Shown here: in pieces, positions 1-64,000 of the stretch
Layout: every line of letters begins with the position of its first letter
Position numbering within the stretch: position 1 is the first letter of the stretch
From: Solirubrobacteraceae bacterium
GTDB lineage: Bacteria; Actinomycetota; Thermoleophilia; Solirubrobacterales; Solirubrobacteraceae
Reading direction: 5' to 3'
NCBI GenBank assembly: GCA_029263125.1
Contig: JAJCYD010000033.1
Span: forward strand, 124,001 to 188,000
DNA: 64,000 bases
Notes under the pieces: model-generated
Databases searched by the model: none
Seen by the model: the letters and a program-made list of their open reading frames with translations, nothing else
Told to the model about the DNA's origin: nothing
Made by a program: the position numbers and the translations under genes

Positions 1-164
1 TCGTGCGCATGGACGAGGAGCGCGGTCTCGCGCTCTGCGCGGACGACGACGGGAACTCGGAAACGGTAGAAACCGACTTAGTCGCCCCGGTGGCGCCGGG
101 GGATAGGCTCCTGGTACACGCCGGCACGGCGATCGCACGGCTCACCGAGGAGGGCCCCGCATGA
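1..164 (+). CDS. hypC: HypC/HybG-family hydrogenase maturation chaperone, 3' end only
   Basis: Only the C-terminal part is present; the 5' end lies outside the window. The frame ending with the TGA at 162-164 encodes a tail containing VAPGDRLLVHAGTAIARL, the typical HypC ending. HypC escorts the Fe(CN)2CO unit with HypD to the hydrogenase large subunit. Its stop overlaps the hypD ATG (ATGA), so the two are translationally coupled. The N-terminal Met-Cys motif that binds iron cannot be checked here. Confidence 0.85.
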   Translation, partial: VRMDEERGLALCADDDGNSETVETDLVAPVAPGDRLLVHAGTAIARLTEEGPA

Positions 165-1276
165 AGCACGTAGACGAATTCCGCGACCCTGCTCTTGGTC
201 AGGCGCTGGCCGGCGAGATCCTAGGTCTCGTCGAACCCGGCCGCCACTACAAGTTCATGGAGGTCTGCGGCGGGCACACGCACTCGATCTACAAGTTCGG
301 GATCGATGACCTGCTTCCCGCCAACGTCGAGCTCGTACACGGGCCCGGCTGCCCCGTCTGCGTCATCCCGATGGGACGCGTCGACGACGCGATCGCCTTG
401 GCGCACGAGGACAACGTGATCTTCACGTGCTTCGGGGACATGCTGCGCGTCCCGGGCTCCGACGGCACGCTGCTGGACGCCAAGGCCGAAGGTGCCGACA
501 TCCGCATGGTCTACTCGCCGCTGGACGCCCTGCGCATCGCCAAGGCCAATCCCGAACGCGACGTCATCTTCATGGCGATCGGCTTCGAGACCACCGCGCC
601 GTCGACCGCACTGACGCTCAAGCGCGCCAAGACCGAGGGCGTCACGAACTTCTTCTGCATGTGCAACCACGTCACGATCGTGCCGCCGCTGCGCGCGCTG
701 CTGGACTCGCCGGACCTGCGCTTGGACGGCTTCATCGGCCCGGGCCATGTGTCGACGGTCGTCGGCGTCCGCCCGTTCGAGTTCATCCCGGCCGAGTACG
801 GCAAGCCGATCTCCGTCGCCGGCTTCGAGCCGCTGGACGTGCTGCACGCGATCCACATGATCCTCACCCAGCTGAAGGAGGGTCGCTGCGAGGTCGAGAA
901 CCAGTACGCCCGCGTGGTCCCCTACGAGGGCAACCCGCGCGCGCTGAAGGTCATGTCCGAGGTCTTCGAGCTGCGCCCGCACTTCGAGTGGCGGGGCATG
1001 GGATTCATCTCCCAGAGCGGCCTGAAGCTGTCCAAGGCCTACGCCGACCTCGACGCCGAGATCCGTTACTCGGTTCCCGGCGTGCGCGTCGCCGATCCCA
1101 AGGCCTGCCAGTGCGGCGAGGTGCTCAAGGGCGTCATCAAGCCCTGGGAGTGCAAGGTCTTCGGCTCCGGCTGCACGCCCGAGCGCCCGATCGGCACCTG
1201 CATGGTGTCCAGCGAGGGCGCCTGCGCCGCGTACTACAACTACGGGCGCTTTGCCCGCGAGCGCGAGGTCGTCTAA
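161..1276 (+). CDS. hypD: Hydrogenase maturation protein HypD (Fe-S scaffold)
   Basis: The product is 371 residues, the usual HypD length. HypD holds a [4Fe-4S] cluster and, with HypC, assembles the Fe(CN)2CO centre of [NiFe]-hydrogenase in the cytoplasm. Family motifs visible are EVCGGHTHSIYKFG (Cys36), HGPGCPVCV (Cys64, Cys67) and the Cys-rich C-terminal region CQCGEVLKG through GTCMVSSEGACAAYY. The ATG overlaps the hypC stop. hypE begins at the base after its TAA, so the three genes form one unit. Confidence 0.97.
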   Translation: MKHVDEFRDPALGQALAGEILGLVEPGRHYKFMEVCGGHTHSIYKFGIDDLLPANVELVHGPGCPVCVIPMGRVDDAIALAHEDNVIFTCFGDMLRVPGSDGTLLDAKAEGADIRMVYSPLDALRIAKANPERDVIFMAIGFETTAPSTALTLKRAKTEGVTNFFCMCNHVTIVPPLRALLDSPDLRLDGFIGPGHVSTVVGVRPFEFIPAEYGKPISVAGFEPLDVLHAIHMILTQLKEGRCEVENQYARVVPYEGNPRALKVMSEVFELRPHFEWRGMGFISQSGLKLSKAYADLDAEIRYSVPGVRVADPKACQCGEVLKGVIKPWECKVFGSGCTPERPIGTCMVSSEGACAAYYNYGRFAREREVV

Positions 1277-2365
1277 GTGCCGTCGGAGGTCTCAGAGCGC
1301 GAGCAGAAGGTGCTCAACATCATCGAGACCGCGCGCGCCAAGCGCCAGAAGTTCCGCGACACGCAGATCACGATGGCCCATGGTGCCGGCGGCAAGGCGA
1401 CCCAGGGCCTGATCGAGGGCCTGCTGGTCCCGGCGTTCGCCAACGACACGCTCGAGGCGATGGCCGACGCGGGCACCGTCTCGGTCCTGGGTGGCCAGGT
1501 GGCGATGACGACCGACAGCTTCGTCGTCAACCCGATCGACTTTCCCGGCGGCACGATCGGCGAGCTCGCCGTCAACGGCACCGTCAACGACCTCGCGATG
1601 GCCGGAGCACAGCCGCTCGCGCTGACGCTCTCGCTGATCCTCGAGGAGGGTCTGCCGTCCGAGACGCTCAAGTACCAGGTAGCCGCGATCGCCGCAGCCG
1701 CCCAGTCGGCCGGTGTGCCGATCGTCGCCGGTGACACGAAGGTCGTCGAGCGCGGCCAGTGCGACGAGATGTACATCTGCACCACGGGGCTCGGACTGAT
1801 CGACGACCGGGCGAGCCTGTCCCCCGCGGGCCTGAGCCCCGGCGACAAGATCCTCGTGTCCGGGAAGATCGGCGATCACGGCACCGCGATCATGCTCGCG
1901 CGCGGCGAGTTCGAGCTCGACGCCGACATCCGCTCCGACACCCAATGCCTTTGGCCGATGGTCGACAAGCTGCTGCAGGAGGTCGGTCCGTCGCTGCGCT
2001 GCCTGCGCGACGCGACCCGCGGCGGCGTCGCATCGGTCCTCAACGAACTCGCGAGAGCATCGCGTGTAGCCATGATCATCAACGAGGCCACGGTGCCAGT
2101 GCACCCGGCCGTCGCAGGAGCCGCGGAGATCCTCGGGATCGACCCGATGCACGTGGCGAACGAAGGGAAGCTGGTCGCGATCGTCGCCCCTGAGGCGGCG
2201 GACGCTGCGCTGGCCGCGCTGCGGTCAGTGCCGGGCGGCGAAGAAGCCGCGGAAATCGGCGAGTGCAAGACCGAACCCGAAGGCATGGTTCTCATGGCGA
2301 CCGCCTTCGGTGGCAAGCGGGTGATGGATCAACTCGTGGGCGATCCACTACCGCGCATCTGTTAG
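1277..2365 (+). CDS. hypE: Hydrogenase maturation protein HypE (cyanide-ligand synthesis)
   Basis: The product is 362 residues from a GTG start directly abutting the hypD stop. HypE is an ATP-dependent dehydratase of the PurM/AIR-synthase fold; it accepts a carbamoyl group from HypF on its C-terminal Cys and converts it to a thiocyanate. The protein ends in PLPRIC, the required Pro-Arg-Ile-Cys tail with Cys362 as acceptor. The N-terminal AHGAGGKATQGLI segment is the expected nucleotide-binding start. About 20 bp separate it from the small-subunit gene, which has its own strong ribosome site. Confidence 0.97.
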   Translation: MPSEVSEREQKVLNIIETARAKRQKFRDTQITMAHGAGGKATQGLIEGLLVPAFANDTLEAMADAGTVSVLGGQVAMTTDSFVVNPIDFPGGTIGELAVNGTVNDLAMAGAQPLALTLSLILEEGLPSETLKYQVAAIAAAAQSAGVPIVAGDTKVVERGQCDEMYICTTGLGLIDDRASLSPAGLSPGDKILVSGKIGDHGTAIMLARGEFELDADIRSDTQCLWPMVDKLLQEVGPSLRCLRDATRGGVASVLNELARASRVAMIINEATVPVHPAVAGAAEILGIDPMHVANEGKLVAIVAPEAADAALAALRSVPGGEEAAEIGECKTEPEGMVLMATAFGGKRVMDQLVGDPLPRIC

Positions 2366-2385
2366 TCGAACAGGGAGGAGCTCAC

Positions 2386-3447
2386 ATGGCATCAATCGAG
2401 TTCGCACCACGGCAGCAAGAAACGGAGCAGATCACTGCTCACGTCATCTGGATGACCTCAGGCCTCAGCTGCGATGGTGACTCGGTTGCCATGACGTCGG
2501 CAGTCAACCCGAGCCTCGAGGACATCATCACGGGCGCGATTCCGGGCATGCCGAAGGTCGTGGCACATACGCCGGTCCTCGCGTACGAGAACGGCGCGGA
2601 GTTCATGCAGGCCTGGTATGACGCAGAGGCCGGCAAGCTGGATCCGTTTGTTCTGATCGTCGAGGGCTCGCTCCCGAACGAGAAGATCAACGGCGAAGGC
2701 CACTTCGCGGGCATGGGCGTCAACCCGAACGACGGGCAGCCGATCACCACGAACGAGTGGGTCGATCGTCTTGCTCCGAAGGCAGCCGCAGTGGTCGCCC
2801 TCGGAACCTGCGCGACGTACGGCGGCATCCCGGCGATGAAGAACAACCCGACCGGCGCCATGGGCGTCTGTGACTACCTGGGCTGGGGCTGGACCTCGGC
2901 AGCAGGCATTCCGGTCGTCAACATCCCCGGTTGCCCGGCTCAGCCGGACAACACGACGGAGTCGCTGACGGTTCTCGTCATGGCACTGGCCGGCATCACG
3001 CCGATCCCGGAGCTCGACGATCAGCACCGTCTGACGATGCACTTCAGCCGCACCGTCCACGAGGGCTGCAACCGCGCCGCCTTCTACGAGCACGGCAACT
3101 TCGCGACTGAGTACGGCTCGGACCATCGCTGCCTTGTGAAGCTCGGCTGCAAGGGTCCCGTCGTCAAGTGCAACGTGCCGATCCGCGGCTGGCAGAGTGG
3201 TGTCGGCGGGTGCCCGAACGTCGGTGGCATCTGCATGGCGTGCACGATGCCGGGCTTCCCGGACAAGTTCATGCCGTTCATGGACGAGGACAAGAACGCC
3301 AAGGGCTCGACCGCCCTCGCGAAGTTCACCTACGGCCCCGTGCTGAGGTACTTCCGCAACCAGTCGATCAAGAACAAGGGCGACAAAGAGCCTGAGTGGC
3401 GGCACCCGCGTGCCGAGATCACCACCGGCTACCAGAAGCACTGGTAG
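2386..3447 (+). CDS. hhyS: [NiFe]-hydrogenase small subunit, group 1h type
   Basis: The start is the ATG at 2386, preceded by GGGAGGAG; the reading frame stays open upstream but that part overlaps hypE. The product is 353 residues. It carries the three Fe-S clusters that move electrons from the NiFe site. The proximal motif is CDGD (Cys29, Asp32) where most hydrogenases have CxxC; the other proximal ligands are Cys142 and Cys183. Three Cys plus one Asp at this cluster is the known signature of actinobacterial group 1h (former group 5) enzymes that oxidise trace H2 in air. Distal ligands His225, Cys228, Cys249, Cys255 and medial-cluster Cys residues around 262-286 are present. No twin-arginine signal is seen, so the enzyme should stay on the cytoplasmic side. 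Confidence 0.95.
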   Translation: MASIEFAPRQQETEQITAHVIWMTSGLSCDGDSVAMTSAVNPSLEDIITGAIPGMPKVVAHTPVLAYENGAEFMQAWYDAEAGKLDPFVLIVEGSLPNEKINGEGHFAGMGVNPNDGQPITTNEWVDRLAPKAAAVVALGTCATYGGIPAMKNNPTGAMGVCDYLGWGWTSAAGIPVVNIPGCPAQPDNTTESLTVLVMALAGITPIPELDDQHRLTMHFSRTVHEGCNRAAFYEHGNFATEYGSDHRCLVKLGCKGPVVKCNVPIRGWQSGVGGCPNVGGICMACTMPGFPDKFMPFMDEDKNAKGSTALAKFTYGPVLRYFRNQSIKNKGDKEPEWRHPRAEITTGYQKHW

Positions 3448-3459
3448 GAGGAGAGACAC

Positions 3460-5241
3460 ATGGCCACAGCGTATACACCGGCTGCGACGCAGGGCGTCGT
3501 TGTCAAGGAGATGGCGTGGGACCCGATCACACGGATCGTGGGCTCTCTCGGCATCCACACGGAGATCGACTTCACGAACCGTAAGGTCAACAAGTGCTAC
3601 AGCACTTCGATGATCTTCCGTGGATTCGACATCTTCATGAAGGGGATCGATCCGCGTGATACCCACTTCATCACGAGCCGCATCTGCGGCATCTGCGGTG
3701 ACAACCACTGCACCGTTTCGTGCCTGAACCAGAACATGGCCTATGGGGTCAAGCCGCCGAAGCTCGGCGACTATGCCTTCAACCTGGCCGAGACCGCGGA
3801 CTACATGTTCGACCACGCGATCTTCAACGATTGCATGGCCAACGTGGACTTCTGCGAGCAGATGGTCAAGGAGACCAACCCGTCCGTCCTCGCGAAGGCC
3901 GAGAACACCACGGCCCCGCACTGCGACATCCACGGGTACAAGACCATCGCGGACATCATGCGCGCGCTGAACCCGTTCACGGGTTCGTTCTACCTGGAGA
4001 CGCTCGGCGTCGCTCGGTACACGCGTGAGATGTACTGCCTGTTCGGCGGCCGGCACACGCACCCCTCGACGATCCTGCCGGGTGGTTGCAGCGCCGACAT
4101 CACGCACCAGACGATGACGGACTACTACGTCCGCCTCATGCGCTACATGGACTACATCAAGCGCACGGTGCCGATGCACGATGACCTCTATGACTTCTTC
4201 TATGAGGCCATGCCGGGCTACGAGCGGGTCGGCTACCGCGACACGGACATCATCTGCTGGGGCGCGTTCGACGATCCCGAGTACGTGACGTACGACTACA
4301 AGACGATGACCGACTGGGGCCGCAAGCGCTTCATCACCCCTGGTCTGGTCTTCAAGGGCGAGCTGATCACGACCGACCTGGTCGAGATCAACCTGGCGAT
4401 GCGCATCCTGCTGGGCCATTCGTACTTTGACGATTGGGACCAGGAGGAGACGTTCGTCACGAACGATCCGCTCGGCAACCCGGTCGACAAGCGTCACCCG
4501 TGGAACAAGCAGACGCTGCCGAAGCCGCAGAAGCGCGACTTCAACGACAAGTACTCGTGGGTCGCTGCGCCGCGCATGTACGACAAGCGCAACGACATCT
4601 ACGTTGCGACTGACACCGGTGGCGGCCCGTTCGCGCGCAACTGGTGCACGGCGAAGGCCGGCCTGGTCGATCTCGGCTACCTCAAGGCAACGGGTTCCAG
4701 CATCCAGATGGTGCTGCCGAAGTCGCTGAACATGCCCGAGATGGAGCTCGAGTGGAAGATCCCGCCGTGGTCCAACGCCATCGAGCGTGACCGCGCACGT
4801 ACCTACCATCAGCCGATTTCCGCGCTGATCGGTCTGTACAACCTCGAGAAGGCTCTGGTCGAGGTCCGTGCCGGTCGCACGAAGTCGTGGAACAGCTTCA
4901 CGGTGCCGGAGGAGGCAATCTCCTGCGGTTTCCACGAGGCCGCTCGCGGCGTCATCAGCCACCACATGGTCATTCGCGACGGCAAGGTCGCGAACTACCA
5001 GCCGTATCCCCCGACCCCGTGGAACGGGAACCCGCGCGACAAGTTCGGGACCCCGGGACCCTACGAGGACGCTGTCCAGAACACCCCGATCTTCGAGGAG
5101 AACGGGCCGGACAACTTCAAGGGGATCGACATCATGCGCGCTGTGCGCTCCTTCGACCCGTGCCTGCCGTGCGGTGTGCACATGTACACCGGCAAGGGCC
5201 GCGTCAAGAAGGTCCAGCACACGCCGACGGGGATGTGCTGA
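3460..5241 (+). CDS. hhyL: [NiFe]-hydrogenase large subunit, group 1h type
   Basis: The product is 593 residues, starting at an ATG with AGGAGGAG upstream, 12 bp after hhyS. It binds the NiFe(CN)2CO active site. The N-terminal Ni motif is RICGICGDNHC (Cys76, Cys79) and the C-terminal one is DPCLPCGVH (Cys568, Cys571, His574). Nineteen residues follow His574 (MYTGKG through PTGMC), the peptide normally removed by a maturation endopeptidase once nickel is in place; such a protease is encoded at 8333-8953. Length and sequence style match the group 1h partner of the small subunit. Confidence 0.96.
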   Translation: MATAYTPAATQGVVVKEMAWDPITRIVGSLGIHTEIDFTNRKVNKCYSTSMIFRGFDIFMKGIDPRDTHFITSRICGICGDNHCTVSCLNQNMAYGVKPPKLGDYAFNLAETADYMFDHAIFNDCMANVDFCEQMVKETNPSVLAKAENTTAPHCDIHGYKTIADIMRALNPFTGSFYLETLGVARYTREMYCLFGGRHTHPSTILPGGCSADITHQTMTDYYVRLMRYMDYIKRTVPMHDDLYDFFYEAMPGYERVGYRDTDIICWGAFDDPEYVTYDYKTMTDWGRKRFITPGLVFKGELITTDLVEINLAMRILLGHSYFDDWDQEETFVTNDPLGNPVDKRHPWNKQTLPKPQKRDFNDKYSWVAAPRMYDKRNDIYVATDTGGGPFARNWCTAKAGLVDLGYLKATGSSIQMVLPKSLNMPEMELEWKIPPWSNAIERDRARTYHQPISALIGLYNLEKALVEVRAGRTKSWNSFTVPEEAISCGFHEAARGVISHHMVIRDGKVANYQPYPPTPWNGNPRDKFGTPGPYEDAVQNTPIFEENGPDNFKGIDIMRAVRSFDPCLPCGVHMYTGKGRVKKVQHTPTGMC

Positions 5242-5249
5242 GGGCCTAA

Positions 5250-5870
5250 ATGGCAACTCAGCATCAAGCTCCGGAAGAGCTGGTCGAGCGGGTCCAGGAA
5301 CTCCTGGGCTCGCTCGACGAAATTGCCGATCCTGTCGCGCAAGCGCGCGTGCAGGAGTTGGTCGGCACGGTTCTCGAGCTGTACGGAGCTGGTCTGGAGC
5401 GGATCCTCGGCGTCATCACTGACGCCGGGGATCGCGCCATTCCGATCCGCGACGCACTGCTCGATGACGGCATCGTTGCCAGCCTGCTGCTGATCCATGG
5501 CCTGTACCCGGTGCCGCTGGAAGAGCGCGTCACCGAGGCGGTGGAGAGCGTCAGGCCGTTCCTCGCGTCGCATGGTGGCGGCGTGGAGATCCTCGGAATC
5601 GAGGATGGCATCGCGCGTCTGCGTCTTCAGGGCAGCTGCAATGGCTGTCCTGCGTCGGCGTCGACGCTCGAGCACGCGCTGAAGGAAGCGATCGACGAAG
5701 CTGCTCCCGACCTGCTGTCGCTCGAAGTCGAGGGCGCCGTGGGATTGGAGTCTCAGGACGCAGAGAAGTCCTCCCTCGGATTTGCGCTGCCCATGGTGCA
5801 GGCTGGTCCGGCGACGCTGCCGATGGCGGATTCGCCGTACACCGAGTGTCCGTCGGGCGTGGGGAAGTGA
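5250..5870 (+). CDS. NifU C-terminal-domain protein of the hydrogenase operon
   Basis: The product is 206 residues. Residues about 88-165 form a NifU C-terminal domain with GSCNGCPAS (Cys130, Cys133), the CxxC that holds a bridging Fe-S cluster in scaffold proteins. The first 85 residues are helical and do not match NifU. NifU-like proteins are known next to group 1h hydrogenase genes. A role in delivering or repairing Fe-S clusters of the small subunit, or as electron carrier, is inferred from position. It starts 8 bp after hhyL and its stop overlaps the next start (GTGA). Confidence 0.85.
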   Translation: MATQHQAPEELVERVQELLGSLDEIADPVAQARVQELVGTVLELYGAGLERILGVITDAGDRAIPIRDALLDDGIVASLLLIHGLYPVPLEERVTEAVESVRPFLASHGGGVEILGIEDGIARLRLQGSCNGCPASASTLEHALKEAIDEAAPDLLSLEVEGAVGLESQDAEKSSLGFALPMVQAGPATLPMADSPYTECPSGVGK

Positions 5871-6490
5871 GCGGAACCGCTCGCCTCCCGTCCACCCTCG
5901 TTGCTGGCTTGGGCCGCCTCGCGCGGCCCGAGCCCGTTGAGGAGGACGAACGCTGCGAGGTCTGCGGCAGCAAGATCCTCGTAGACCACCGGCATCTGCT
6001 CGAGCTCGAGGAACGGCGCATCCTGTGCGCCTGCGAGCCGTGCATCGCGATGCGCTCGGGCGTGGACAACTACTGCCCGGTCGGAACGCGCACGCTGTGG
6101 CTGGACGACATCGACTTCCCCGACGAGCTGTGGGCGGCCTTCCAGCTGCCGATCGGCCTGGCCTTCTTCCTGAAGTCCTCGGGAACGGGCACCGTCGTCG
6201 CGCTCTACCCGAGCCCGGCCGGTGCGACGGAATCCGAGCTGCACCTGGAGAGCTGGGAAGCGCTCGTCGCACGCAACCCGATCCTCAGCCAACTGGACAC
6301 CGACGGCGAGGCCTTCGTCGTCAACCGCATGACCGAGCCCGCGGAGCACGCGATCGTGCCGATCGACGAGTGCTACCGCCTCGTCGGGCTCATCAAGAGC
6401 AACTGGACCGGCATCTCCGGCGGCAATGCGATCTCCGATGCCGTGCCCCTCTTCTTCGATCACATACGCCGCAAGGCAGGAGTGCAATGA
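5867..6490 (+). CDS. Conserved hydrogenase-associated protein, Cys-rich (DUF5947-like)
   Basis: The product is 207 residues from GTG 5867, which overlaps the previous stop; another GTG at 5846 would add 7 residues. It resembles the DUF5947 proteins found beside group 1h hydrogenases, an assignment made from memory. Near the N-terminus it has CEVCG (Cys30, Cys33), then DHRH (His41, His43), then CACEPC (Cys54, Cys56, Cys59), a pattern suited to binding zinc, an Fe-S cluster or a Rieske-like centre. No membrane segment is seen. The function is unknown; a redox or assembly partner of the hydrogenase is plausible. Confidence 0.82.
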   Translation: MSGTARLPSTLVAGLGRLARPEPVEEDERCEVCGSKILVDHRHLLELEERRILCACEPCIAMRSGVDNYCPVGTRTLWLDDIDFPDELWAAFQLPIGLAFFLKSSGTGTVVALYPSPAGATESELHLESWEALVARNPILSQLDTDGEAFVVNRMTEPAEHAIVPIDECYRLVGLIKSNWTGISGGNAISDAVPLFFDHIRRKAGVQ

Positions 6491-7194
6491 GTACCGACAA
6501 GCCCCCCGCCGCGCCTGCAGCGACCCCGGCTCGCGACCACGGCCCCGAGATCACCCTCGAGGTGCTCGGTGCCGCACACGAGCCGTTCGCCGCGCAGCCC
6601 ACGCTGCGCTTCGAGATGGGCGTGTCCGAGCCTTCGGGTCGCGACATCTACGCGATCTCGCTGACCGCCCAGATCAACTTCGATCCCGCGCGCCGCCAGT
6701 ACGACAACGAGACGCGCGCCGACCTCTACGAGCTCTTCGGCGCGCCGGAGCGCTGGCCGTCGACAACGCGCAGCTTCCTGTGGACGCACTCGAGCACGCT
6801 CGTGCATTCGTTCAAGGACGCGATCACGTTCGGTCTGGCGGTTCCGTGCACCGCCGACCTCGAGGTCGTCGCGGCGCGCTATGTCGCGGCGCTTCCCGAC
6901 GGCGACGTGCCGCTCACCTTCCATTTCACGGGCCGCATCCTGTACGCCGGGCCCAACCGCCAGGTGCAGGTCGTGCACCTGCCGTGGAGCACGTCATGCG
7001 AGTACAAGCTGCCGGTCGCGACGTGGAAGGCGATGATCAAGCATCACCACGGCGAGTCGGGCTTCGCGCTGCTGCACAACGACACACTTGACGGCCTGAA
7101 GAAGTACAAGCGGGCCAAGGGCCTGCACAGCTTCGATGCCTGCGTCGAGGACCTGCTCCAGCGAGTGCCCACAGAAGAGGAGGCGATCGGATGA
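6487..7194 (+). CDS. Conserved hydrogenase-associated protein (DUF6084-like)
   Basis: The product is 235 residues from the ATG at 6487, which overlaps the preceding stop (ATGA). It resembles the DUF6084 family recalled from group 1h hydrogenase loci. The sequence is beta-rich (EITLEVLGAAHEPFAAQPTL, then YAISLTAQINFDPARR), has conserved-looking Trp and Tyr residues (LFGAPERWPSTTRSFLWTHS) and no Cys-rich motif or membrane helix. The function is unknown. Its tight coupling on both sides suggests it is made in step with the hydrogenase, perhaps as a structural or assembly factor. Confidence 0.82.
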   Translation: MSTDKPPAAPAATPARDHGPEITLEVLGAAHEPFAAQPTLRFEMGVSEPSGRDIYAISLTAQINFDPARRQYDNETRADLYELFGAPERWPSTTRSFLWTHSSTLVHSFKDAITFGLAVPCTADLEVVAARYVAALPDGDVPLTFHFTGRILYAGPNRQVQVVHLPWSTSCEYKLPVATWKAMIKHHHGESGFALLHNDTLDGLKKYKRAKGLHSFDACVEDLLQRVPTEEEAIG

Positions 7195-8336
7195 GCAGCT
7201 CCAGCTCCATTGACCCAATCACGCCCGAGAGCCCCTCGAATGTCGGAGCGACATCGACGAAGTCCCACCTCGAGCGGCTCGTGGACTCGCTGCTCTTCGA
7301 GGGGTACGCGCTCTATCCCTACACGCCGGGCGCGACGAAGAACGCGACGCCGACGCCGTTCGGGATCGTCTACCCGCGCGACTACGCCCAGACCCAGACG
7401 CACGCGTTTGACCGCATGCAGATGCAGTTCATCGTCAGCAAGGACGCGGTCGTGACCGGAGAGGTGCGCTTCCTGCAGGCGTCCGGTGAGAAGCACCGCG
7501 CCGTCGAGCGCCGCGTGCAGCTCGGCGTCGCTCCGGCGAAGGTGTCCTTTGACTTCGACGACCTCGAAGGGGTCGCCGATATCGACACCGACATCCTCCC
7601 CGACGGCCGTGGTCGCGTCACGCTGAAGGTCGAGAACACGACTCCGCTGACCGAGGAGGAGTCCACGGGCGATCGCAAGGACGCGCTGCTGAAGAGCATG
7701 CTCTCCACGCACCTGCTGGCTCAGACCGAGGGCGGGGCGATGATCGTCTCCCCGCTGGAGCGCGGGGACGACGGCGTCGCCGGCTGCTGCCAGGTCAACA
7801 CCTGGCCGGTGCTCGCCGCGCCCGGCGATGACGCGATCCTCGCACCGACGATCATGCTGCCTGATCATCCGGAGATCGCGCCGGAATCCGTCAACGACTT
7901 CTTCGACGGCACCGAGATCGAAGAGGCGCTGGTCCTTCACATCCAGGCGCTGTCAGAGCAGGAGCGCGAGGAGATCGCCGCTCAGGATCCCAAGGTGCGC
8001 GAGATGCTCGCCCGCGCGGACGCCACGACGCCCCAGCAGCTCATGGACCTGCACGGCCGCGTGCGCCTGGAGGATCCCCCCGGCGAGCGCGAGGTGACCT
8101 TCGAGGGCGTGACGTACAAGCGCGGCGACAAGGTCATCCTGCACCCGCCGCTGGACGCCGACGTGTACGACAAGATGCTCAACGGTCGCACCGCGACGAT
8201 CCACCGGCTGTTCCTGCGGGTGGACGATCGACTGCATCTCGGCGTCACGATCGACGACGACCCGATGCAGGAGATCCTCGGCGAGAGCGGCCGCTTTCTG
8301 TTCTTCTTCTCCGAAGAGGTCGAGGTGGTGACATGA
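7191..8336 (+). CDS. Conserved hydrogenase-associated protein of unknown function, 381 aa
   Basis: I do not recognise a named family. The ATG overlaps the previous stop, and the 3' end overlaps the protease start. An N-terminal segment (LERLVDSLLFEGYALYPYTP then ATPTPFGIVYP) is followed by a beta-rich middle (QMQFIVSKDAVVTGEVRFLQ), a stretch with GCCQVNTWPV, and a C-terminal part that resembles a small beta-barrel (GVTYKRGDKVILHPP through DDRLHLGVTIDDDP). That last part looks like the HypC/HupH-type accessory folds, a weak impression only. No signal peptide or membrane helix is seen. Position between structural and maturation genes argues for a hydrogenase-specific role. Confidence 0.8.
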   Translation: MSSSSSIDPITPESPSNVGATSTKSHLERLVDSLLFEGYALYPYTPGATKNATPTPFGIVYPRDYAQTQTHAFDRMQMQFIVSKDAVVTGEVRFLQASGEKHRAVERRVQLGVAPAKVSFDFDDLEGVADIDTDILPDGRGRVTLKVENTTPLTEEESTGDRKDALLKSMLSTHLLAQTEGGAMIVSPLERGDDGVAGCCQVNTWPVLAAPGDDAILAPTIMLPDHPEIAPESVNDFFDGTEIEEALVLHIQALSEQEREEIAAQDPKVREMLARADATTPQQLMDLHGRVRLEDPPGEREVTFEGVTYKRGDKVILHPPLDADVYDKMLNGRTATIHRLFLRVDDRLHLGVTIDDDPMQEILGESGRFLFFFSEEVEVVT

Positions 8337-8953
8337 CCGAGGAACGCGCACGCGAGACGACCGAGCCTCCGAAGGACACCTGGCGCCCGCCGGCGCACGA
8401 CGCGCCGCTGGTGACCCACGAAGTCGACGTCTCCAACCGCCCCAAGCAGGTGCTGATCGCCGGCATCGGCAACACCTGGCAGCGCGACGACGGCTTCGGC
8501 AGCGAGGTCGCTCGCAGGCTGGAGGCGCGCGAGATGCCCGAGGGCGTCGCGGTCATCGACTTCGGCACCGGCGGCCTGGACCTGGCCTACCAGGTGATGT
8601 ATGGCTACGACGGTCTGGTCATGATCGACATCAGCCGCCAGGGCGGTTCGCCCGGCACGCTGTATGTCATGGAGATCGACGAGGACGATGTCACGTCCGG
8701 TGTAGAGGACGGCGACGCGCTCAACCCGCATGCGATGGACCCCGAGACCGTCCTGCGCTTCATCAAGCTGACCGGCGGATGGCCCGGAAAGGTCGTCATC
8801 GTCGCCTGCGAGCCGCTGACCGTCGAGGAGATGGGCGTCGGGCTGAGCCCCGTCGTCGAGGAGGCCGTCGACCGCGCCGTCGACCTGGCCCTGGACACGG
8901 CCAAGGAGCTGCTCACCGACGAGGCCTACGCGTCGCTGGACGAGAAGACGTAG
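8333..8953 (+). CDS. Hydrogenase maturation endopeptidase (HyaD/HybD/HoxM family)
   Basis: The product is 206 residues. The core VLIAGIGNTWQRDDGFGSEV (residues 40-59) is the family GIGN-x4-DDGxG motif; its acidic residues bind the nickel of the immature large subunit. GYDGLVMIDISRQGG matches the second conserved segment. These proteases clip the C-terminal tail of the large subunit after nickel insertion, here predicted to be the 19 residues after His574 of HhyL. About 35 extra N-terminal residues precede the core. The start overlaps the preceding stop, and hypA starts 2 bp after its TAG. Confidence 0.92.
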   Translation: MTEERARETTEPPKDTWRPPAHDAPLVTHEVDVSNRPKQVLIAGIGNTWQRDDGFGSEVARRLEAREMPEGVAVIDFGTGGLDLAYQVMYGYDGLVMIDISRQGGSPGTLYVMEIDEDDVTSGVEDGDALNPHAMDPETVLRFIKLTGGWPGKVVIVACEPLTVEEMGVGLSPVVEEAVDRAVDLALDTAKELLTDEAYASLDEKT

Positions 8954-8955
8954 AC

Positions 8956-9321
8956 GTGCACGAGTTCGATCTCTCCAGCGCCGTGGTCACGACGGTGACC
9001 AAGCACGCGGCCGGACGCCAGGTCCAGCACGTGACGCTGCGCATCGGGCGACTGCGCCAGGTCGTGCTGAGGACGCTGGAGTTCTACTTCGCGATCGTCG
9101 GCAAGGACACGGTCTGCGAGGGCGCTACGCTGGAGATCATCGACGTGCCCGCCGTGCTGCGGTGCAACACCTGCAAGAACGAGTGGGAGATCGAGATCCC
9201 GGCGTTCATCTGCGGCACCTGTGGTCCGGGCGCGGTCGAGGTCGCGACGGGCGAAGAGTTCATGGTCGAATCGATCGAGGTCGAGGACGAGGAGAACGCC
9301 GCATGCACCGCACCAAGGTGA
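8956..9321 (+). CDS. hypA: HypA nickel metallochaperone
   Basis: The product is 121 residues from a GTG start. It begins Met-His-Glu, the N-terminal nickel site of HypA, and has the zinc ribbon CNTC (Cys70, Cys73) and CGTC (Cys87, Cys90, within one residue). HypA passes Ni(II) to the hydrogenase with HypB. The 3' end overlaps hypB by 19 bp in a different frame. The start was chosen because any longer reading overlaps the protease and lacks the required Met-His. Confidence 0.95.
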   Translation: MHEFDLSSAVVTTVTKHAAGRQVQHVTLRIGRLRQVVLRTLEFYFAIVGKDTVCEGATLEIIDVPAVLRCNTCKNEWEIEIPAFICGTCGPGAVEVATGEEFMVESIEVEDEENAACTAPR

Positions 9322-10076
9322 GAGTCGTCGAGGACGCCCTCGACGCCAACAACACGATCGCCCAGGCCAACCGCGCCGACTTCGATCGCGAGCACGTCAC
9401 GGTCGTCAACCTCATGAGCGCCCCCGGCGCCGGCAAGACGACGCTGCTGGAGAGCGCGCTCGTCGGCCTCGACGAGGAGGGCCTGCGGGTCGGCGTGCTG
9501 GAGGGCGACGTCGCCGGCAGCTTTGACGCAGACCGCCTGTCGGTGCTGCACATCCCGGTCACGCAGCTGAACACCGACAACGGCTTCGGCGGCGAGTGCC
9601 ACCTGGATGCCAACATGGTGCGCTCCGCGCTGCCCGCCGTCGCGCTGGACGACATGGACGTCCTGATCGTCGAGAACGTCGGCAACCTCGTCTGTCCTGC
9701 CGAGTTTCGCATCGGCGAGGACACGCGGATCATGGTCTGCTCGGTCACCGAGGGCGAGGACAAGCCGCTGAAGTACCCGCTGATGTTCCGCGCCTGCGAG
9801 CTCGTCGTCATCAACAAGACCGACCTCCTGGCGCACCTGGACTTCGACGCCGACCTGCTGGAGCGCAACGTCAAGCAGGTCAATCCCGACGCCACGGTCA
9901 TGCGCGTCAGCGCGAAGACCGGCGAGGGGGTCGAAGCGTTCCGCGCGTGGCTCAAGGCGCTGCCGGAGCGGATGGGCGACGCGTCCCACGGTCACGATCA
10001 TGATCACGACGGCCATGACCATGATCACGACCACGGGCACGATCACCACGACCACGAGCAGGTCACGACCGCGTGA
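9303..10076 (+). CDS. hypB: HypB nickel-insertion GTPase with C-terminal His tail
   Basis: The product is 257 residues from ATG 9303, inside the 3' end of hypA. It is a SIMIBI GTPase: P-loop APGAGKTT (40-47), the metal-site Cys99-His100 in GGECH, Cys131, and NKTD (171-174) for guanine. HypB drives nickel insertion with HypA. Two features are unusual: the N-terminal CxxCGC motif is absent, and a run with 12 His in residues 229-251 lies at the C-terminus, whereas nickel-storing HypBs usually carry it near the N-terminus. The tail may store Ni or Zn. The stop overlaps the next GTG. Confidence 0.96.
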   Translation: MHRTKVRVVEDALDANNTIAQANRADFDREHVTVVNLMSAPGAGKTTLLESALVGLDEEGLRVGVLEGDVAGSFDADRLSVLHIPVTQLNTDNGFGGECHLDANMVRSALPAVALDDMDVLIVENVGNLVCPAEFRIGEDTRIMVCSVTEGEDKPLKYPLMFRACELVVINKTDLLAHLDFDADLLERNVKQVNPDATVMRVSAKTGEGVEAFRAWLKALPERMGDASHGHDHDHDGHDHDHDHGHDHHDHEQVTTA

Positions 10077-11290
10077 AGCTCGCGCCCGGCGCCATGCGCG
10101 TCGAGGCCCTGCTGCGGGAGCGCAGCGAGGCCAACGCGCACTTCTTTCAGACTGAGGCCGAGCGCCTCTCCAAGCTCTGCCACAAGATGGCCGAGCGCTT
10201 CGCGCGCGAAGGGCGCCTCGTGGCGTTCGGCGCATCGCCGGCCGATCGCTCCGACGCGCGCCACGTCGCGGTGGAGTTCGTGCACCCGGTCATCGTCGGC
10301 AAGCGGGCGCTGCCCGCGCTCGGTCTGGCGGGCGAGGGCGGGCAGATCGCCCCGCAGGTCGCGCTGGAGGCCGAGGCCGAGGACATCGCGATGGCCTTCG
10401 GCGACGAGCCCGACATCCTCGCCGCGCTGGCCGCAGCCCGCAAGCGGGGCTGCCTGACGATCGCCTTCACGCTCGGCTCCGGCGCCGAATGGGAGTTCGA
10501 CCTGGAGGCCATCTCCGATCCCCTGATCCGCCAGGAGATCGTGGAAACGCTCTACCACACGCTGTGGGAGCACGTCCACATCTTCCTCGACAACCGCGGC
10601 CTGCTCGAAGGCCGGGCGGCGCGCCCGGTGCACGACTCCGGCGCGTCAAGCTTCCTCTATCCGTTCCTCGGCCAGCAGGAGACCGACCTCGACGCGATCC
10701 TCGCCGACGTCAAGCAGTCGATCCTGCTCAAGGCCGACGAGATCGGCGCGCTGCGCACGCAGACGCTGACGGAGTTCGGCGCCGGGCTGCTGGATGCCGG
10801 TCAGATCCTGCGCGAGCGACTGGACGCCGGGGGCCGCTTGATCGCGCTGGGCAACGGCGGTTCGGCAACCGACGCGATGGACGTCGTCGCGGACTTCCGC
10901 ACGCCGATGTTCGGCGGTCCGCCGCGGCGCGCGCTGGACCTCACCGAGGACACGGGCATCATCACGGCGGTGGCCAATGACATCGGCACCGACGCGATCT
11001 TCCTGCGCCAGGTCATCGCCTACGGCCGCGAGGGCGACGTGCTGCTCGCGCTGTCGACGAGCGGCAACTCGCTGAGCATTCTGGAGGCGCTGCGCGAGGG
11101 GCGCAAGCGCGGCATGGTCACGATGGCGTTCGTCGGCTACGACGGTGGCAACGTCGCCGCGGACAATCTCGCCGACCACGTCTTCGTCAGCCGCTCGGAG
11201 AACATCCCGCGCATCCAGGAGGCGCACGCCAGCGGCTACCACGTGCTGCGAGAGCTCGTGGAGCTGGCGGAGCCCGCGACCGAGTCGTGA
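10073..11290 (+). CDS. Double SIS-domain (phosphoheptose-isomerase-like) protein in the hyp operon
   Basis: The product is 405 residues from GTG 10073, overlapping the hypB stop. The second half is a GmhA-like SIS domain: LIALGNGGSATDAMDVVADF is the sugar-phosphate loop, followed by LALSTSGNSLSILEAL. The first half looks like a decayed SIS domain (RLVAFGASPADRSDARHVAV) lacking the Ser-rich loop. SIS proteins bind or isomerise phosphosugars, yet this one lies between hypB and hypF. Similar genes are recalled in mycobacterial group 1h clusters. Its hydrogenase role is unknown. Confidence 0.88.
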   Translation: MKLAPGAMRVEALLRERSEANAHFFQTEAERLSKLCHKMAERFAREGRLVAFGASPADRSDARHVAVEFVHPVIVGKRALPALGLAGEGGQIAPQVALEAEAEDIAMAFGDEPDILAALAAARKRGCLTIAFTLGSGAEWEFDLEAISDPLIRQEIVETLYHTLWEHVHIFLDNRGLLEGRAARPVHDSGASSFLYPFLGQQETDLDAILADVKQSILLKADEIGALRTQTLTEFGAGLLDAGQILRERLDAGGRLIALGNGGSATDAMDVVADFRTPMFGGPPRRALDLTEDTGIITAVANDIGTDAIFLRQVIAYGREGDVLLALSTSGNSLSILEALREGRKRGMVTMAFVGYDGGNVAADNLADHVFVSRSENIPRIQEAHASGYHVLRELVELAEPATES

Positions 11291-13587
11291 GCACGGCCGC
11301 GGAGGGTTCACCTCGACCCTCGACGACGCTTCGGCGGGTGCGGGCGCGCGTCGACGGCACGGTGCAGGGTGTGGGATACCGACCGTTCGTCTATCGCCTG
11401 GCGCAGGAGTTCGGGATCGCCGGGTGGGTGCTCAACGACGAACGTGGCGTGCTGGTCGAAGCCGAGGGCCCCGCCGACGTCGTCGAGGCGTTCCTGGATC
11501 GGCTGCGCGCCGACGCGCCGCCGCTGGCCGACGTGCGCGGAGTCGAGGCCGAGGACATCGATGCGCTGGGCGACCCGGGCTTTCAGATCGTCGCCAGCCA
11601 ACGAGGCGGGGCCGCGACGGCTCCCGTCACGGTCGACTCGGCGACGTGCGAGGACTGCCTCGCGGAGCTGGCCGACCCAGCCGATCGTCGTCACCGCTAT
11701 CCGTTTCTGAACTGCACGAACTGCGGGCCGCGCTTCACGATCGTGACCGGGATCCCCTACGACCGGCCGGCGACGACGATGGCGGGCTTCGTCATGTGCG
11801 ACGCCTGCCAGGCCGAGTACGACGATCCGCTGAACCGCCGCTTCCATGCACAGCCCAACGCCTGCCCCGCCTGTGGACCTCGGGTGCGCCTGGTCGAGCG
11901 CGACGGGTTGGAGGTCGAGACCGACGACGCGATGCGCGCCGCGGCGCAGGACCTGCTCGACGGGCGGATCCTCGCGATCAAGGGCCTCGGCGGCTATCAC
12001 CTCGCGTGCCGCGCTGACGACGAGACCGTTGTCGCCGCGCTGCGCGCGCGCAAGCGCCGCGAGGACCGGCCGTTCGCGCTGCTCGTCGCCGACGTCGAGG
12101 CGGCGCGACGCCTCGTGACGCTGAGCGAGCCCGAGCAGGCGCTGCTCACCTCACGCCAGCGGCCGATCGTGCTCGCGCGCCGCCTGCCCGACGCGCCCGT
12201 CGCGCCGTCCGTCGCGCCTCGGGCCCCGGATCTCGGCGTGATGCTCCCCTACACGCCGCTTCACCAGCTGCTGGCCACCGACGCCGGCGTGGCGCTGGTG
12301 ATGACCAGCGGCAACGTCTCCGACGAGCCGATCGCCTTCGACGACGGCGACGCGCGCGAGCGCCTGGAGCAGATCGCCGATCGCTTTCTCGTCCACGATC
12401 GCCCGATCGCCACGCGCACCGACGACTCCGTCGTGCGGGTGGTGCGCGAGCGGCCACTGCTCATGCGCCGCTCGCGCGGCCACACGCCCGCGGCGCTGGA
12501 TCTGCCCGTCGCCTCTGCGCGGCATCTGCTCGGCGTCGGCGCCGAGCAGAAGAACGCGTTCTGCGTGGCCAAGGGCGACCGTGCGTGGCCGAGCCATCAC
12601 ATCGGCGACATCAAGAACTACGAGACGCTGACATCGCTGCGCGATGGCGTCACGCACTTCGAGGCGCTGTTCGAGGTCGCGCCGGAGGTCGTCGCGCACG
12701 ACCTGCATCCCGACTACCTCTCGACGCGCTACGCGCTGGAGCGCGAAGGGGTCGAGCTCGTCGAGGTTCAGCACCATCACGCGCATCTTGCGGCGACGCT
12801 CGCCGAGCACGGCGAGACGGGACCGGCGGTCGGCGCGATCTACGACGGCACGGGCCTGGGCAGCGACGGGACGATCTGGGGTGGGGAGATCCTCGTCGGC
12901 GGCCTGGCGGACTTCGAGCGCGCCGGGCGTCTGGCCGGCGTCTGGCTGCCCGGCGGTGAGGGCGCGATCCGCGAGCCGTGGCGGATGGCGTGCTCGTGGC
13001 TGACGCAGATGCGCGAGCCGCTGCCGCCCGCGTTCGAGCCGATCGCCCAGCAGCGCTGGAACATGGTCGCGCGGATGGTCATGACCGGCGTCGGCGCCAC
13101 CTCGACGTCGAGTGCCGGCCGCCTCTTCGACGCTGTGGCGGCGATGTGCGGCGTGCGACTGGAGGTCAGCTACGAGGGCCAGGCGGCCGTCGAGTTCGAG
13201 GCCCTTGCCGATCCGGGCGCCGCCGAGCCCTACGAGTTTCAGCTGCAGGCGATCGCGCCCGTCGTCATGAACCCCCAGCCGGCGATCCGCGCCGTGCTCG
13301 CAGACCTCGCCGCCGGCGTGCCGGTGTCGACGATCTCGGCGCGCTTTCACGCCGGCCTGGCACGTGTGACCGTCGAGGCGTGCGTGCTCGCCGCCGAGCG
13401 CGCGGACGTGGACCTCGCCGTGCTGTCGGGCGGCGTCTTTCAGAACCGCCTGCTGCTCGAGCTCACGGCGGCCGGTCTGGAGTCGGCGGGCCTGCGCGTG
13501 CTCGTCCCGGAGCGCCTACCCCCGAACGATGGGCAGATCGCTTTCGGCCAGGTGGCGGTGGCGGCCGCGCGCGAGGCGGCTGGCTGA
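11287..13587 (+). CDS. hypF: HypF carbamoyltransferase
   Basis: The product is 766 residues from GTG 11287, overlapping the previous stop. HypF makes carbamoyl-adenylate from carbamoyl phosphate and ATP and loads HypE's C-terminal Cys, providing cyanide ligands. Domains in order are an acylphosphatase (VDGTVQGVGYRPFVYRLAQ, about 18-36), two zinc-finger pairs (CEDC with CTNC, CDAC with CPAC, about 119-198), a YrdC-like domain (about 215-390) and a Kae1-like domain with the metal motif VQHHHAH (about 493-499). All key features are intact. It is the last gene of the hydrogenase run. Confidence 0.97.
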   Translation: MSTAAEGSPRPSTTLRRVRARVDGTVQGVGYRPFVYRLAQEFGIAGWVLNDERGVLVEAEGPADVVEAFLDRLRADAPPLADVRGVEAEDIDALGDPGFQIVASQRGGAATAPVTVDSATCEDCLAELADPADRRHRYPFLNCTNCGPRFTIVTGIPYDRPATTMAGFVMCDACQAEYDDPLNRRFHAQPNACPACGPRVRLVERDGLEVETDDAMRAAAQDLLDGRILAIKGLGGYHLACRADDETVVAALRARKRREDRPFALLVADVEAARRLVTLSEPEQALLTSRQRPIVLARRLPDAPVAPSVAPRAPDLGVMLPYTPLHQLLATDAGVALVMTSGNVSDEPIAFDDGDARERLEQIADRFLVHDRPIATRTDDSVVRVVRERPLLMRRSRGHTPAALDLPVASARHLLGVGAEQKNAFCVAKGDRAWPSHHIGDIKNYETLTSLRDGVTHFEALFEVAPEVVAHDLHPDYLSTRYALEREGVELVEVQHHHAHLAATLAEHGETGPAVGAIYDGTGLGSDGTIWGGEILVGGLADFERAGRLAGVWLPGGEGAIREPWRMACSWLTQMREPLPPAFEPIAQQRWNMVARMVMTGVGATSTSSAGRLFDAVAAMCGVRLEVSYEGQAAVEFEALADPGAAEPYEFQLQAIAPVVMNPQPAIRAVLADLAAGVPVSTISARFHAGLARVTVEACVLAAERADVDLAVLSGGVFQNRLLLELTAAGLESAGLRVLVPERLPPNDGQIAFGQVAVAAAREAAG

Positions 13588-13691
13588 CCTGCCGGCGGAT
13601 CGCGCAGGTCGATGGTCGGCTGCCTCCGCTGCTCGATGTCACGCACGGAGGCGTGCACAACTGCCGGGTCGCGGTTGCCCTCTGAGCGAGG

Positions 13692-13726
13692 CGTCAGTAC
13701 TGCATCAGAGTGATGCAGTACTGACG
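13692..13726. terminator. Perfect 16-bp hairpin after the hydrogenase run
   Basis: The arms CGTCAGTACTGCATCA and TGATGCAGTACTGACG pair perfectly around the loop GAG. It lies 105 bp after the hypF stop and about 104 bp before the next gene. There is no T-run after it, and its AT content is high for this genome. It could be a factor-assisted terminator or 3' mRNA stabiliser, or a protein-binding palindrome. The remaining 13588-13830 sequence holds no gene I can support. Confidence 0.6.
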
Positions 13727-13830
13727 GATGTGATCGTGGACGGAATCGATCCGTCGCTTCTGCACGCCGATTCCAGGAAACGCGGTGGTGCTGCCGATCG
13801 CCGTCCGCGAACCGCGCGTATCCTCTGCCC

Positions 13831-14274
13831 ATGGACGGCTTCGCTCTCAGCGAACGCTGGAACGGCTGGTCTGATCTGAACGTCATGGCCGAGGCGGCGC
13901 GTGCCGCCGCTGATGCCGGGCCGCTGGATCCGATCGTCTGCGAGATCACGCTGGACTGGGATGACGACGAGACGACACTGCACAGCCTCGAAGAGTTGCA
14001 GGCGCTGCTTCGCAGCGGCGCGGTGCCCGAGGCGCTGGAGATCGAGGTTGCCCACATCGTCGAGTCCGAGGCGAGCCTGAACCTCGCCTACAACGGCCGC
14101 TGGCTGCAGATCAACGGCGCCGGCAGCGACTGGGAGCGCGCTGGGAACGCCTACCGCGCGGCGCAGGTCGAGATCGCGCTCGTCGCCGGGATCACGACGT
14201 TCAAGCTGCCGACGCTGCCGCGCGACACCGTCGCCGAGACACGCAAGCGCCTCAACCAGCCTCCGGAGGCGTAG
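13831..14274 (+). CDS. Hypothetical protein, 147 aa
   Basis: I do not recognise a family. The product is a soluble acidic protein (ITLDWDDDETTLHSLEEL) with a C-terminal LPRDTVAETRKRLNQPPEA. No signal peptide, membrane helix or Cys motif is seen. The ATG at 13831 follows a short leader after the hairpin. It converges with, and overlaps by 23 bp, the gene on the opposite strand. Confidence 0.65.
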   Translation: MDGFALSERWNGWSDLNVMAEAARAAADAGPLDPIVCEITLDWDDDETTLHSLEELQALLRSGAVPEALEIEVAHIVESEASLNLAYNGRWLQINGAGSDWERAGNAYRAAQVEIALVAGITTFKLPTLPRDTVAETRKRLNQPPEA

Positions 14275-14650
14275 GGCCGTCCGCCGGCAGCTCGTCGGCG
14301 GCGTCGTCGTGGGTGAACCAGTCGGGGATCGTCAGCGGCGCGTCCGGTGAGGCGTCGAGGCCGTCCGGCGGCCAGCGCTGCGGGTACGGCGGCTGCTTCC
14401 AGACCCACTGCTCGCCGGTATAGGCGTGGTGGAAGCGAATCGACTTCAGCAGCTTCTTGCGATGCTGGGGGCAGGCGTAGCGGCGCGGTCCGAGCAGTCC
14501 GCCGGCGTGCCACACGAGCCAGTTGCCGGGCATCGCGTCGATCAGCTCGCCGAAGAGGTCTTCGCGCGTCGACGCGCCGATGCTGTTGCGCGTCGCCTCG
14601 TCGGCCACGCAGCCGCAGATGTCGCAGCGAAACCAGTAGCGGACGGGCAT
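14252..14650 (-). CDS. Hypothetical zinc-ribbon-like protein, 132 aa
   Basis: The N-terminus RYWFRCDICGC has a CxxC pair and a second Cys/His group occurs at RYACPQHRKK, a pattern that could bind one zinc. The middle is rich in Trp and Tyr (AYTGEQWVWKQPPYPQRWP). No catalytic motif or membrane segment is visible and I cannot assign a function. It converges with the 13831 gene. The region 14651-14708 between it and the next hairpin holds nothing else recognisable. Confidence 0.65.
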   Translation of the reverse strand: MPVRYWFRCDICGCVADEATRNSIGASTREDLFGELIDAMPGNWLVWHAGGLLGPRRYACPQHRKKLLKSIRFHHAYTGEQWVWKQPPYPQRWPPDGLDASPDAPLTIPDWFTHDDAADELPADGPTPPEAG

Positions 14651-14708
14651 GGTTGAAGCGTAGGCCCGATCGGGCGCTCACGCCAGCCCCATCGTTCGGT
14701 CGTTGCAA

Positions 14709-14736
14709 CGGGTCGGGCACGCGGGTGCCCGACCCG
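14709..14736 (-). terminator. Terminator-like hairpin after the His-rich peptide gene
   Basis: The 12-bp arms CGGGTCGGGCAC and GTGCCCGACCCG pair perfectly around a 4-base loop. On the - strand it begins about 10 bp after the stop of the His-rich gene, the expected place for the end of the arsR/His-rich transcript. There is no clear T-run. Confidence 0.65.
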
Positions 14737-14745
14737 GCGTCCTGA

Positions 14746-14943
14746 TCACGCGTGCTCGTGCTCGTGGACGTCCTCGACGCCCTCCTCGTGCACATGGGTG
14801 TGCGCGTGCATCTCGCCATCGTGCTCGTGCTCGTGGGCGTGCTCGACGTGCTCGTGGTCGTGCTCGGTGTGGGCGTGGACGTGGGTCTCGCCGTCGTGCT
14901 CGTGCTCATGGACGTGCGGTGCGTCGTGGGTGTGCTCTGTCAT
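14746..14943 (-). CDS. Histidine-rich small protein (65 aa, 23 His), candidate metal buffer
   Basis: Of 65 residues, 23 are His and 15 are Glu, mostly in alternating H-x-H patterns with no Cys. An internal duplication is visible: HVHEHEHDGETHVHAH (10-25) matches HAHEHEHDGEMHAHTH (35-50). Such sequences bind Zn, Ni or Co. The ATG overlaps the stop of a zinc-type ArsR repressor gene (ATGA), so both are made together, and zur and znuBCA lie just upstream. A cytoplasmic metal buffer or chaperone released when metal is high is the natural reading, but no family is recognised and low complexity makes homology hard to judge. Confidence 0.75.
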   Translation of the reverse strand: MTEHTHDAPHVHEHEHDGETHVHAHTEHDHEHVEHAHEHEHDGEMHAHTHVHEEGVEDVHEHEHA

Positions 14944-15323
14944 GCGTGCTCCTCTGTCGGGGTTGTCGTGTCGCCGGCGCGCAGATGCTCGATGTGTCGC
15001 AGCGCCTCGTCGAGCAGCGCCGCCACGTGCGAGTCGTAGAGCCCGTAGATCACGTGACGGCCGTTGCGGTTGCCCAGGACGAAGCCCAGGTCGCGCAGGA
15101 TGCGCAGCTGATGGGAGACCGCCGGCTGCTCCATCTCGACGGCGAGGGCAAGCTCGCCGACGGTGCTCGCTCCCTCGCGCAGGCGCGCGAGGATCCGCAC
15201 GCGGCTCGGCGTCGCCAGCGCGCTCATGACGCGCGCGACGTGGCGTGCGTCAGCGGTGGTGACCGGTGTGCCCGGGCCGGCGTGGTGTGCGAATCCCATC
15301 CACTGTGATGCTGGCATGCACAT
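14940..15323 (-). CDS. ArsR/SmtB-family zinc-type repressor
   Basis: The product is up to 127 residues. The winged helix is clear (LATPSRVRILARL, then MEQPAVSHQLRILRDLGFV). The last helix reads YDSHVAALLDEALRHIEH: Asp97-x-His99-x10-His110-x2-His113, exactly the alpha-5 zinc site of CzrA/SmtB-type sensors. It should repress its own transcript and release it when Zn (or Co/Ni) binds. The true start may be the ATG at 15299 (codon 9), because the first ATG lies inside a palindrome that looks like the operator. It is coupled to the His-rich gene downstream. Confidence 0.9.
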   Translation of the reverse strand: MCMPASQWMGFAHHAGPGTPVTTADARHVARVMSALATPSRVRILARLREGASTVGELALAVEMEQPAVSHQLRILRDLGFVLGNRNGRHVIYGLYDSHVAALLDEALRHIEHLRAGDTTTPTEEHA

Positions 15324-15332
15324 GTGTGCATG
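15315..15332. promoter_or_regulatory. Candidate ArsR operator palindrome
   Basis: CATGCACA and TGTGCATG form a perfect 8-2-8 palindrome over the first annotated codons of arsR. ArsR/SmtB sensors bind imperfect palindromes of this size at their own promoters. Only a 30-bp gap separates zur and arsR, so arsR either has its own promoter here or is also read from the znu-zur transcript. Confidence 0.55.
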
Positions 15333-15353
15333 TCAAACGGGAACCTGTTTCGA

Positions 15354-15824
15354 TCAGCGCCGTCGCTGCGTGCGCGCGCACGTGGGACACAGCCCGACGA
15401 TGGGGAAGTGCGAGAAGCGCGCCTCGAAGCCCGACAGCTCGCGCACCGCCGCGCGCACGTCATCGAGCGAGGCGGGATCGACGGACTCGACGACGCCGCA
15501 GGACTCGCAGGCCAGGTACTCGCGGTCCGCGCGGCTCTCCAGCACGTAGCGCCCCGGCCCGTGGCCGGCGTGGAAGTGGCGCACGAGCCCGAGGCCGCCG
15601 AGCGTCTCGAGGTTGCGGTACACCGACGCGATGTCCGACTGGGTCATCGTCCCGCCGAGGCCGTCGGCGATCTCCTCGGCGGAGATCGGCCCCTTGGCGG
15701 CGAGCAGGGCTTCGAGCACCAGCCGCCGGGCCGACGTGAGCCGCAGGCCGCTGCGCCGGACCGCCGCGATTGCCTCGTTGAGGTCCGCCACCACCACCGG
15801 CTGCCTGTCGGGTGAAACCGTCAC
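15354..15824 (-). CDS. zur: Fur-family regulator, probably zinc uptake regulator Zur
   Basis: The product is 156 residues. The Fur-type DNA-binding domain includes LRLTSARRLVLEALL and SDIASVYRNLETL. Metal ligands visible are His83, His85, His88 (HFHAGH) and two CxxC pairs (Cys106/109 and Cys146/149) for the structural zinc. Gene order znuA-znuC-znuB-zur on one strand points to Zur rather than Fur or PerR. It would repress zinc uptake when zinc is sufficient. It lies 91 bp after the znuB stop. Confidence 0.85.
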   Translation of the reverse strand: MTVSPDRQPVVVADLNEAIAAVRRSGLRLTSARRLVLEALLAAKGPISAEEIADGLGGTMTQSDIASVYRNLETLGGLGLVRHFHAGHGPGRYVLESRADREYLACESCGVVESVDPASLDDVRAAVRELSGFEARFSHFPIVGLCPTCARTQRRR

Positions 15825-15915
15825 GTCCCGCCTCTCCTCGCGTCTGCGCTGACCGCAAACGTAGACGACAAGCAGGACGCGCGGGGTGTCGACGGCAGGG
15901 CTAGTGGACGACGCT

Positions 15916-16773
15916 CTAGCGCGCGTGCGCCGGACGCAAGCCGTTCCTGCGACCGCGAACCAGTGGCCCGGTCCCCATGAAGACCACGGCGAACAGCGTC
16001 GCGGCGACGAGCACGATCGTCGGGCCGGACTGCACGTCGAGGTGGTAGCTGAGGTTCATGCCCACGAAGCCGCAGCAGGCGCCGATGAGCGAGGACATCC
16101 ATAGCATGCGGCTGAAGGACGTCGTCAGCATCCGCGCGACGGCTGGCGGGATGACGAGCGCGGCGGCGATCAGCGTGACGCCGAGGATCTTCATCGTCGC
16201 GAGGATCGATCCGGCCAGCACGAGCATCAGCAGGGCGTCCATGCGCGCGGTGTTGACGCCCGAGACCTCGGCGACCTCCGGGTCGAACGTCGTGAACAGC
16301 AGCGCGCGGTAGCGCAGGAAGACGAGCGTCGAGGCGAGCACCGACACGACCGCGATCGCGATGACGTCCTGCGTCCCGACCCCGAGGATGCTGCCGAACA
16401 GTGCGGCGTCGAAGCTTCCGCCCTCGCCGTCGAAGAAGGCGAACAGCGCCAGGCCGAGCGCGAACGAGGCGGTCGTGATGACGCCGATCGCGGCGTCGGA
16501 GCGGATCACGCGCCGCCGCGTGACGCCGTTGATCATCAGCGCCGACGCCACGCCCCACGCACCGGCGCCGAGCAGGAAGTTGATGCCCAGCAGCGTGCTC
16601 GCCGCGAAGCCGCCGAAGATCGCGTGCGACAGGCCGTGGCCGATGTAGCTCATGCCCTTGAGCACGACGTACACGCCGACGAGGCCGCACAGCGCGCCGG
16701 CCATCGTCGCGACGATCAGCCCGTTGCGAAAGAACTCGAACTCGAACGGGCGCAGCAGCTCGGCGGCCATCAT
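15916..16773 (-). CDS. znuB: Zinc/manganese ABC transporter permease (ZnuB family)
   Basis: The product is 285 residues from the ATG at 16773, which overlaps the znuC stop; reading further upstream merges into antisense-frame sequence over znuC. It is an ABC-3 family permease with about eight hydrophobic helices (for example LIVATMAGALCGLVGVYVVL and ILATMKILGVTLIAAALVIP). It forms the channel for the metal delivered by ZnuA. Metal specificity (Zn against Mn) is inferred from the neighbouring zur. Confidence 0.93.
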   Translation of the reverse strand: MMAAELLRPFEFEFFRNGLIVATMAGALCGLVGVYVVLKGMSYIGHGLSHAIFGGFAASTLLGINFLLGAGAWGVASALMINGVTRRRVIRSDAAIGVITTASFALGLALFAFFDGEGGSFDAALFGSILGVGTQDVIAIAVVSVLASTLVFLRYRALLFTTFDPEVAEVSGVNTARMDALLMLVLAGSILATMKILGVTLIAAALVIPPAVARMLTTSFSRMLWMSSLIGACCGFVGMNLSYHLDVQSGPTIVLVAATLFAVVFMGTGPLVRGRRNGLRPAHAR

Positions 16774-17588
16774 GTGAGGCCCCGGTCCGCGTGCTCGTGG
16801 GTGTGCTCGTGGGCGTGCTTGTGTGAGGCAGCCGCGTGGCGGTGCGAGAAGCTGTCCACGACGACCGGCATGCCGCCGTGCTCGAGTACCTGCATGCTCG
16901 CCCCATAGGTGCGCTCGAGGATGTCGGGCGTGAGCACGTCCACCGGGCGTCCGGCTCCGAGCACGGTGCGGTTCAGGCACACGACATGCGGCAGGTGGGC
17001 GGCGATCCCGTTGAGGTCGTGCGTGGTTAGCAGGATCGCCAGGCCGCGGGCGTTGAGGTCGTCGAGCAGGTGCAGGATCTCGTGGCGCAGGCGCACGTCG
17101 ACACCGGAGGTGGGCTCGTCGAGCAGCAGCAGATCGGGCTCGCCGAGCATCGCGCGGGCGATGAACACCCGCTGCTGCTGGCCGCCGGACAGCTCGCGGA
17201 TGTGACGGTCGCTGAGGTGCTCGATGTCCAGCCGGGCGAGGATCTCCGACACCGCCGCGCGCTCGGCGGTGCTCGGCCACGGCCAGCGCCGGCCGTGCAC
17301 GCGCGCCATCAGCACGCATTGCGCCACGGTCACCGGAAAGCTCCAGTCGATCGTCTCGACCTGCGGGACGTAGGCGATGCGCAGGCCGCCGCGGCGCGTC
17401 ACGGTTCCGCGAAGGGGCTGCATGCTGCCGGCCACCGCGCGCAGCAGCGTCGTCTTGCCAGACCCGGACGGGCCGACCACGCCCACGAACTGGCCCGCAC
17501 CCACCGCGACGTCCACGTCGACGAGCACATCCTCCGACGCGTAGCGGCACGTGACGCCGTGCAGCGCGACGAGCGGCCCGCCGCTCAC
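16770..17588 (-). CDS. znuC: Zinc ABC transporter ATP-binding protein with His-rich tail
   Basis: The product is 272 residues from GTG 17588, overlapping the znuA stop. Walker A is GPSGSGKTT (39-47), the signature LSGGQQQR and Walker B LLLLDEPTSGVD are intact. Residues 246-272 carry 8 His in an H-x-H style tail, which could sense or buffer zinc on the cytoplasmic side. It powers import through ZnuB. Confidence 0.95.
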   Translation of the reverse strand: MSGGPLVALHGVTCRYASEDVLVDVDVAVGAGQFVGVVGPSGSGKTTLLRAVAGSMQPLRGTVTRRGGLRIAYVPQVETIDWSFPVTVAQCVLMARVHGRRWPWPSTAERAAVSEILARLDIEHLSDRHIRELSGGQQQRVFIARAMLGEPDLLLLDEPTSGVDVRLRHEILHLLDDLNARGLAILLTTHDLNGIAAHLPHVVCLNRTVLGAGRPVDVLTPDILERTYGASMQVLEHGGMPVVVDSFSHRHAAASHKHAHEHTHEHADRGLT

Positions 17589-18583
17589 TGTGGGTACTCC
17601 GCCTCGTCGGGTGCGGTGTCGCCGGGCTCGAAGGCCTTCAGCGCCGATGCGTCACCGCCCATCGCCTCGGTCATCGTCACGTAGTCGAAGTGCATGAGCC
17701 CCATCCACGAGTGCTCGGGTTCGCCGGGCTTGCCGGGCAGGTCGTCGTCGCGCAGGACGTCGACGTACTTCACGCCCGCCTCCTTGCCGATCTGCCTGAG
17801 CACCGGGCTGGGGAAGACCTCCGAGCCGAAGATCGCGGGAACCTTCGTCCGTCTGACCTGGTCGATGAGACGTGCGACCTCCTTCGGCGTCGGGTCCTCG
17901 AAGTCGGACACCTGGATCGCCCCGATGACGTCCCAGCCGTAGTCGCGGGAGAAATAGGCGTAGGCGTCGTGGTAGGTCAGCAGCTTGCGCTTGGCGCGCG
18001 GGATCGTCGCGAACGATGCGCGCATCGCCGCGTCGAAGGCGTCGACCTTGGCCTTGAACGCGTCGTAGTTCTCGCGGAACGTCGAGGCGTCGTCCGGATC
18101 GCGCTCGGAGAGGTCGTCGCGGATGATCTGCGCGTACTTCAGCGCGTACTTCGGATCGGTCCACAGGTGCGGGTTGGGCTTGCCGCCGGACTTCGGAAAC
18201 GAGAAGTCATAGGCGTACTGGCTCTCGGGGATCGACTGCGTGCCGAGCTCGACGATCTCGGCGCCGTCCTTGATGTTGGACTCGGCCAGCTTCTTCGTCG
18301 GCTCTTCGAGCTTCAGGCCGTTGACGTAGATCACGTCGACGGTCGACAGGAGCTCGGCGACGCTCGGCTTGGGCTCGAAGGTATGCGAGTTGGTGCCCTC
18401 GGGAACGATCCCGGTGATCTTCACGCGGTCGCCGCCGATCTGCGACGCGATGCTCGTGATCGGCGCGACGGTCGTGGCGACCGAGAGCCTGCCCTCGTCG
18501 GTCGTCGCGTCGTTGGCGCACCCCGCGAGGAGCGGCGCGAGGCCGGCTGTCGCGCAGAGTGCGGCGAGCTGACGAGTGCCCAT
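17585..18583 (-). CDS. znuA: Zinc ABC transporter substrate-binding lipoprotein
   Basis: The product is 332 residues with a lipoprotein signal (LAPLLAGC, Cys22). Cluster 9 metal-binding ligands are His67 (NSHTFEP), His139 (NPHLWTDP), His205 (LTYHDAYAYF) and an acidic ligand near Glu255/Asp280. The His-rich loop of many zinc ZnuAs is missing, so Mn cannot be excluded from this gene alone. It is first in the znuACB-zur order; the 59 bp upstream must contain the promoter, but I see no convincing Zur box. Confidence 0.93.
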   Translation of the reverse strand: MGTRQLAALCATAGLAPLLAGCANDATTDEGRLSVATTVAPITSIASQIGGDRVKITGIVPEGTNSHTFEPKPSVAELLSTVDVIYVNGLKLEEPTKKLAESNIKDGAEIVELGTQSIPESQYAYDFSFPKSGGKPNPHLWTDPKYALKYAQIIRDDLSERDPDDASTFRENYDAFKAKVDAFDAAMRASFATIPRAKRKLLTYHDAYAYFSRDYGWDVIGAIQVSDFEDPTPKEVARLIDQVRRTKVPAIFGSEVFPSPVLRQIGKEAGVKYVDVLRDDDLPGKPGEPEHSWMGLMHFDYVTMTEAMGGDASALKAFEPGDTAPDEAEYPQ

Positions 18584-18642
18584 GTCGCGACCCTACCCTA
18601 ATCGCGACCTTCTCGCATCAACAACGTGCAGGCGGGAAGGAG

Positions 18643-18825
18643 TCAGTCCTCCGGCGGCGGTTGCAGCAGCGCGCCGACGATGCCGAACGCGAACATCGCC
18701 AGCACGAGCAGCGACACGAACGTCAGCACGTTGACGCCGCCGTTGACGACGGCGACGATCGTCAGCGTCGTCAGTAGTCCGATGAACAGCAGCGCCGCAC
18801 CGAGGATCGCGACCCGCGCTCCCAT
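18643..18825 (-). CDS. Small membrane protein, 60 aa, coupled to rhomboid
   Basis: Its ATG overlaps the stop of the rhomboid gene (ATGA). The 60 residues hold two hydrophobic helices (VAILGAALLFIGLLTTLTIV and TFVSLLVLAMFAFGIVGALL) separated by VNGGVN, with a short acidic tail ending PPPED. No family is recognised. Coupling suggests a partner of the rhomboid protease. Confidence 0.7.
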   Translation of the reverse strand: MGARVAILGAALLFIGLLTTLTIVAVVNGGVNVLTFVSLLVLAMFAFGIVGALLQPPPED

Positions 18826-19601
18826 CAATAGACCGGGTACTTCGGCGGGATCGTGTAGTCCTTCGTGCGACTGGCGAAGAGCTTGATCGCCAGCAGGCCG
18901 AACGCGAACCCGCCGATGTGGGCGAAGTACGCGACGCCACCTCCCCCGCCGGTCGGGTTCGCCACGCCGTAGACGCCGAACGCGATCTGCTGGACGAACC
19001 AGAAGCCGAGGATCAGCAGCGCCGGCAGCTCGAGGATCGTGAAGAAGAAGATGATGAAGATCAGCGTGACCACGCGCGCTCGGGGATACAGCAGGATGTA
19101 GCCGCCGAGCACGGCGGCCACGGCGCCCGACGCGCCGATCGTCGGGATCGCGGCGTCCGGCTCGACGGCGACCTGCGCGATGATCGCGGCGAGGCCGCCG
19201 AGCAGGTAGAAGGCGACGAACTTCACGCGGCCCATCGCGTCCTCGACGTTGTTGCCGAAGATCCACAGGAACAGCATGTTGCCGGCGAGGTGCAGGATGC
19301 TGCCGTGCATGAACATCGACGAGAACGCCGTCACCCAGAACGGCGGCTGGCCCGGCGCGGAGCCGCTGACGCCGGCCATTCCCTCGCAGGCGAGGGCGCC
19401 CTGCGACGTGATCGCGCAGTTGTCGCCCGGATGGGTGAACTCGTACGGGATCGCGCCGTAGTCCACGACGATCCCGTTGTCGGGTCCCGAGAAGATGCCG
19501 CCCTTCTGCAGGACGAAGTAGACGATGACGTTGATCGCGAGCAGGGCGATCGTGACCAGCGCGGTCCGGTCTGTCGGGATGTTGTCCTTCAGCGGGAACA
19601 C
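18825..19601 (-). CDS. Rhomboid-family intramembrane serine protease
   Basis: The product is 258 residues with about six membrane helices. The catalytic dyad is visible as GASGA (Ser) and YFAHIGGFAFG (His). The HLAGNMLFLWIFG segment is the conserved HxxxN helix. Rhomboids cleave membrane proteins within the bilayer. A loop between helices 1 and 2 has two Cys (DNCAITSQGALACEG) that could form a disulfide outside the membrane. The substrate is unknown. Confidence 0.93.
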   Translation of the reverse strand: MFPLKDNIPTDRTALVTIALLAINVIVYFVLQKGGIFSGPDNGIVVDYGAIPYEFTHPGDNCAITSQGALACEGMAGVSGSAPGQPPFWVTAFSSMFMHGSILHLAGNMLFLWIFGNNVEDAMGRVKFVAFYLLGGLAAIIAQVAVEPDAAIPTIGASGAVAAVLGGYILLYPRARVVTLIFIIFFFTILELPALLILGFWFVQQIAFGVYGVANPTGGGGGVAYFAHIGGFAFGLLAIKLFASRTKDYTIPPKYPVY

Positions 19602-19622
19602 GCGCGATCTCTCGCGCGGAGG

Positions 19623-20198
19623 CTACCCCGCCGCGAGAACGCGACGCTGAACGGCCGCCATGAGGTCGTCGGGCACGCCCTCGGGATCGATCAGCCGCTC
19701 CAGCGCGAGTCCGTTGGCGAACGCGAGTGTGGTGATCGCCCAGCGCTGGTCGTCGAACGCGCCGCCTGACGGCGCCAGCTCGGCGAGCTTGTCGCGCATC
19801 TGGCGGTAGCGCTCGGCGAAGGCGCCCAGCAGGTCGGGATCACGCACCGCGTGCACCCAGAACTCGATCGTCAGCAGCAGGAACTGCGAGTGGCGGTCGT
19901 CGACGGGCTGGCGGGCGAGCACGTCGACCTTCTGCTCGTCGGGATGGGGCGCCAGCACGTCGCGCACCTGCTCGATCCGGCGCTCGGCGACCTTGTCGAA
20001 GAGCGCGAGGAACAGGCCGCTCTTGCTCTTGAACGTCGAGTAGACGGCGCCCTTGGTGTAGCCCGCCTCGTCGGCGATGTCGTCGAGGGTCGTGCCGTGG
20101 TAGCCGTCGCGCAGAAAGCGCCGCAGTGCGACGTCGAGCAGTTCGCGGCGCGTGGCTGCGGAGCGCTCGGCGCGCGACGGCTTGGCCGTGGTCGCCAC
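19623..20198 (-). CDS. TetR-family transcriptional repressor
   Basis: The product is 191 residues. The N-terminal helix-turn-helix is clear (TTLDDIADEAGYTKGAVYSTFKSKSGLF). The C-terminal ligand domain is unassigned. It starts 6 bp after the stop of the GST-like gene in the same direction, so both probably share one transcript controlled by the tandem palindrome at 21031-21060, giving autoregulation. Confidence 0.92.
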   Translation of the reverse strand: MATTAKPSRAERSAATRRELLDVALRRFLRDGYHGTTLDDIADEAGYTKGAVYSTFKSKSGLFLALFDKVAERRIEQVRDVLAPHPDEQKVDVLARQPVDDRHSQFLLLTIEFWVHAVRDPDLLGAFAERYRQMRDKLAELAPSGGAFDDQRWAITTLAFANGLALERLIDPEGVPDDLMAAVQRRVLAAG

Positions 20199-20204
20199 CG
20201 GCCG

Positions 20205-21008
20205 TCAGACCGCGGTGACCGCGGCCCGTGCCCCGGCCGAGGCCCTGGCGGCGGCGTCGTCGCGCAGCGGCTGCAGCCAGCCGGAGGGAAGCACCTTGCC
20301 GAGGTGGCCCTTGTAGTCCGGAGCGACCCGCTGGGCATAGGCCTCCATCGGCCGGCCTGCGATGAACGGGGCGATGTCCTCGGACATCATCAGCGCCGAC
20401 ACGTTGACCGCGATCTGGAAGTCCGCGGCGTTGAGCTCCTCGCCGCCCAGCAGGCCCTCGGCGATCCAGGCGTCGATCTGGTCCAGCCGCGCGGGCAGCA
20501 TCGCGAGGTCGTCCATCCCCGCGGCGTCCGTCGCGCGGTGCGCACCGGTGGCCAGGCGGACGATCAGCGGCGCCGCCACCTTCAGGACGGCCCGCATCGG
20601 CGGCGTACGGTCGGCGGTCATCACGCTCTTGAACGCGGCCTTGTCACGACGCGACGCGCAGTAGAAGATCCGCCGCGTCGCGTTCTGCAGCTCCTCGCCC
20701 CAGCGCTCGGCGTCCTCGACGGCCTTGCGCTGCGCCGGCTCGGCGGGGAACAGCGGCCTGTCGAGCCAGAGCTCGTCGAGCGCCCGCGATATCGCTCGAG
20801 TGCCCTGCACGCGTCGGCCGTCGATCTTCACCGCCGGGACGCCCATCGTGTCGAAGCCCAGACCGAGCATGATGAACGCGTGCGGCCCGGGCATCAGCGT
20901 CACGGTCTTGTAGTCGATGCCCTTGTAGTCGAGCATGAGCCGGCCCGTGTAGACGGAGTTGGAGCCCGGGAACATGTAGAACTTGACCTTGGCCGGCAGT
21001 CCGACCAC
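20205..21008 (-). CDS. Glutathione S-transferase-like (thioredoxin-fold N-terminal) protein
   Basis: The N-terminus KVKFYMFPGSNSVYTGRLML and VPAVKIDGRRVQGTRAISRAL match the thioredoxin-like GST domain, including the cis-Pro region; the rest is an all-helical C-terminal domain. I chose GTG 21008 (267 residues) so that the first beta strand is complete; ATG 20975 would give 256 residues. Actinobacteria lack glutathione, so the cosubstrate may be another thiol or absent. Operon with tetR suggests induction by a small molecule. Confidence 0.8.
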   Translation of the reverse strand: MVGLPAKVKFYMFPGSNSVYTGRLMLDYKGIDYKTVTLMPGPHAFIMLGLGFDTMGVPAVKIDGRRVQGTRAISRALDELWLDRPLFPAEPAQRKAVEDAERWGEELQNATRRIFYCASRRDKAAFKSVMTADRTPPMRAVLKVAAPLIVRLATGAHRATDAAGMDDLAMLPARLDQIDAWIAEGLLGGEELNAADFQIAVNVSALMMSEDIAPFIAGRPMEAYAQRVAPDYKGHLGKVLPSGWLQPLRDDAAARASAGARAAVTAV

Positions 21009-21030
21009 CTCCTCGTTGACGGCAAGCGAG

Positions 21031-21060
21031 ATACCGTCGGTATCTTGATACTGACGGTAT
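21031..21060. promoter_or_regulatory. TetR-type operator upstream of the GST-like/tetR operon
   Basis: Two 14-bp arms, ATACCGTCGGTATC and GATACTGACGGTAT, are inverted repeats with 13 of 14 matches around TT. Each arm also contains its own 13-bp near-palindrome (ATACCGTCGGTAT and ATACTGACGGTAT), so it may be two adjacent sites. It sits 23-52 bp upstream of the GST-like start, in the 58-bp gap after lipA. Confidence 0.8.
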
Positions 21061-21066
21061 GTGAAG

Positions 21067-22059
21067 TCAAGCGCCGCTGCTGCGCGCGAGCGGTCCATCG
21101 CCCGGCTGGTCCTGCGGGACGTGCTGGTCGGCGTGGTAGCTGGAGCGTACGAGCGGGCCCGCGGCGATGTGATCGAAGCCGAGCTCATAGGCGGCGGTCT
21201 CCAGCGCCTTGAACTCGTCGGGATGCCAGTAGCGCACGACCGGCAGGTGACGCTCGGTGGGTCGCAGGTACTGCCCCACGGTCAGGACCCGCACGCCGTG
21301 CGCGCGCAATGTCGCGAACGTGTCGACCATCTCGTCATGGGTCTCGCCGAGGCCCACCATCAATCCGGACTTCGTCGTGACCTCGCCGTCGCTCATGTCG
21401 CGGGCGTTGCGCAGCACGCGGCAGGAGCGCTCGAAGGTTGACCCGCGGCGCGCGACGGGGTACAGGCGCGGCACGACTTCGACGTTGTGGTTGAAGATGT
21501 CGGGACGCTCGGCGATGACGCGCGCGAGCGGCATCTCCTGGCCGCGGAAGTCGGGCGTCAGGACCTCGACCTTGCAGCGCGGCGCCTGGTTGCGCACCTG
21601 GCGGATGACGCCGACGAAGGCGCTCGCCCCGAGGTCGGGCAGGTCGTCGCGGTCGACGGACGTGATGACCGCGTGGCGCAGCCCCATCTTGGCGATCGAG
21701 CGCGCCACGCGGGCGGGCTCCAGCGGGTCGTTCCAGGTCGGCTTGCCGGTGCGCACGTTGCAGAAGCCGCAGCGCCGCGTGCACGTGTCGCCGAGGATCA
21801 TGAACGTCGCGGTCCCGCGCTCCCAGCACTCGCCGACGTTCGGGCAGGCGGCCTCCTGGCAGACGGTGTGGAGGTTCTCCTCGGTGATCAGCCGCGCCAG
21901 CTCGCGGTAGCGATCGCCACCCGGCGCCGGCACCTTGAACCACGGCGGCTTGCGCTCGCGCATCGGCCGCACGTCGGGACCGAGGACGCCGAGCACGTCC
22001 ATCCCGCCGGGATTGGATCGCGAGCGGGTGGAGAGGCGGCGTTCGTCGGTGGTGGCCAC
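21067..22059 (-). CDS. lipA: Lipoyl synthase
   Basis: The product is 330 residues. This radical-SAM enzyme inserts two sulfurs into octanoyl groups on lipoyl domains. The auxiliary cluster motif (CQEAACPNVGEC) and radical-SAM motif CTRRCGFC are present, as is the C-terminal RSSYHA with its conserved Ser. It sits near lipB and beside two 2-oxoacid dehydrogenase sets whose E2 subunits need lipoate. The 169 bp upstream (22060-22228) hold nothing I can name. Confidence 0.97.
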   Translation of the reverse strand: MATTDERRLSTRSRSNPGGMDVLGVLGPDVRPMRERKPPWFKVPAPGGDRYRELARLITEENLHTVCQEAACPNVGECWERGTATFMILGDTCTRRCGFCNVRTGKPTWNDPLEPARVARSIAKMGLRHAVITSVDRDDLPDLGASAFVGVIRQVRNQAPRCKVEVLTPDFRGQEMPLARVIAERPDIFNHNVEVVPRLYPVARRGSTFERSCRVLRNARDMSDGEVTTKSGLMVGLGETHDEMVDTFATLRAHGVRVLTVGQYLRPTERHLPVVRYWHPDEFKALETAAYELGFDHIAAGPLVRSSYHADQHVPQDQPGDGPLARSSGA

Positions 22060-22228
22060 GCCCCTCTCAGGCTAGATGATCGATTCGTGCACCCGCGGAT
22101 GACAGGCCAGGATCGGCGCCGGATCGCCACCCGAATCCTCGCCGGTACCACCGGTACCGCCTTCGGATCCGTGCGGCGCCCGGCATCCGCCCTGACCTGC
22201 CCCCGCAGGCACACTCATCCGGAATCAC

Positions 22229-22969
22229 TCATCGCCATCGCGGTCGGCAGAGGAAGATCAGGTCGGAGTGCAGCAGCCCATAGCGGGTCGACTGGTCTCC
22301 GAGCTCGGCCGCCATGTCGACCGTCTCGACGTCGAAGCCGGCCGCGCGCAGGCGCGCCGCGATGTCGGGCGCGTACAGGCGAACGTGGTCGGATTGCAGG
22401 AACTCGCGCTCGCGATCGGCGGGATCGGTGATCGAGGGATCCTCGTAGGTGTGCTCTCGCTCCATCGCCAGCGGGACCATCACGAGGGTGAACCCGCCCG
22501 GCGCCGTGATGCGATGCAGCTCGGACATCCCCTGCGCGTCGTCGGGGACATGCTCCAGCACGTGGGAGCAGAGAACGGCGTCGAACGCGTCGTCGGCGAT
22601 GTCGAGCGCCGTGATGTCCAGGCGCAGGTCGGCATCTTGGGTGGTGTCGAGGTCGGTGGTCACGTAGCGCAGGTCGCCTCGGGCCTCGAGCTTGCGGCGC
22701 AGGCACCACTCGGGTGAGAAGTGCAGCAATGAGCCCGCGTCGTCGAGCAACTCGGGACGGCGCTGAAACAGCAGCCACTGCGCCCGGTGGCGCTCATGGG
22801 AGCCGCAGCGCCAGCACAGCGCGTTGGGGCGGTTCCAGTCGTCCTTAAACGTGTTGAAGTCCAGCTCGCAGAGCGGGCAGCGAACCGAACCGCCGCGATG
22901 GCGCGCGGTGGCCGCCCGCACGCGCAGGGCGTTGGAGATGCGGCCCATGGGGCGGTGGGGTGCCGGCAT
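22229..22969 (-). CDS. SAM-dependent methyltransferase with N-terminal zinc ribbon
   Basis: I chose ATG 22969 (246 residues); an in-frame ATG at 23044 would add 25 poorly conserved residues. A treble-clef/zinc-ribbon region (VRCPLCELDF then LCWRCGSHERHR) precedes a class I methyltransferase domain with motif-IV-like AVLCSHVLEHVPDD and ITAPGGFTLVMVPL. This architecture is seen in methyltransferases near sugar and glycan genes. The substrate is unknown. Confidence 0.82.
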   Translation of the reverse strand: MPAPHRPMGRISNALRVRAATARHRGGSVRCPLCELDFNTFKDDWNRPNALCWRCGSHERHRAQWLLFQRRPELLDDAGSLLHFSPEWCLRRKLEARGDLRYVTTDLDTTQDADLRLDITALDIADDAFDAVLCSHVLEHVPDDAQGMSELHRITAPGGFTLVMVPLAMEREHTYEDPSITDPADREREFLQSDHVRLYAPDIAARLRAAGFDVETVDMAAELGDQSTRYGLLHSDLIFLCRPRWR

Positions 22970-23214
22970 CGCGAATGCGAGCGTACCCGGACCAGCGTCA
23001 CGGCTCACACCGTCAGGCGTGCGCAGAACGTGAAACACCCGCATGAACCCGCATCAACTCAAGCGCTGGGAGCCGGCGGCGCGCACATCGCCTACAGCCT
23101 GAGTCCTCGCACGAAGGTGCGCCGGAGTGTGAAGCTCTCGAGCGAGATGGTTGGCGACGGGTCGCGACACGGGGTAGTCACCGCCAATACCGCCACCCCG
23201 CCAAACCGGGACGG

Positions 23215-23427
23215 GTGACCGTGGCCGGAGCGCCGAACAAGGGCTACGGCGCGTGGGCGCCCCACCTGCCCGGCTGCATCGCGCGTGGTGACACACCTGA
23301 CGCGGCGGACACACAGATGCGAGAGCCAATCACCTTCCACCTGGAAGGGCTGCGCGAGGACGGGCTCGAGATTCCTCTGACGCCTTCGACCGCTGCGACG
23401 GCGGTGGTCGACGTTCCCGCGGCCTGA
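23215..23427 (+). CDS. Solitary HicB-like protein, N-terminus degenerate
   Basis: The core GYGAWAPHLPGCIARGDTPD followed by MREPITFHLEGLREDGLEIP is the HicB antitoxin fold. The usual first strand (Tyr-x-Val-Val-Ile-Glu) is missing or mutated: the frame starts at a GTG and reads TVAGAPNK instead. No hicA is found on either side and the flanking 23045-23214 sequence shows no other gene. It may be a remnant or an orphan antitoxin-like regulator. Confidence 0.6.
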   Translation: MTVAGAPNKGYGAWAPHLPGCIARGDTPDAADTQMREPITFHLEGLREDGLEIPLTPSTAATAVVDVPAA

Positions 23428-23443
23428 TTGGAGGTCCTGCCGT

Positions 23444-24166
23444 TCAGGGTGTCCGCTCGGCGCGTCGATCGCCCAGAGCGCCTTGGAGGTCGGTGATCGA
23501 GATCTCCACCGGGCGGCGTTCGAACGCCTCGGCGAAGCGTCGCGCGACGGTCGCGCGGATCGTGGAGAGGGGCGGGCCGGCGTGCTCATCGCCTGTGGAC
23601 TGAAGCGCCACGGAGGTCATGCGGACGCTGTCCAGGCCGCATGCCACAACCCACTCGAACGGCTGCAGGTCGTTGTCGACGTTGATCGCGAAGCCGTGGG
23701 TCGTCACGCCGCGCGCGACGTGGACGCCGATCGAGGCGATCTTGCGCTCGCCCGCCCAGACGCCGGTGTAGTCCGGTCCGTCCTCGGGACGTCCGCGCGT
23801 GGTCAGGCCTGTCTCGGCGAGCGTCGCGACGATCGCGCCCTCGATCGTGCGCAGGAACGCGATGACGTCGGAGATCCGCATGATCGGATAGCCGACGAGC
23901 TGCCCGGGGCCGTGGTAGGTCAGCAGGCCGCCGCGGTTGACGTCGACGATGTCGATGCCCTGCTCGCGGTACCACTGCTCGCCGAGCGGCAGCTCGCCCG
24001 CTTGTGAGCGCCGGCCGCGCGTATAGACCGGCGGATGCTCGAGCAGCAGCAGCGTGTCGGGGATCGCGCCGGCCTGGCGCGCCGCGCGCACCTCCTCCTG
24101 CAGGGCCAGCGCCTCGCGGTACTCGACGAGGCCGAGCTGGCAGATCCACAGCGCGTCAGCCGTCAT
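23444..24166 (-). CDS. lipB: Octanoyltransferase
   Basis: The product is 240 residues. LipB moves octanoate from acyl carrier protein to lipoyl domains, the step before LipA. Motifs RGGLLTYHGPGQLVGYP, the catalytic Lys in RKIASIGVHV and catalytic Cys in VACGLDSVRMTSV are intact. The 5' end overlaps the 3' end of the vapC-like gene by 11 bp. Confidence 0.97.
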   Translation of the reverse strand: MTADALWICQLGLVEYREALALQEEVRAARQAGAIPDTLLLLEHPPVYTRGRRSQAGELPLGEQWYREQGIDIVDVNRGGLLTYHGPGQLVGYPIMRISDVIAFLRTIEGAIVATLAETGLTTRGRPEDGPDYTGVWAGERKIASIGVHVARGVTTHGFAINVDNDLQPFEWVVACGLDSVRMTSVALQSTGDEHAGPPLSTIRATVARRFAEAFERRPVEISITDLQGALGDRRAERTP

Positions 24167-24521
24167 AGCGGATCGCCGTGAAGTTCAGGACGCCGGCAAG
24201 GACGTCGAAATGCCGGTCGACATGAACCACATCGGCTGCGTGCTGTTGTGCGCATGCCGCAATGAGCAGATCCGGCACGGGCACGCGATGGCGGCCTTGG
24301 CGCGCGAGCTCGCGTTGGGCCGAAGCCGCGGTCGCGAACGTCTGGACATCCATGCGCAGCTCGCGAAACAGGTCGAGGTCCCGTTCCAGCGCGAGATAGT
24401 CCGTCGGCGATCTCGCGCTGTAGAGCAGTTCCAAGCGGCTGACGGCACACAGGCACAACTCGTCCTCGCAGTCGTCTCCGGGACCCCCTCGCACGTACGC
24501 CGACTTGTCGATCAGGAGCAG
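24156..24521 (-). CDS. VapC-like PIN-domain toxin with disrupted start
   Basis: The PIN domain acidic residues are visible: Asp in LLLIDKSAYVRG, Glu in SRLELLYSARSP, Asp in VPDLLIAACA and Asp in HVDRHFD. PIN toxins cleave RNA. The expected GTG start overlapping the vapB stop (24531) is out of frame by one base: GTG AGC CGG is followed by an extra A before CTG CTC CTG ATC GAC. In frame the only starts are CTG 24521 (used here) or GTG 24494, which would delete the first catalytic Asp. The toxin is probably silenced or weakly made. It may be a pseudogene. Confidence 0.7.
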   Translation of the reverse strand: MLLIDKSAYVRGGPGDDCEDELCLCAVSRLELLYSARSPTDYLALERDLDLFRELRMDVQTFATAASAQRELARQGRHRVPVPDLLIAACAQQHAADVVHVDRHFDVLAGVLNFTAIRYDG

Positions 24522-24527
24522 TCCGGC

Positions 24528-24791
24528 TCACCGCCAGGCGGCGTCGGACAGGAGCAGATCGGCATCGATCAACGTCTCCGCTCGCTGTAGTGCCGCGTGC
24601 TGGTCTTCGCGTCGGCGCCGGCCGGCGGTCTCGTCGAGTTGGCGAGCCAGCTCGTCGCGACCTGCTGCGGCCAGGCGCAGGAGCAGCTGCTTTCGATCCG
24701 TCACGTCAGGCCACGCGCGTCGCGCGAGGTCGAGCATGTCGCTGACCTCGCCGGTGTCGGTCACGGTGTAGCGGGGCCGGGTCGTTGGCAC
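24528..24791 (-). CDS. VapB-like antitoxin
   Basis: The product is 87 residues directly upstream of the PIN-domain gene, with the toxin's expected GTG overlapping its TGA. The N-terminus PRYTVTDTGEVSDMLDLARRAWP resembles a short DNA-binding antitoxin start, and the rest is charged helix (DELARQLDETAGRRRREDQH). The family assignment rests mainly on pairing with the PIN gene. Confidence 0.7.
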   Translation of the reverse strand: MPTTRPRYTVTDTGEVSDMLDLARRAWPDVTDRKQLLLRLAAAGRDELARQLDETAGRRRREDQHAALQRAETLIDADLLLSDAAWR

Positions 24792-24848
24792 GACATCGAG
24801 TGTACCACCGCGCGGTCCAGGTGCGACACCGCCCAGCGCGGCGACAGC

Positions 24849-26138
24849 TCAGGCCTCGTAGCTCTCCAGGCGCTTCTTGAGGTTCGCGAGGAAGCGCGCG
24901 GCCAGCGCGCCGTCGATCGCCCGGTGATCCCAGGACAGGCCGAGGATGACCATCGGGCGGATCGCGATGGCGTCCTCGCCGAACTGGTCGGTGACGACGA
25001 CCGGGCGCTTGACGATCGCCTCGATGTCGAGGATCGCGACCTGCGGCAGGCTGATGACCGGCGTCGCCATGACCGACCCGAACTGGCCGGGGTTCGTGAT
25101 CGTGAAGGTGCCGTTGCGGACGTCGTCGGGCGTGAGCTGACGTGCGCGGGCGCGCCGCGCGAGGTCGCGAATGCGTCGCGACAGGCCCTCGGCGCTGAGG
25201 TCCTGGGCGCCGCGCACGACCGGCACGATCAGGCCGTCGTCGCCGAGGTCCACGGCGATGCCGAGGTTCACCTGCTCATGGATGGTGTGGACGTCGTCCT
25301 GCAGCCACGCGTTGACGAGCGGGAAGTCGACGAGCGCCCCGATCACGCAGCGCGAGATCAGCGGCAGCGCGGTGATGCCCAGCTGCTTGCGCGAGATCTC
25401 GATGCGCGACATGTCCACCTCGATCCACGTCGTGCAGGTCGCCGCGGTCTGCAGCGAGCGGTGCATGTGCTCGCCGATCTGCGCGCGCATGCGCGAGAGC
25501 GGGCGGCCCTCCGGAGGGACGTAGGGGCCGCGGGTGTTTGCGCTGCCCGCCCCCGGCCGGTACGGGCTCTCGGAATGCAGGACCGGCTCGTCCGCGTCGC
25601 CCGGAGCGTCGCCGTCGCCGTTTGCCTGTACGAAGGCCATGACGTCCTGCTTGCGCACGCGACCCTCACGGCCGGTGCCCTCGATCGCGTCGAGGTCGAC
25701 TCCGTGCTCGTCGGCGATGCGCTGGACGACCGGCGAGTAGCGGCGTGCGGCACCCGACCGCGGCTTGGCGTCAGGCGGCGTGGCAGGCGGCCGGGCGGAA
25801 GCCACGGACGGCGTCGCGGCGGCGGGTGCGGGCGCCGGCGTGGCGCTCGGCGCGGCCGCCTCGCGCGGCTCGTCGCGCGGCGGCGGCGTGTCGCCGGGCT
25901 CGCCGCCGGTGGCGATCCTCGCGATCGTCACGCCGACGTCGACGGTCACGCCGACCTGGACGAGGATCTCCACGAGCCGGCCGCTGGCGGGCGACGGGAT
26001 CTCGGTGTCGATCTTGTCGGTCGACACCTCGGCGATCGTCTCGTCGGCGTGCACCCAGTCACCGCGTTGCTTGTGCCACTCGACGACGGTGCCCTCGGCG
26101 ACCGACACCCCCATCTGGGGCATCGTCACGTCGACCAT
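24849..26138 (-). CDS. 2-oxoacid dehydrogenase E2 (dihydrolipoyl acyltransferase), set 1
   Basis: The product is 429 residues. It has one lipoyl domain with the attachment Lys in EVSTDKIDTEIPSPASG (residues about 41-57), a Pro/Ala linker, an E1/E3-binding domain (RYSPVVQRIADEHGVDLDAI) and the acyltransferase domain ending in SWDHRAIDGALAARFL with the catalytic His and Asp. The STDKIDTE lipoyl sequence is more like branched-chain or 2-oxoglutarate E2 than pyruvate E2. It lies 10 bp after the E1beta gene. Confidence 0.92.
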   Translation of the reverse strand: MVDVTMPQMGVSVAEGTVVEWHKQRGDWVHADETIAEVSTDKIDTEIPSPASGRLVEILVQVGVTVDVGVTIARIATGGEPGDTPPPRDEPREAAAPSATPAPAPAAATPSVASARPPATPPDAKPRSGAARRYSPVVQRIADEHGVDLDAIEGTGREGRVRKQDVMAFVQANGDGDAPGDADEPVLHSESPYRPGAGSANTRGPYVPPEGRPLSRMRAQIGEHMHRSLQTAATCTTWIEVDMSRIEISRKQLGITALPLISRCVIGALVDFPLVNAWLQDDVHTIHEQVNLGIAVDLGDDGLIVPVVRGAQDLSAEGLSRRIRDLARRARARQLTPDDVRNGTFTITNPGQFGSVMATPVISLPQVAILDIEAIVKRPVVVTDQFGEDAIAIRPMVILGLSWDHRAIDGALAARFLANLKKRLESYEA

Positions 26139-26148
26139 CGTGTCGGAT

Positions 26149-27114
26149 TCAGTACTCGAGGAGCTGACGGCAGGCCTCCCTCACGCGATCGACCGATGGC
26201 AGGACGGCCGCCTCAAGCGGCGGCGAGAACGGGATCGGGCAGTCCGGCGACGCGACGCGCACGACGGGCCCGTCGAGATCCTCGAAGCTGCGCTCGGCGA
26301 TCAGCGCGGCGACCTGGGCGCCTGCCGCGCACGTCTCGTTGGCCTCGTCGACGATGACGACCTTCGAGCAGTGGCGCACGGCGTCGAGGATCGCCTCCTC
26401 GTCCAGCGGGACGAGCGAGCGCAGGTCGAGCACCATGATCGACGCGCCCGCGAGGTCGGTCGTCGCCTCCAGCACCGTGTGCACCATCGCGCCGTAGGCG
26501 ATGACGACGAGGTCGTCGCCCTCACGCGCGACCCGCGCGCGAAACGGCGTCTCATACGAGCCTTCGGCGACCTCGCCCTTCACGCGGCGGTAGAGGTGCT
26601 TGTGCTCCATGAAGACGACCGGGTTGGGGTCGCGCATCGCGGCGATGATCAGGCCCTTGGCGTCCTCCGCCGTGCTCGGTGCGACGACCTTCAGTCCCGG
26701 CGCGTGCATGAACCACGACTCGGGGTTCTGCGAGTGGAACGGCCCGCCCGAGAAGCCGCCGCCGCTGGGCAGGCGGACGGTGATGTTCACCGGCAGGTCC
26801 TGGCGGTAGTACATCTTTGCCGCGGTGTTGACGAGCTGGTCAAAGCCGCACGCGATGAAATCCGAGAACTGCATCTCGCAGACCGGCCGCAGGCCGACGA
26901 CGGCGGCGCCGATCGCGGTCCCGATGATCGCCGACTCCGCCAGCGGGGTGTCCATCACGCGGTCGGCGCCGAACTCGTCGAAGAAGCCGTCGGTGACCTT
27001 GAAGGCGCCGCCGAACACACCGATGTCCTCGCCCATCAGCAGCACCCGCTCGTCGCTTCGCATCTCCGTGCGCAGGCCATCTGAGATCGCCTTCAGATAG
27101 GTCATCTCGCTCAT
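26149..27114 (-). CDS. 2-oxoacid dehydrogenase E1 beta, set 1
   Basis: The product is 321 residues from ATG 27114, overlapping the E1alpha stop. The segments SDERVLLMGEDIGVFGGAFKVTDGF and MQFSDFIACGFDQLVNTAAKMYYR are the conserved E1beta signatures, and the C-terminus has CPIPFSPPLEAAVLPS. With E1alpha it decarboxylates a 2-oxoacid using thiamine diphosphate. The substrate cannot be fixed; branched-chain 2-oxoacids are favoured by the E2 lipoyl style. Confidence 0.93.
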   Translation of the reverse strand: MSEMTYLKAISDGLRTEMRSDERVLLMGEDIGVFGGAFKVTDGFFDEFGADRVMDTPLAESAIIGTAIGAAVVGLRPVCEMQFSDFIACGFDQLVNTAAKMYYRQDLPVNITVRLPSGGGFSGGPFHSQNPESWFMHAPGLKVVAPSTAEDAKGLIIAAMRDPNPVVFMEHKHLYRRVKGEVAEGSYETPFRARVAREGDDLVVIAYGAMVHTVLEATTDLAGASIMVLDLRSLVPLDEEAILDAVRHCSKVVIVDEANETCAAGAQVAALIAERSFEDLDGPVVRVASPDCPIPFSPPLEAAVLPSVDRVREACRQLLEY

Positions 27115-28172
27115 TGCCGATGGCCACTCCACGGGGCCGCGCCGTCTTCGAGCAGGATCTCGCCGGCGTCGCGCGGTGCAAACACGCGGTCGGTCGCCGT
27201 GCGCGGATCGGGCATCGGCCCGGCCAGCGCGACCTCGGTCGCCTGCTCGAGCTCGGCGAGAACCTCGGCGCGCAACGCCTCGACGTCGCAGCCCAGCGCG
27301 GAGACGACGGCCGTCTGACGGTCGATCGGGTCCTTCTTGCGCCACTCCTCGACGAGCGCCTTGGGGACGTACTTCATGTCGTCGTGCGCGCCGTGGCCGT
27401 GCATGCGCATCGTGACGGCCTCGATCAGCGTCGGCCCGCCGCCGTCGATGGCGCGCTCGCGCGCCTCGCGGGTCGCCTCGAAGACCGCCTCGACGTCGTT
27501 GCCGTCGATGCTGACGCCGCGAAAGCCGTAGCCGGCGGCGCGCTGCACGGGATCGACGGCGTACTGCAGGTTCGTCGGCGTGGAGTAGGCGTACTGGTTG
27601 TTCTCCAGCACGAAGATCACGGGCAGCCGCTGGACGCCCGCCCAGTTCATCGCCTCGTGAAAGTCACCGCGCGAGGTCGAGCCGTCACCGAACCACGTCA
27701 GCGCGCAGCGCGCCTCGCCGCGCAGCTTGAAGGCCATCGCCATCCCGGTCGCGACCAGCATCATGTCGGGCAGCATCGACGTCATCCCGACACAGCCGAC
27801 GCGGCGGTCGCCGAAGTGCACGTTGCCGTCGCGCCCGCTCGTGACGCCGGCCTCGCGTCCCATGTACTGGCTGAGGATCGTCGCCGGGCTGACGCCGCGC
27901 ACGAGGTGCGCGCCGAGATCGCGGTGCAGCGCGCACAGACGATCGGCCGCCGCCATCGCCCACGATGCGCCGACGGACACGGCCTCCTGGCCGAAGCCGT
28001 CATAGAAGGAGCCCGGAACCTTGCCCTGGCGATAGAGGTTCATCGCGCGCGCCTCGACGGCGCGCATCATCAGCATGTCGCGCAGCAAGCCGCTGCGGTC
28101 GTCTGTCGTGAGGTGCGCGGGATCGGTGTGCGTTGTGGGACCGCTTCGGACGTGCGTGCTGCTGGTCGCCAT
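27111..28172 (-). CDS. 2-oxoacid dehydrogenase E1 alpha, set 1
   Basis: The product is 353 residues from ATG 28172; sequence further upstream in frame is antisense to a + strand gene. The thiamine-diphosphate motif is GDGSTSRGDFHEAMNWAGVQ with VIFVLENNQYAYST, and the phosphorylation-loop-like region is VTMRMHGHGAHDD. It heads the E1alpha-E1beta-E2 unit; no E3 follows, so the lpd at 42293 probably serves it. Confidence 0.93.
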   Translation of the reverse strand: MATSSTHVRSGPTTHTDPAHLTTDDRSGLLRDMLMMRAVEARAMNLYRQGKVPGSFYDGFGQEAVSVGASWAMAAADRLCALHRDLGAHLVRGVSPATILSQYMGREAGVTSGRDGNVHFGDRRVGCVGMTSMLPDMMLVATGMAMAFKLRGEARCALTWFGDGSTSRGDFHEAMNWAGVQRLPVIFVLENNQYAYSTPTNLQYAVDPVQRAAGYGFRGVSIDGNDVEAVFEATREARERAIDGGGPTLIEAVTMRMHGHGAHDDMKYVPKALVEEWRKKDPIDRQTAVVSALGCDVEALRAEVLAELEQATEVALAGPMPDPRTATDRVFAPRDAGEILLEDGAAPWSGHRQ

Positions 28173-28233
28173 CGTCGCCTTTCCGTGTGCGCTGCTTCCC
28201 CAGCGAGGGTACCGGGAACGTACGCTGGTTGAC

Positions 28234-28851
28234 GTGACTGAGCGAGAACCTGCGCAAGGCTCGCCGCGCTTGCGGCGCATGCACTGGAGGTTGCGCGGCG
28301 CGTGGCTGTGGCCGACGTTCGTCGTCGCGACGCTGCTTGAGATGGTCCTGCTGCATGTCCAGCCGGTGCAGGGCCAATCGACCGGCCTCGTCGCCGGGCT
28401 GCTCGTCGCGGGCTGTTTGAACCTCATCGCGGTGGCGCTCGTGGGCGGCCTGGGGGGGCGGCTGCTGGGACGCAGGCGCCCAGAGATGCCCCGGGTCGTG
28501 GCCGACAACTACGCGGGCACGGCCGTGCTCGCGATCGTGGGGGCGGCGTTCGTCGTCGCGGGCGTGCTGCACCGCCCCGCCCTGCAGGAGCGCAAGGCGG
28601 CGTTCGGCGAGCAGTCGCAGGCCGTGCGCGAGTGGGTCGCGATCAACGGCGATGCCCCTGCGCGCGCGCACGTGGCGCTCGCCGACACGCTGCCGGTGGA
28701 CGAGGACCTGTTTCGCACCTGCGTACCCGGCGGCGACCCCAAGCGCCAGCTGTGCCTGATCGTCGACACGTCCAGGACGCCGCCGCTGGTCAAGCGCGAC
28801 AGCAGCCGCGAGCCCAACGCGATCTTTAATTCGCGCGGGGGCTTCAGGTAG
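28234..28851 (+). CDS. Membrane protein of unknown function, 205 aa
   Basis: I chose GTG 28234, in the gap diverging from E1alpha. Three hydrophobic helices (LWPTFVVATLLEMVLLHVQP, GLVAGLLVAGCLNLIAVALV and GTAVLAIVGAAFVVAGVL) are followed by an extracytoplasmic-looking tail with two Cys (FRTCVPGGDPKRQLCLIV). No family is recognised. A possible envelope protein co-transcribed with the next gene, 26 bp away. Confidence 0.75.
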   Translation: MTEREPAQGSPRLRRMHWRLRGAWLWPTFVVATLLEMVLLHVQPVQGQSTGLVAGLLVAGCLNLIAVALVGGLGGRLLGRRRPEMPRVVADNYAGTAVLAIVGAAFVVAGVLHRPALQERKAAFGEQSQAVREWVAINGDAPARAHVALADTLPVDEDLFRTCVPGGDPKRQLCLIVDTSRTPPLVKRDSSREPNAIFNSRGGFR

Positions 28852-28877
28852 CGCCTCGATCTGCCGATAGCGATCAC

Positions 28878-29489
28878 ATGGGTGGTACGCGCGCACTCCT
28901 TGCGTCGTTGGGCGCAAGCGTCTCGCTGGTAGCGGGCGCGGCGCTGTCGTTGCTCGCCGCGAGCTTCATCTTCGCCTACGACGGCATCGTCGGCACCGTC
29001 GACGCCGCGCCGGGCAGAACGTCACTGCGAGTCGCCTCGCCCTCATCCCCCGAGCGCTCGGCCACCGCGTCCGCCACCCCCACGCTCCTCGTCGAGCGCC
29101 CACAGCGGGCGACGGCGAAGAACCCAGCGCCGACGCGGCGGGTACGTGCGGCGGCCGGTGGATCGGCGAAGCGGACTCCAGCTCCGACCTCGAGCGGCGT
29201 GAGGAAGCTCTCGCCGCCCGTGGCCGCGCCGGCCCCGCCCGCCCCGCAACCCGCAACGCCGGCGCCCGCGAAGGCAGCCGAGCCCAAGGCCGGCGACGGT
29301 GTGCGCAAGCTCGGCAATGACGTCGGGGACGCGGTGCACGACACCGGCAACGCCCTCGGCGGCGTCGTGCAGCCGCTGAGCCCGCCCGTCAGCCAGGCGA
29401 TCGAGAAGGTCCTCGACGTCATTGCGACCGTCGTGCAGAACGCCGTCGACGGTCTCGCCGGCGCGCTGGACACGACGCTGCAGAAGTAG
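28878..29489 (+). CDS. Anchored Pro/Ala-rich envelope protein, 203 aa
   Basis: A hydrophobic N-terminal helix (LLASLGASVSLVAGAALSLL then AASFIFAY) is followed by a long Pro/Ala/Ser/Thr low-complexity linker (for example PPVAAPAPPAPQPATPAPAK) and a C-terminal amphipathic helix (QAIEKVLDVIATVVQNAVDG). The pattern suits a cell-wall-spanning or surface protein. No function is recognised. Confidence 0.7.
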   Translation: MGGTRALLASLGASVSLVAGAALSLLAASFIFAYDGIVGTVDAAPGRTSLRVASPSSPERSATASATPTLLVERPQRATAKNPAPTRRVRAAAGGSAKRTPAPTSSGVRKLSPPVAAPAPPAPQPATPAPAKAAEPKAGDGVRKLGNDVGDAVHDTGNALGGVVQPLSPPVSQAIEKVLDVIATVVQNAVDGLAGALDTTLQK

Positions 29490-29491
29490 GG

Positions 29492-30508
29492 CTACAGGCT
29501 CGCGGCGAACTCCGCCATCCCGGCGGCGAAGTCCTCGCTCGCGCGAAATCCCAGCCGGGCCGCCGCGAGGTCGGCGCTGGCGAACACGTGACGCACGTCC
29601 CCGAGGCGAAACTCCCCGGTCGTCACCGGCGCCGCGGCGCCGTCGCCGGCGGCTGCGTGCAGGGCGTGCGCGAGCTCGCCGACCGTGCGAGGCGTCCCGC
29701 TGGCGATGTTCAGCGCGCCGCCGACCGGCTCCGCAGTCGTGAGCGCGAGCACGTTCGCGCGGGCCACGTCGCGGACATGGACGAAGTCGCGGCGCTGGCG
29801 GCCGTCCTCGAAGACGCGTGGGGCGCGACCGGCGGCGAGCGCGGACGCGAACAGCGATGCGACGCCCGCATACGGCGTGTCGGACGGCATCCGCGGGCCG
29901 TAGACGTTGTGGTAGCGCAGCGAGGTCACGGGCACGCCGGTCTCGCGCGAGAACGCGAACGCGAGGTGCTCCTGCTGCAGCTTCGTGGCTGCGTAGACGT
30001 TGCGCGGGTCGGTCGGTGCATCCTCGCCGACGGTGTGCGGGCTCAGCGATGCGCCGCAGCGCGGGCAGGGCGGCTCGAAGTTCCCCGCGGCGAGCGCCTC
30101 GGGAGCACGGGGACCCGGGGCGACGTTGCCGTGCTCGGGGCAGTCATAGCCGCCCTCGCCGTAGACGACCATGCTCGACGCCTGCACGACGCGCCCGTCG
30201 AAGCTCGCGCGGGCGAGCTCGCGCAGCAGGATCGCGGTGCCGAGGTCGTTGTGGCTGACGTAGTCGGCGATGTCGCCGAGATCGACGCCCAGGCCGACCA
30301 TCGCCGCCTGGTGGCAGACGGCGTCGGCGTCGCACAGGGCCTCGCGGACCGTGTCGGCGTCGCGCACGTCCCCCCGCACCCACTCGACGTCGGCGGGGCG
30401 ATGCGGCGCGACGAGATCGAGCACGCGCGCGTCGTGGCCATCGTCGAGCAGGCGATCGACGATGTGCGATCCGATGAAGCCCGACCCGCCTGTCAGCAGC
30501 ACGCGCAT
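29492..30508 (-). CDS. NAD-dependent sugar epimerase/dehydratase with Cys insertion
   Basis: The product is 338 residues of the extended SDR family: VLLTGGSGFIGSHIVD at the N-terminus binds NAD and VYAATKLQQEH holds the catalytic Tyr-x3-Lys. An insertion after the Ser region carries YDCPEHGN and PPCPRCGASL, which could bind zinc. It likely acts on an NDP-sugar. Its start overlaps the stop of the upstream lipoprotein gene by one base. Confidence 0.9.
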   Translation of the reverse strand: MRVLLTGGSGFIGSHIVDRLLDDGHDARVLDLVAPHRPADVEWVRGDVRDADTVREALCDADAVCHQAAMVGLGVDLGDIADYVSHNDLGTAILLRELARASFDGRVVQASSMVVYGEGGYDCPEHGNVAPGPRAPEALAAGNFEPPCPRCGASLSPHTVGEDAPTDPRNVYAATKLQQEHLAFAFSRETGVPVTSLRYHNVYGPRMPSDTPYAGVASLFASALAAGRAPRVFEDGRQRRDFVHVRDVARANVLALTTAEPVGGALNIASGTPRTVGELAHALHAAAGDGAAAPVTTGEFRLGDVRHVFASADLAAARLGFRASEDFAAGMAEFAASL

Positions 30509-31416
30509 CAGGGCTTCGTGATGAACCGCACGCCGTCGGAGCCGCTGACCGCCAGGCGTCCGTCGCTGGTCTCGAGCACACCGTAGAGGCAGTCGCGCGA
30601 GATCGTGCCGACGGGTCTCCAGCGACCGGCGTCATCGCGTCGGAAGCGCTCGAGCTTGCCCGAGACGACGCCACACAGCGCGAGTTCGCGCGTGGAGAGC
30701 ATCGCCACGCCGGACGGCGCGCGGTCGGTGCGCAGCACGGTGATAGAGCGGTCCTCGCCGTCGCCGCGGCCGATGCGCTCGGGCAGCGCGCCCGGCGCGT
30801 TGTCGGCGATCCACACGCGGCCTTTCGGATCGAGGTCGAACGCGAAGGGGTTGTGCCAGCCGCCGGAGAGGATGCGCGGATCCTGGTCGGGCGGGCCGTC
30901 GGGGTCCAGCGAGACGAGCTTGCCGTTGAGTGCGTCGGCGTCGTCGATGAGCTTGGAGGAACCGAGGTCGCCGATGCCCAGCAGCAGCCGCCCGTCCTCG
31001 GCGAACACGATGTGCCCGCCGATGCCCAGCTCGGTGCTCTTCGGGCCGTTGTAGATGCGCTCGCGCTCGCCGGGCGCGATGCGGTCGACGACGAGCGTGA
31101 GATCGCGGGCGGTGGAGGCGGCGTAGATGCGTCCGTCGTCGTCGACGGCGAGGCCGAGCAGGCCGCGCTGGCCGCCCGCCTTGACCGGCACGCGGGCGAC
31201 CACGCGACCGCCCGGCAGCTCGCGAACCGTGCCGCTGACGAGCTCGCCGGCGAGCACGCGGCCCTCGGGCAGGGCCGCGAGGGCGGAGAAGACCGCTGGG
31301 TCGCCGGCTTGGGGCACGCGCGGATCGTCGTCCTGCTCGGTGCGTTCGGCGGCGTTGTCGTCGCCGCAGCCGACGAGCGCAGCGCTCAGCGCCAGCAACA
31401 GTAGGGCGAGTCTCAC
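30508..31416 (-). CDS. Beta-propeller lipoprotein (NHL/SMP-30-like sugar-dehydrogenase fold)
   Basis: I chose GTG 31416, overlapping the stop of the next gene upstream; it gives a lipoprotein signal LLLLALSAALVGC and 302 residues. Repeated blades such as GLLGLAVDDDGRIYAAST, HIVFAEDGRLLLGIGDLG and HNPFAFDLDPKGRVWIADN indicate a six-bladed propeller of the PQQ sugar dehydrogenase/NHL type. Key catalytic residues cannot be verified. Confidence 0.8.
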   Translation of the reverse strand: MRLALLLLALSAALVGCGDDNAAERTEQDDDPRVPQAGDPAVFSALAALPEGRVLAGELVSGTVRELPGGRVVARVPVKAGGQRGLLGLAVDDDGRIYAASTARDLTLVVDRIAPGERERIYNGPKSTELGIGGHIVFAEDGRLLLGIGDLGSSKLIDDADALNGKLVSLDPDGPPDQDPRILSGGWHNPFAFDLDPKGRVWIADNAPGALPERIGRGDGEDRSITVLRTDRAPSGVAMLSTRELALCGVVSGKLERFRRDDAGRWRPVGTISRDCLYGVLETSDGRLAVSGSDGVRFITKP

Positions 31417-32714
31417 CACGGCGACCGTACTCCGGCCTGCAGCGCGACAGCCAGCGCGAGCTGCGCGGCAAGCCATCCGCGGCCGGGGCGCAGCGACGCG
31501 GTCGCGACGAGGATCCACGGCACGAAGGGCAGCCAGATCCGCTCAACCTCGCCCTTGGACAGGCCCGACAGCGAGGCGACGGCGATCGCCGCAACCATCG
31601 GCCCCGCGAGCAGCCAGACACCGCGCTCGCGCAAGCGCGCCAGCCCCGCGGCGGCGGCGGGACCGACCGCCAACCCGAACGCCGCGAGGTTGATGACGAT
31701 GAACGCGCCATGCGGTCGCCGGGACGCCACCCCGCCTCGGTACAGCTCCTCGGTTGCGCTCAGGCCCTCCAACCACACGAAGCCGAGTGCGGCGAACGCG
31801 CCCAGCACGATCAGGACGCCGGCCACCGCCGCCGCGAGCGCCATCCACGAGCGCCGCGCGACGGCGAGGACGAGCACGATCAATCCCAGCGGCGCGACGC
31901 CATAGGAGAGCATCAGCGCGGCGCCCAGGACAAGCCCGGCCAGCAGCCCGAGCGCGACTCCGATCGCCCGCGCGCAGCCGGGCCGCGCGGCGAGCGCGAA
32001 GCAGGCGATGCCGGTGGCGGCGACGCCGGCGAAGAACGCGTCCGCGGATGTCGCGACCCACACCGCCGCGGGAGCGAAGACGAGATAGGGCGCCGCTCGC
32101 CGGGCGGCCGCCTCGTTGGCCGTCGCACGCATGGCGATCAGCGCCGCGGGAGCGACGAGCGCCCCGACGCCGATGACGAGCCCCGCCGCCACCTCGGCGC
32201 CGCCGAGGCCGATGCGATCCAGCAGCCACAGCAGTGTGACCATGCCGGGCGGGTGGCCCTTGACGTGCGTGGGGTAGCCGGGCAGCGCGGCGATGAATCC
32301 GTCGATGAACTGCCCGGACCTCACCACTGCCGGCACCGCTGCGAGGTACTCATAGCGCGTGCTCAGCGGCGCGGCGATCGCGTCCACCCCGTCGGAGGAG
32401 GCCAGCGCGACGGCCCACGCTCCCGCGCCCGCCCAGGCGGCGGCGAGCAGCGATCCCCAGCGCAGCCGCTGTGCCAGCGCGGGCGCCCACGTCAGCGCCG
32501 CCGCGGCGACCGCCAGGGCGGCCAGCAGCGCGAAGCCGATGCGCAGATCGAAGCTGCCCACCACAGGCGGCGCGCCGACGCGGATCAGTTCGTCACGGTC
32601 GTAGAGCGCACCGCCGATCACATGACCCGCCACGACGATCGCGACCCATGCTCCGGGGCCTATCCACGCCCCGGCGGGCGCTCCCACCGGCCACTGCGAA
32701 CGGGTGTTGGACAC
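31413..32714 (-). CDS. Polytopic membrane protein, glycosyltransferase-C-like
   Basis: I chose GTG 32714 (433 residues). It has roughly ten or more hydrophobic helices and a loop GYPTHVKGHPPGMVTLLWLLDR whose His and Pro pattern resembles the extracytoplasmic loops of GT-C enzymes. It is coupled to the propeller lipoprotein and diverges from a GT2 gene, so a role in surface glycan assembly is inferred. Confidence 0.75.
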   Translation of the reverse strand: MSNTRSQWPVGAPAGAWIGPGAWVAIVVAGHVIGGALYDRDELIRVGAPPVVGSFDLRIGFALLAALAVAAAALTWAPALAQRLRWGSLLAAAWAGAGAWAVALASSDGVDAIAAPLSTRYEYLAAVPAVVRSGQFIDGFIAALPGYPTHVKGHPPGMVTLLWLLDRIGLGGAEVAAGLVIGVGALVAPAALIAMRATANEAAARRAAPYLVFAPAAVWVATSADAFFAGVAATGIACFALAARPGCARAIGVALGLLAGLVLGAALMLSYGVAPLGLIVLVLAVARRSWMALAAAVAGVLIVLGAFAALGFVWLEGLSATEELYRGGVASRRPHGAFIVINLAAFGLAVGPAAAAGLARLRERGVWLLAGPMVAAIAVASLSGLSKGEVERIWLPFVPWILVATASLRPGRGWLAAQLALAVALQAGVRSPW

Positions 32715-32806
32715 CGCACCACCGTACGCGGCCTCGCGACCGTCTTCGTGTTCTCCTATGCGAGGTTCATCGGCGTGTAACCGCTCGCCCATACCCTGAC
32801 GCGCCA

Positions 32807-33448
32807 ATGCCCGACGTGATCCTTCCCGTGCTCGACGAAGCCGAGGCGCTGCCGTGGGTGCTGGAACGCATGCCCGCCGGGTACGTGCCGATCGTCGTGG
32901 ACAACGGCTCGACGGACGGCTCGGCAGGGATCGCACAGGCCGCGGGCACGCGCGTCGTCACCGAGCCGACGCGCGGCTTCGGCGCGGCGTGCTACGCGGG
33001 ACTGCTCGCCGCCAGCTCAGACGTCGTCTGCTTCATGGACGCCGACGCATCGCTGGACCCGCGCGAGCTGCCGCTCGTCGCAGACCCCGTGCTCGATGGC
33101 TCCGCGCAGCTCATGCTCGGCGCACGGTGCGCCGAGCCCGGGGCCTGGCCATGGCATGCGCGTGTCGCCAACCGCGCGCTCGCCGCGCACCTGCGCCGCC
33201 GCGCGGGCGTGCGACTCACCGACATCGGACCGATGCGCGCGGCTCCGCGTGAGGCGCTGATCGAGCTCGGGCTGCTGGACCGCCGCTTCGGCTGGCCCCT
33301 GGAGATGGTGCTGCGCGCCGCCGCCGACGGCTGGAGGATCGACGAGGTGCAGGTGGGCTACCGCGCCCGTGCGGGCCGCTCGAAGGTCACCGGAACCGTC
33401 AAAGGAACGGTGCGCGCGGTGCGCGACATGGCGGCCGTGCTGTCGTGA
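32807..33448 (+). CDS. Family 2 glycosyltransferase
   Basis: The product is 213 residues from ATG 32807. The GT-A fold is clear: VILPVLDEAEALPWVLERMP, IVVDNGSTDGSA and the DxD-type VCFMDADASLD. C-terminal ADGWRIDEVQVGYRARAGRSKVTGT matches dolichol-phosphate-mannose-synthase-like GT2 proteins. There is no membrane helix. The stop overlaps the next start, forming a three-gene operon. Confidence 0.9.
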   Translation: MPDVILPVLDEAEALPWVLERMPAGYVPIVVDNGSTDGSAGIAQAAGTRVVTEPTRGFGAACYAGLLAASSDVVCFMDADASLDPRELPLVADPVLDGSAQLMLGARCAEPGAWPWHARVANRALAAHLRRRAGVRLTDIGPMRAAPREALIELGLLDRRFGWPLEMVLRAAADGWRIDEVQVGYRARAGRSKVTGTVKGTVRAVRDMAAVLS

Positions 33449-34089
33449 TCGATCCCGCCCTGCTTGTCATCGCCAAGGCGCCGGTTGCAGGTCGCTGCAA
33501 GACCCGGCTGTGTCCGCCGTGCACGCCCGAGCAGGCGGCGGCGCTCGCCGAAGCCGCGCTGTGCGACACGCTTGCCTCCGTGCTCGCCACACCCGCGGCG
33601 CGGCACGTGCTCGTCCTCGACGGCGAGCCCGGCGCGTGGCTGCCCCCCGGCCTGGAGCTCATCGAGCAGCGCGGCGACGGCCTGGCGCAGCGGCTTGCGG
33701 CCGCGTTCGAGGACGCCGGGGCGCCGTCGCTGCTGGTGGGCATGGACACCCCACAGGTCACGCCGGCCCGGCTGGGCTCCGGACTGGACCTGCTGCGCCA
33801 CGGAAACGACGCCGTGCTCGGTCGCGCTCCCGACGGCGGGTACTGGGCGATCGGTCTGCGCGAGGCTGACGGGCGGGTCTTCTCCGGCGTCCCGATGAGC
33901 CAAGCGGACACGGGCGAGCGCCAGCGCGCGCGCCTGGAGGAGCTCGATCTGCGACCGGCGATCCTGCCGGCGCTGCGCGACATCGACGAGATCGCCGATG
34001 CACGGGCGATCGCGGCGATTGCGCCGGGCGGGCGCTTTGCCGCGGCGCTCGCCGCCATGGGCCTCGACGACGAAGCATGGGCGGCATGA
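33445..34089 (+). CDS. DUF2064 (GT-A-like) transferase
   Basis: The product is 214 residues from GTG 33445. It begins ALLVIAKAPVAGRCKTRLCP and has SLLVGMDTPQVTPARL and DGGYWAIGL, the marks of the DUF2064/TIGR04282 family, a nucleotidyl- or glycosyl-transferase fold. These genes often stand beside GT2 genes, as here. The exact reaction is unknown. Confidence 0.88.
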   Translation: MIDPALLVIAKAPVAGRCKTRLCPPCTPEQAAALAEAALCDTLASVLATPAARHVLVLDGEPGAWLPPGLELIEQRGDGLAQRLAAAFEDAGAPSLLVGMDTPQVTPARLGSGLDLLRHGNDAVLGRAPDGGYWAIGLREADGRVFSGVPMSQADTGERQRARLEELDLRPAILPALRDIDEIADARAIAAIAPGGRFAAALAAMGLDDEAWAA

Positions 34090-34742
34090 GCGCGGCGGCG
34101 CTCGCGATACCCGCCGTCGAGCTCTACGGCCGCGGCCTGGAAGGACTCGAGCCGCTGCTGATCGCGCGCGCCGAGGGCGGTCGCGCTCGCGTGCTGCCGA
34201 TCGCGCGCTGGATGGGCGCCCTGACCGCGGCCGACGAGTCCGTCCTGCGGCGCGCCGTCGGCCCCGTGATCGATGTCGGCTGCGGGCCCGGACGCCATGT
34301 GCTCGCACTCGCCGGCAGGGGTGTCAGCGCGCTCGGCCTCGATTCCTCCCCGGCGGCTGTGCGGGTCGCGCGCTCGCGTGGCGCGGAGGCGATCGAGGGC
34401 TCGATCTTCGACGACGTGCATGGCGCTGGAACGTGGGCGAGCGCGCTGCTGCTGGACGGCAACATCGGCATCGGCGGCGATCCCGTGGCGCTGCTGGCGC
34501 GCATTGGCTCGCTGCTGGCCCCCGGCGGCCGCGTGCTCGTCGAGCTGGCCCGCCCGGGCGCGGCGACCGGGCCGCGCCGCATGCGCCTGGAGGTCGCCGC
34601 TGCCGCGAGCCCGTGGTTCGATTGGGCGACGGTCGCCGCCGCGGACATCGGGCCGGTCGCGGCAACGGCCGATCTCGTCGTGCACGAGCGCTGGTCAAAG
34701 CGCGGGCGCTGGTTCGCGTCGCTGGCCGTCAGCGCGCGCTGA
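34086..34742 (+). CDS. Class I SAM-dependent methyltransferase
   Basis: The ATG at 34086 overlaps the previous stop (218 residues); an ATG at 34077 would add three. Motif I is PVIDVGCGPGRHVLALAGRG and the acidic motif II LGLDSSPAAVRVA. It is the last gene of the GT2-DUF2064-methyltransferase operon, suggesting methylation of a glycolipid or glycan. It converges on the pdh E2 gene. Confidence 0.87.
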   Translation: MSAAALAIPAVELYGRGLEGLEPLLIARAEGGRARVLPIARWMGALTAADESVLRRAVGPVIDVGCGPGRHVLALAGRGVSALGLDSSPAAVRVARSRGAEAIEGSIFDDVHGAGTWASALLLDGNIGIGGDPVALLARIGSLLAPGGRVLVELARPGAATGPRRMRLEVAAAASPWFDWATVAAADIGPVAATADLVVHERWSKRGRWFASLAVSAR

Positions 34743-34757
34743 TCGGGCGCCGGGCTC

Positions 34758-36119
34758 TCAGAAAGCGAGCGCGAGCGGCTGCTCGAGCAGCTCGCGGATG
34801 CGGGCGAGGAACCGCGCGGCGTCGGCGCCGTAGAGGATGCGGTGATCGCAGGCGAGCGTGACCTCCATCGTGCTTCGCGCGACGAGCTCGCCGTCGCGGA
34901 CCACGGCGCGCTGGGCGAGCGCCCCGACGGCGAGGATCGCGGCCTGCGGCGGGTTGATGACCGCGGTGAAGTTCGTGACGCCGAACATGCCGAGGTTCGA
35001 CACCGTGAAGGTGCCGCCGCTGAGCTCGGGTGGCGTGACCGTGCCGGCGCGCACGCGCTCGGCCAGCGAGCGGCTGTCGCGGGCGATCTCGCGCAGGGTC
35101 TTGCGGTCGGCGTCGAAGATCGTCGGCACGACCAGGGCGTCGGGCGCGGCGACGGCGATGCCGACGTTGACGCGGCTGTGCAGCTCGAACTTCGCGTCGC
35201 GGTAGCTGGCGTTCGCGCGCGGGAACTCGCGCAGCGCGAGTGCGCAGGCGCGGACGACCATGTCGTTGTAGGACGGGACGGGATCATCGCCGCCGAGCTC
35301 CTTGAGCTCGGTCCGCAGGCGCACGCAGCGCTCCATGTCGATCTCGGTGGTGAGCGTGAACTCGGGCACCGTGGCCTTGGACTCGGCCATCCGCCGCGCG
35401 ATCACCTGCTGGACGCGCGTGAGCTCCACGAGCGTGACGTCGCCCTTGGCGGTGGCGGTCTCCGTCGGTGCGCGCGCCGGTGGCGCGGGGGCGTCGTCGG
35501 GCGCGACCTGGGGTGCCGGCTCGGCGGCCGGCTCGGGCGACCCGGGCGCTGCCGAGATCGGCGCCGTGCCGCTGCTCGCGGCCTGCTCGACATCGGACTT
35601 CACGACGCGTCCGCCGGGGCCGCTGCCGCTGACCTGATGCAGGTCGACGCCTTCCTCGTGGGCGATGCGGCGAGCCAGGGGCGAGGCCTTGACGCGTCCG
35701 CGGTCGCCGGTGGGTGCGGGCTGCGGCGTCTGGTCTGGCGGTGGCTGTGGCTTGGCGTCGGCGGCCCGGGCCGGGTGCGCCGGCGCGCTGTCCGCCGCCT
35801 GCTCGGCCTCGCCGGCGGGCTTCGGCGGGGGCGTCGAGTCGGCCGCGGGCTCCTCGGGTTCGGCTGCGCGCTGCTGGTCGCCGCCCGCGCCGTCGTCCAG
35901 CCGCGCGATCACCTCGCCGATGGGCAGGGTCTCGCCGGCGGCGACGACGATCGTCAGCACCCCGGCGGCGTCGGACTCGTAGGTCAGCGTCGCCTTGTCG
36001 GTCTCGATCTCGGCCAGCGGGTCGCCGCGGCTGACGCTGTCGCCGTCGGCCTTCAGCCACTTGAGGATCGTGCCCTCCTCCATCGAGTCCGACAGGCGCG
36101 GCATGACGATCTCAGGCAT
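34758..36119 (-). CDS. 2-oxoacid (probably pyruvate) dehydrogenase E2, set 2
   Basis: The product is 453 residues from ATG 36119, overlapping the E1beta stop; an apparent longer frame upstream is antisense-frame noise. One lipoyl domain holds the Lys in EIETDKATLTYESDAAG, followed by a long Ala/Pro linker, a binding domain (VKASPLARRIAHEEGVDLHQ) and the catalytic domain with LACDHRILYGADAARFL. The ETDKATLTYE sequence is pyruvate-dehydrogenase-like. Confidence 0.93.
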   Translation of the reverse strand: MPEIVMPRLSDSMEEGTILKWLKADGDSVSRGDPLAEIETDKATLTYESDAAGVLTIVVAAGETLPIGEVIARLDDGAGGDQQRAAEPEEPAADSTPPPKPAGEAEQAADSAPAHPARAADAKPQPPPDQTPQPAPTGDRGRVKASPLARRIAHEEGVDLHQVSGSGPGGRVVKSDVEQAASSGTAPISAAPGSPEPAAEPAPQVAPDDAPAPPARAPTETATAKGDVTLVELTRVQQVIARRMAESKATVPEFTLTTEIDMERCVRLRTELKELGGDDPVPSYNDMVVRACALALREFPRANASYRDAKFELHSRVNVGIAVAAPDALVVPTIFDADRKTLREIARDSRSLAERVRAGTVTPPELSGGTFTVSNLGMFGVTNFTAVINPPQAAILAVGALAQRAVVRDGELVARSTMEVTLACDHRILYGADAARFLARIRELLEQPLALAF

Positions 36120-37108
36120 CAGTAGCGGCTCTTGGTCGTGGCCAGCACCGCGTCGATCACCTGCGGCTCGTGCGGGAATGCGAGCTGCTCGAGCGGCTTG
36201 GAGTAGGGCATCGGCACGTCGGCGCCGGTGACGCGCTGGATCGGCGCGTCGAGGTCGTCGAAGGCCTGCTCGGAGATCAGCGCCGCGAGGTTCGCCCCGA
36301 CGCCGCCGTGCGGCCAGCCCTCCTCGACGATGACGCAGCGGTTGGTCTTGCGCACCGATGCGAGGATCGTGTCGAGGTCCAGCGGGCGCAGCGTGCGCGG
36401 GTCGATGACCTCGGCCTCGATGCCGTGCTTCTCGCTCAGCGTCTCGGCCGCGCGCGCCGCCGTCAGCGCCATTCGCGAGATGCCGACGATCGTCACGTCC
36501 GAGCCTTCCCGACGGATCGCCGCCTCGCCGAAGCGCACCGTGAAGTCCTCGTCGTCGGGCACCTCGCCGCGCTGGCCGTAGAGGTACTCGTGCTCGATGA
36601 AGATGACCGGGTTGTCGTCGCGGATCGCGGACTTCAAGAGGCCCTTGGCGTCGGCGGCCGTCGTCGGCACCGCCACGAGCAGTCCGGGCACGTGCAGGAA
36701 CAGCGCCTCCCAGGAATGCGAGTGCGTCGGCCCGAGCTGGTGGCCGGCGCCTTGGGGCATGCGCACGACGAGCGGCACCTTGACCTGGCCGCCGAACATG
36801 TAGCGGATCGAGGCCGCGTGGTTGACGATCTGGTCCATCGCCAGCAGCGAGAAGTTGATCGTCATGAGCTCCACGACGGGGCGCAGGCCGGTCATGGCGG
36901 CGCCGACGCCCATGCCGACGATCGTGTTCTCGGAGATCGGCGTGTCGCGCACGCGCTTCTCGCCGAACTCCTCCATCAGGCCGGCGGTGACCTTGAAGGC
37001 GCCGTTGAAGACACCGATGTCCTCGCCCATGAGCATCACCGACTCGTCGCGTTGCAGCTCCTCGCGCAGGGCCGCGTTGAGCGCCTCCCGATAGCGCATG
37101 ACGGCCAT
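36119..37108 (-). CDS. Pyruvate-type dehydrogenase E1 beta, set 2
   Basis: The product is 329 residues. Conserved segments are ESVMLMGEDIGVFNGAFKVT, the region QGAGHQLGPTHSHSWEALF, and VTGADVPMPYSKPLEQLAFP. Start and stop overlap its neighbours by one or four bases. It works with the adjacent E1alpha in thiamine-diphosphate-dependent decarboxylation. Confidence 0.94.
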   Translation of the reverse strand: MAVMRYREALNAALREELQRDESVMLMGEDIGVFNGAFKVTAGLMEEFGEKRVRDTPISENTIVGMGVGAAMTGLRPVVELMTINFSLLAMDQIVNHAASIRYMFGGQVKVPLVVRMPQGAGHQLGPTHSHSWEALFLHVPGLLVAVPTTAADAKGLLKSAIRDDNPVIFIEHEYLYGQRGEVPDDEDFTVRFGEAAIRREGSDVTIVGISRMALTAARAAETLSEKHGIEAEVIDPRTLRPLDLDTILASVRKTNRCVIVEEGWPHGGVGANLAALISEQAFDDLDAPIQRVTGADVPMPYSKPLEQLAFPHEPQVIDAVLATTKSRY

Positions 37109-38277
37109 CAGTCGTCGCTCCGCTGGGCGTCGTCGGTGGGGGTGGGCGCGTCGGGATGGCCCATCGCGCGCTCGTACTCGGTGTGGCCGGGCAGGTTCTC
37201 GTCCATCCCGCGCTCGTCCTCGCCGCGGTGCGGCGTGGAGGTGCGCTCGTCGACGGAGTACCAGCCGCGGACCTGTTCGCCGAGGACGTAGATGTCGTCG
37301 TAGAGCTCGTTGGGCGCCGGGTGCGGCGAGGCGTCGGCGAAGGCCACCGCGGCATCGATGCGTTCGATCGTCTCGCGGTCAAGCGTCTCGCGCTCCTCGG
37401 CGGACATGATCGCGGCGTCGACGAGCTGGTCGCCGAAGACCGCCAGCGGGTCGCGCTTGCGCCACTCGTCGACCTGCTCCTTGGTGCGGTACTCCTCGGG
37501 GTCGGCCATCGAGTGGCCGCGGAAGCGGTAGGTGAGCGCCTCGACCAGCACGGGCTTTCGCTCCTCGCGCGCGACGCGCAGCGCCTCGGTCGTGACGTCG
37601 TAGGTGTCCTGCACGTCCATCCCGTCGCAGCGCATGCCGGGCACGCCGAAGCCCTCGCCCTTGCGCAGCAGGTCGGTCATGGCGGAGTGGCGCTCCAGCG
37701 CCGTGCCCATGCCGAACTGGTTGTTGGTGATCATGAAGACGACGGGCAGCGACCACAGCGCCGCGAGGTTCATCGTCTCGCCGAACGTGCCCTGGTTGGA
37801 CGCGCCGTCGCCGAACTGACACAGCGTCGCCTCGTCGAGGCCGTTGTAGTCCGAGGCCAATGCGAAGCCCGCAGCCAGCGGCAGGTTGCCGCCGACGATC
37901 CCGTAGCCGCCCATGAAGCGCTTGTCGAGGTCGAACATGTGCATCGAGCCGCCGCGTCCCTTGCAGAGGCCGTCGACGCGCCCGAAGAGCTCGGCCATGA
38001 CGTGGTTGGGGTCTGAGCCCCGCGCCAGCGTGTGCCCGTGCGAGCGGTAGGTGGAGATCAGGTAGTCCTGGTCGCGCAGCGCGCGCGTGGAGCCGACGAT
38101 CGTCGCCTCCTCGCCGATCGCCAGGTGCAGGAAGCCGCCGACCTTCGCCTTGGCGTACATCTCGCCCGCGCGCTCCTCGAAACGGCGGATCAGCGTCATC
38201 GTCGCCAGCCAGTCTCGCGCCACGTCCGGATCGGGGAGCGAGGCGCTGGGTGTCCGGGCTTCGGCGGGGTCGGCCAT
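37108..38277 (-). CDS. Pyruvate-type dehydrogenase E1 alpha, set 2
   Basis: The product is 389 residues from ATG 38277. The thiamine motif is GDGASNQGTFGETMNLAALW with MITNNQFGMGT, and YRFRGHSMADPEEYRTKEQV matches the PdhA phosphorylation loop. SHGHTLARG and GRGGSMHMFD are also typical. A C-terminal extension of about 40 acidic residues (EDERGMDENLPGHTEYERA) is atypical. It heads the second E1alpha-E1beta-E2 set. Confidence 0.94.
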   Translation of the reverse strand: MADPAEARTPSASLPDPDVARDWLATMTLIRRFEERAGEMYAKAKVGGFLHLAIGEEATIVGSTRALRDQDYLISTYRSHGHTLARGSDPNHVMAELFGRVDGLCKGRGGSMHMFDLDKRFMGGYGIVGGNLPLAAGFALASDYNGLDEATLCQFGDGASNQGTFGETMNLAALWSLPVVFMITNNQFGMGTALERHSAMTDLLRKGEGFGVPGMRCDGMDVQDTYDVTTEALRVAREERKPVLVEALTYRFRGHSMADPEEYRTKEQVDEWRKRDPLAVFGDQLVDAAIMSAEERETLDRETIERIDAAVAFADASPHPAPNELYDDIYVLGEQVRGWYSVDERTSTPHRGEDERGMDENLPGHTEYERAMGHPDAPTPTDDAQRSDD

Positions 38278-38373
38278 CTGGCGAGTCAGGCTACCGCGCG
38301 GGGGTTGGCGCTCCGTTCGACCAGCGGACAATCTCCGACCGGCCCGACCGGCCTCGCGTGCGGTGCTCGCGGC

Positions 38374-38604
38374 TCAGACCGCACACCAGCGGTCGACGAA
38401 GTCCTCGACGTCGAGCACCGAGAGATCCTCGCGCAGGCGCCGCGCTCGCCGGGCCGCTTCGGGGGCCGCGAGGTCCCAGAACAGGACCACTTCGCCGGAG
38501 GCGATGTCGACGACCTCGATGTGGTCGATGCGCGCCGGCGCGAGCGCCGCCGGCCGGCGGTTGGCGCGGGTGTAGTGCAGCCGGTAGTGGCGGTTGGCCT
38601 TCAT
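38374..38604 (-). CDS. Small hypothetical protein, 76 aa
   Basis: The frame begins MKANRHYRLHYTRANRRPAA and continues with HIEVVDIASGEVVLFWDL, ending DFVDRWCAV. It alternates beta strand and helix and looks like a real small domain. No family is recognised. It diverges from the amine oxidase gene and follows the pdh genes after a 96-bp gap. Confidence 0.65.
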   Translation of the reverse strand: MKANRHYRLHYTRANRRPAALAPARIDHIEVVDIASGEVVLFWDLAAPEAARRARRLREDLSVLDVEDFVDRWCAV

Positions 38605-38704
38605 GGCCGCCAACGTAGCTCGCCGCCGCACGCTGGGCTGCGGGTGCACGCGTTCTGGCATCGGTGGGTTGACAGCGCCGGCGTGTGCGCCGACGCTTGC
38701 GGCC

Positions 38705-40210
38705 GTGCGCGGCAGCGAGATCAACCGGCGCCAGTTCGTCGCCGGCGCAGCGGCCGTGGGCGCGGCGGCGCTCGCCGGCGTGGCGCCCGGCGAGACGTCG
38801 GCGGCGCGCTCTGAGCGCCGCCGCCGCGTGCGCCGCCGCGAGGATGTCGTGGTCGTGGGAGCGGGGCTCTCCGGGCTGGTCGCCGCCCGCGACATCGCGC
38901 GTGCGGGCCATTCGGTGGCGGTGATCGAGGCGCGCGACCGGGTTGGTGGCCGCATGCTGAGTCGCCCGATCCTCGGTGGCGACGTCGTCGACCTCGGCGC
39001 GGAGTTCATCGGTCCGACGCAGCACCACATCCGCGCGCTCGTCGACGAGCTGGGCATCGACACGTTCACGAGCGTCGTCAAGGGCCGCAACGTCTACGTC
39101 GCGCGCGGCTCGCGCACGACGTACGCCGACGACGGCCTGACCGGCCAGGCGCCGCCGGACCCGGCCGCGCTCGTCGACCTGCTGCTTGCGATCCCCGCCC
39201 TGAACTCGATGGCGCTGCAGGTCCCCGTCGATGCCCCGTGGGAGGCCAAGCGGGCGGCGGAGTGGGATTCGCAGTCGCTGGAGATGTGGCTGCGGCGAAA
39301 CACCACGGGTGCCAAGCCGTTCCTGCATCTGGCTGCGGCCGCGCTGCGCCCGATCTTCGGCGCCGAGCCGCACGAGATCTCCCTGCTGTTCGCCCTGTTC
39401 TTCATCGCGGCGTCCGGCGACGAGCACACCCCGGGCACGTTCGAGCGCAACTTCAGCACCCGCAACGGCGCCCAGCAGGACCGCGTCGATGGCGGCACTC
39501 AGGCGATCGCGTTGCAGCTCGCGCGCTACCTCGGGCGGCGTGTCGTGCGCCGCTCCCCGGTGCGGCGGATCGTCGTCTCCGGTGGCCATGCGGACGTGAT
39601 CTCCGATCGCTACGTCAACCGCGCCCGCCGGGTCATCGTCGCGCTGCCGCCCGTGCTGGCGGGCCGGATCGCCTATGAGCCGGGGCTGCCGGCGCTGCGC
39701 GACGAGCTCACCCGGCGGCTGCCCCAGGGCCGCCTCGTCAAGGTCCAGGCGATCTACGAGCGGCCGTTCTGGCGTGGGGACGGGCTCAACGGCGCGTCGG
39801 TGTCGGACGTCGGCCCCTGCAACGTGACCTTCGACAGCTCCCCGCGTTCCGGCACGCCGGGCGTGCTGCTGGGGTTCGTCGGCGGCGACGAGGCGCGCTG
39901 GTTCGCCGGCCGGGAGGCGAGTGAGCGCCGCCGCTCGGTGCTCGAGTGCCTCGCGCGCTCCTTCGGGCCGCAGGCGCTGTCGCCGATCGACTACGTCGAG
40001 ATGGACTGGTCGGCGGAGGCCTTCACAGGCGGCTGCCCCGTCGCCGTGGCGCCGCCCGGCGTCCTGACGACCTACGGCCCGGCGCTGCGCGAGCCCGTCG
40101 GCCCCATCCACTGGGCCGGGACCGAGACGTCGACCTACTGGAACGGCTACATGGACGGCGCCGTGCGCTCAGGCACGCGCGCGGCGCGGGAGGTGCTGGA
40201 GCGCCTGTAG
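38705..40210 (+). CDS. Flavin amine oxidase with Tat signal
   Basis: I chose GTG 38705 (501 residues), which starts just before a twin-arginine signal, INRRQFVAGAAAVGAAALAG. The FAD-binding motif VVVVGAGLSGLVAARDIARA and GGRMLSRPILGG follow, and the C-terminal flavin site reads WAGTETSTYWNGYMDGAVRS. Monoamine-oxidase-family enzymes oxidise amines to aldehydes with H2O2. It would be folded before export. The substrate is unknown. Confidence 0.9.
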   Translation: MRGSEINRRQFVAGAAAVGAAALAGVAPGETSAARSERRRRVRRREDVVVVGAGLSGLVAARDIARAGHSVAVIEARDRVGGRMLSRPILGGDVVDLGAEFIGPTQHHIRALVDELGIDTFTSVVKGRNVYVARGSRTTYADDGLTGQAPPDPAALVDLLLAIPALNSMALQVPVDAPWEAKRAAEWDSQSLEMWLRRNTTGAKPFLHLAAAALRPIFGAEPHEISLLFALFFIAASGDEHTPGTFERNFSTRNGAQQDRVDGGTQAIALQLARYLGRRVVRRSPVRRIVVSGGHADVISDRYVNRARRVIVALPPVLAGRIAYEPGLPALRDELTRRLPQGRLVKVQAIYERPFWRGDGLNGASVSDVGPCNVTFDSSPRSGTPGVLLGFVGGDEARWFAGREASERRRSVLECLARSFGPQALSPIDYVEMDWSAEAFTGGCPVAVAPPGVLTTYGPALREPVGPIHWAGTETSTYWNGYMDGAVRSGTRAAREVLERL

Positions 40211-40415
40211 GCCGGCGAGCACATTCGCCCGCGGCCTCGTCCCGGGCTCTGCCCCGGCTGTGCGCCCTGGCACTTCCGGCGCTGGCGCCACGATCCGGCC
40301 ATCGTCGTCCTGATCGAACACGATCAACGGATGCACCGGCTCGGACATGCCCGCAGCGTCCAGGCGCTCGGGCGAGCCGTTGTCGGCTCTGGACGAAACC
40401 CCTACGCTCGCGAGC

Positions 40416-41054
40416 ATGCTCCCGACCGAGCACCTGCTCGCCTTCGTGGTCCTCGCCGGCGTCCTGATCGCAGTGCCAGGGCCCAGCGTGCTGTTCGTCG
40501 TGACACGTTCGCTGACGCTCGGCCGGCGTGCCGGGCTGGCGACGGTCGCCGGCAATACGGCGGGCGTCTATGTCCAGGTCGTCTTCGTCGCCGTCGGGGT
40601 CGGCGCGATCGTGCAGGAATCGATCGCGGTCTTCACGGCGATCAAGCTCGCGGGGGCGCTTTATCTCGTCTATCTGGGTGTGCAGGCGTTTCGCAGGCGC
40701 CGTTGCCTGGCCGCAGTCCTGAACGTCCCGGTTGAGCAGCGGCTGGCGCGGCGGATCCTCGCCGACGCGTTCGTCGTTGGCGTCGCCAACCCCAAGGTCG
40801 TGGTCTTCTTCGTCGCCGTGCTGCCGCTGTTCGTCGACACCTCGGTCGGATCGGTCGCGCCGCAGATCCTGACGCTGGGGGTGGTCTTCTGCGTCATAGC
40901 GCTCGTCTTCGACAGCACATGGGCGTTGGCCGCGGCTGCCGCTCGCAACTGGCTCGTGCGCTCTCCCCGTCGTCTGGAGGCCATAGGCGGGACCGGCGGG
41001 CTGGTGATGATCGGCCTCGGCGCGGGTCTTGCCGTGTCCGGGCGCTCGGATTGA
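40416..41054 (+). CDS. LysE/RhtB-family exporter
   Basis: The product is 212 residues from ATG 40416. About six hydrophobic helices and the family start LLAFVVLAGVLIAVPGPSVL, then LTLGRRAGLATVAGNTAG, identify an amino-acid or small-metabolite exporter. ANPKVVVFFVAVLPLFVD is also typical. The gap before it (40211-40415) holds no gene I can support. Confidence 0.9.
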   Translation: MLPTEHLLAFVVLAGVLIAVPGPSVLFVVTRSLTLGRRAGLATVAGNTAGVYVQVVFVAVGVGAIVQESIAVFTAIKLAGALYLVYLGVQAFRRRRCLAAVLNVPVEQRLARRILADAFVVGVANPKVVVFFVAVLPLFVDTSVGSVAPQILTLGVVFCVIALVFDSTWALAAAAARNWLVRSPRRLEAIGGTGGLVMIGLGAGLAVSGRSD

Positions 41055-41087
41055 CCGGCGCCCGCTCGACGCGGTCAAGCCTCAGGC

Positions 41088-41681
41088 CTATCGCGGCTGA
41101 AATCCACCCAGCGAGCCGGCGGCCAGCAGGTCGCCGAACGCCCCGGCGACCGAGCGCGGGCCGCCCGAGTGACACTCGACCTTGGGATCCACCCTGCCGA
41201 CGGCCCGCAGCTGCAGCCAGACACGGGCGCCCTGCGGCTGCGTGCGCACCGTCGGGGCCGGACGCACGAGCAGGCCGGTGATCGTGTCGCTTCCCCTGGC
41301 TCGAATCACGCGCCACGCCGCGCTGCGGCGAGTCCCCTCGTCATGCACGTAGCGGCCGCTGGCGGGCAGCAGCCGGGTGACCCTCGAGGCGGCGGGTTCG
41401 TCGACGTCTGCGACGGCGCGCCCGGTGACGGTGATCTTGATCCTGCAGGAGCCGACAGGTCCGAAGCGGCGTGTGATGGCGCGGCGTTTGGCCTTCGCCG
41501 CCTTCCACGATCCGGGCACGATGTAGGAGGTCCGCAGGACGTAGGTGGTCGAGGGCGCGCCGGTGACGGGCCGCTCGGCGAAGCCGGAGATGCCGACGTA
41601 GCGGCGGTCGCCGTCGGCCGCGGTGGCGACACCGGCGAGGAGTGCGAGTGCGAGCAGGGTGCAGGCGATGGGAGTACGCAT
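41088..41681 (-). CDS. Secreted hypothetical protein, 197 aa
   Basis: A signal peptide is clear (IACTLLALALLAGVATAADG). The mature part is basic and beta-rich (TTYVLRTSYIVPGSWKAAKA, RIKITVTGRAVADVDEP) with two Cys (VGSCRIK and KVECHSGG) that may pair. No family is recognised. It converges with the LysE gene. Confidence 0.72.
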   Translation of the reverse strand: MRTPIACTLLALALLAGVATAADGDRRYVGISGFAERPVTGAPSTTYVLRTSYIVPGSWKAAKAKRRAITRRFGPVGSCRIKITVTGRAVADVDEPAASRVTRLLPASGRYVHDEGTRRSAAWRVIRARGSDTITGLLVRPAPTVRTQPQGARVWLQLRAVGRVDPKVECHSGGPRSVAGAFGDLLAAGSLGGFQPR

Positions 41682-41718
41682 GCGCCTGCAACGAGCCGGC
41701 GCGGCAAGAGGTTGCGCG

Positions 41719-42315
41719 TCACGCCGCGAGGGCGAGCGCCGCCTGGTCGAGTGCGTCGTCGCCGTGGAAGACCTCGCCTCCCGGGATCCACACCGCCGGC
41801 ACGTCGCGCACGCCCCGCCGAGCTGCCAGCGCGGTCACCTCGTCCAGCCGCTTCGCGATCGAGGTCAGGCCGGCACCCTTCGTCACCGCGTTCGGATGCA
41901 TCTCGCACGCCGCGGCCGCGATCAGGACGTTGTCAGGCACGCTGAGGTCGCGGCCACCGGCGAACGCCTGGCGAAACGCCGCCTGGGCGAACGGGACGGT
42001 GCGGCCGATCTGCTTGGCGTAGGTTGCGGCCCGCATCGCGAAGGCACTGTCGAACGGGAACGGGTCGGGCCAGCGCATGGGCTGCAGTCCCCGGCGCACG
42101 GCCACCCGTTCGATGCGCTCGAAGAACGCCTCGCGATCGGTCTCGCAGCGAAAGCCTTCCAGGGTGTCCGCGCCGGCCAGGCCGCTGGCGGACACCGGGA
42201 TCCACTCGGCGCTCACGGGCAGAACCTGCAACACGCGCTCCGCCGCCAGGTATGCCTCCGGGCTGAACAGATCGAAGTAGAACGCGGGCGCGTCAGCCGT
42301 GGATGATCCAGCCAT
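41719..42315 (-). CDS. DsbA-family protein of the hydroxychromene-carboxylate-isomerase type
   Basis: I chose ATG 42315 (198 residues), overlapping the lpd 3' end by 23 bp. The start PAFYFDLFSPEAYLAAERVL is the thioredoxin-like strand where DsbA has CxxC; here Ser-Pro replaces the Cys pair, as in kappa-class GST and 2-hydroxychromene-2-carboxylate isomerases. C-terminal RGVRDVPAVWIPGGEVFHGD is the cis-Pro region. The substrate is unknown. Confidence 0.82.
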   Translation of the reverse strand: MAGSSTADAPAFYFDLFSPEAYLAAERVLQVLPVSAEWIPVSASGLAGADTLEGFRCETDREAFFERIERVAVRRGLQPMRWPDPFPFDSAFAMRAATYAKQIGRTVPFAQAAFRQAFAGGRDLSVPDNVLIAAAACEMHPNAVTKGAGLTSIAKRLDEVTALAARRGVRDVPAVWIPGGEVFHGDDALDQAALALAA

Positions 42316-43675
42316 CTGCGTCGCGCGCGGCTTCCATGATCGCCTCCGACAGCGTCGGGTGGCCGTGCACGATGCGAGCGATCTCGGGGTAGCCGCCCTC
42401 AAGCGAACGCACGTTGACGAGCTCCTGGATGAGCTCGGTGGCCTTCGCGCCGATGATGTGGCCGCCGAGCAGCTCGCCGTACTCGCGGTCGCCGACGAGC
42501 TTCACGAGGCCGGTGCGGTCCCCGTAGACGGTGCCCGCGCCGACGGCGCCGAAGCTGCAGCGCCCCACGACGACATCGTGGCCGGCGTCGATCGCCTGCT
42601 GCTCGGTGAGGCCGAAGCTGCCGACGGTGGGATGACAGAAGGTCGCGCGCGGGATGTCGACGTAGTCGATCGGGTGCGTGTCCAGACCGGCCGCGTCCTC
42701 GACGGCGATCACGCCCTCGTCGGATGCCTTGTGGGCGAGCGCCGGCCCGCGGACGAGGTCGCCGATCGCGTAGACCCCGGCAAGCGAGGTGCGCATCGCG
42801 CCGTCGACGGCGATCAGTCCCGCATCGGTGAGCTCGATGCCCGCCTCCTCGAGGCCGAGGCCCTCGATGTCCGGCGTGCGGCCCGCGGCGATCACGAGCC
42901 AGTCCGCGCTCATCGCCTCGCCGGCCACGGTGAAGGTGCAGGCGTCGGCCCCCGTCTGGACGTTCTCGACGAAGACGCCGGTGCGCACCGCGATGCCCTG
43001 CTTCTTGAAGCCGCGGTCGGCAAGCTTTGAGATGTCGGCGTCCTCGGTCGGCAGGACGCGATCCAGGCCCTCGTACAGCGTGACCTCCGAGCCCAGGCGC
43101 GCATAGGCCGAGGCGATCTCCGCACCGGATGCGCCGGCGCCCACGACGGCCAGCGTGGCCGGCAGCTCGGCCAGCGCCCATGCCTCCTCGGTGCCGATGA
43201 CGCGGCCCCCGAACGTCGTGCCCGGCAGGGCCTTCTTCACCGAGCCGGTCGCGAGAATCACGGTCTTCGCCTGGATCTCGGTGCCGTCGAAGTTGCCGCC
43301 GACCTTGACGTTCGCGTCGTCGGTCACCGACGCGTGGCCTTCGATGACGTCGATCTTGTTCTTCTTCATGAGGCCGGCGACGCCGCCGGTCAGCGTCTTG
43401 ATGACCTTCTTGCGGCGTGCGCCGATCGCGTCGAAGTCGATCTGCGGGTCGCTGACGGAGATCCCGTAGTCGCTCGCGTCGCGGATCTCGGCGAGCACGT
43501 CGGCGACGCGCAGCACCGCCTTGGCGGGGATGCACGCGACGTTCAGGCAGCGCCCGCCGATCTCATCGGCCTCGACGACGGCGGTCTTCATGCCCAGCTG
43601 TGCGGCCCGGATCGCCGCGACGTAGCCGCCGGGCCCCGAGCCGATGACGATGCAGTCATACGAGGTCTCGGCCAT
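42293..43675 (-). CDS. lpd: Dihydrolipoyl dehydrogenase (E3)
   Basis: The product is 460 residues. The FAD motif is CIVIGSGPGGYVAAIRAAQL, the redox-active disulfide GGRCLNVACIPAKA and the catalytic His-Pro-Thr is VHGHPTLSEAI. It reoxidises dihydrolipoamide. It is the only E3 in the window, so it likely serves both E1/E2 sets, even though it is 4 kb from the nearer one. Confidence 0.97.
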   Translation of the reverse strand: MAETSYDCIVIGSGPGGYVAAIRAAQLGMKTAVVEADEIGGRCLNVACIPAKAVLRVADVLAEIRDASDYGISVSDPQIDFDAIGARRKKVIKTLTGGVAGLMKKNKIDVIEGHASVTDDANVKVGGNFDGTEIQAKTVILATGSVKKALPGTTFGGRVIGTEEAWALAELPATLAVVGAGASGAEIASAYARLGSEVTLYEGLDRVLPTEDADISKLADRGFKKQGIAVRTGVFVENVQTGADACTFTVAGEAMSADWLVIAAGRTPDIEGLGLEEAGIELTDAGLIAVDGAMRTSLAGVYAIGDLVRGPALAHKASDEGVIAVEDAAGLDTHPIDYVDIPRATFCHPTVGSFGLTEQQAIDAGHDVVVGRCSFGAVGAGTVYGDRTGLVKLVGDREYGELLGGHIIGAKATELIQELVNVRSLEGGYPEIARIVHGHPTLSEAIMEAARDADGWIIHG

Positions 43676-43686
43676 GGCGCGTCAGG

Positions 43687-44328
43687 CTAGCGGGTGGATT
43701 GCGGCGATTCGGGTTGCTTGGGCATCTGCAGACGGGCCATCGGGCGGATGAGCTTCCAGAACAGCCAGCCCATCAGGCCGATGGCGATGACCATCGCGAT
43801 CCCCAGCCACCACTTCTGCACGCGCGTGAGCGCGAGCGTGAAGACGATGATCTGCAGGCCGAGGATGCACTCGAATCCCAGCACCGCCCAGTACTGCCGC
43901 GCGAGCATCCCGACGCCCGCCAGGACCAGTAGGCCGGTCCACAGGAGCGCGAACGTCGTCGGGTTGCCCTGGTCGCCGGACAGCCCGTCGACGGTGAACG
44001 TCGCGACGAGGTTCGCCGCGGCGAGCGCGAACGCGAGGATCGCCGCGACGGTGACCGCGCGCGGACGCTCGCCCGGCTGCAGCGGCGCCAGCTCCTGGCG
44101 GATCGCCTCGTCGCGCGCACGTCCGCGGGCATAGCGGTCGGCGAGCGGGTCGGGCGCGCCGGTCGCGGCCTCGGCATCGGGCTCGGCTGCGGCGGCGGGC
44201 TCCTCGGCAGCGGGATGCTCGGGCGCCGCCGTCCGTTGCCGCGCTCGGTCAGGCTGCTCGTGCGACACTCCCCGTGCGGGGGGCCGAGGTTCGTCGACCC
44301 GTCCGCGCTTGCGGCTACGCGATCCCAT
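43687..44328 (-). CDS. Membrane protein with charged N-terminal region, 213 aa
   Basis: From ATG 44328, about 95 residues of basic then Ala/Glu/Pro-rich sequence precede four hydrophobic helices (AVTVAAILAFALAAANLVAT, TFALLWTGLLVLAGVGML, LGFECILGLQIIVFTLAL and WWLGIAMVIAIGLMGWLF). No family is recognised. Its 5' end overlaps thiE by 14 bp. Confidence 0.75.
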   Translation of the reverse strand: MGSRSRKRGRVDEPRPPARGVSHEQPDRARQRTAAPEHPAAEEPAAAAEPDAEAATGAPDPLADRYARGRARDEAIRQELAPLQPGERPRAVTVAAILAFALAAANLVATFTVDGLSGDQGNPTTFALLWTGLLVLAGVGMLARQYWAVLGFECILGLQIIVFTLALTRVQKWWLGIAMVIAIGLMGWLFWKLIRPMARLQMPKQPESPQSTR

Positions 44329-44968
44329 CGATCGCCGCCTCTCCCGCCACCAGGAAGCGCAGCTCCGCGGCCGCGGCTCGCGGGTCCGCGGCCTCGGCGA
44401 TCGCGCGCACGACGGCGATCCGCCGCGCGCCCGCATCCACGACGGCCGCGGCGTTGGATGCGTCGATCCCGCCGATCGCGAAGAACGGGACCGGTGCGTG
44501 CGCGGCGGCGAAGCGCACGAGCTCGACTCCGACGGCCTGGCGCCTGGGCTTGGTCGGCGTCGCGTGGACCGGCCCGACGCCGATGTAGTCGGCGGCGCCC
44601 GCGGCGTCGATCTCGTTGGGGAAGTGCGTGGACTGCCCGACGATCGCTCCCTCTCCGGCCAGCGCGCGCGCCTTCGGAACGTCGATGTCGTCCTGGCCGA
44701 CGTGGCAGCCGTCGGCGCCCGCCTCGGCGACGAGGTCGGCGCGGTCGTTGAGGATCAGCAGCGCGCCGGCGCCGTCGCACAGGCGCCGCGCGACGGCGGC
44801 GGCCGCGAGCAGCTCGTCGCGCGTCGCGTCCTTGTCGCGGAGCTGGACGATGTCGACCCCGCCTGCCAGCGCGGGCGCGAGCACGTCCTCCAGCGCCCGT
44901 CCGCCCGGTTGGATGGAGCAGACGAGATACAGGACGGCACGCTGCAGTCGCGACTGGCGATCGGACAC
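44315..44968 (-). CDS. thiE: Thiamine-phosphate synthase
   Basis: The product is 217 residues. ThiE joins the pyrimidine and thiazole halves of thiamine. Motifs VDIVQLRDKDATRDEL, LLILNDRADLVAEAGADGCH, VGQDD and DYIGVGPVHATPTKP are intact. It diverges from the riboswitch-controlled thiO-thiS-thiG operon; thiC and thiD are not in the window. Confidence 0.95.
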   Translation of the reverse strand: MSDRQSRLQRAVLYLVCSIQPGGRALEDVLAPALAGGVDIVQLRDKDATRDELLAAAAVARRLCDGAGALLILNDRADLVAEAGADGCHVGQDDIDVPKARALAGEGAIVGQSTHFPNEIDAAGAADYIGVGPVHATPTKPRRQAVGVELVRFAAAHAPVPFFAIGGIDASNAAAVVDAGARRIAVVRAIAEAADPRAAAAELRFLVAGEAAIDGIA

Positions 44969-45091
44969 CGCAGCATTGTGGCAAGGCGCGGATCGCCGGC
45001 CCGGTGGCTCACTGTCCTGGGTAATGGTCGTCCTGGCACCACAGGGCAGGACGGTGTCCGGACGTTCTGCGCGCGAGAGCTAGCATGGAAG

Positions 45092-45176
45092 GTCAACGGG
45101 AGCCCGCGAACGCGGGCTGAGAGGGCGTCACGCCGACCGTCAACAGCTGATCCGGGTCATGCCGGCGAAGCGAGGT
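45092..45176 (+). ncRNA. TPP riboswitch (THI element)
   Basis: The hallmark elements are present in order: ACGGGAGCCC, a P3 hairpin (CCCGC and GCGGG), CTGAGAGGG, and CTGATCCGGGTCATGCCGGC followed by GAAGCGA. It ends within a few bases of the thiO ATG at 45180, and the GCGAGG likely acts as the ribosome site, so thiamine diphosphate binding would block translation directly. Confidence 0.95.
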
Positions 45177-45179
45177 GCA

Positions 45180-47783
<2,604 letters not shown>

Positions 47784-47792
47784 GGCCGCGTC

Positions 47793-48209
47793 CTACCCCG
47801 TGACGGTGATCGAGCCCGTCTGGTTGGCGTGGATCGTGCAGACGTAGGCGATCTTGCCGGCCTTCGTGGGCGTGTACTCGAACGTGTCGCCGCCGTTCAT
47901 GTTGCCCGAGTCGAAGTCCGCGCCGTCGCGCGCCGTGACGGTGTGCGGGATGTTGCCGTCGGTGTTCGTCCAGAGGATCTTCTGACCGACCTTCACCGTG
48001 ATGTTCGCGGGGACGAACTTGATGTCCTTCATGTTGACCTTCACCACGTCGCCGGAGGCGGGGGCCGCGTTGGTGGCCTCCGGGCTGGTCGCGGCCGGTG
48101 GCGTCGCGGTGCTGGCGCTGTCGCCGGAGTCGTCGCTGCCGCAGCCGGCGATCGCGGTGGCGCCCGCGAGCGCGAGACTGGCGAGAATGGTGACGGGCAG
48201 GCGCGACAT
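47793..48209 (-). CDS. Blue-copper (cupredoxin) lipoprotein, possible Gln axial ligand
   Basis: The product is 138 residues: a lipoprotein signal (IAGC, Cys23), a Ser/Thr/Ala linker, then a plastocyanin-like domain. Copper ligands are His89 (NIPHTV), Cys124 and His127 (VCTIH). The usual axial Met three residues after the second His is Gln130 here, as in stellacyanin, predicting a lower redox potential. It probably carries electrons at the outer face of the membrane. Confidence 0.9.
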   Translation of the reverse strand: MSRLPVTILASLALAGATAIAGCGSDDSGDSASTATPPAATSPEATNAAPASGDVVKVNMKDIKFVPANITVKVGQKILWTNTDGNIPHTVTARDGADFDSGNMNGGDTFEYTPTKAGKIAYVCTIHANQTGSITVTG

Positions 48210-48250
48210 GGGCGTTCTCCTGGGTGTGCCGGGGAAGGGTGCGACCGACC

Positions 48251-48937
48251 TTACTCCCCGTCGACAACCGGGCGTGGCAGCACGGTGACGATCACGGCGG
48301 CGTGATCTGACAGCGCGCCGTGGTCGGGGAGCTCATCCGGCGCGCCTTTGACAAGACCTCGGCCGAGGACGTGGTCGACGCCGCGGCCGCCGAGCCTCCT
48401 CATGCCGAGCGCCGATGGCGCTGGGATGTTGAAGTCGCCGCCGAGCAGGGTTGGCGCGCTGTCGGCCCACGCGAGTGCTGCTGCGGCCGCACGCTCGATG
48501 TCCGCTTCGGCCCGCGCGATGGAGTGGACCTGCGCGTGCAGGTTGGCGCACCAGGTGCCGTCGCCGAGCGCGACGGCGTGGCAGACGCGGCGCTCGGGCC
48601 AGCGGCGAAGCGCCAGGCGCCGCTCGTCGACGATCCGCGCGAACGCGTCGCGGACGAGGATCGCGTTGGCGCCGCCGCCGTGTGACTTGATCAGGTCGGG
48701 GGCGCGCGTGGCGATCGCGCGCCGCAGCGGCGCGATCGCGTTACGCGATGTGGGCGCGGTGCTGACCTGGGCGTCGCACGCCAGCTCGAGCGCGGGCGGC
48801 CACCACGGCGGAACCTCCTGCAGCAGCGCGACGTCCCACGTCCAGCCGCTGAGCGTCGCGGTGAACTCGTCGAGCAGATCGCGCCCGGCGCTCGGCACGG
48901 CGCGGCCGTGGAAGAGGTTCCAGGTAAGGACCCGCAC
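48251..48937 (-). CDS. Endonuclease/exonuclease/phosphatase-family protein
   Basis: I chose GTG 48937 so the frame begins just before VLTWNLFHGR; earlier starts at 48949 or 48964 would approach or overlap argF. Motifs are TWNLFHG, LLQEV (metal Glu), LGGDFN and LSDHAAV (catalytic His). It is a metal-dependent phosphodiesterase fold of unknown substrate, with no signal peptide. Confidence 0.87.
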   Translation of the reverse strand: MRVLTWNLFHGRAVPSAGRDLLDEFTATLSGWTWDVALLQEVPPWWPPALELACDAQVSTAPTSRNAIAPLRRAIATRAPDLIKSHGGGANAILVRDAFARIVDERRLALRRWPERRVCHAVALGDGTWCANLHAQVHSIARAEADIERAAAAALAWADSAPTLLGGDFNIPAPSALGMRRLGGRGVDHVLGRGLVKGAPDELPDHGALSDHAAVIVTVLPRPVVDGE

Positions 48938-48957
48938 GGCCCCGTACACTGCCCGAC

Positions 48958-49830
48958 TTGACACGGCACCTGCTCACCGGCACCGAGCTCGGCGGCGACG
49001 AGGTCATCACGCTGCTGGACCGCGCCGACGCGCTGAAGGCCGCGCCGATGTCCTCGCGGGCGCTGGAGGGCCGCAGCGTCGCGCTGATCTTCGAGAGGCC
49101 TTCGACGCGTACGCGGCTGTCCTTCGAGGCGGGGATCTTCGAGCTCGGCGGCCAGCCCGTCGTCCTGCGCTCGGATGACCTGCAGCTCTCGCGCGGAGAG
49201 TCAGTCGGCGACACGGCTCGCATCCTCTCGCGGCACATGTCGGCGATCGGCGTGCGGACGGGGCCCGACGCGCTGCTGCAGGAGCTGGCGCGGGAGGCGA
49301 CGGTGCCGGTCTTCAACATGCTCACCGCCGGACACCACCCCTGCCAGGCGCTCGCGGACCTGATGACGCTGCGCGAGGCGTTCGGCTCGCTGGAGGGCTT
49401 GAAGATCGCCTACGTCGGCGACGGCAACAACGTCGCGCGCTCCCTGGCGCTGGTCGGCGCGCTGGTCGGCGTCGAGGTGGCCGTGGCCTCTCCGGAGGGC
49501 TACACGCTGACTGACGCTCCTGGTGCGCTGCTGACGACCGATCCCGCCGAGGCGGTGGCGGGCGCTCACGCGGTCTACGCCGACGTGTGGGTGAGCATGG
49601 GCGACGAGGAGACTGCCGACGCGCGCCGTGACGCGCTCGCGCCCTACCGGCTCGATGACGCGCTGCTGGACCTCGCTGCCCCGGGCGCGATCGCCCTGCA
49701 CTGCTTGCCGGCGCATCCCGGCGAGGAGATCACCGCGAAGCTGCTCTACGGCTCACGCCAGCGCATCTGGGATCAGGCCGAGAACCGCCGCCACGCGCAG
49801 AAGGCGATGCTGGAGCTTCTGCTGGCGTGA
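48958..49830 (+). CDS. argF: Ornithine carbamoyltransferase
   Basis: The product is 290 residues from TTG 48958. It makes citrulline from ornithine and carbamoyl phosphate in arginine synthesis. Motifs FERPSTRTRLSFEAG (carbamoyl-phosphate site), HPCQALADLMT and HCLPAHPGEEI are intact. No strong ribosome site precedes it and the divergent start is close, so the mRNA may be nearly leaderless. Other arg genes are absent. Confidence 0.95.
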   Translation: MTRHLLTGTELGGDEVITLLDRADALKAAPMSSRALEGRSVALIFERPSTRTRLSFEAGIFELGGQPVVLRSDDLQLSRGESVGDTARILSRHMSAIGVRTGPDALLQELAREATVPVFNMLTAGHHPCQALADLMTLREAFGSLEGLKIAYVGDGNNVARSLALVGALVGVEVAVASPEGYTLTDAPGALLTTDPAEAVAGAHAVYADVWVSMGDEETADARRDALAPYRLDDALLDLAAPGAIALHCLPAHPGEEITAKLLYGSRQRIWDQAENRRHAQKAMLELLLA

Positions 49831-50024
49831 TCGGACGCGAGCTGCTGCGCGACACGCTGGACCAGGCGGTCAAGATCGGGCGGATGACCCGCGAGGACAC
49901 CGAGCAGCTGGCGTCGGTCTTCATGCAGGTCGCCGGCCGTCAGGCGCGCGACGCGGTGAGCGGCGTGCGCGAGCGCGTGGATCGCCTGCGCGGTGCTGAG
50001 GACCCAGGCTCCGAGGCGGACTGA
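49827..50024 (+). CDS. Small helical protein, 65 aa, coupled to argF
   Basis: GTG 49827 overlaps the argF stop. The sequence is one long charged helix (ELLRDTLDQAVKIGRMTRED, then RQARDAVSGVRERVDRLRG). It resembles the short phasin-like helical proteins of actinobacteria, but no function can be assigned. Confidence 0.65.
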   Translation: MIGRELLRDTLDQAVKIGRMTREDTEQLASVFMQVAGRQARDAVSGVRERVDRLRGAEDPGSEAD

Positions 50025-50047
50025 GGGTCCCGCCTATCCTGGCGGGC

Positions 50048-51421
50048 ATGGAGACCTCCACATTCACGCGCCCCGAGCGCGGCGCCGAGCTCGAGCTGGC
50101 CGTCGAGTCGCTCGCCTACGGCGGCAACGGCATCGCCCGCCTGGAAGGCTCGGGTGACGGCCGCGGCGGATACGTCGTTTTCGTGTCCGGCGCGATCCCT
50201 GGCGACCGCGTCCGCGCGGTCGTCACCAAGCGCAAGCGCAGCCACGCCGAGGCGCGCACGCTGGAGGTGCTCGAGCCCAGCCCCGAGCGCATCGCGCCGG
50301 TGGCCGACCATCCGGGAGCGCCGTGGCAGGTGCTGCCCTACGAGCGCCAGCTCGCCGTCAAGCAGGAGCAGGTCGTCGACGCGCTCACGCGGATCGGTCA
50401 CCTGGAGGGCTATGCGCTCGACGAGATCGTGCCGGCGATCGAGCAGTGGCGCTATCGCAACAAGCTCGAGTACTCGTTCGGCACCGCTGCCGACGGGACG
50501 CTCGTGTGTGGCTTTCACGCGCCCGGCTCGTGGCACGAGATCGTGCCGGTCGCCGACTGCATGCTGGCCTCCGAGCGTTCGAACGCCGCGCGCGAGCAGG
50601 TGCTGGCGTGGTGTCGCTCGCAGGGCCTGAAGGCGATGGATCGCCGCACGCATGTCGGCCTGCTGCGCAACCTCGTCGTGCGCGAGGGGCGCCGCACCGG
50701 CGCGCTGCAGGTGCGGATCGTGACCGGGCCCGGCGAGCTGGACACGGCGTCGCTGGCGGGCGCGGTGGAGTGCGAGGGGCTGATGTGGACGCGCACCGAT
50801 GCGATGGCCGAGAGCACGGCGGTCGGCGAGACGTCGCTGATCGCGGGCGCCACGGCGCTTGAGGAGGAGATCAGCGGCCTGCGCCTGGCGATCTCCCCGC
50901 TGGCGTTCTTTCAGACGAACACCGAGATGGCCGAGCGGCTATACGCGATCGCCGCCGAGCGCGCCGACCTCAAGGGCTGGGAGCGGGTATTCGACCTGTA
51001 CTGCGGCATCGGCACCGTCGGCCTGTCGATCGCCGCCCGCGCCGGCGAGGTGTGGGGCCTTGAGATCGTCGAGCCCGCCGTCGCCGACGCGATCTCAAAT
51101 GCCAAGCGCAACGAGATCGACAACGCGACGTTCTTCGCCGGCGACGTGCGACTGGCGCTGCGCGAGCTCGTCGACGAGGCCAGCCGCCCGGACGTCTGCA
51201 TGATCGATCCCCCGCGCGCGGGGCTGTCGCAGAAAGTCGTGCGCCGCATCATCGAGGCGTCGCCGCGGCGGATCGTCTACATCTCCTGTAACCCCACGAC
51301 GCTCGCGCCCAACGCGGCGCAACTGGTCGAGGCGGGGTACGTGCTCAAGCGGGTCTCCCCGGTGGACATGTTCCCCCAGACGCCGCACATCGAGTGTGTG
51401 GCGGTGCTGGAGCGGGCGTAG
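50048..51421 (+). CDS. RNA (uracil-5-)-methyltransferase, RumA/RlmCD family
   Basis: The product is 457 residues. An N-terminal TRAM domain (LELAVESLAYGGNGIARLEG) precedes the class I methyltransferase with FDLYCGIGTVGLSIAARAG, DPPRAGLSQKVV and the SCNPTTLAPNA segment; the catalytic Cys is in ISCNP. The Fe-S cluster Cys of E. coli RumA are missing (ADHPGAPWQVLPYERQ), as in the cluster-free members of the family. It likely makes 5-methyluridine in 23S rRNA or tRNA. Confidence 0.93.
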   Translation: METSTFTRPERGAELELAVESLAYGGNGIARLEGSGDGRGGYVVFVSGAIPGDRVRAVVTKRKRSHAEARTLEVLEPSPERIAPVADHPGAPWQVLPYERQLAVKQEQVVDALTRIGHLEGYALDEIVPAIEQWRYRNKLEYSFGTAADGTLVCGFHAPGSWHEIVPVADCMLASERSNAAREQVLAWCRSQGLKAMDRRTHVGLLRNLVVREGRRTGALQVRIVTGPGELDTASLAGAVECEGLMWTRTDAMAESTAVGETSLIAGATALEEEISGLRLAISPLAFFQTNTEMAERLYAIAAERADLKGWERVFDLYCGIGTVGLSIAARAGEVWGLEIVEPAVADAISNAKRNEIDNATFFAGDVRLALRELVDEASRPDVCMIDPPRAGLSQKVVRRIIEASPRRIVYISCNPTTLAPNAAQLVEAGYVLKRVSPVDMFPQTPHIECVAVLERA

Positions 51422-51530
51422 GGCCACCTGCTCGCGCTCGCGTTGCCACGCGACGGTGTTTGGGCACGACCTCTGGGCATGCACCGCCCCCGGCACAGGT
51501 GTCGTCAGAACCGGTGCACAACCCCGCGAG

Positions 51531-51929
51531 ATGGCTGGCGAGCTTGACACGACGATCTACCGGCTCGTTCAGGAAGCGCTGACGAACGTCGCCAAGCATG
51601 CTCGCGAGGACCGCGTCCGGGTCGCGGTCGGCGTCGCGGACGGTGGCGTGGCGATCGAGGTATCCGACGACGGCGTGGGCGTTGACCCCGATGTCGCGAC
51701 AAGCGGATTCGGCTTGGCCGGGATGCGTGAGCGCGTTGCCCTCAGCGGCGGTCAGCTGGCGGTCGCGGCCGGCGATCCGGGCACGACGGTGCTGGCGACG
51801 ATCCCCCGCTGTCAGAGCTCGACGAGCCCGTGCTCCAGCGCGTATCGGACCAGATCGGCGCGTGACGAACGGCGCAGCTTCTGCTGGATGTGCGACCGAT
51901 GGCTCTCGACCGTGCGGATCGAGAGGTAG
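51531..51929 (+). pseudogene. Histidine kinase remnant (ATPase domain only)
   Basis: The frame holds LDTTIYRLVQEALTNVAKHA, EVSDDGVGVDP and GFGLAGMRERVALSGGQLAV, the N, G1 and G2 boxes of a NarL-group histidine kinase, ending near 51810. The sensor domain and the phospho-accepting His helix are gone: the upstream frame reads into unrelated sequence from 51421. The last 40 codons run antisense into the response-regulator gene. It converges with that regulator, suggesting a kinase lost by deletion. Confidence 0.75.
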
Positions 51930-52465
51930 AGCCGCTCGGCGATCTCCGCGTTCGTGTGCCCGAGCGCGATCATGCGCAGCACCTCGACCTCGCGCTCGGA
52001 GAGATCGTCCGGCGGGCCGGCTGGCCGCAGCGGCTCGGCGGCCATCCGCGCTCCCAGCTGCGGGTTGAGGTACGTCTCGCCGGCCGCCGCTCGCCGGACC
52101 GCTGTGACGAGCTCGTCGTCGGCAGCCTCCTTGAGAACGTAGGCCAGCGCGCCGGAGCTCAATGCCTGGCGGGCGAACGCTGGTTCGTTCTGCATCGTCA
52201 GGACGGCGATCTTCGTGTTCGGCGACGCCTCGAGGATCTTCGGGATGGCGTCCAGGCTCGAGCCGCCCGGCATGTTGAGATCGAGCACGAGCACGTCGGG
52301 CTTGTAGCCGAGCGTGGTGCGGATCGCCGCATCGACGTCGCCGACGGACGCGACGACCTCCAGGCCCTCCTCGGCATCGAGCAGCAACTCCAGGCCACGG
52401 CGCACGACCGCATGGTCGTCGGCGAGCACGATCCTGATCGTCGCTGCCGACGATGACGACTCCAT
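51812..52465 (-). CDS. NarL/DevR-type response regulator
   Basis: I chose ATG 52465 (217 residues); ATG 52480 adds five. The receiver domain has IRIVLADDHAVVRRGLELLL and the phospho-acceptor Asp in DVLVLDLNMPGG. The LuxR-type output helix is LSEREVEVLRMIALGHTNAE and RTVESHRSHIQQKL. Its neighbours (flavoprotein, CBS, USP, DevS-like kinase) fit a DevR/DosR-like role; its kinase could be the DevS-like gene at the right edge. Confidence 0.9.
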   Translation of the reverse strand: MESSSSAATIRIVLADDHAVVRRGLELLLDAEEGLEVVASVGDVDAAIRTTLGYKPDVLVLDLNMPGGSSLDAIPKILEASPNTKIAVLTMQNEPAFARQALSSGALAYVLKEAADDELVTAVRRAAAGETYLNPQLGARMAAEPLRPAGPPDDLSEREVEVLRMIALGHTNAEIAERLYLSIRTVESHRSHIQQKLRRSSRADLVRYALEHGLVEL

Positions 52466-52517
52466 GACGCATGAGAACATAGCGGGCCAGATTGGCGGTC
52501 ACTGCGGGTTTCCCGCG

Positions 52518-52541
52518 ATCGGGACGCGGGATAGGCCCGAT
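52518..52541. promoter_or_regulatory. Dyad in the regulator/flavoprotein intergenic region
   Basis: ATCGGG and CCCGAT are separated by 12 bases, and a separate 13-base palindrome (GCGGG-TTT-CCCGC) precedes it at 52504-52516. Both lie in the 112-bp divergent promoter region. The half-sites recall the GGGAC/GTCCC arms of the DosR box but the spacing is 4 bp longer, so assignment is only tentative. Confidence 0.35.
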
Positions 52542-52577
52542 GTCCGGCCCGCCCCGGCGGTCCTAGTGTCGACGCTC

Positions 52578-53723
52578 ATGACCACCTACACCGACACGAA
52601 CCCGTTGCACGTCGTGATCGCGGGCGGCGGAGTGGCGGCGCTGGAGACCATGATGGCCCTGCGCAGCCTTGCCGCAGATCACGTGCGGATCACGCTGCTG
52701 GCTCCCGAGCGTGACTACCACTACCGGCCGATGGCCGTCGCCGAGCCGTTCTCGATCGCGCACGCCCGCAGCGTCGCGCTTGTCGCGATCGCCGCCGACT
52801 TCGACGCCCGCCACGTGCGCGGCACCCTCGCCGCCGTCGAGCCGGACGCACGTCGCATCGTGACCGGCGACGGCGAGCCGATCGCCTACGACGCGCTCGT
52901 CATCGCCTGTGGCACGCGCACGCGTCGCGCATTCGACGGCGCGATCACGGTCGACGACCGGTCGATCGGCGTCACCCTCCGCGGCCTGATCCAGGACATC
53001 GAGGAGGGGTATGCCCACAAGGTCGCGTTCGTCGCCCAGACGCAGGCGTTCTGGCCGCTGCCGCTGTATGAGCTCGCGCTGCAGACGGCCAACCGCGCGT
53101 ACGACATGAACGCGACCGTGGACATCGCGCTCGTCAGCCCTGAGAGCGCGCCGCTGGCGCTCCTGGGAGACGGCATCTCCAGCGACGTGGCGCGGCTGCT
53201 GCGCGACGCCGCGATCACGTTCCACGGCTCGTCGTTCGCCGAGGTCTCGCGGGGCACCGTCACGCTGGGTCCCGGCGATGGCGAGCTGCGCGACTACCGC
53301 GTGGTCGCGATGCCGGCGCTCGAGGGTCCGCAGATCAGCGGCGTCCCGACCGATCCGCACGGGTTCATCCCCGTCTCGAGCTACGGCGCGGTCCGTGGCC
53401 TGGATGGCGTCTACGCCGCCGGCGACGTGACCGCACACCCGATCAAGCACGGCGGTCTCGCCGCACAGCAAGCCGATGTCGTCGCCTCGGCGATCGCCTG
53501 GCGCGCCGGCGTGGCCGACGAGCCGAAGCCGTTGCAGACCGTCATCCGCGGAGCGCTCATGACCGGTCGCGAGACGCGCCTGCTCGAAGCGGTGCTCGGC
53601 GGCGACGGCGCCTATCGCTCGAAGGCGACCGACGCCGGCCCGGCGAACCCACCCGCGAAGATCGTCGCGAAGCATCTCGGCCCGTATCTGGCAGATGGCC
53701 AGCGGTACGCCGTCCGCGCCTGA
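52578..53723 (+). CDS. FAD/NAD(P)-dependent oxidoreductase, sulfide:quinone-reductase-like
   Basis: The product is 381 residues from ATG 52578. HVVIAGGGVAALETMMALRS is the FAD motif and GLDGVYAAGDVTAHPIKHGG the second flavin motif. The overall pattern matches NDH-2/SQR-type flavoproteins; the catalytic Cys pair of true sulfide:quinone reductases is not obvious, so the substrate is open. No membrane helix is seen; such enzymes bind the membrane peripherally. Confidence 0.85.
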   Translation: MTTYTDTNPLHVVIAGGGVAALETMMALRSLAADHVRITLLAPERDYHYRPMAVAEPFSIAHARSVALVAIAADFDARHVRGTLAAVEPDARRIVTGDGEPIAYDALVIACGTRTRRAFDGAITVDDRSIGVTLRGLIQDIEEGYAHKVAFVAQTQAFWPLPLYELALQTANRAYDMNATVDIALVSPESAPLALLGDGISSDVARLLRDAAITFHGSSFAEVSRGTVTLGPGDGELRDYRVVAMPALEGPQISGVPTDPHGFIPVSSYGAVRGLDGVYAAGDVTAHPIKHGGLAAQQADVVASAIAWRAGVADEPKPLQTVIRGALMTGRETRLLEAVLGGDGAYRSKATDAGPANPPAKIVAKHLGPYLADGQRYAVRA

Positions 53724-54180
53724 CCCGGCGCCTGCGCTCGCGCCGCAGCGCTTGGGTGATGGCAGGTCCGTACGGCTGCGCTTGGGTGATGGGAGGCCCG
53801 TCTGGCTGCGCGCGTGCGTCGACAAGCCGGACGAGGACGCGGAGATCGTCGCCGCGGACGCCGACGGGCGCGTCGTTGGCCGTGCCGGGTACCGGCGCGT
53901 CTACGGGCCGCGAGCTGTGCTGACGCTCACGGTTGACGACGAGCTCTTGTCCGCCGGATTGGCGGAGACGATGATCGCGACCATCTCCTCCATCGCGGCG
54001 GCGGCCGATATCTCGAAGCTCCTGATGCGAGTCCCGCTGTCCGACGATCGCCTGCTCGGATTGCTCGTTGACGGGTTCGGTGCGCGCTGCAGGCGCGACG
54101 TGTCGTACGTCGATCTCGAGCTTGACGCGGTCGCAACCTGCAGCCACGGGTGCGTAGTTCGCGCGGACGCGGTGTCGTGA
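53695..54180 (+). CDS. GNAT-like protein with tandem decapeptide
   Basis: The ATG lies 29 bp inside the previous gene; 161 residues. The C-terminal two thirds (GLAETMIATISSIAAAADIS, LLGLLVDGFGARCRRDVSYV) resembles the end of GNAT acetyltransferases, but the acetyl-CoA loop is not clear. The N-terminus has a tandem repeat RLGDGRSVRL then RLGDGRPVWL. It may be a non-catalytic relative. Confidence 0.6.
   Translation: MASGTPSAPDPAPALAPQRLGDGRSVRLRLGDGRPVWLRACVDKPDEDAEIVAADADGRVVGRAGYRRVYGPRAVLTLTVDDELLSAGLAETMIATISSIAAAADISKLLMRVPLSDDRLLGLLVDGFGARCRRDVSYVDLELDAVATCSHGCVVRADAVS
53749..53808 (+). repeat. Tandem 30-bp in-frame duplication
   Basis: Two adjacent 30-bp units, both starting CGCTTGGGTGATGG and ending GGCTG, differ at four positions. 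They encode a repeated decapeptide near the N-terminus of the GNAT-like gene. Confidence 0.85.
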
Positions 54181-54228
54181 TCCCAGCGGATGGCGCGAAC
54201 CGCGCCCGGGCGTAGCGTGCGTTTCACC

Positions 54229-54669
54229 ATGACCGACACCACCATCCAGCCGTACCGTGGCGACTATCTGCGGCCCGCGTTTCGCAACGCGACGGTCGCC
54301 GATGTCATGACCCCGGGCATAATCACCTGCGCTCCGGAGACGCCGCTTGTGGCCGTCGCGGAGCTCATGGCAACGCATCGCGTTCATGCCGTCGCCGTTG
54401 GCGGGATCGCCGCCAACCACCTCGTCTGGGGCGTCATCGACTCCCTGGACCTCGTTCGTGCTCTCCGAGACCCCGACGCCCACGAGCGCGCGGAGACGAT
54501 CAGCCGCCAGCCGGCTGTGTCGATCGAGCCCGGCGCCGCGCTTGCCGACGCCGCAGCGCTCATGGACGAGCACCGCGTCGCACATCTCGTCGTGGTCGAC
54601 GGCGATCGCCCGATCGGCGTGGTCTCGTCGCTCGACATCGCCGGCGCCGCGGCGTGGGGCCGCAAGTGA
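54229..54669 (+). CDS. Two-CBS-domain protein
   Basis: The product is 146 residues from ATG 54229. The first CBS domain starts TVADVMTPGIITCAPETPLV and the second at ISRQPAVSIEPGAALADAAA, ending LVVVDGDRPIGVVSSLDIAG. Stand-alone CBS pairs bind adenosine nucleotides and act as energy sensors; such genes belong to DosR regulons in mycobacteria. Confidence 0.9.
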   Translation: MTDTTIQPYRGDYLRPAFRNATVADVMTPGIITCAPETPLVAVAELMATHRVHAVAVGGIAANHLVWGVIDSLDLVRALRDPDAHERAETISRQPAVSIEPGAALADAAALMDEHRVAHLVVVDGDRPIGVVSSLDIAGAAAWGRK

Positions 54670-54713
54670 CACGCGCACGGACCTAAACCCTCCGCAACGA
54701 CTCGCCGGTCCAG

Positions 54714-54964
54714 GTGCGACCGACGCGCCCGGCGGACGCCAAGCCGCCCGAGCGTGCGGCGCAGCGGCTTGTGGAGCACGGCGTCGGACTGGTTGCGACC
54801 GCGGACGGGATGGGCGAGATCGTCGCCTACGCCTGTTGTGTCCCTACGCCCGGGCGAGGCTGGAAGTCGCTCTTGGCCCTCGCGGGCGCATGGGAGAGCA
54901 CGGGATCGCGACGCTGCTCCTTGTCGGGGCCTCGATGGAAAGCTCGTTGCGGAAACCGGGGTAA
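54714..54964 (+). pseudogene. Frameshifted GNAT acetyltransferase remnant
   Basis: In one frame 54714 onward reads VRPTRPADAKPPERAAQRLV and GLVATADGMGEIVAYACCVP, matching a GNAT N-terminal half. From about 54855 another frame continues EVALGPRGRMGEHGIATLLL VGASMESSL, matching the acetyl-CoA-binding part. A frameshift between them and loss of the C-terminus mark a decayed gene. The rest up to 55103 has no recognisable gene. Confidence 0.6.
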
Positions 54965-55103
54965 CGCACGACGCAGTCGAACCCGCGCCCGCGGGTGCCG
55001 CGTTGGAACATGCCGGGCGCGACAAGAACTCGGCGCCCTCCGCTTCCACGCGCAAGCGGCACTCAGGACGCACATCTTGGTCAGTCGCGAGCTGATGCGT
55101 TTG

Positions 55104-55255
55104 TCACGCGAATCTGGCACCGGGACCGATCTCGTTATGACGCGGAACGACAGAATGCCCGCCGCTCGACCGCGCCAGCGGGTGTGTTTGGCGCCCTCGT
55201 GAGAAACCTGCGCGTCCTGCTCCCGTAGATGGCGCTCCAGCGCGCGGCGCTTCAA
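55104..55255 (-). pseudogene. hicA: hicA toxin, frameshifted
   Basis: A TTG overlapping the hicB stop starts KRRALERHLREQDAQVSHEG then AKHTRW, the HicA N-terminal half with its catalytic His. After about 30 codons the matching sequence (HSVVPRHNEIGPGARFA) lies in a different frame and ends at TGA 55104-55106. HicA is a small mRNA interferase; the frameshift should inactivate it. Confidence 0.75.
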
Positions 55256-55470
55256 GACGCGATCGGCAGAAAGAGCGGCTCACGATCTGGATCGGCGCTC
55301 TCGTCAGGCTCAGGCCTGAGCATGAGCCGAAGCGCGTCGGTCACGTTCTCTCGCGCCTCCGGGCGTGTGCGGCCCTGGCTGATCGCGCCAGGAACCTCTT
55401 CGACCTGGGCCATGATCCAGCCCTCCCCGCCATCCGAGTAACGGATCGTGAAGCGCAGCGCCTCGCTCAT
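55252..55470 (-). CDS. hicB: HicB-family antitoxin
   Basis: The product is 72 residues from ATG 55470. LRFTIRYSDGGEGWIMAQVE and EVPGAISQGRTRPEARENVT DALRLML match the HicB fold. Its stop overlaps the TTG of the frameshifted hicA, so this is an intact antitoxin beside a dead toxin. It may still autoregulate through palindromes upstream. Confidence 0.82.
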   Translation of the reverse strand: MSEALRFTIRYSDGGEGWIMAQVEEVPGAISQGRTRPEARENVTDALRLMLRPEPDESADPDREPLFLPIAS

Positions 55471-55539
55471 AGAAAGCACCTTACCTGCTCCCCGACAGCA
55501 CATCAGCGGACAGCGTCAAGACTCCCGCGGGCCACCGGG

Positions 55540-55565
55540 CGGACCGCAGGTCCGGGAAACTTCCC
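55540..55565. promoter_or_regulatory. Palindromes upstream of hicB
   Basis: CGGACC-GCA-GGTCCG (55540-55554) abuts GGGAA-AC-TTCCC (55554-55565), 70-95 bp upstream of the hicB start. They may be HicB operators or part of another promoter. The rest of 55471-55732 holds no gene I can support. Confidence 0.35.
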
Positions 55566-55688
55566 CTAACCGAACTCCCGTAATTCTGCTCCGATGCTAG
55601 GCAGATCCATCCCGGAACATCAACCCGATCGGCCATGAACGTAGCGCAAGCATTGGGCGCGTCGCTGGACTGGCTCCGTAGACCCCTG

Positions 55689-55712
55689 ATCGTGGACGCC
55701 CGCGTCCACGAT
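55689..55712 (-). terminator. Hairpin after the universal stress gene
   Basis: The 11-bp arms ATCGTGGACGC and GCGTCCACGAT pair perfectly around CC. It starts about 20 bp after the stop of the - strand USP gene, as expected for a terminator, though no T-run follows. Confidence 0.55.
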
Positions 55713-55732
55713 GCCATGCACGGGACTCGCTG

Positions 55733-56638
55733 TCAGAGCACCACGCTGGCGTGCGCCGCGCGTTCTGACGCTTGCTGCGCGGCCGCGACACCGCGCGGCG
55801 GGACGAGGACAGGGCACCGGGCATCGCGGATGACCGCCTCGGACGTGCTTCCGAGCGCGATGCGGCGCACCGTGCCCCAGCGGCGTGAGCCGAGCACGAG
55901 CAGATCGCAGTCGACGGAGAGCGCAAGCAGCTCGCCGACGGGATCGCCGAGTCGCACGTCGCCCTTCGCGGTCACGCCCTCGCAGCGTTCGAGCGCGGCG
56001 TCGACCTGCGCTTGCGCCGTCCCGATACGCGCGTTCAGGACCTCCTGATAGTCGTCCAGGTACACGGCGCCCATCGCAAGGTTCACGGAGCTCGAATACG
56101 TCTCGCTCGCGACGGCGAGGAGATGGACCTCGGCGCCGGTGGGTCGAGCCAGCTCGAGCGCCATGTCGAGCGCCGCGGCCGATTCGGGGGTCTCGTCGAT
56201 GCCGACGCCGATGCGCGTGAGTGCGCGGCACGGCGTGAGGTGGTCGGGCGCGATCGCGACAGCGCAGGGCGCATCGTGGAGCACCTGCATGGCGTCGTCG
56301 TTCGCCGCGAGCCGCTGCACGCCGCGGCGATGGCGCGATCCGACGACGATGAGGTCAGCCTCGGCCGCCTCTGCGGCCTTGCGCAGCGCGTGCGCCGGCG
56401 ACATGCCGAACGCGATCTGCGTCCGAGCATCGGGGGCGACGTCGTCGCGGACGTCACGCAGCTCGGCTTCGAGCTGGGCGCGGTTGTCGGCATAGGACTC
56501 GGCGAGCGGCAGCGGGTTGTCCCACTCGACGCCGACCAGGAGCAGGCGCGCGCCGGTTGCCGCGGCGATGACCTGTGACAGTGAAGCTGCACCGCGGCCA
56601 CGCTGACCGTCGGTGCCGGAAACGATCGTGTTGAACAT
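55733..56638 (-). CDS. Tandem universal stress protein
   Basis: The product is 301 residues from ATG 56638 with two UspA domains. The first has IVSGTDGQRGRGAASLSQVI and DLIVVGSRHRRGVQRL; the second has IGVGIDETPESAAALDMALE and LLVLGSRRWGTVRRIALGST with the ATP-binding Gly-rich pattern. Tandem USPs are typical of DosR-type dormancy regulons. It diverges from the phosphoketolase gene. Confidence 0.93.
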   Translation of the reverse strand: MFNTIVSGTDGQRGRGAASLSQVIAAATGARLLLVGVEWDNPLPLAESYADNRAQLEAELRDVRDDVAPDARTQIAFGMSPAHALRKAAEAAEADLIVVGSRHRRGVQRLAANDDAMQVLHDAPCAVAIAPDHLTPCRALTRIGVGIDETPESAAALDMALELARPTGAEVHLLAVASETYSSSVNLAMGAVYLDDYQEVLNARIGTAQAQVDAALERCEGVTAKGDVRLGDPVGELLALSVDCDLLVLGSRRWGTVRRIALGSTSEAVIRDARCPVLVPPRGVAAAQQASERAAHASVVL

Positions 56639-56745
56639 GGCCTGACCGTATGCGCGGCCGGCTCCCGCGCCATCCGTACTTGTCCGGCGACGCGACGCGG
56701 ACAGTCCCGGATGCGTCGCGTCTACGATTCGACGACGCTTGGCCC

Positions 56746-59136
56746 ATGGCCACACTGGACTTCGCCGCACCCGACACCCGCCTCGACGATGCCGAACTTG
56801 ACGGGCTCGTCGCCTACTGGAACGCCGCGAACTACCTCACCGTGGCGCAGATCTATCTGCGCGGCAATCCGCTGCTGCGCGAGCCGCTGCGCGCGGAGCA
56901 CATCAAGCCGCGGCTGCTTGGGCACTGGGGCACCTCGCCGGGCCTGAACCTCGTCTACGCGCAGCTCAACCGGCTCATCCGCCGGACGGGGCAGGAGGTG
57001 CTCTACGTGGCGGGCCCTGGCCACGGCGGGCCGGCCGTCGTCGCGAACGTCTACCTCGAGGGCACGTACTCCGAGGTCTATCCCCAGGTGTCGGGCGACG
57101 AGGCGGGTCTGCTGGCGCTCGTGCGGCAGTTCTCGACGCCCGGCGGGATCTCCAGCCACGTCGGCGTCGCGACGCCGGGCTCGATCCACGAGGGCGGCGA
57201 GCTTGGCTACGCGCTCATGCATGCCTTCGGCGCGGCGTTCGACAATCCCGACCTGCTCGTCGCCTGCGTGATCGGCGACGGCGAGGCGGAGACCGCGCCG
57301 CTGGAAGGGTCCTGGAAGGGCATCCGCTTCCTGGACCCCGCGCGCGACGGCGCGGTGCTACCGATCCTGCATCTCAACGAGGCGAAGATCTCCGGCCCGA
57401 CCGTCCTCGGCCGGGTCCCCGAGCACGACCTGATCGCAATGCTGCGCGGCCACGGGTACGCCCCGCGGGTCGTGGCCGGGAACGACCCGCGCCAGGTGCA
57501 CCGCGATTTCGCCGCCGCACTGGACACCGCGCACGCCGAGATCCGCGCCATTCAGCTCGCGGCGCGAGAGGGCGCCGATCACGGCGGCACGCCGCCGTGG
57601 CCGGCCATCGTGCTGCGCACGCCCAAGGGCTGGACCGGCCCGCATGTCGTCGACGGCATCGTCGTCGAAGGAACCTTCCGATCCCATCAGGTGCCGCTCG
57701 CTGCCGTGCGCGAGAACCCCGAGCACCTCGCCCAGCTCGACCGCTGGATGCGCAGCTATCGCCCCGAAGCGCTGTTCGATCACAGCGGCGCGCTCGTACC
57801 GGAGCTCGCGGCGCTCGCGCCCGGCGGCAATCTGCGGATGGGCGCGCTGCCCGCCGCAAACGGGGGGCGCGTTCTCGCGCCGCTCGACCGTCCCGACCCG
57901 GCCGCCTACGCGCTCGATGTCGTGCGACCGGCCGGGACGCGCGCGGAATCCACGCGCCAGCTCGGCGAGCTGCTGCGCGACGTCTACACGCGCAACCCCA
58001 GCACGTTCCGGCTCTTCTGTCCCGACGAGACGAACTCCAACCGGCTCGGCTCGGTCTTCGAGGTCGATGATCGGATGCTGCGCGACGCGCGGCCGGCCGA
58101 CGAGCACGTGTCGCCGCACGGCCGCGTCATGGAGGTCCTGTCCGAGCACAGCTGCGAGGGCTGGCTTGAGGGCTATCTGCTCACCGGCCGCCATGGGCTG
58201 TTTGCGACCTATGAGGCGTTCGCGATGGTCTCGGCGTCGATGGCGATCCAGCACGCCAAGTGGCTACAGCACGCCCGCGACCTGGGGTGGCGTGCGCCGG
58301 TCGCCTCGCTGAACGTGCTGCTGACGTCGACGTGCTGGCGCAACGACCACAACGGCTTCAGCCATCAGGGGCCCGGCCTCATCGACACGATGATCTCGCT
58401 CAGCGGCGAGGTCGTGCGCGTGTACCTGCCGCCCGATGCGAACTGTCTGCTGTGGACCGCCGACCATGTCCTGCACAGCCGCGACAAGGTGAACCTCGTC
58501 GTGATCGACAAGCAGCCCGAGCTGCAGTACCTCGACATCGATGCGGCGCGCGAGCACTGCGCCCGCGGGGCGGGGGAGTGGGAGTGGGCGGGCAGCGCCG
58601 CCGGCAGCGAGGACGCCGACGTCGTGCTGGCCGGCATCGGCGACGTGCCGACGCAGGAGATCGTCGCCGCCGCGGCGCTGCTGCGCGAGCACGTCCCGGA
58701 TCTGCGCTTCAGCGTGGTCAACGTCGTCGACCTCATGTCGCTGTCGCCGCGCCACTCCCATCCGCATGGCATGAGCCGCGACCGCTTCGAGGAGCTCTTC
58801 GGCGAGGACACCGAGGTCGTGTGCGCGTTTCACGGCTACGCCCGTGCGCTGCATCAGCTCCTGCACGGTCGGCCGAACCCGCAGCGATTTCACGTCCACG
58901 GCTACAGCGAGCAGGGCACGACAACCACGCCGTTTGACATGCTCGTCCTCAACCGCTGCAGCCGCTATCACCTCGTGCTCAACGCGCTGCGCCGGGCACG
59001 GCGGATCGCCCCGGGAGCGCTCAAGCTCGAGCGCCTGTGCGAGCAGATGCTCGTACGCCACGACGCGTACATCCGCGAGCACTTCGAGGACATGCCGGAG
59101 GTTTGCGAGTGGACCTGGCCTTCCGGTGAGGTGTAG
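56746..59136 (+). CDS. xfp: Phosphoketolase (xylulose-5-P/fructose-6-P)
   Basis: The product is 796 residues from ATG 56746. It splits xylulose-5-phosphate or fructose-6-phosphate to acetyl phosphate with thiamine diphosphate. Motifs are EHIKPRLLGHWGTSPGLNLV, GPGHGGPAVVAN, VIGDGEAETAPLEGSWKGIR and TCWRNDHNGFSHQGPGLID. Acetate kinase follows after 3 bp, so acetyl phosphate is turned directly into ATP and acetate. Confidence 0.97.
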   Translation: MATLDFAAPDTRLDDAELDGLVAYWNAANYLTVAQIYLRGNPLLREPLRAEHIKPRLLGHWGTSPGLNLVYAQLNRLIRRTGQEVLYVAGPGHGGPAVVANVYLEGTYSEVYPQVSGDEAGLLALVRQFSTPGGISSHVGVATPGSIHEGGELGYALMHAFGAAFDNPDLLVACVIGDGEAETAPLEGSWKGIRFLDPARDGAVLPILHLNEAKISGPTVLGRVPEHDLIAMLRGHGYAPRVVAGNDPRQVHRDFAAALDTAHAEIRAIQLAAREGADHGGTPPWPAIVLRTPKGWTGPHVVDGIVVEGTFRSHQVPLAAVRENPEHLAQLDRWMRSYRPEALFDHSGALVPELAALAPGGNLRMGALPAANGGRVLAPLDRPDPAAYALDVVRPAGTRAESTRQLGELLRDVYTRNPSTFRLFCPDETNSNRLGSVFEVDDRMLRDARPADEHVSPHGRVMEVLSEHSCEGWLEGYLLTGRHGLFATYEAFAMVSASMAIQHAKWLQHARDLGWRAPVASLNVLLTSTCWRNDHNGFSHQGPGLIDTMISLSGEVVRVYLPPDANCLLWTADHVLHSRDKVNLVVIDKQPELQYLDIDAAREHCARGAGEWEWAGSAAGSEDADVVLAGIGDVPTQEIVAAAALLREHVPDLRFSVVNVVDLMSLSPRHSHPHGMSRDRFEELFGEDTEVVCAFHGYARALHQLLHGRPNPQRFHVHGYSEQGTTTTPFDMLVLNRCSRYHLVLNALRRARRIAPGALKLERLCEQMLVRHDAYIREHFEDMPEVCEWTWPSGEV

Positions 59137-59139
59137 GCG

Positions 59140-60273
59140 ATGCGCGTGCTGGTCGTCAACGCCGGCTCGAGCAGCCTCAAGCACGCTCTCGTCGACAGCC
59201 GCGACGACACGATCATCGCGGAGGCCGTGGCGCGCTTTGAGCCGCAGGCGAGCGCTGGTCGCCATGCAGGCGCGCTGCGCGCCGCGCTCGCCGACGCCGG
59301 CGGCCACGCCGACGCGGTCGGGCACCGCGTCGTGCACGGCGGCGACCGCTTCACCGGCCCGACCGTCATCGACGACGAGGTTCGCGCGGCGATCGACGAG
59401 CTCCAGCCGCTCGCGCCGCTGCACACGCGCGCGGCGCTGGAGGGCATCGACGCCGTCGCTGCCGCGCTACCCGGTGTGCCGCAGGTCGCGTGCTTTGACA
59501 CCGCCTTTCACCAGACCTTGCCGCCGGCGGCCGCGACCTACGCGATACCGCGCGAGTGGGCCGAGCGCTACGGCCTGCGGCGCTACGGTTTTCACGGCCT
59601 GAACGTCGCCTGGTGCCACGAGCAGGCCGCGGCCGCGCTCGGAGCGCAGCGGTGCCGGCGGCTCGTCGTGTGTCACCTCGGCAGTGGCTGCTCGGTGACC
59701 GCGGTGCTCGACGGCCGCTCCGTCGACACGACGATGGGGTTCACGCCGCTGGATGGCGTGCCGATGGCGACCCGCTCCGGGTCTCTTGACCCCGGTCTGC
59801 TGCTGCATCTCCTCGCGGAGGGCATCTCCGCGCAGGAGCTTGGCGACGCGCTGAACCATCGTTCGGGGATGTTCGGGATCGCCGGCCGCACCGGGCTTCA
59901 AGAGATCCAGGCGGCGGCGCTGGCCGGCGATGCGCGGGCGCAGCTGGCCTTCGATGTGTTCGTGCGAGGCGTCTGCGGGGCGATTGCCTCGATGACGACG
60001 GCGCTGGGCGGGATCGACGCGCTCGTCTTCACCGGCGGCGCAGGCGAGGGCTCCCCACTGCTGCGCGCGACGACGTGTGGCCGCCTCGAGCACCTCGGCG
60101 TCACGCTGGACGTCGAGCGCAATGCGGCCAACGCTCGCCGCATCGCGGCGGACGGCGCGCCCGTCGCCGTCCTCGTCGTCGCCGCGGGCGAGGAGATCGT
60201 CATCGCACGCCAGACCTCGCGGGTGCTCACGCGCCGGGATCTCGCGAGCGCGAAGCCCATGCTCGCGCCTTAA
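59140..60273 (+). CDS. ackA: Acetate kinase
   Basis: The product is 377 residues. VLVVNAGSSSLKHALVDSRD is the ASKHA phosphate motif and DTTMGFTPLDGVPMATRSGS and VFTGGAGEGSPLLRA are typical. With the phosphoketolase it yields one ATP per acetyl phosphate without phosphotransacetylase. It is slightly shorter than E. coli AckA (400). Confidence 0.96.
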   Translation: MRVLVVNAGSSSLKHALVDSRDDTIIAEAVARFEPQASAGRHAGALRAALADAGGHADAVGHRVVHGGDRFTGPTVIDDEVRAAIDELQPLAPLHTRAALEGIDAVAAALPGVPQVACFDTAFHQTLPPAAATYAIPREWAERYGLRRYGFHGLNVAWCHEQAAAALGAQRCRRLVVCHLGSGCSVTAVLDGRSVDTTMGFTPLDGVPMATRSGSLDPGLLLHLLAEGISAQELGDALNHRSGMFGIAGRTGLQEIQAAALAGDARAQLAFDVFVRGVCGAIASMTTALGGIDALVFTGGAGEGSPLLRATTCGRLEHLGVTLDVERNAANARRIAADGAPVAVLVVAAGEEIVIARQTSRVLTRRDLASAKPMLAP

Positions 60274-60290
60274 GCCGGACGCGTCTCAGC

Positions 60291-60683
60291 TCAGTGATCG
60301 CGCTCCTCCGCGGCGTGCTCGGCGGCGTGCGCCACGGCGTTTGCTTTGTCGGGGAGCGACATGGGTCCGGGGTGCCCAGCGCCCGGCCAGGGTGTCAGGA
60401 GCAGGAGCAGGCGCGTGTCTGAAACGGCACGCACGGCGTGACGCTCGCCGGGATCGAACTCCACGAGCAGCCCTGGCGTACCCGCGATGCGTTCGCCCGC
60501 CGTGGTCGTGATCTCGGCCTCGCCGCTGAGGATCGACACCCACGCTCGTTCGTGGACCTGATGGTCCTGCAGGCTCTCGCCGGCCGGGATCGCCAAGGCG
60601 ATCGCGCGTGCATCCTTCGTCGAGGAGAGGATCTGCGGAGCGTGGGCCTTCAGCTCCAGGTCGTTGACGTTCCAGCTCTTCAT
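60291..60683 (-). CDS. Cupin-domain protein
   Basis: The product is 130 residues from ATG 60683, preceded by AAGGAAGG. Cupin motifs are QDHQVHERAWVSILSGEAEI and VEFDPGERHAVRAVSDTRLL, giving a likely metal site from His and Glu. The His-rich C-terminus (AVAHAAEHAAEERDH) is mild. It is likely co-transcribed with the molybdoenzyme gene upstream (41-bp gap). Confidence 0.83.
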   Translation of the reverse strand: MKSWNVNDLELKAHAPQILSSTKDARAIALAIPAGESLQDHQVHERAWVSILSGEAEITTTAGERIAGTPGLLVEFDPGERHAVRAVSDTRLLLLLTPWPGAGHPGPMSLPDKANAVAHAAEHAAEERDH

Positions 60684-60724
60684 TCTCGGCCTTCCTTCGT
60701 CGTGATGGGGCGAGTCGCGGGTGC

Positions 60725-62521
60725 TCAGATCGACTGGCGGTACCCAAAGAACTCGTGGTCTTGGTTGTAGCCGCCGTAGCCGCCGCCGATCTCGGAGTAG
60801 TGCGCGACGAACTCGATGCCCTTGATCCACTTGACCTGCTTGAAGCCGAGCTCGTTCTCGTTGCGCAGCCGCAGCGGAGCTCCGTGACCGAAGGACAAAG
60901 GCTCGTCGTTCATGTCGTAGGCGAGCATCGTGAGGTGATGGCTCATGTGCTCGATCGGGTGCGCGTCGTAGTAGATGCCCTTGTCGGGTCCGTCGCCGAG
61001 CGAGTAGAACACGACCCACCGCGCCTCGGGACGCGGCTTGACGAGGTCAACGATCGTCTGCATCGAGACACCGCCCCACTTGGCGATGCCCGACCAGCCC
61101 TGGATGCAGAAGTGCTGGGTGATCTGCTCGTGATGTTCCAGCGCTCGCAGCTCGGTCATATCGAGGTCGGCGGGGTGCTCGACCAGTCCGTCGATTCGCA
61201 GCCGATAGTCCGCGAAGTGGCCGTCGAAGAGCGCCTGGTACTCGTCGGAGTCGGGGTACTGGCCGTTGTGCCAGAGATAGGGCGAGATGTCCTTCTCCGC
61301 GTACTGCCCGGCCTTGGGGTCGACGTGCTCGAAGAGGTGTTGGATCGGTCCGACGACTGCCTGGCCGGCGCGCTGGACGACCCGGGGATGGCGGATGGTC
61401 AGCGGTGTCGCGGCGACCCAACCGACGACGAGGACGACCATCGAGACGGCGAAGATCGCGAATCCGATCCAGCTCTCGTCGTCTCGGCCGGCGTGTATGT
61501 GGTTGAGGTTCACCAACAGGCCCGTGGTGAACACGAAGAAGACGTGGATCACGATGAAGAACAGAAACCAGGCGAACACGAGAAAGTGCAGCGAGCGGGC
61601 GGTCTGGATGCTGAAGATCGTGCTGATCCGCTTGAAGCGCGTCGACAGGGCCGGCGACATCCCGAGGCCGGTGATCAGCGCCAGCGGCGCGGCGACGAAG
61701 ACGGTGATGAAGTAGGCGATCAGCTGCAGGCCGTTGTAGGCCACCCAGGCGTTGTCGGTGGGCCACTGCAGCGACAGGTACTGGATCAACGTCGAGAGCG
61801 CGTTGGGGAACACGTCCCAGGTGGTCGGCACGAAGCGTTCCCACCGGCCCGTGGCAAACAGCAGGACGAAGAAGATCACGCCGTTGAGCAGCCAGAAGGC
61901 GTCGATGCCGAGATGCCACCAGCGAGCGAGGCCGATCGAGTGGCGAAGCCCCGGAAGGCCGACCTGTCCCGGCAGGCTGATCGAGTCCTGCTTGGCCGTC
62001 CAGAGCGGGTCGGTCGGCACCGGCTTCTGGATCCGAAACCATTCCCTGCCGGGCGTGGAGTGCCGCGTCCAATACAGCCGCGGGTGATCGGACAGGATCT
62101 GCAGGCCCGAGCGAAGGATGAAGATCAACAGGAACGCGTTGAAGAAGTGCTCCCACCGCACCCAGGCGGGAAAGCCCGTCGTCGCCTCCGAGCCCGAGGA
62201 CTCAGCCGTGCCGGGATAGCGCTCGATGAACTGCTGCACCGACGACTGATCGCGCAGGCCCTTGGCGACCGCGATGGCGACGATGAGCACCAGGAAGCCG
62301 ATCGGGAGCAGCCACATGAGGTTGAACCACCGGCTGCGCCCGACGCGGACGCGAGGGGCGATGCCCGTGGCGTGCGGAACCGATCCCGCCCATGTGGCCG
62401 GGTCGACAACGTCCTCGCCCTCGGTCAGCTGCGACCGATAACTGCGCACCACGTCCGGAGAGACGCTCGATCGCGACGGCTCAGGTGGGTCTCCAGAGAC
62501 CGGATCGGCGTCGTTTCCCAT
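60725..62521 (-). CDS. Cytochrome b - molybdopterin oxidoreductase fusion
   Basis: The product is 598 residues. Residues about 66-371 have six hydrophobic helices with candidate heme His125, His203, His312 and His326, like a formate-dehydrogenase gamma/cytochrome b561 domain. Residues about 405-598 form a sulfite-oxidase-type molybdopterin domain with Cys472 (HFCIQGWSGIAKWGGV) as the Mo ligand and HGAPLRLRNENELGFKQVKW. There is no Tat signal and both termini fall on one side, predicted cytoplasmic. The usual arrangement is two separate proteins (as in YedY/YedZ), so the fusion is notable. The substrate is unknown; quinone coupling is inferred. Confidence 0.88.
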   Translation of the reverse strand: MGNDADPVSGDPPEPSRSSVSPDVVRSYRSQLTEGEDVVDPATWAGSVPHATGIAPRVRVGRSRWFNLMWLLPIGFLVLIVAIAVAKGLRDQSSVQQFIERYPGTAESSGSEATTGFPAWVRWEHFFNAFLLIFILRSGLQILSDHPRLYWTRHSTPGREWFRIQKPVPTDPLWTAKQDSISLPGQVGLPGLRHSIGLARWWHLGIDAFWLLNGVIFFVLLFATGRWERFVPTTWDVFPNALSTLIQYLSLQWPTDNAWVAYNGLQLIAYFITVFVAAPLALITGLGMSPALSTRFKRISTIFSIQTARSLHFLVFAWFLFFIVIHVFFVFTTGLLVNLNHIHAGRDDESWIGFAIFAVSMVVLVVGWVAATPLTIRHPRVVQRAGQAVVGPIQHLFEHVDPKAGQYAEKDISPYLWHNGQYPDSDEYQALFDGHFADYRLRIDGLVEHPADLDMTELRALEHHEQITQHFCIQGWSGIAKWGGVSMQTIVDLVKPRPEARWVVFYSLGDGPDKGIYYDAHPIEHMSHHLTMLAYDMNDEPLSFGHGAPLRLRNENELGFKQVKWIKGIEFVAHYSEIGGGYGGYNQDHEFFGYRQSI

Positions 62522-62982
62522 GGGCGCACCCTATTGGGGGCGGACGCACCGGTCGCCCTCGCTGCGCTGCTTGGCTCGGTGACCAAGTCCAGGCTCGCTC
62601 CTCGTAAGACTTTCAGGCGTGGAAGACGACGCACGAAGGCAGACGACAGACAACCCTCGGCGACGCCGTCCTGCGTGTCCTCCGGCCGACCGGCCGGACT
62701 CTCGTCCGCCGGCATGCACGATCATGCGGTAGATCGTGGAACGCGATGAGTGCGTCGGCGATGCCGGTTCGACCGAGTCTCACGCCGCGGGGGAGGGCGG
62801 TCATCCGTCGTTGCTGCGGCGCGGCCTGTCGACTTCCCGCAGAAGCCCGCGGCCCGCGGTGACTTGACGCCGCGGACATCACGCGCCCTCGTTCGTCGGC
62901 CGCCGCGTCCGTGGTTCTCCGCACGCTGTGTCCGCAGCAGCTGCGGATGGCACGCCGCCCGATGACTGGTTGGCTGAGCGTC
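62522..62982. other. Intergenic region, divergent promoters
   Basis: This 461-bp stretch separates the - strand molybdoenzyme gene from the + strand flavodoxin gene. I see no convincing gene: open frames lack codon structure and motifs. A GC-rich 18-bp palindrome (TCCGGCCG, AC, CGGCCGGA) lies at 62681-62698. Promoters for both flanking genes should be here. Confidence 0.6.
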
Positions 62983-63573
62983 ATGACCGCACTCGCCGAT
63001 GTTTCAGATCACGTCTTCAAGGACGCAGACGCGCTCGTCGTGTACGCCAGCACTCACGGCCATACCGCGAAGATCGCCGACCGCATTGCGCAGTCGATGC
63101 GCGCGCAGGGCCTCGAAGTCGACCTGCGCGATGTCGCGAGCGCGGTTGACGTCCAGCCCGAGCGATACGACGTCGTCGTGGTTGGCGCGTCGCTGCACAA
63201 GGAGCGCCATCAGCAGGCGATCGCCGACTGGGTCGGTACACGCCGCGAAGCGCTTGAGCAGCGCCCGTCGTTGTTCTTTTCCGTCTCGCTCTCCGCGGCC
63301 GAGGACAGTGACGAGGCGCGCGCCGCGGCGCAGCACTGCATCGACCGGTTCTGCGCCGAAACCGGCTGGACACCGGGCAGGACCGAGCCGATCGCCGGTT
63401 GCCTGCAGTACCGCGAGTACGACGTCTTCACACGCCAGCTGATGCGCCTGCTGATGCGCAAGATGGGACACCCGACCGACGCGTCGCAGGACTACGACTA
63501 CACCGACTGGGATGGGGTCGACCAGCTCGGGCGCGACGTGGCTGTGCTGGCCGCAGCCACCGTAACCGCGTAG
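62983..63573 (+). CDS. Flavodoxin-fold protein, HemG-like
   Basis: I chose ATG 62983 (196 residues); ATG 62962 would add seven. VVYASTHGHTAKIADRIAQS is the FMN phosphate loop, and YDVVVVGASLHKERHQQAIA and SLFFSVSLSAAEDSDEARAA match menaquinone-dependent protoporphyrinogen oxidase (HemG) family proteins. Without testing, heme synthesis or a general flavodoxin role are both possible. Confidence 0.85.
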   Translation: MTALADVSDHVFKDADALVVYASTHGHTAKIADRIAQSMRAQGLEVDLRDVASAVDVQPERYDVVVVGASLHKERHQQAIADWVGTRREALEQRPSLFFSVSLSAAEDSDEARAAAQHCIDRFCAETGWTPGRTEPIAGCLQYREYDVFTRQLMRLLMRKMGHPTDASQDYDYTDWDGVDQLGRDVAVLAAATVTA

Positions 63574-63659
63574 TCAGCTCCTTTCAGCGCCGCGATACCG
63601 CGGCGTCCGTCAGCGCGAGCTGAAGCGATCGCGGCGAGGCGATCCGTTTCACCGGCAGA

Positions 63660-63686
63660 CCACGCTGTGGATTCTCCGCAGCGTGG
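63660..63686 (+). terminator. Hairpin between the flavodoxin and DevS-like genes
   Basis: CCACGCTGTGG and CCGCAGCGTGG form an 11-bp stem with one G-U pair around ATTCT, 87 bp after the flavodoxin stop and 34 bp before the next ATG. It could be a terminator or a regulatory leader structure. Confidence 0.45.
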
Positions 63687-63719
63687 CAGAATGGACGGCG
63701 GTCTCCAGGGACCACCCCT

Positions 63720-64000
63720 ATGGATGACCAACTCGACCAGCAACGGCTGCGCCGCCTGATCGATGTCGGCCGCGGGCTGTTGTCACAGCTCGATCCGGAG
63801 GCCGTCCTCGATCAGGTGCTCGAGGAGGCGCGCGACATCACGGGTGCGCGCTACGCGGCGCTCGGCATCCTCGATGACGACCGGCGCGAGCTCGAGCGCT
63901 TCATCACGCGCGGCATCGACGACGCTACGCACCGCTCGATCGGCGACCTGCCACGCGGCCGAGGCATCCTCGGCGTCCTGATCGACAGCCCACAGGCGCT
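63720..64000 (+). CDS. DevS/DosT-like GAF sensor histidine kinase, 5' part
   Basis: The gene runs off the window after about 93 codons. RLRRLIDVGRGLLSQLDPEA, ITGARYAALGILDDDRRELE and GDLPRGRGILGVLID match the first GAF domain of mycobacterial DevS/DosT, which binds heme and senses O2, NO and CO. The heme-ligand His lies beyond the edge and cannot be checked. AGGGA at -14 is a possible ribosome site. It probably pairs with the regulator at 51812. Confidence 0.85.
   Translation, partial: MDDQLDQQRLRRLIDVGRGLLSQLDPEAVLDQVLEEARDITGARYAALGILDDDRRELERFITRGIDDATHRSIGDLPRGRGILGVLIDSPQA

What the first reader, a model, noticed from the sequence alone, without database searches (positions are those of the whole stretch)
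14746..15323. ArsR zinc sensor coupled to a 65-aa peptide that is 35% His
The sensor keeps the exact Asp-x-His-x10-His-x2-His alpha-5 site and the coupled product is a duplicated H-x-H/Glu peptide. Set beside zur and znuACB, it suggests a two-sided zinc system: uptake under Zur, buffering under ArsR. I know of no named family for the peptide.
Basis: partly seen in the sequence, partly recalled or inferred. Interest (0 to 1): 0.75.

Follow-up and report, generated by a model that had tools for sequence, protein, structure and literature searches.

The report
Conserved histidine-rich nickel-locus peptide family
A 65-residue, 35%-histidine peptide made from the same operon as a metal-sensing repressor belongs to an unnamed peptide family, spread from soil bacteria to mycobacteria, that almost always sits beside nickel/cobalt sensors, importers or hydrogenase genes, so it is probably a nickel buffer rather than a zinc one.

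Summary
In detail: an ArsR-family repressor (14940-15323, minus) overlaps by 4 bp a 65-aa peptide with 23 His. The peptide is a real gene under purifying selection: all 23 His are kept in a sister species, against 25 of 42 other residues. It belongs to a conserved family with 20 invariant His and no Pfam, NCBIfam, PHROGs or PDB match. It occurs in 17 of 399 Thermoleophilia genomes and 45 of 148 Mycobacterium species.

The zinc reading is not supported. The sensor is closest to the Ni/Co sensor NmtR, whose nickel site is the same D-x-H-x10-H-x2-H motif. The 'Zur' is closest to nickel-responsive Nur. In 17 of 19 non-mycobacterial genomes the peptide lies within about 3 kb of a nickel/cobalt permease, CbiM or hydrogenase/hyp genes. 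In 31 of 31 mycobacterial loci checked it directly follows a KmtR-like (Ni/Co) ArsR.

Best explanation: a cytosolic Ni(II) (possibly Co) buffer or reservoir. In the window it is de-repressed by an NmtR-like sensor acting on an 18-bp promoter palindrome, and it serves the adjacent [NiFe]-hydrogenase locus. It works like Helicobacter Hpn, with no relation detected. Metal binding and induction are untested.

The parts
14746..14943 (-). 65-aa His-rich peptide (H-x-H family), ATG overlaps the ArsR stop codon
   Evidence: homologues with 20 invariant His; pN below pS; no Pfam/NCBIfam/PHROGs/PDB match
14940..15323 (-). NmtR-like ArsR/SmtB repressor; probable real start at 15299 (Met9, MGFAHH...)
   Evidence: Pfam HTH_5 2e-13; best PDB relative NmtR 5e-31, 56% identical over 102 aa; peptide-linked ArsRs form a clade (96/97) among NmtR-like proteins
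15315..15332 (.). Candidate operator, perfect 8-2-8 palindrome CATGCACA-CA-TGTGCATG
   Evidence: the only perfect copy in the 3.75-Mb genome, next best has 3 mismatches; degraded palindrome at the same place in G006
15308..15336 (-). Candidate promoter: -35 TTGACA (15331-15336), 17-nt spacer, -10-like CAGCAT (15308-15313), short or no leader before Met9
   Evidence: TTGACA-N16-nnAGCAT architecture is shared with G006 and G370. The generic sigma-70 scan found nothing, so this rests on conservation
15354..15824 (-).
   Evidence: Pfam FUR 2e-14; best PDB relative Nur 3eyy 7e-20 against Zur/FurB 2.6e-7; keeps three His aligned with Nur H70/H72/H126
15916..16770 (-). ABC transporter permease-like gene (ZnuB-like by homology among relatives)
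   Evidence: 77-87% identical to copies next to the peptide in G013, G011, G365; not run against Pfam
16770..17588 (-). ABC transporter ATPase (Znu/Mnt/Azt type) with His-rich C-terminal tail
   Evidence: Pfam ABC_tran; the NCBIfam hits shown are below their cut-offs
17585..18583 (-). ZnuA-type solute-binding protein (metal not decided)
   Evidence: Pfam ZnuA 6e-66; NCBIfam AztC/MntC/ZnuA all below cut-off; a second ZnuA-like protein lies elsewhere in the genome
161..13587 (+). [NiFe]-hydrogenase and maturation genes ending with hypB (9312-10076, His-rich tail), SIS gene (10073-11290) and hypF (11287-13587)
   Evidence: Pfam HypD, cobW/HypB, SIS_2, HypF; NiFeSe_Hases for 3460-5241; other gene names by recall and homology
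14252..14650 (-). 132-aa protein with no Pfam match, recurring beside hydrogenase small-subunit genes in relatives
   Evidence: Homologues 38-44% in G385 and G354; no Pfam match

Best explanation
The pair is a metal-inducible buffering unit, most likely for nickel. An NmtR-like ArsR repressor sits on an 18-bp palindrome between -35 and -10 of its own promoter. When cytosolic Ni(II) (or Co) fills its D-x-H-x10-H-x2-H site, it releases the DNA, and ArsR and the translationally coupled peptide are made together. The peptide, a flexible H-x-H chain with Glu, soaks up several Ni(II) ions. This limits free Ni and keeps a store next to the [NiFe]-hydrogenase maturation genes (hypA/hypB/hypF). In relatives the same peptide is wired instead to nickel importers and a Nur-like Fur, or to KmtR, so the constant part is the nickel-handling role and the switch varies. 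Shown: gene reality, conservation, operon overlap, neighbourhood, sensor affinity by sequence, palindrome. Inferred: the metal, binding, induction and hand-over to Hyp proteins.
For: Peptide family: 20 invariant His in 10 members from Thermoleophilia, Mycobacterium, Lentzea and a Pseudonocardiales bacterium. Selection keeps 23/23 His and 25/42 other residues between sister species, with pN below pS on the sense strand. Neighbourhood: NicO/NicT permease within 0.1-3.3 kb of the peptide in all 12 genomes that have NicO over cut-off; chance about 1e-28 if the genomes were independent. CbiM within 0.6-3 kb in G006, G365, G653 and G314. hyp/hydrogenase genes beside it in the window, G013, G033, G385 and G354. 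In total 17 of 19 non-mycobacterial genomes. Mycobacteria: 45/148 species carry it, and 31/31 loci have a KmtR-like ArsR directly upstream on the same strand; KmtR and NmtR sense Ni/Co (PMC10961391, PMC7689651). Sensor nearest NmtR, whose Ni ligands are this motif (PMC7055735). Unique perfect palindrome in the promoter. The one non-actinobacterial hit in the genome scan is the His tail of UreE, the urease nickel chaperone.
Against: No binding or expression data. H-x-H peptides bind Zn, Cu, Co and Ni alike. The neighbouring ABC transporter is of the Zn/Mn type. The window's genome has neither NicO nor CbiM, so its own nickel link rests on the hydrogenase cluster and the sensor. In relatives the peptide can share an operon with an importer, which suggests expression at low rather than high nickel. 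Two of 19 genomes (G334, G604) show no nickel gene nearby. Genomes of one genus are not independent.
Confidence: 0.66

Rival explanations
1. Zinc buffer: the ArsR is a zinc sensor of the SmtB/CzrA type and the peptide stores or detoxifies zinc opposite a Zur-controlled ZnuABC.
For: ABC transporter of ZnuA type next door; D-x-H-x10-H-x2-H is also the SmtB/CzrA site (general knowledge); H-x-H peptides bind zinc well (general knowledge); znuABC-like genes also lie beside the peptide in G013, G011 and G365.
Against: ArsR is nearest NmtR, not SmtB or CzrA. The Fur is nearest Nur and lacks the Cys/His positions of Zur/FurB in the alignment. Most relatives place the peptide with nickel/cobalt genes and mycobacteria place it behind KmtR.
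Confidence: 0.14
2. Cobalt buffer: the same design, with cobalt as the main metal for B12 supply or cobalt tolerance.
For: NmtR and KmtR sense both Ni and Co (PMC7689651); NicO and CbiMNQO families carry Ni or Co.
Against: hyp/hydrogenase genes, which need Ni, are the neighbours in the window and four other genomes; no B12 synthesis genes were seen beside the peptide, though they were not searched for specifically.
Confidence: 0.12
3. A metallochaperone or collector rather than a store (a variant within the nickel reading, so its confidence overlaps the best explanation's): the peptide takes Ni from the importer and presents it to HypA/HypB or to the hydrogenase, and is made when nickel is scarce.
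For: Operons Fur-NicT-peptide (G317, G387, G393) and NicT-Fur-peptide (G385), and overlap with hypF in G013. Nur represses nickel uptake genes when nickel is present (PMC7055735).
Against: In the window, G006, G370 and mycobacteria the partner is an ArsR, a class that de-represses at metal excess. There is no folded domain or partner-binding motif beyond His/Glu.
Confidence: 0.3
4. The peptide is a decaying remnant of the His-rich N-terminus of a CDF exporter that once followed the ArsR.
For: In the same genome and several relatives the NmtR-like ArsR lies beside a CDF exporter; the copy in this genome has a His-rich N-terminus.
Against: Free-standing homologues with the same length and 20 invariant His are spread across classes and occur without ArsR or CDF; selection preserves them.
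Confidence: 0.03

Closest known systems
Helicobacter Hpn / Hpn-2 (His-rich nickel proteins)
   Same: Small, free-standing, His-rich; Hpn sequesters nickel and protects from overload, and works in a nickel economy with hydrogenase and urease (PMC4671568).
   Different: Hpn is reported only from gastric Helicobacter and is under NikR. This family is actinobacterial, built on alternating H-x-H with Glu, and linked to ArsR/KmtR/Nur-like regulators. No relation detected, but the Hpn sequence itself was not compared.
NmtR (ArsR/SmtB Ni/Co sensor of M. tuberculosis)
   Same: 56% identity over 102 aa, same D-x-H-x10-H-x2-H site, a His near the N-terminus from the likely start.
   Different: NmtR controls the exporter NmtA. 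Here the downstream gene is the peptide, and the N-terminal His is at position 5 instead of 3.
KmtR (Rv0827c) regulon in mycobacteria
   Same: Ni/Co-sensing ArsR; in 31 of 31 loci checked a KmtR-like gene directly precedes the peptide.
   Different: The reported KmtR target is a CDF exporter; a downstream His-rich peptide is not mentioned in the passages found.
His-rich tails of HypB and UreE
   Same: H-x-H-rich extensions on nickel chaperones; the UreE tail in L079 is the only non-actinobacterial match in the genome scan.
   Different: There the chain is fused to a chaperone; here it is a separate gene with its own sensor.
S. coelicolor Nur (nickel-responsive Fur)
   Same: Nearest solved relative of the neighbouring Fur; three aligned His conserved.
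   Different: The four-His site of Nur (H33, H86, H88, H90 by count) is absent in the window protein.

Membership tests
NmtR-type ArsR/SmtB sensor | D-x-H-x10-H-x2-H in alpha-5 | tested here: met
   Residues 97-113 of the ORF
NmtR-type ArsR/SmtB sensor | Sequence closer to NmtR than to SmtB/CzrA | tested here: met
   PDB scores 110 bits against 66 and 55; grouped with NmtR at 86/91, below the starred level
NmtR-type ArsR/SmtB sensor | N-terminal His3 ligand | tested here: inconclusive
   His at 5 and 6 from the likely start; the start itself is inferred
NmtR-type ArsR/SmtB sensor | Ni/Co-dependent release from DNA | not testable with these tools
   Needs biochemistry
Nur (nickel Fur) | Closest to Nur among solved Fur proteins | tested here: met
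   7e-20, Zur/FurB 2.6e-7
Nur (nickel Fur) | Three-His site (H70, H72, H126 by count) | tested here: met
   Aligned His in the window Fur and its close relatives; residue roles recalled, a three-His site is described in PMC7055735
Nur (nickel Fur) | Four-His site (H33, H86, H88, H90) | tested here: not met
   therefore called Nur-like, not Nur
Zur | Regulatory Cys/His set of FurB/Zur | tested here: not met
   the HHHHH stretch and nearby Cys of FurB are missing; residue roles recalled
Hpn | Small free-standing His-rich protein | tested here: met
   65 aa, 35% His
Hpn | Homology to Hpn | not tested
   No Pfam/NCBIfam match for the peptide family; direct comparison not made
Hpn | Nickel binding and nickel storage in cells | not testable with these tools
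   Needs titration and a deletion
Metallothionein | Cys-rich metal clusters | tested here: not met
   0 Cys in the window peptide; at most 1 in relatives
KmtR (mycobacterial loci) | His/Glu ligands H88, E101, H102, H110, H111 | tested here: met
   Present at these numbers from Met9 of the L107 protein (sequence); ligand list recalled from Campbell 2007, paper not held

The most novel reading that the evidence does not exclude
A previously unnamed, actinobacterial family of free-standing nickel-buffer peptides, independently placed under two Ni/Co ArsR sensors (NmtR-like and KmtR) and beside Nur-like Fur. In the window, which lacks NicO and CbiM, the Nur-like Fur controls a ZnuABC-type transporter that actually imports nickel for the neighbouring hydrogenase, with the peptide as the nickel store that feeds HypA/HypB.
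Probability: 0.3. Interest if true: 0.82.

Novelty: new variant of a known kind. Interest (0 to 1): 0.7.

Why it matters
The free-standing nickel-storage proteins that I know to be well described are those of gastric Helicobacter. A conserved peptide family with its own sensors in hydrogenase-bearing soil actinobacteria, and in about 30% of sampled Mycobacterium species behind the Ni/Co sensor KmtR, would give nickel buffering a much wider footing. It would name an overlooked likely KmtR target and supply a marker that points to nickel genes. It also corrects a zinc annotation that motif reading alone would produce.

Tried and rejected
Pfam, NCBIfam, PHROGs and PDB searches for the peptide: no match. 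Internal duplication in the window peptide: not significant once His positions are held. Antisense hydrophobic ORF as the real gene: rejected by substitution pattern. Remnant of a CDF N-terminus: rejected by conservation. Generic promoter/terminator scan and Rfam: nothing. Other operator copies in the genome: none better than 3 mismatches. Literature searches found no description of the peptide; the library lacks most subscription papers. Presence in M. tuberculosis itself was not tested.

Full report
What is there. On the minus strand an ArsR-family gene (14940-15323) is followed with a 4-bp ATGA overlap by a 65-aa ORF (14746-14943) with 23 His, 15 Glu and no Cys. The ArsR carries D-S-H-x10-H-x2-H at residues 97-113. 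On the plus strand a [NiFe]-hydrogenase/hyp cluster ends just beyond the peptide's 3' side: hypD, large subunit, hypB and hypF confirmed by Pfam. Upstream of the ArsR on the minus strand lie a Fur-family gene and a ZnuA-type ABC transporter.

Is the peptide a gene? Yes. The pair recurs in a second species of the genus (G006; ArsR about 74-78% and peptide 73-74% identical) and in G370 of the same family. Between window and G006 all 23 His are kept against 25 of 42 other residues; pS is 0.39 and pN 0.14 on the sense strand. Ten further pairs also have pN below pS on the sense strand, while the antisense frame shows the reverse in 10 of 11 pairs.

The family. A profile of five, then ten members finds it in 17 of 399 Thermoleophilia genomes, 9 of 396 genomes sampled across the phylum and 45 of 148 Mycobacterium species. 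Named hits include M. asiaticum, M. scrofulaceum, M. shimoidei and Lentzea. Twenty His are invariant in the ten-member alignment. No family library or solved structure matches.

The neighbourhood says nickel/cobalt. In the 19 non-mycobacterial genomes examined, NicO over cut-off occurs in 12, and in all 12 a copy lies within 3.3 kb of the peptide, mostly under 1 kb. The L089 copy scores above NCBIfam's NicT cut-off. CbiM lies close in G006, G365, G653 and G314. The window and G013 instead have hyp/hydrogenase genes. G334 and G604 have neither. By chance the 12 NicO adjacencies would have probability near 1e-28 under independence; relatedness weakens this, but eight genera are involved. NicO is also commoner in peptide-bearing genomes of the class sample (12/17 against 131/382, Fisher p = 0.0036). 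The order of genes varies: Fur-NicT-peptide, NicT-Fur-peptide, ArsR-peptide-NicT, hypF-peptide.

Mycobacteria. In all 31 loci checked the gene directly upstream on the same strand is an ArsR with the His/Glu positions that I recall for KmtR (H88, E101, H102, H110, H111; checked in one sequence). KmtR (Rv0827c) and NmtR sense Ni/Co (PMC10961391, PMC7689651). This ArsR lineage is separate from the window's, so the coupling of sensor and peptide was probably made at least twice.

The window's sensors. The ArsR is nearest NmtR (5e-31; SmtB 4e-17, CzrA 1e-13) at 56% identity. Peptide-linked ArsRs form a clade (96/97) inside the NmtR-like group (86/91). NmtR's Ni ligands include Asp91, His93, His104 and His107, which is this same motif (PMC7055735), so the motif does not indicate zinc. 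The Fur is nearest Nur. It keeps three His aligned with one Nur site and lacks the other, hence 'Nur-like'. The genome has no NicO or CbiM and holds a second ZnuA-like protein elsewhere; whether the neighbouring transporter carries zinc or nickel is open.

Control of the pair. A perfect 8-2-8 palindrome (15315-15332) lies between TTGACA (15331-15336) and CAGCAT (15308-15313). The TTGACA-N16-nnAGCAT layout is shared with G006 and G370. It is the only perfect copy in the genome, which suggests that the ArsR controls just this unit. The palindrome covers the first ATG of the ORF, so translation probably starts at Met9 (15299). From there the N-terminus (MGFAHH; G006 MGQAHGVSS; G370 MASKHGVSS) resembles the MxHG(V) start of the CDF-linked NmtR-like relatives, with two extra residues.

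Mechanism. Most likely the unit is de-repressed by Ni (or Co) and the peptide buffers the metal beside the hydrogenase genes. The importer-linked members show that elsewhere it may be made when nickel is low, so a chaperone or collector role is the main rival within the nickel reading. Zinc is the weaker rival. None of the binding or induction steps has been shown.

Novelty. It works like Hpn (PMC4671568) and like the His tails of HypB and UreE, but as a separate actinobacterial family with its own sensors. I found no description in the searchable literature.

Noticed in passing
window 14252-14650 (-): 132-aa protein with no Pfam match whose homologues (38-44%) sit beside hydrogenase small-subunit genes in G385 and G354: a possible unnamed hydrogenase-linked family.
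   Followed up: partly
window 16770-17588 (-) and 9312-10076 (+): The ABC ATPase and HypB both carry His-rich C-terminal tails, so three separate genes within 9 kb bear H-x-H chains.
   Followed up: no
L002 (G000:C35:173229-176531): Second NmtR-like ArsR (57% identical, MSHGVQG start) overlapping a CDF exporter gene with a His-rich N-terminus: a likely Ni/Co efflux unit in the same genome.
   Followed up: partly
L102 110-469 and L101 4697-4885: Peptide relatives in another family of the class carry an extra C-terminal PGF(L/F)AR(L/F)FGAR segment that looks amphipathic; one is 107 aa long.
   Followed up: no
L096, L097, L098 (G365): One genome has three copies of the peptide: beside a Nur-like Fur with CbiMNQO, beside a Nur-like Fur with a ZnuABC-like transporter, and one without nickel genes on its short contig.
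   Followed up: partly
L079 3780-4469: UreE of a Porphyromonadaceae genome has a long His-rich tail resembling the peptide (56% over 41 residues).
   Followed up: yes
L104 5305-7068 (G604): Peptide gene starts 4 bases after a CoxE-like VWA gene, an exception to the nickel neighbourhood.
   Followed up: no
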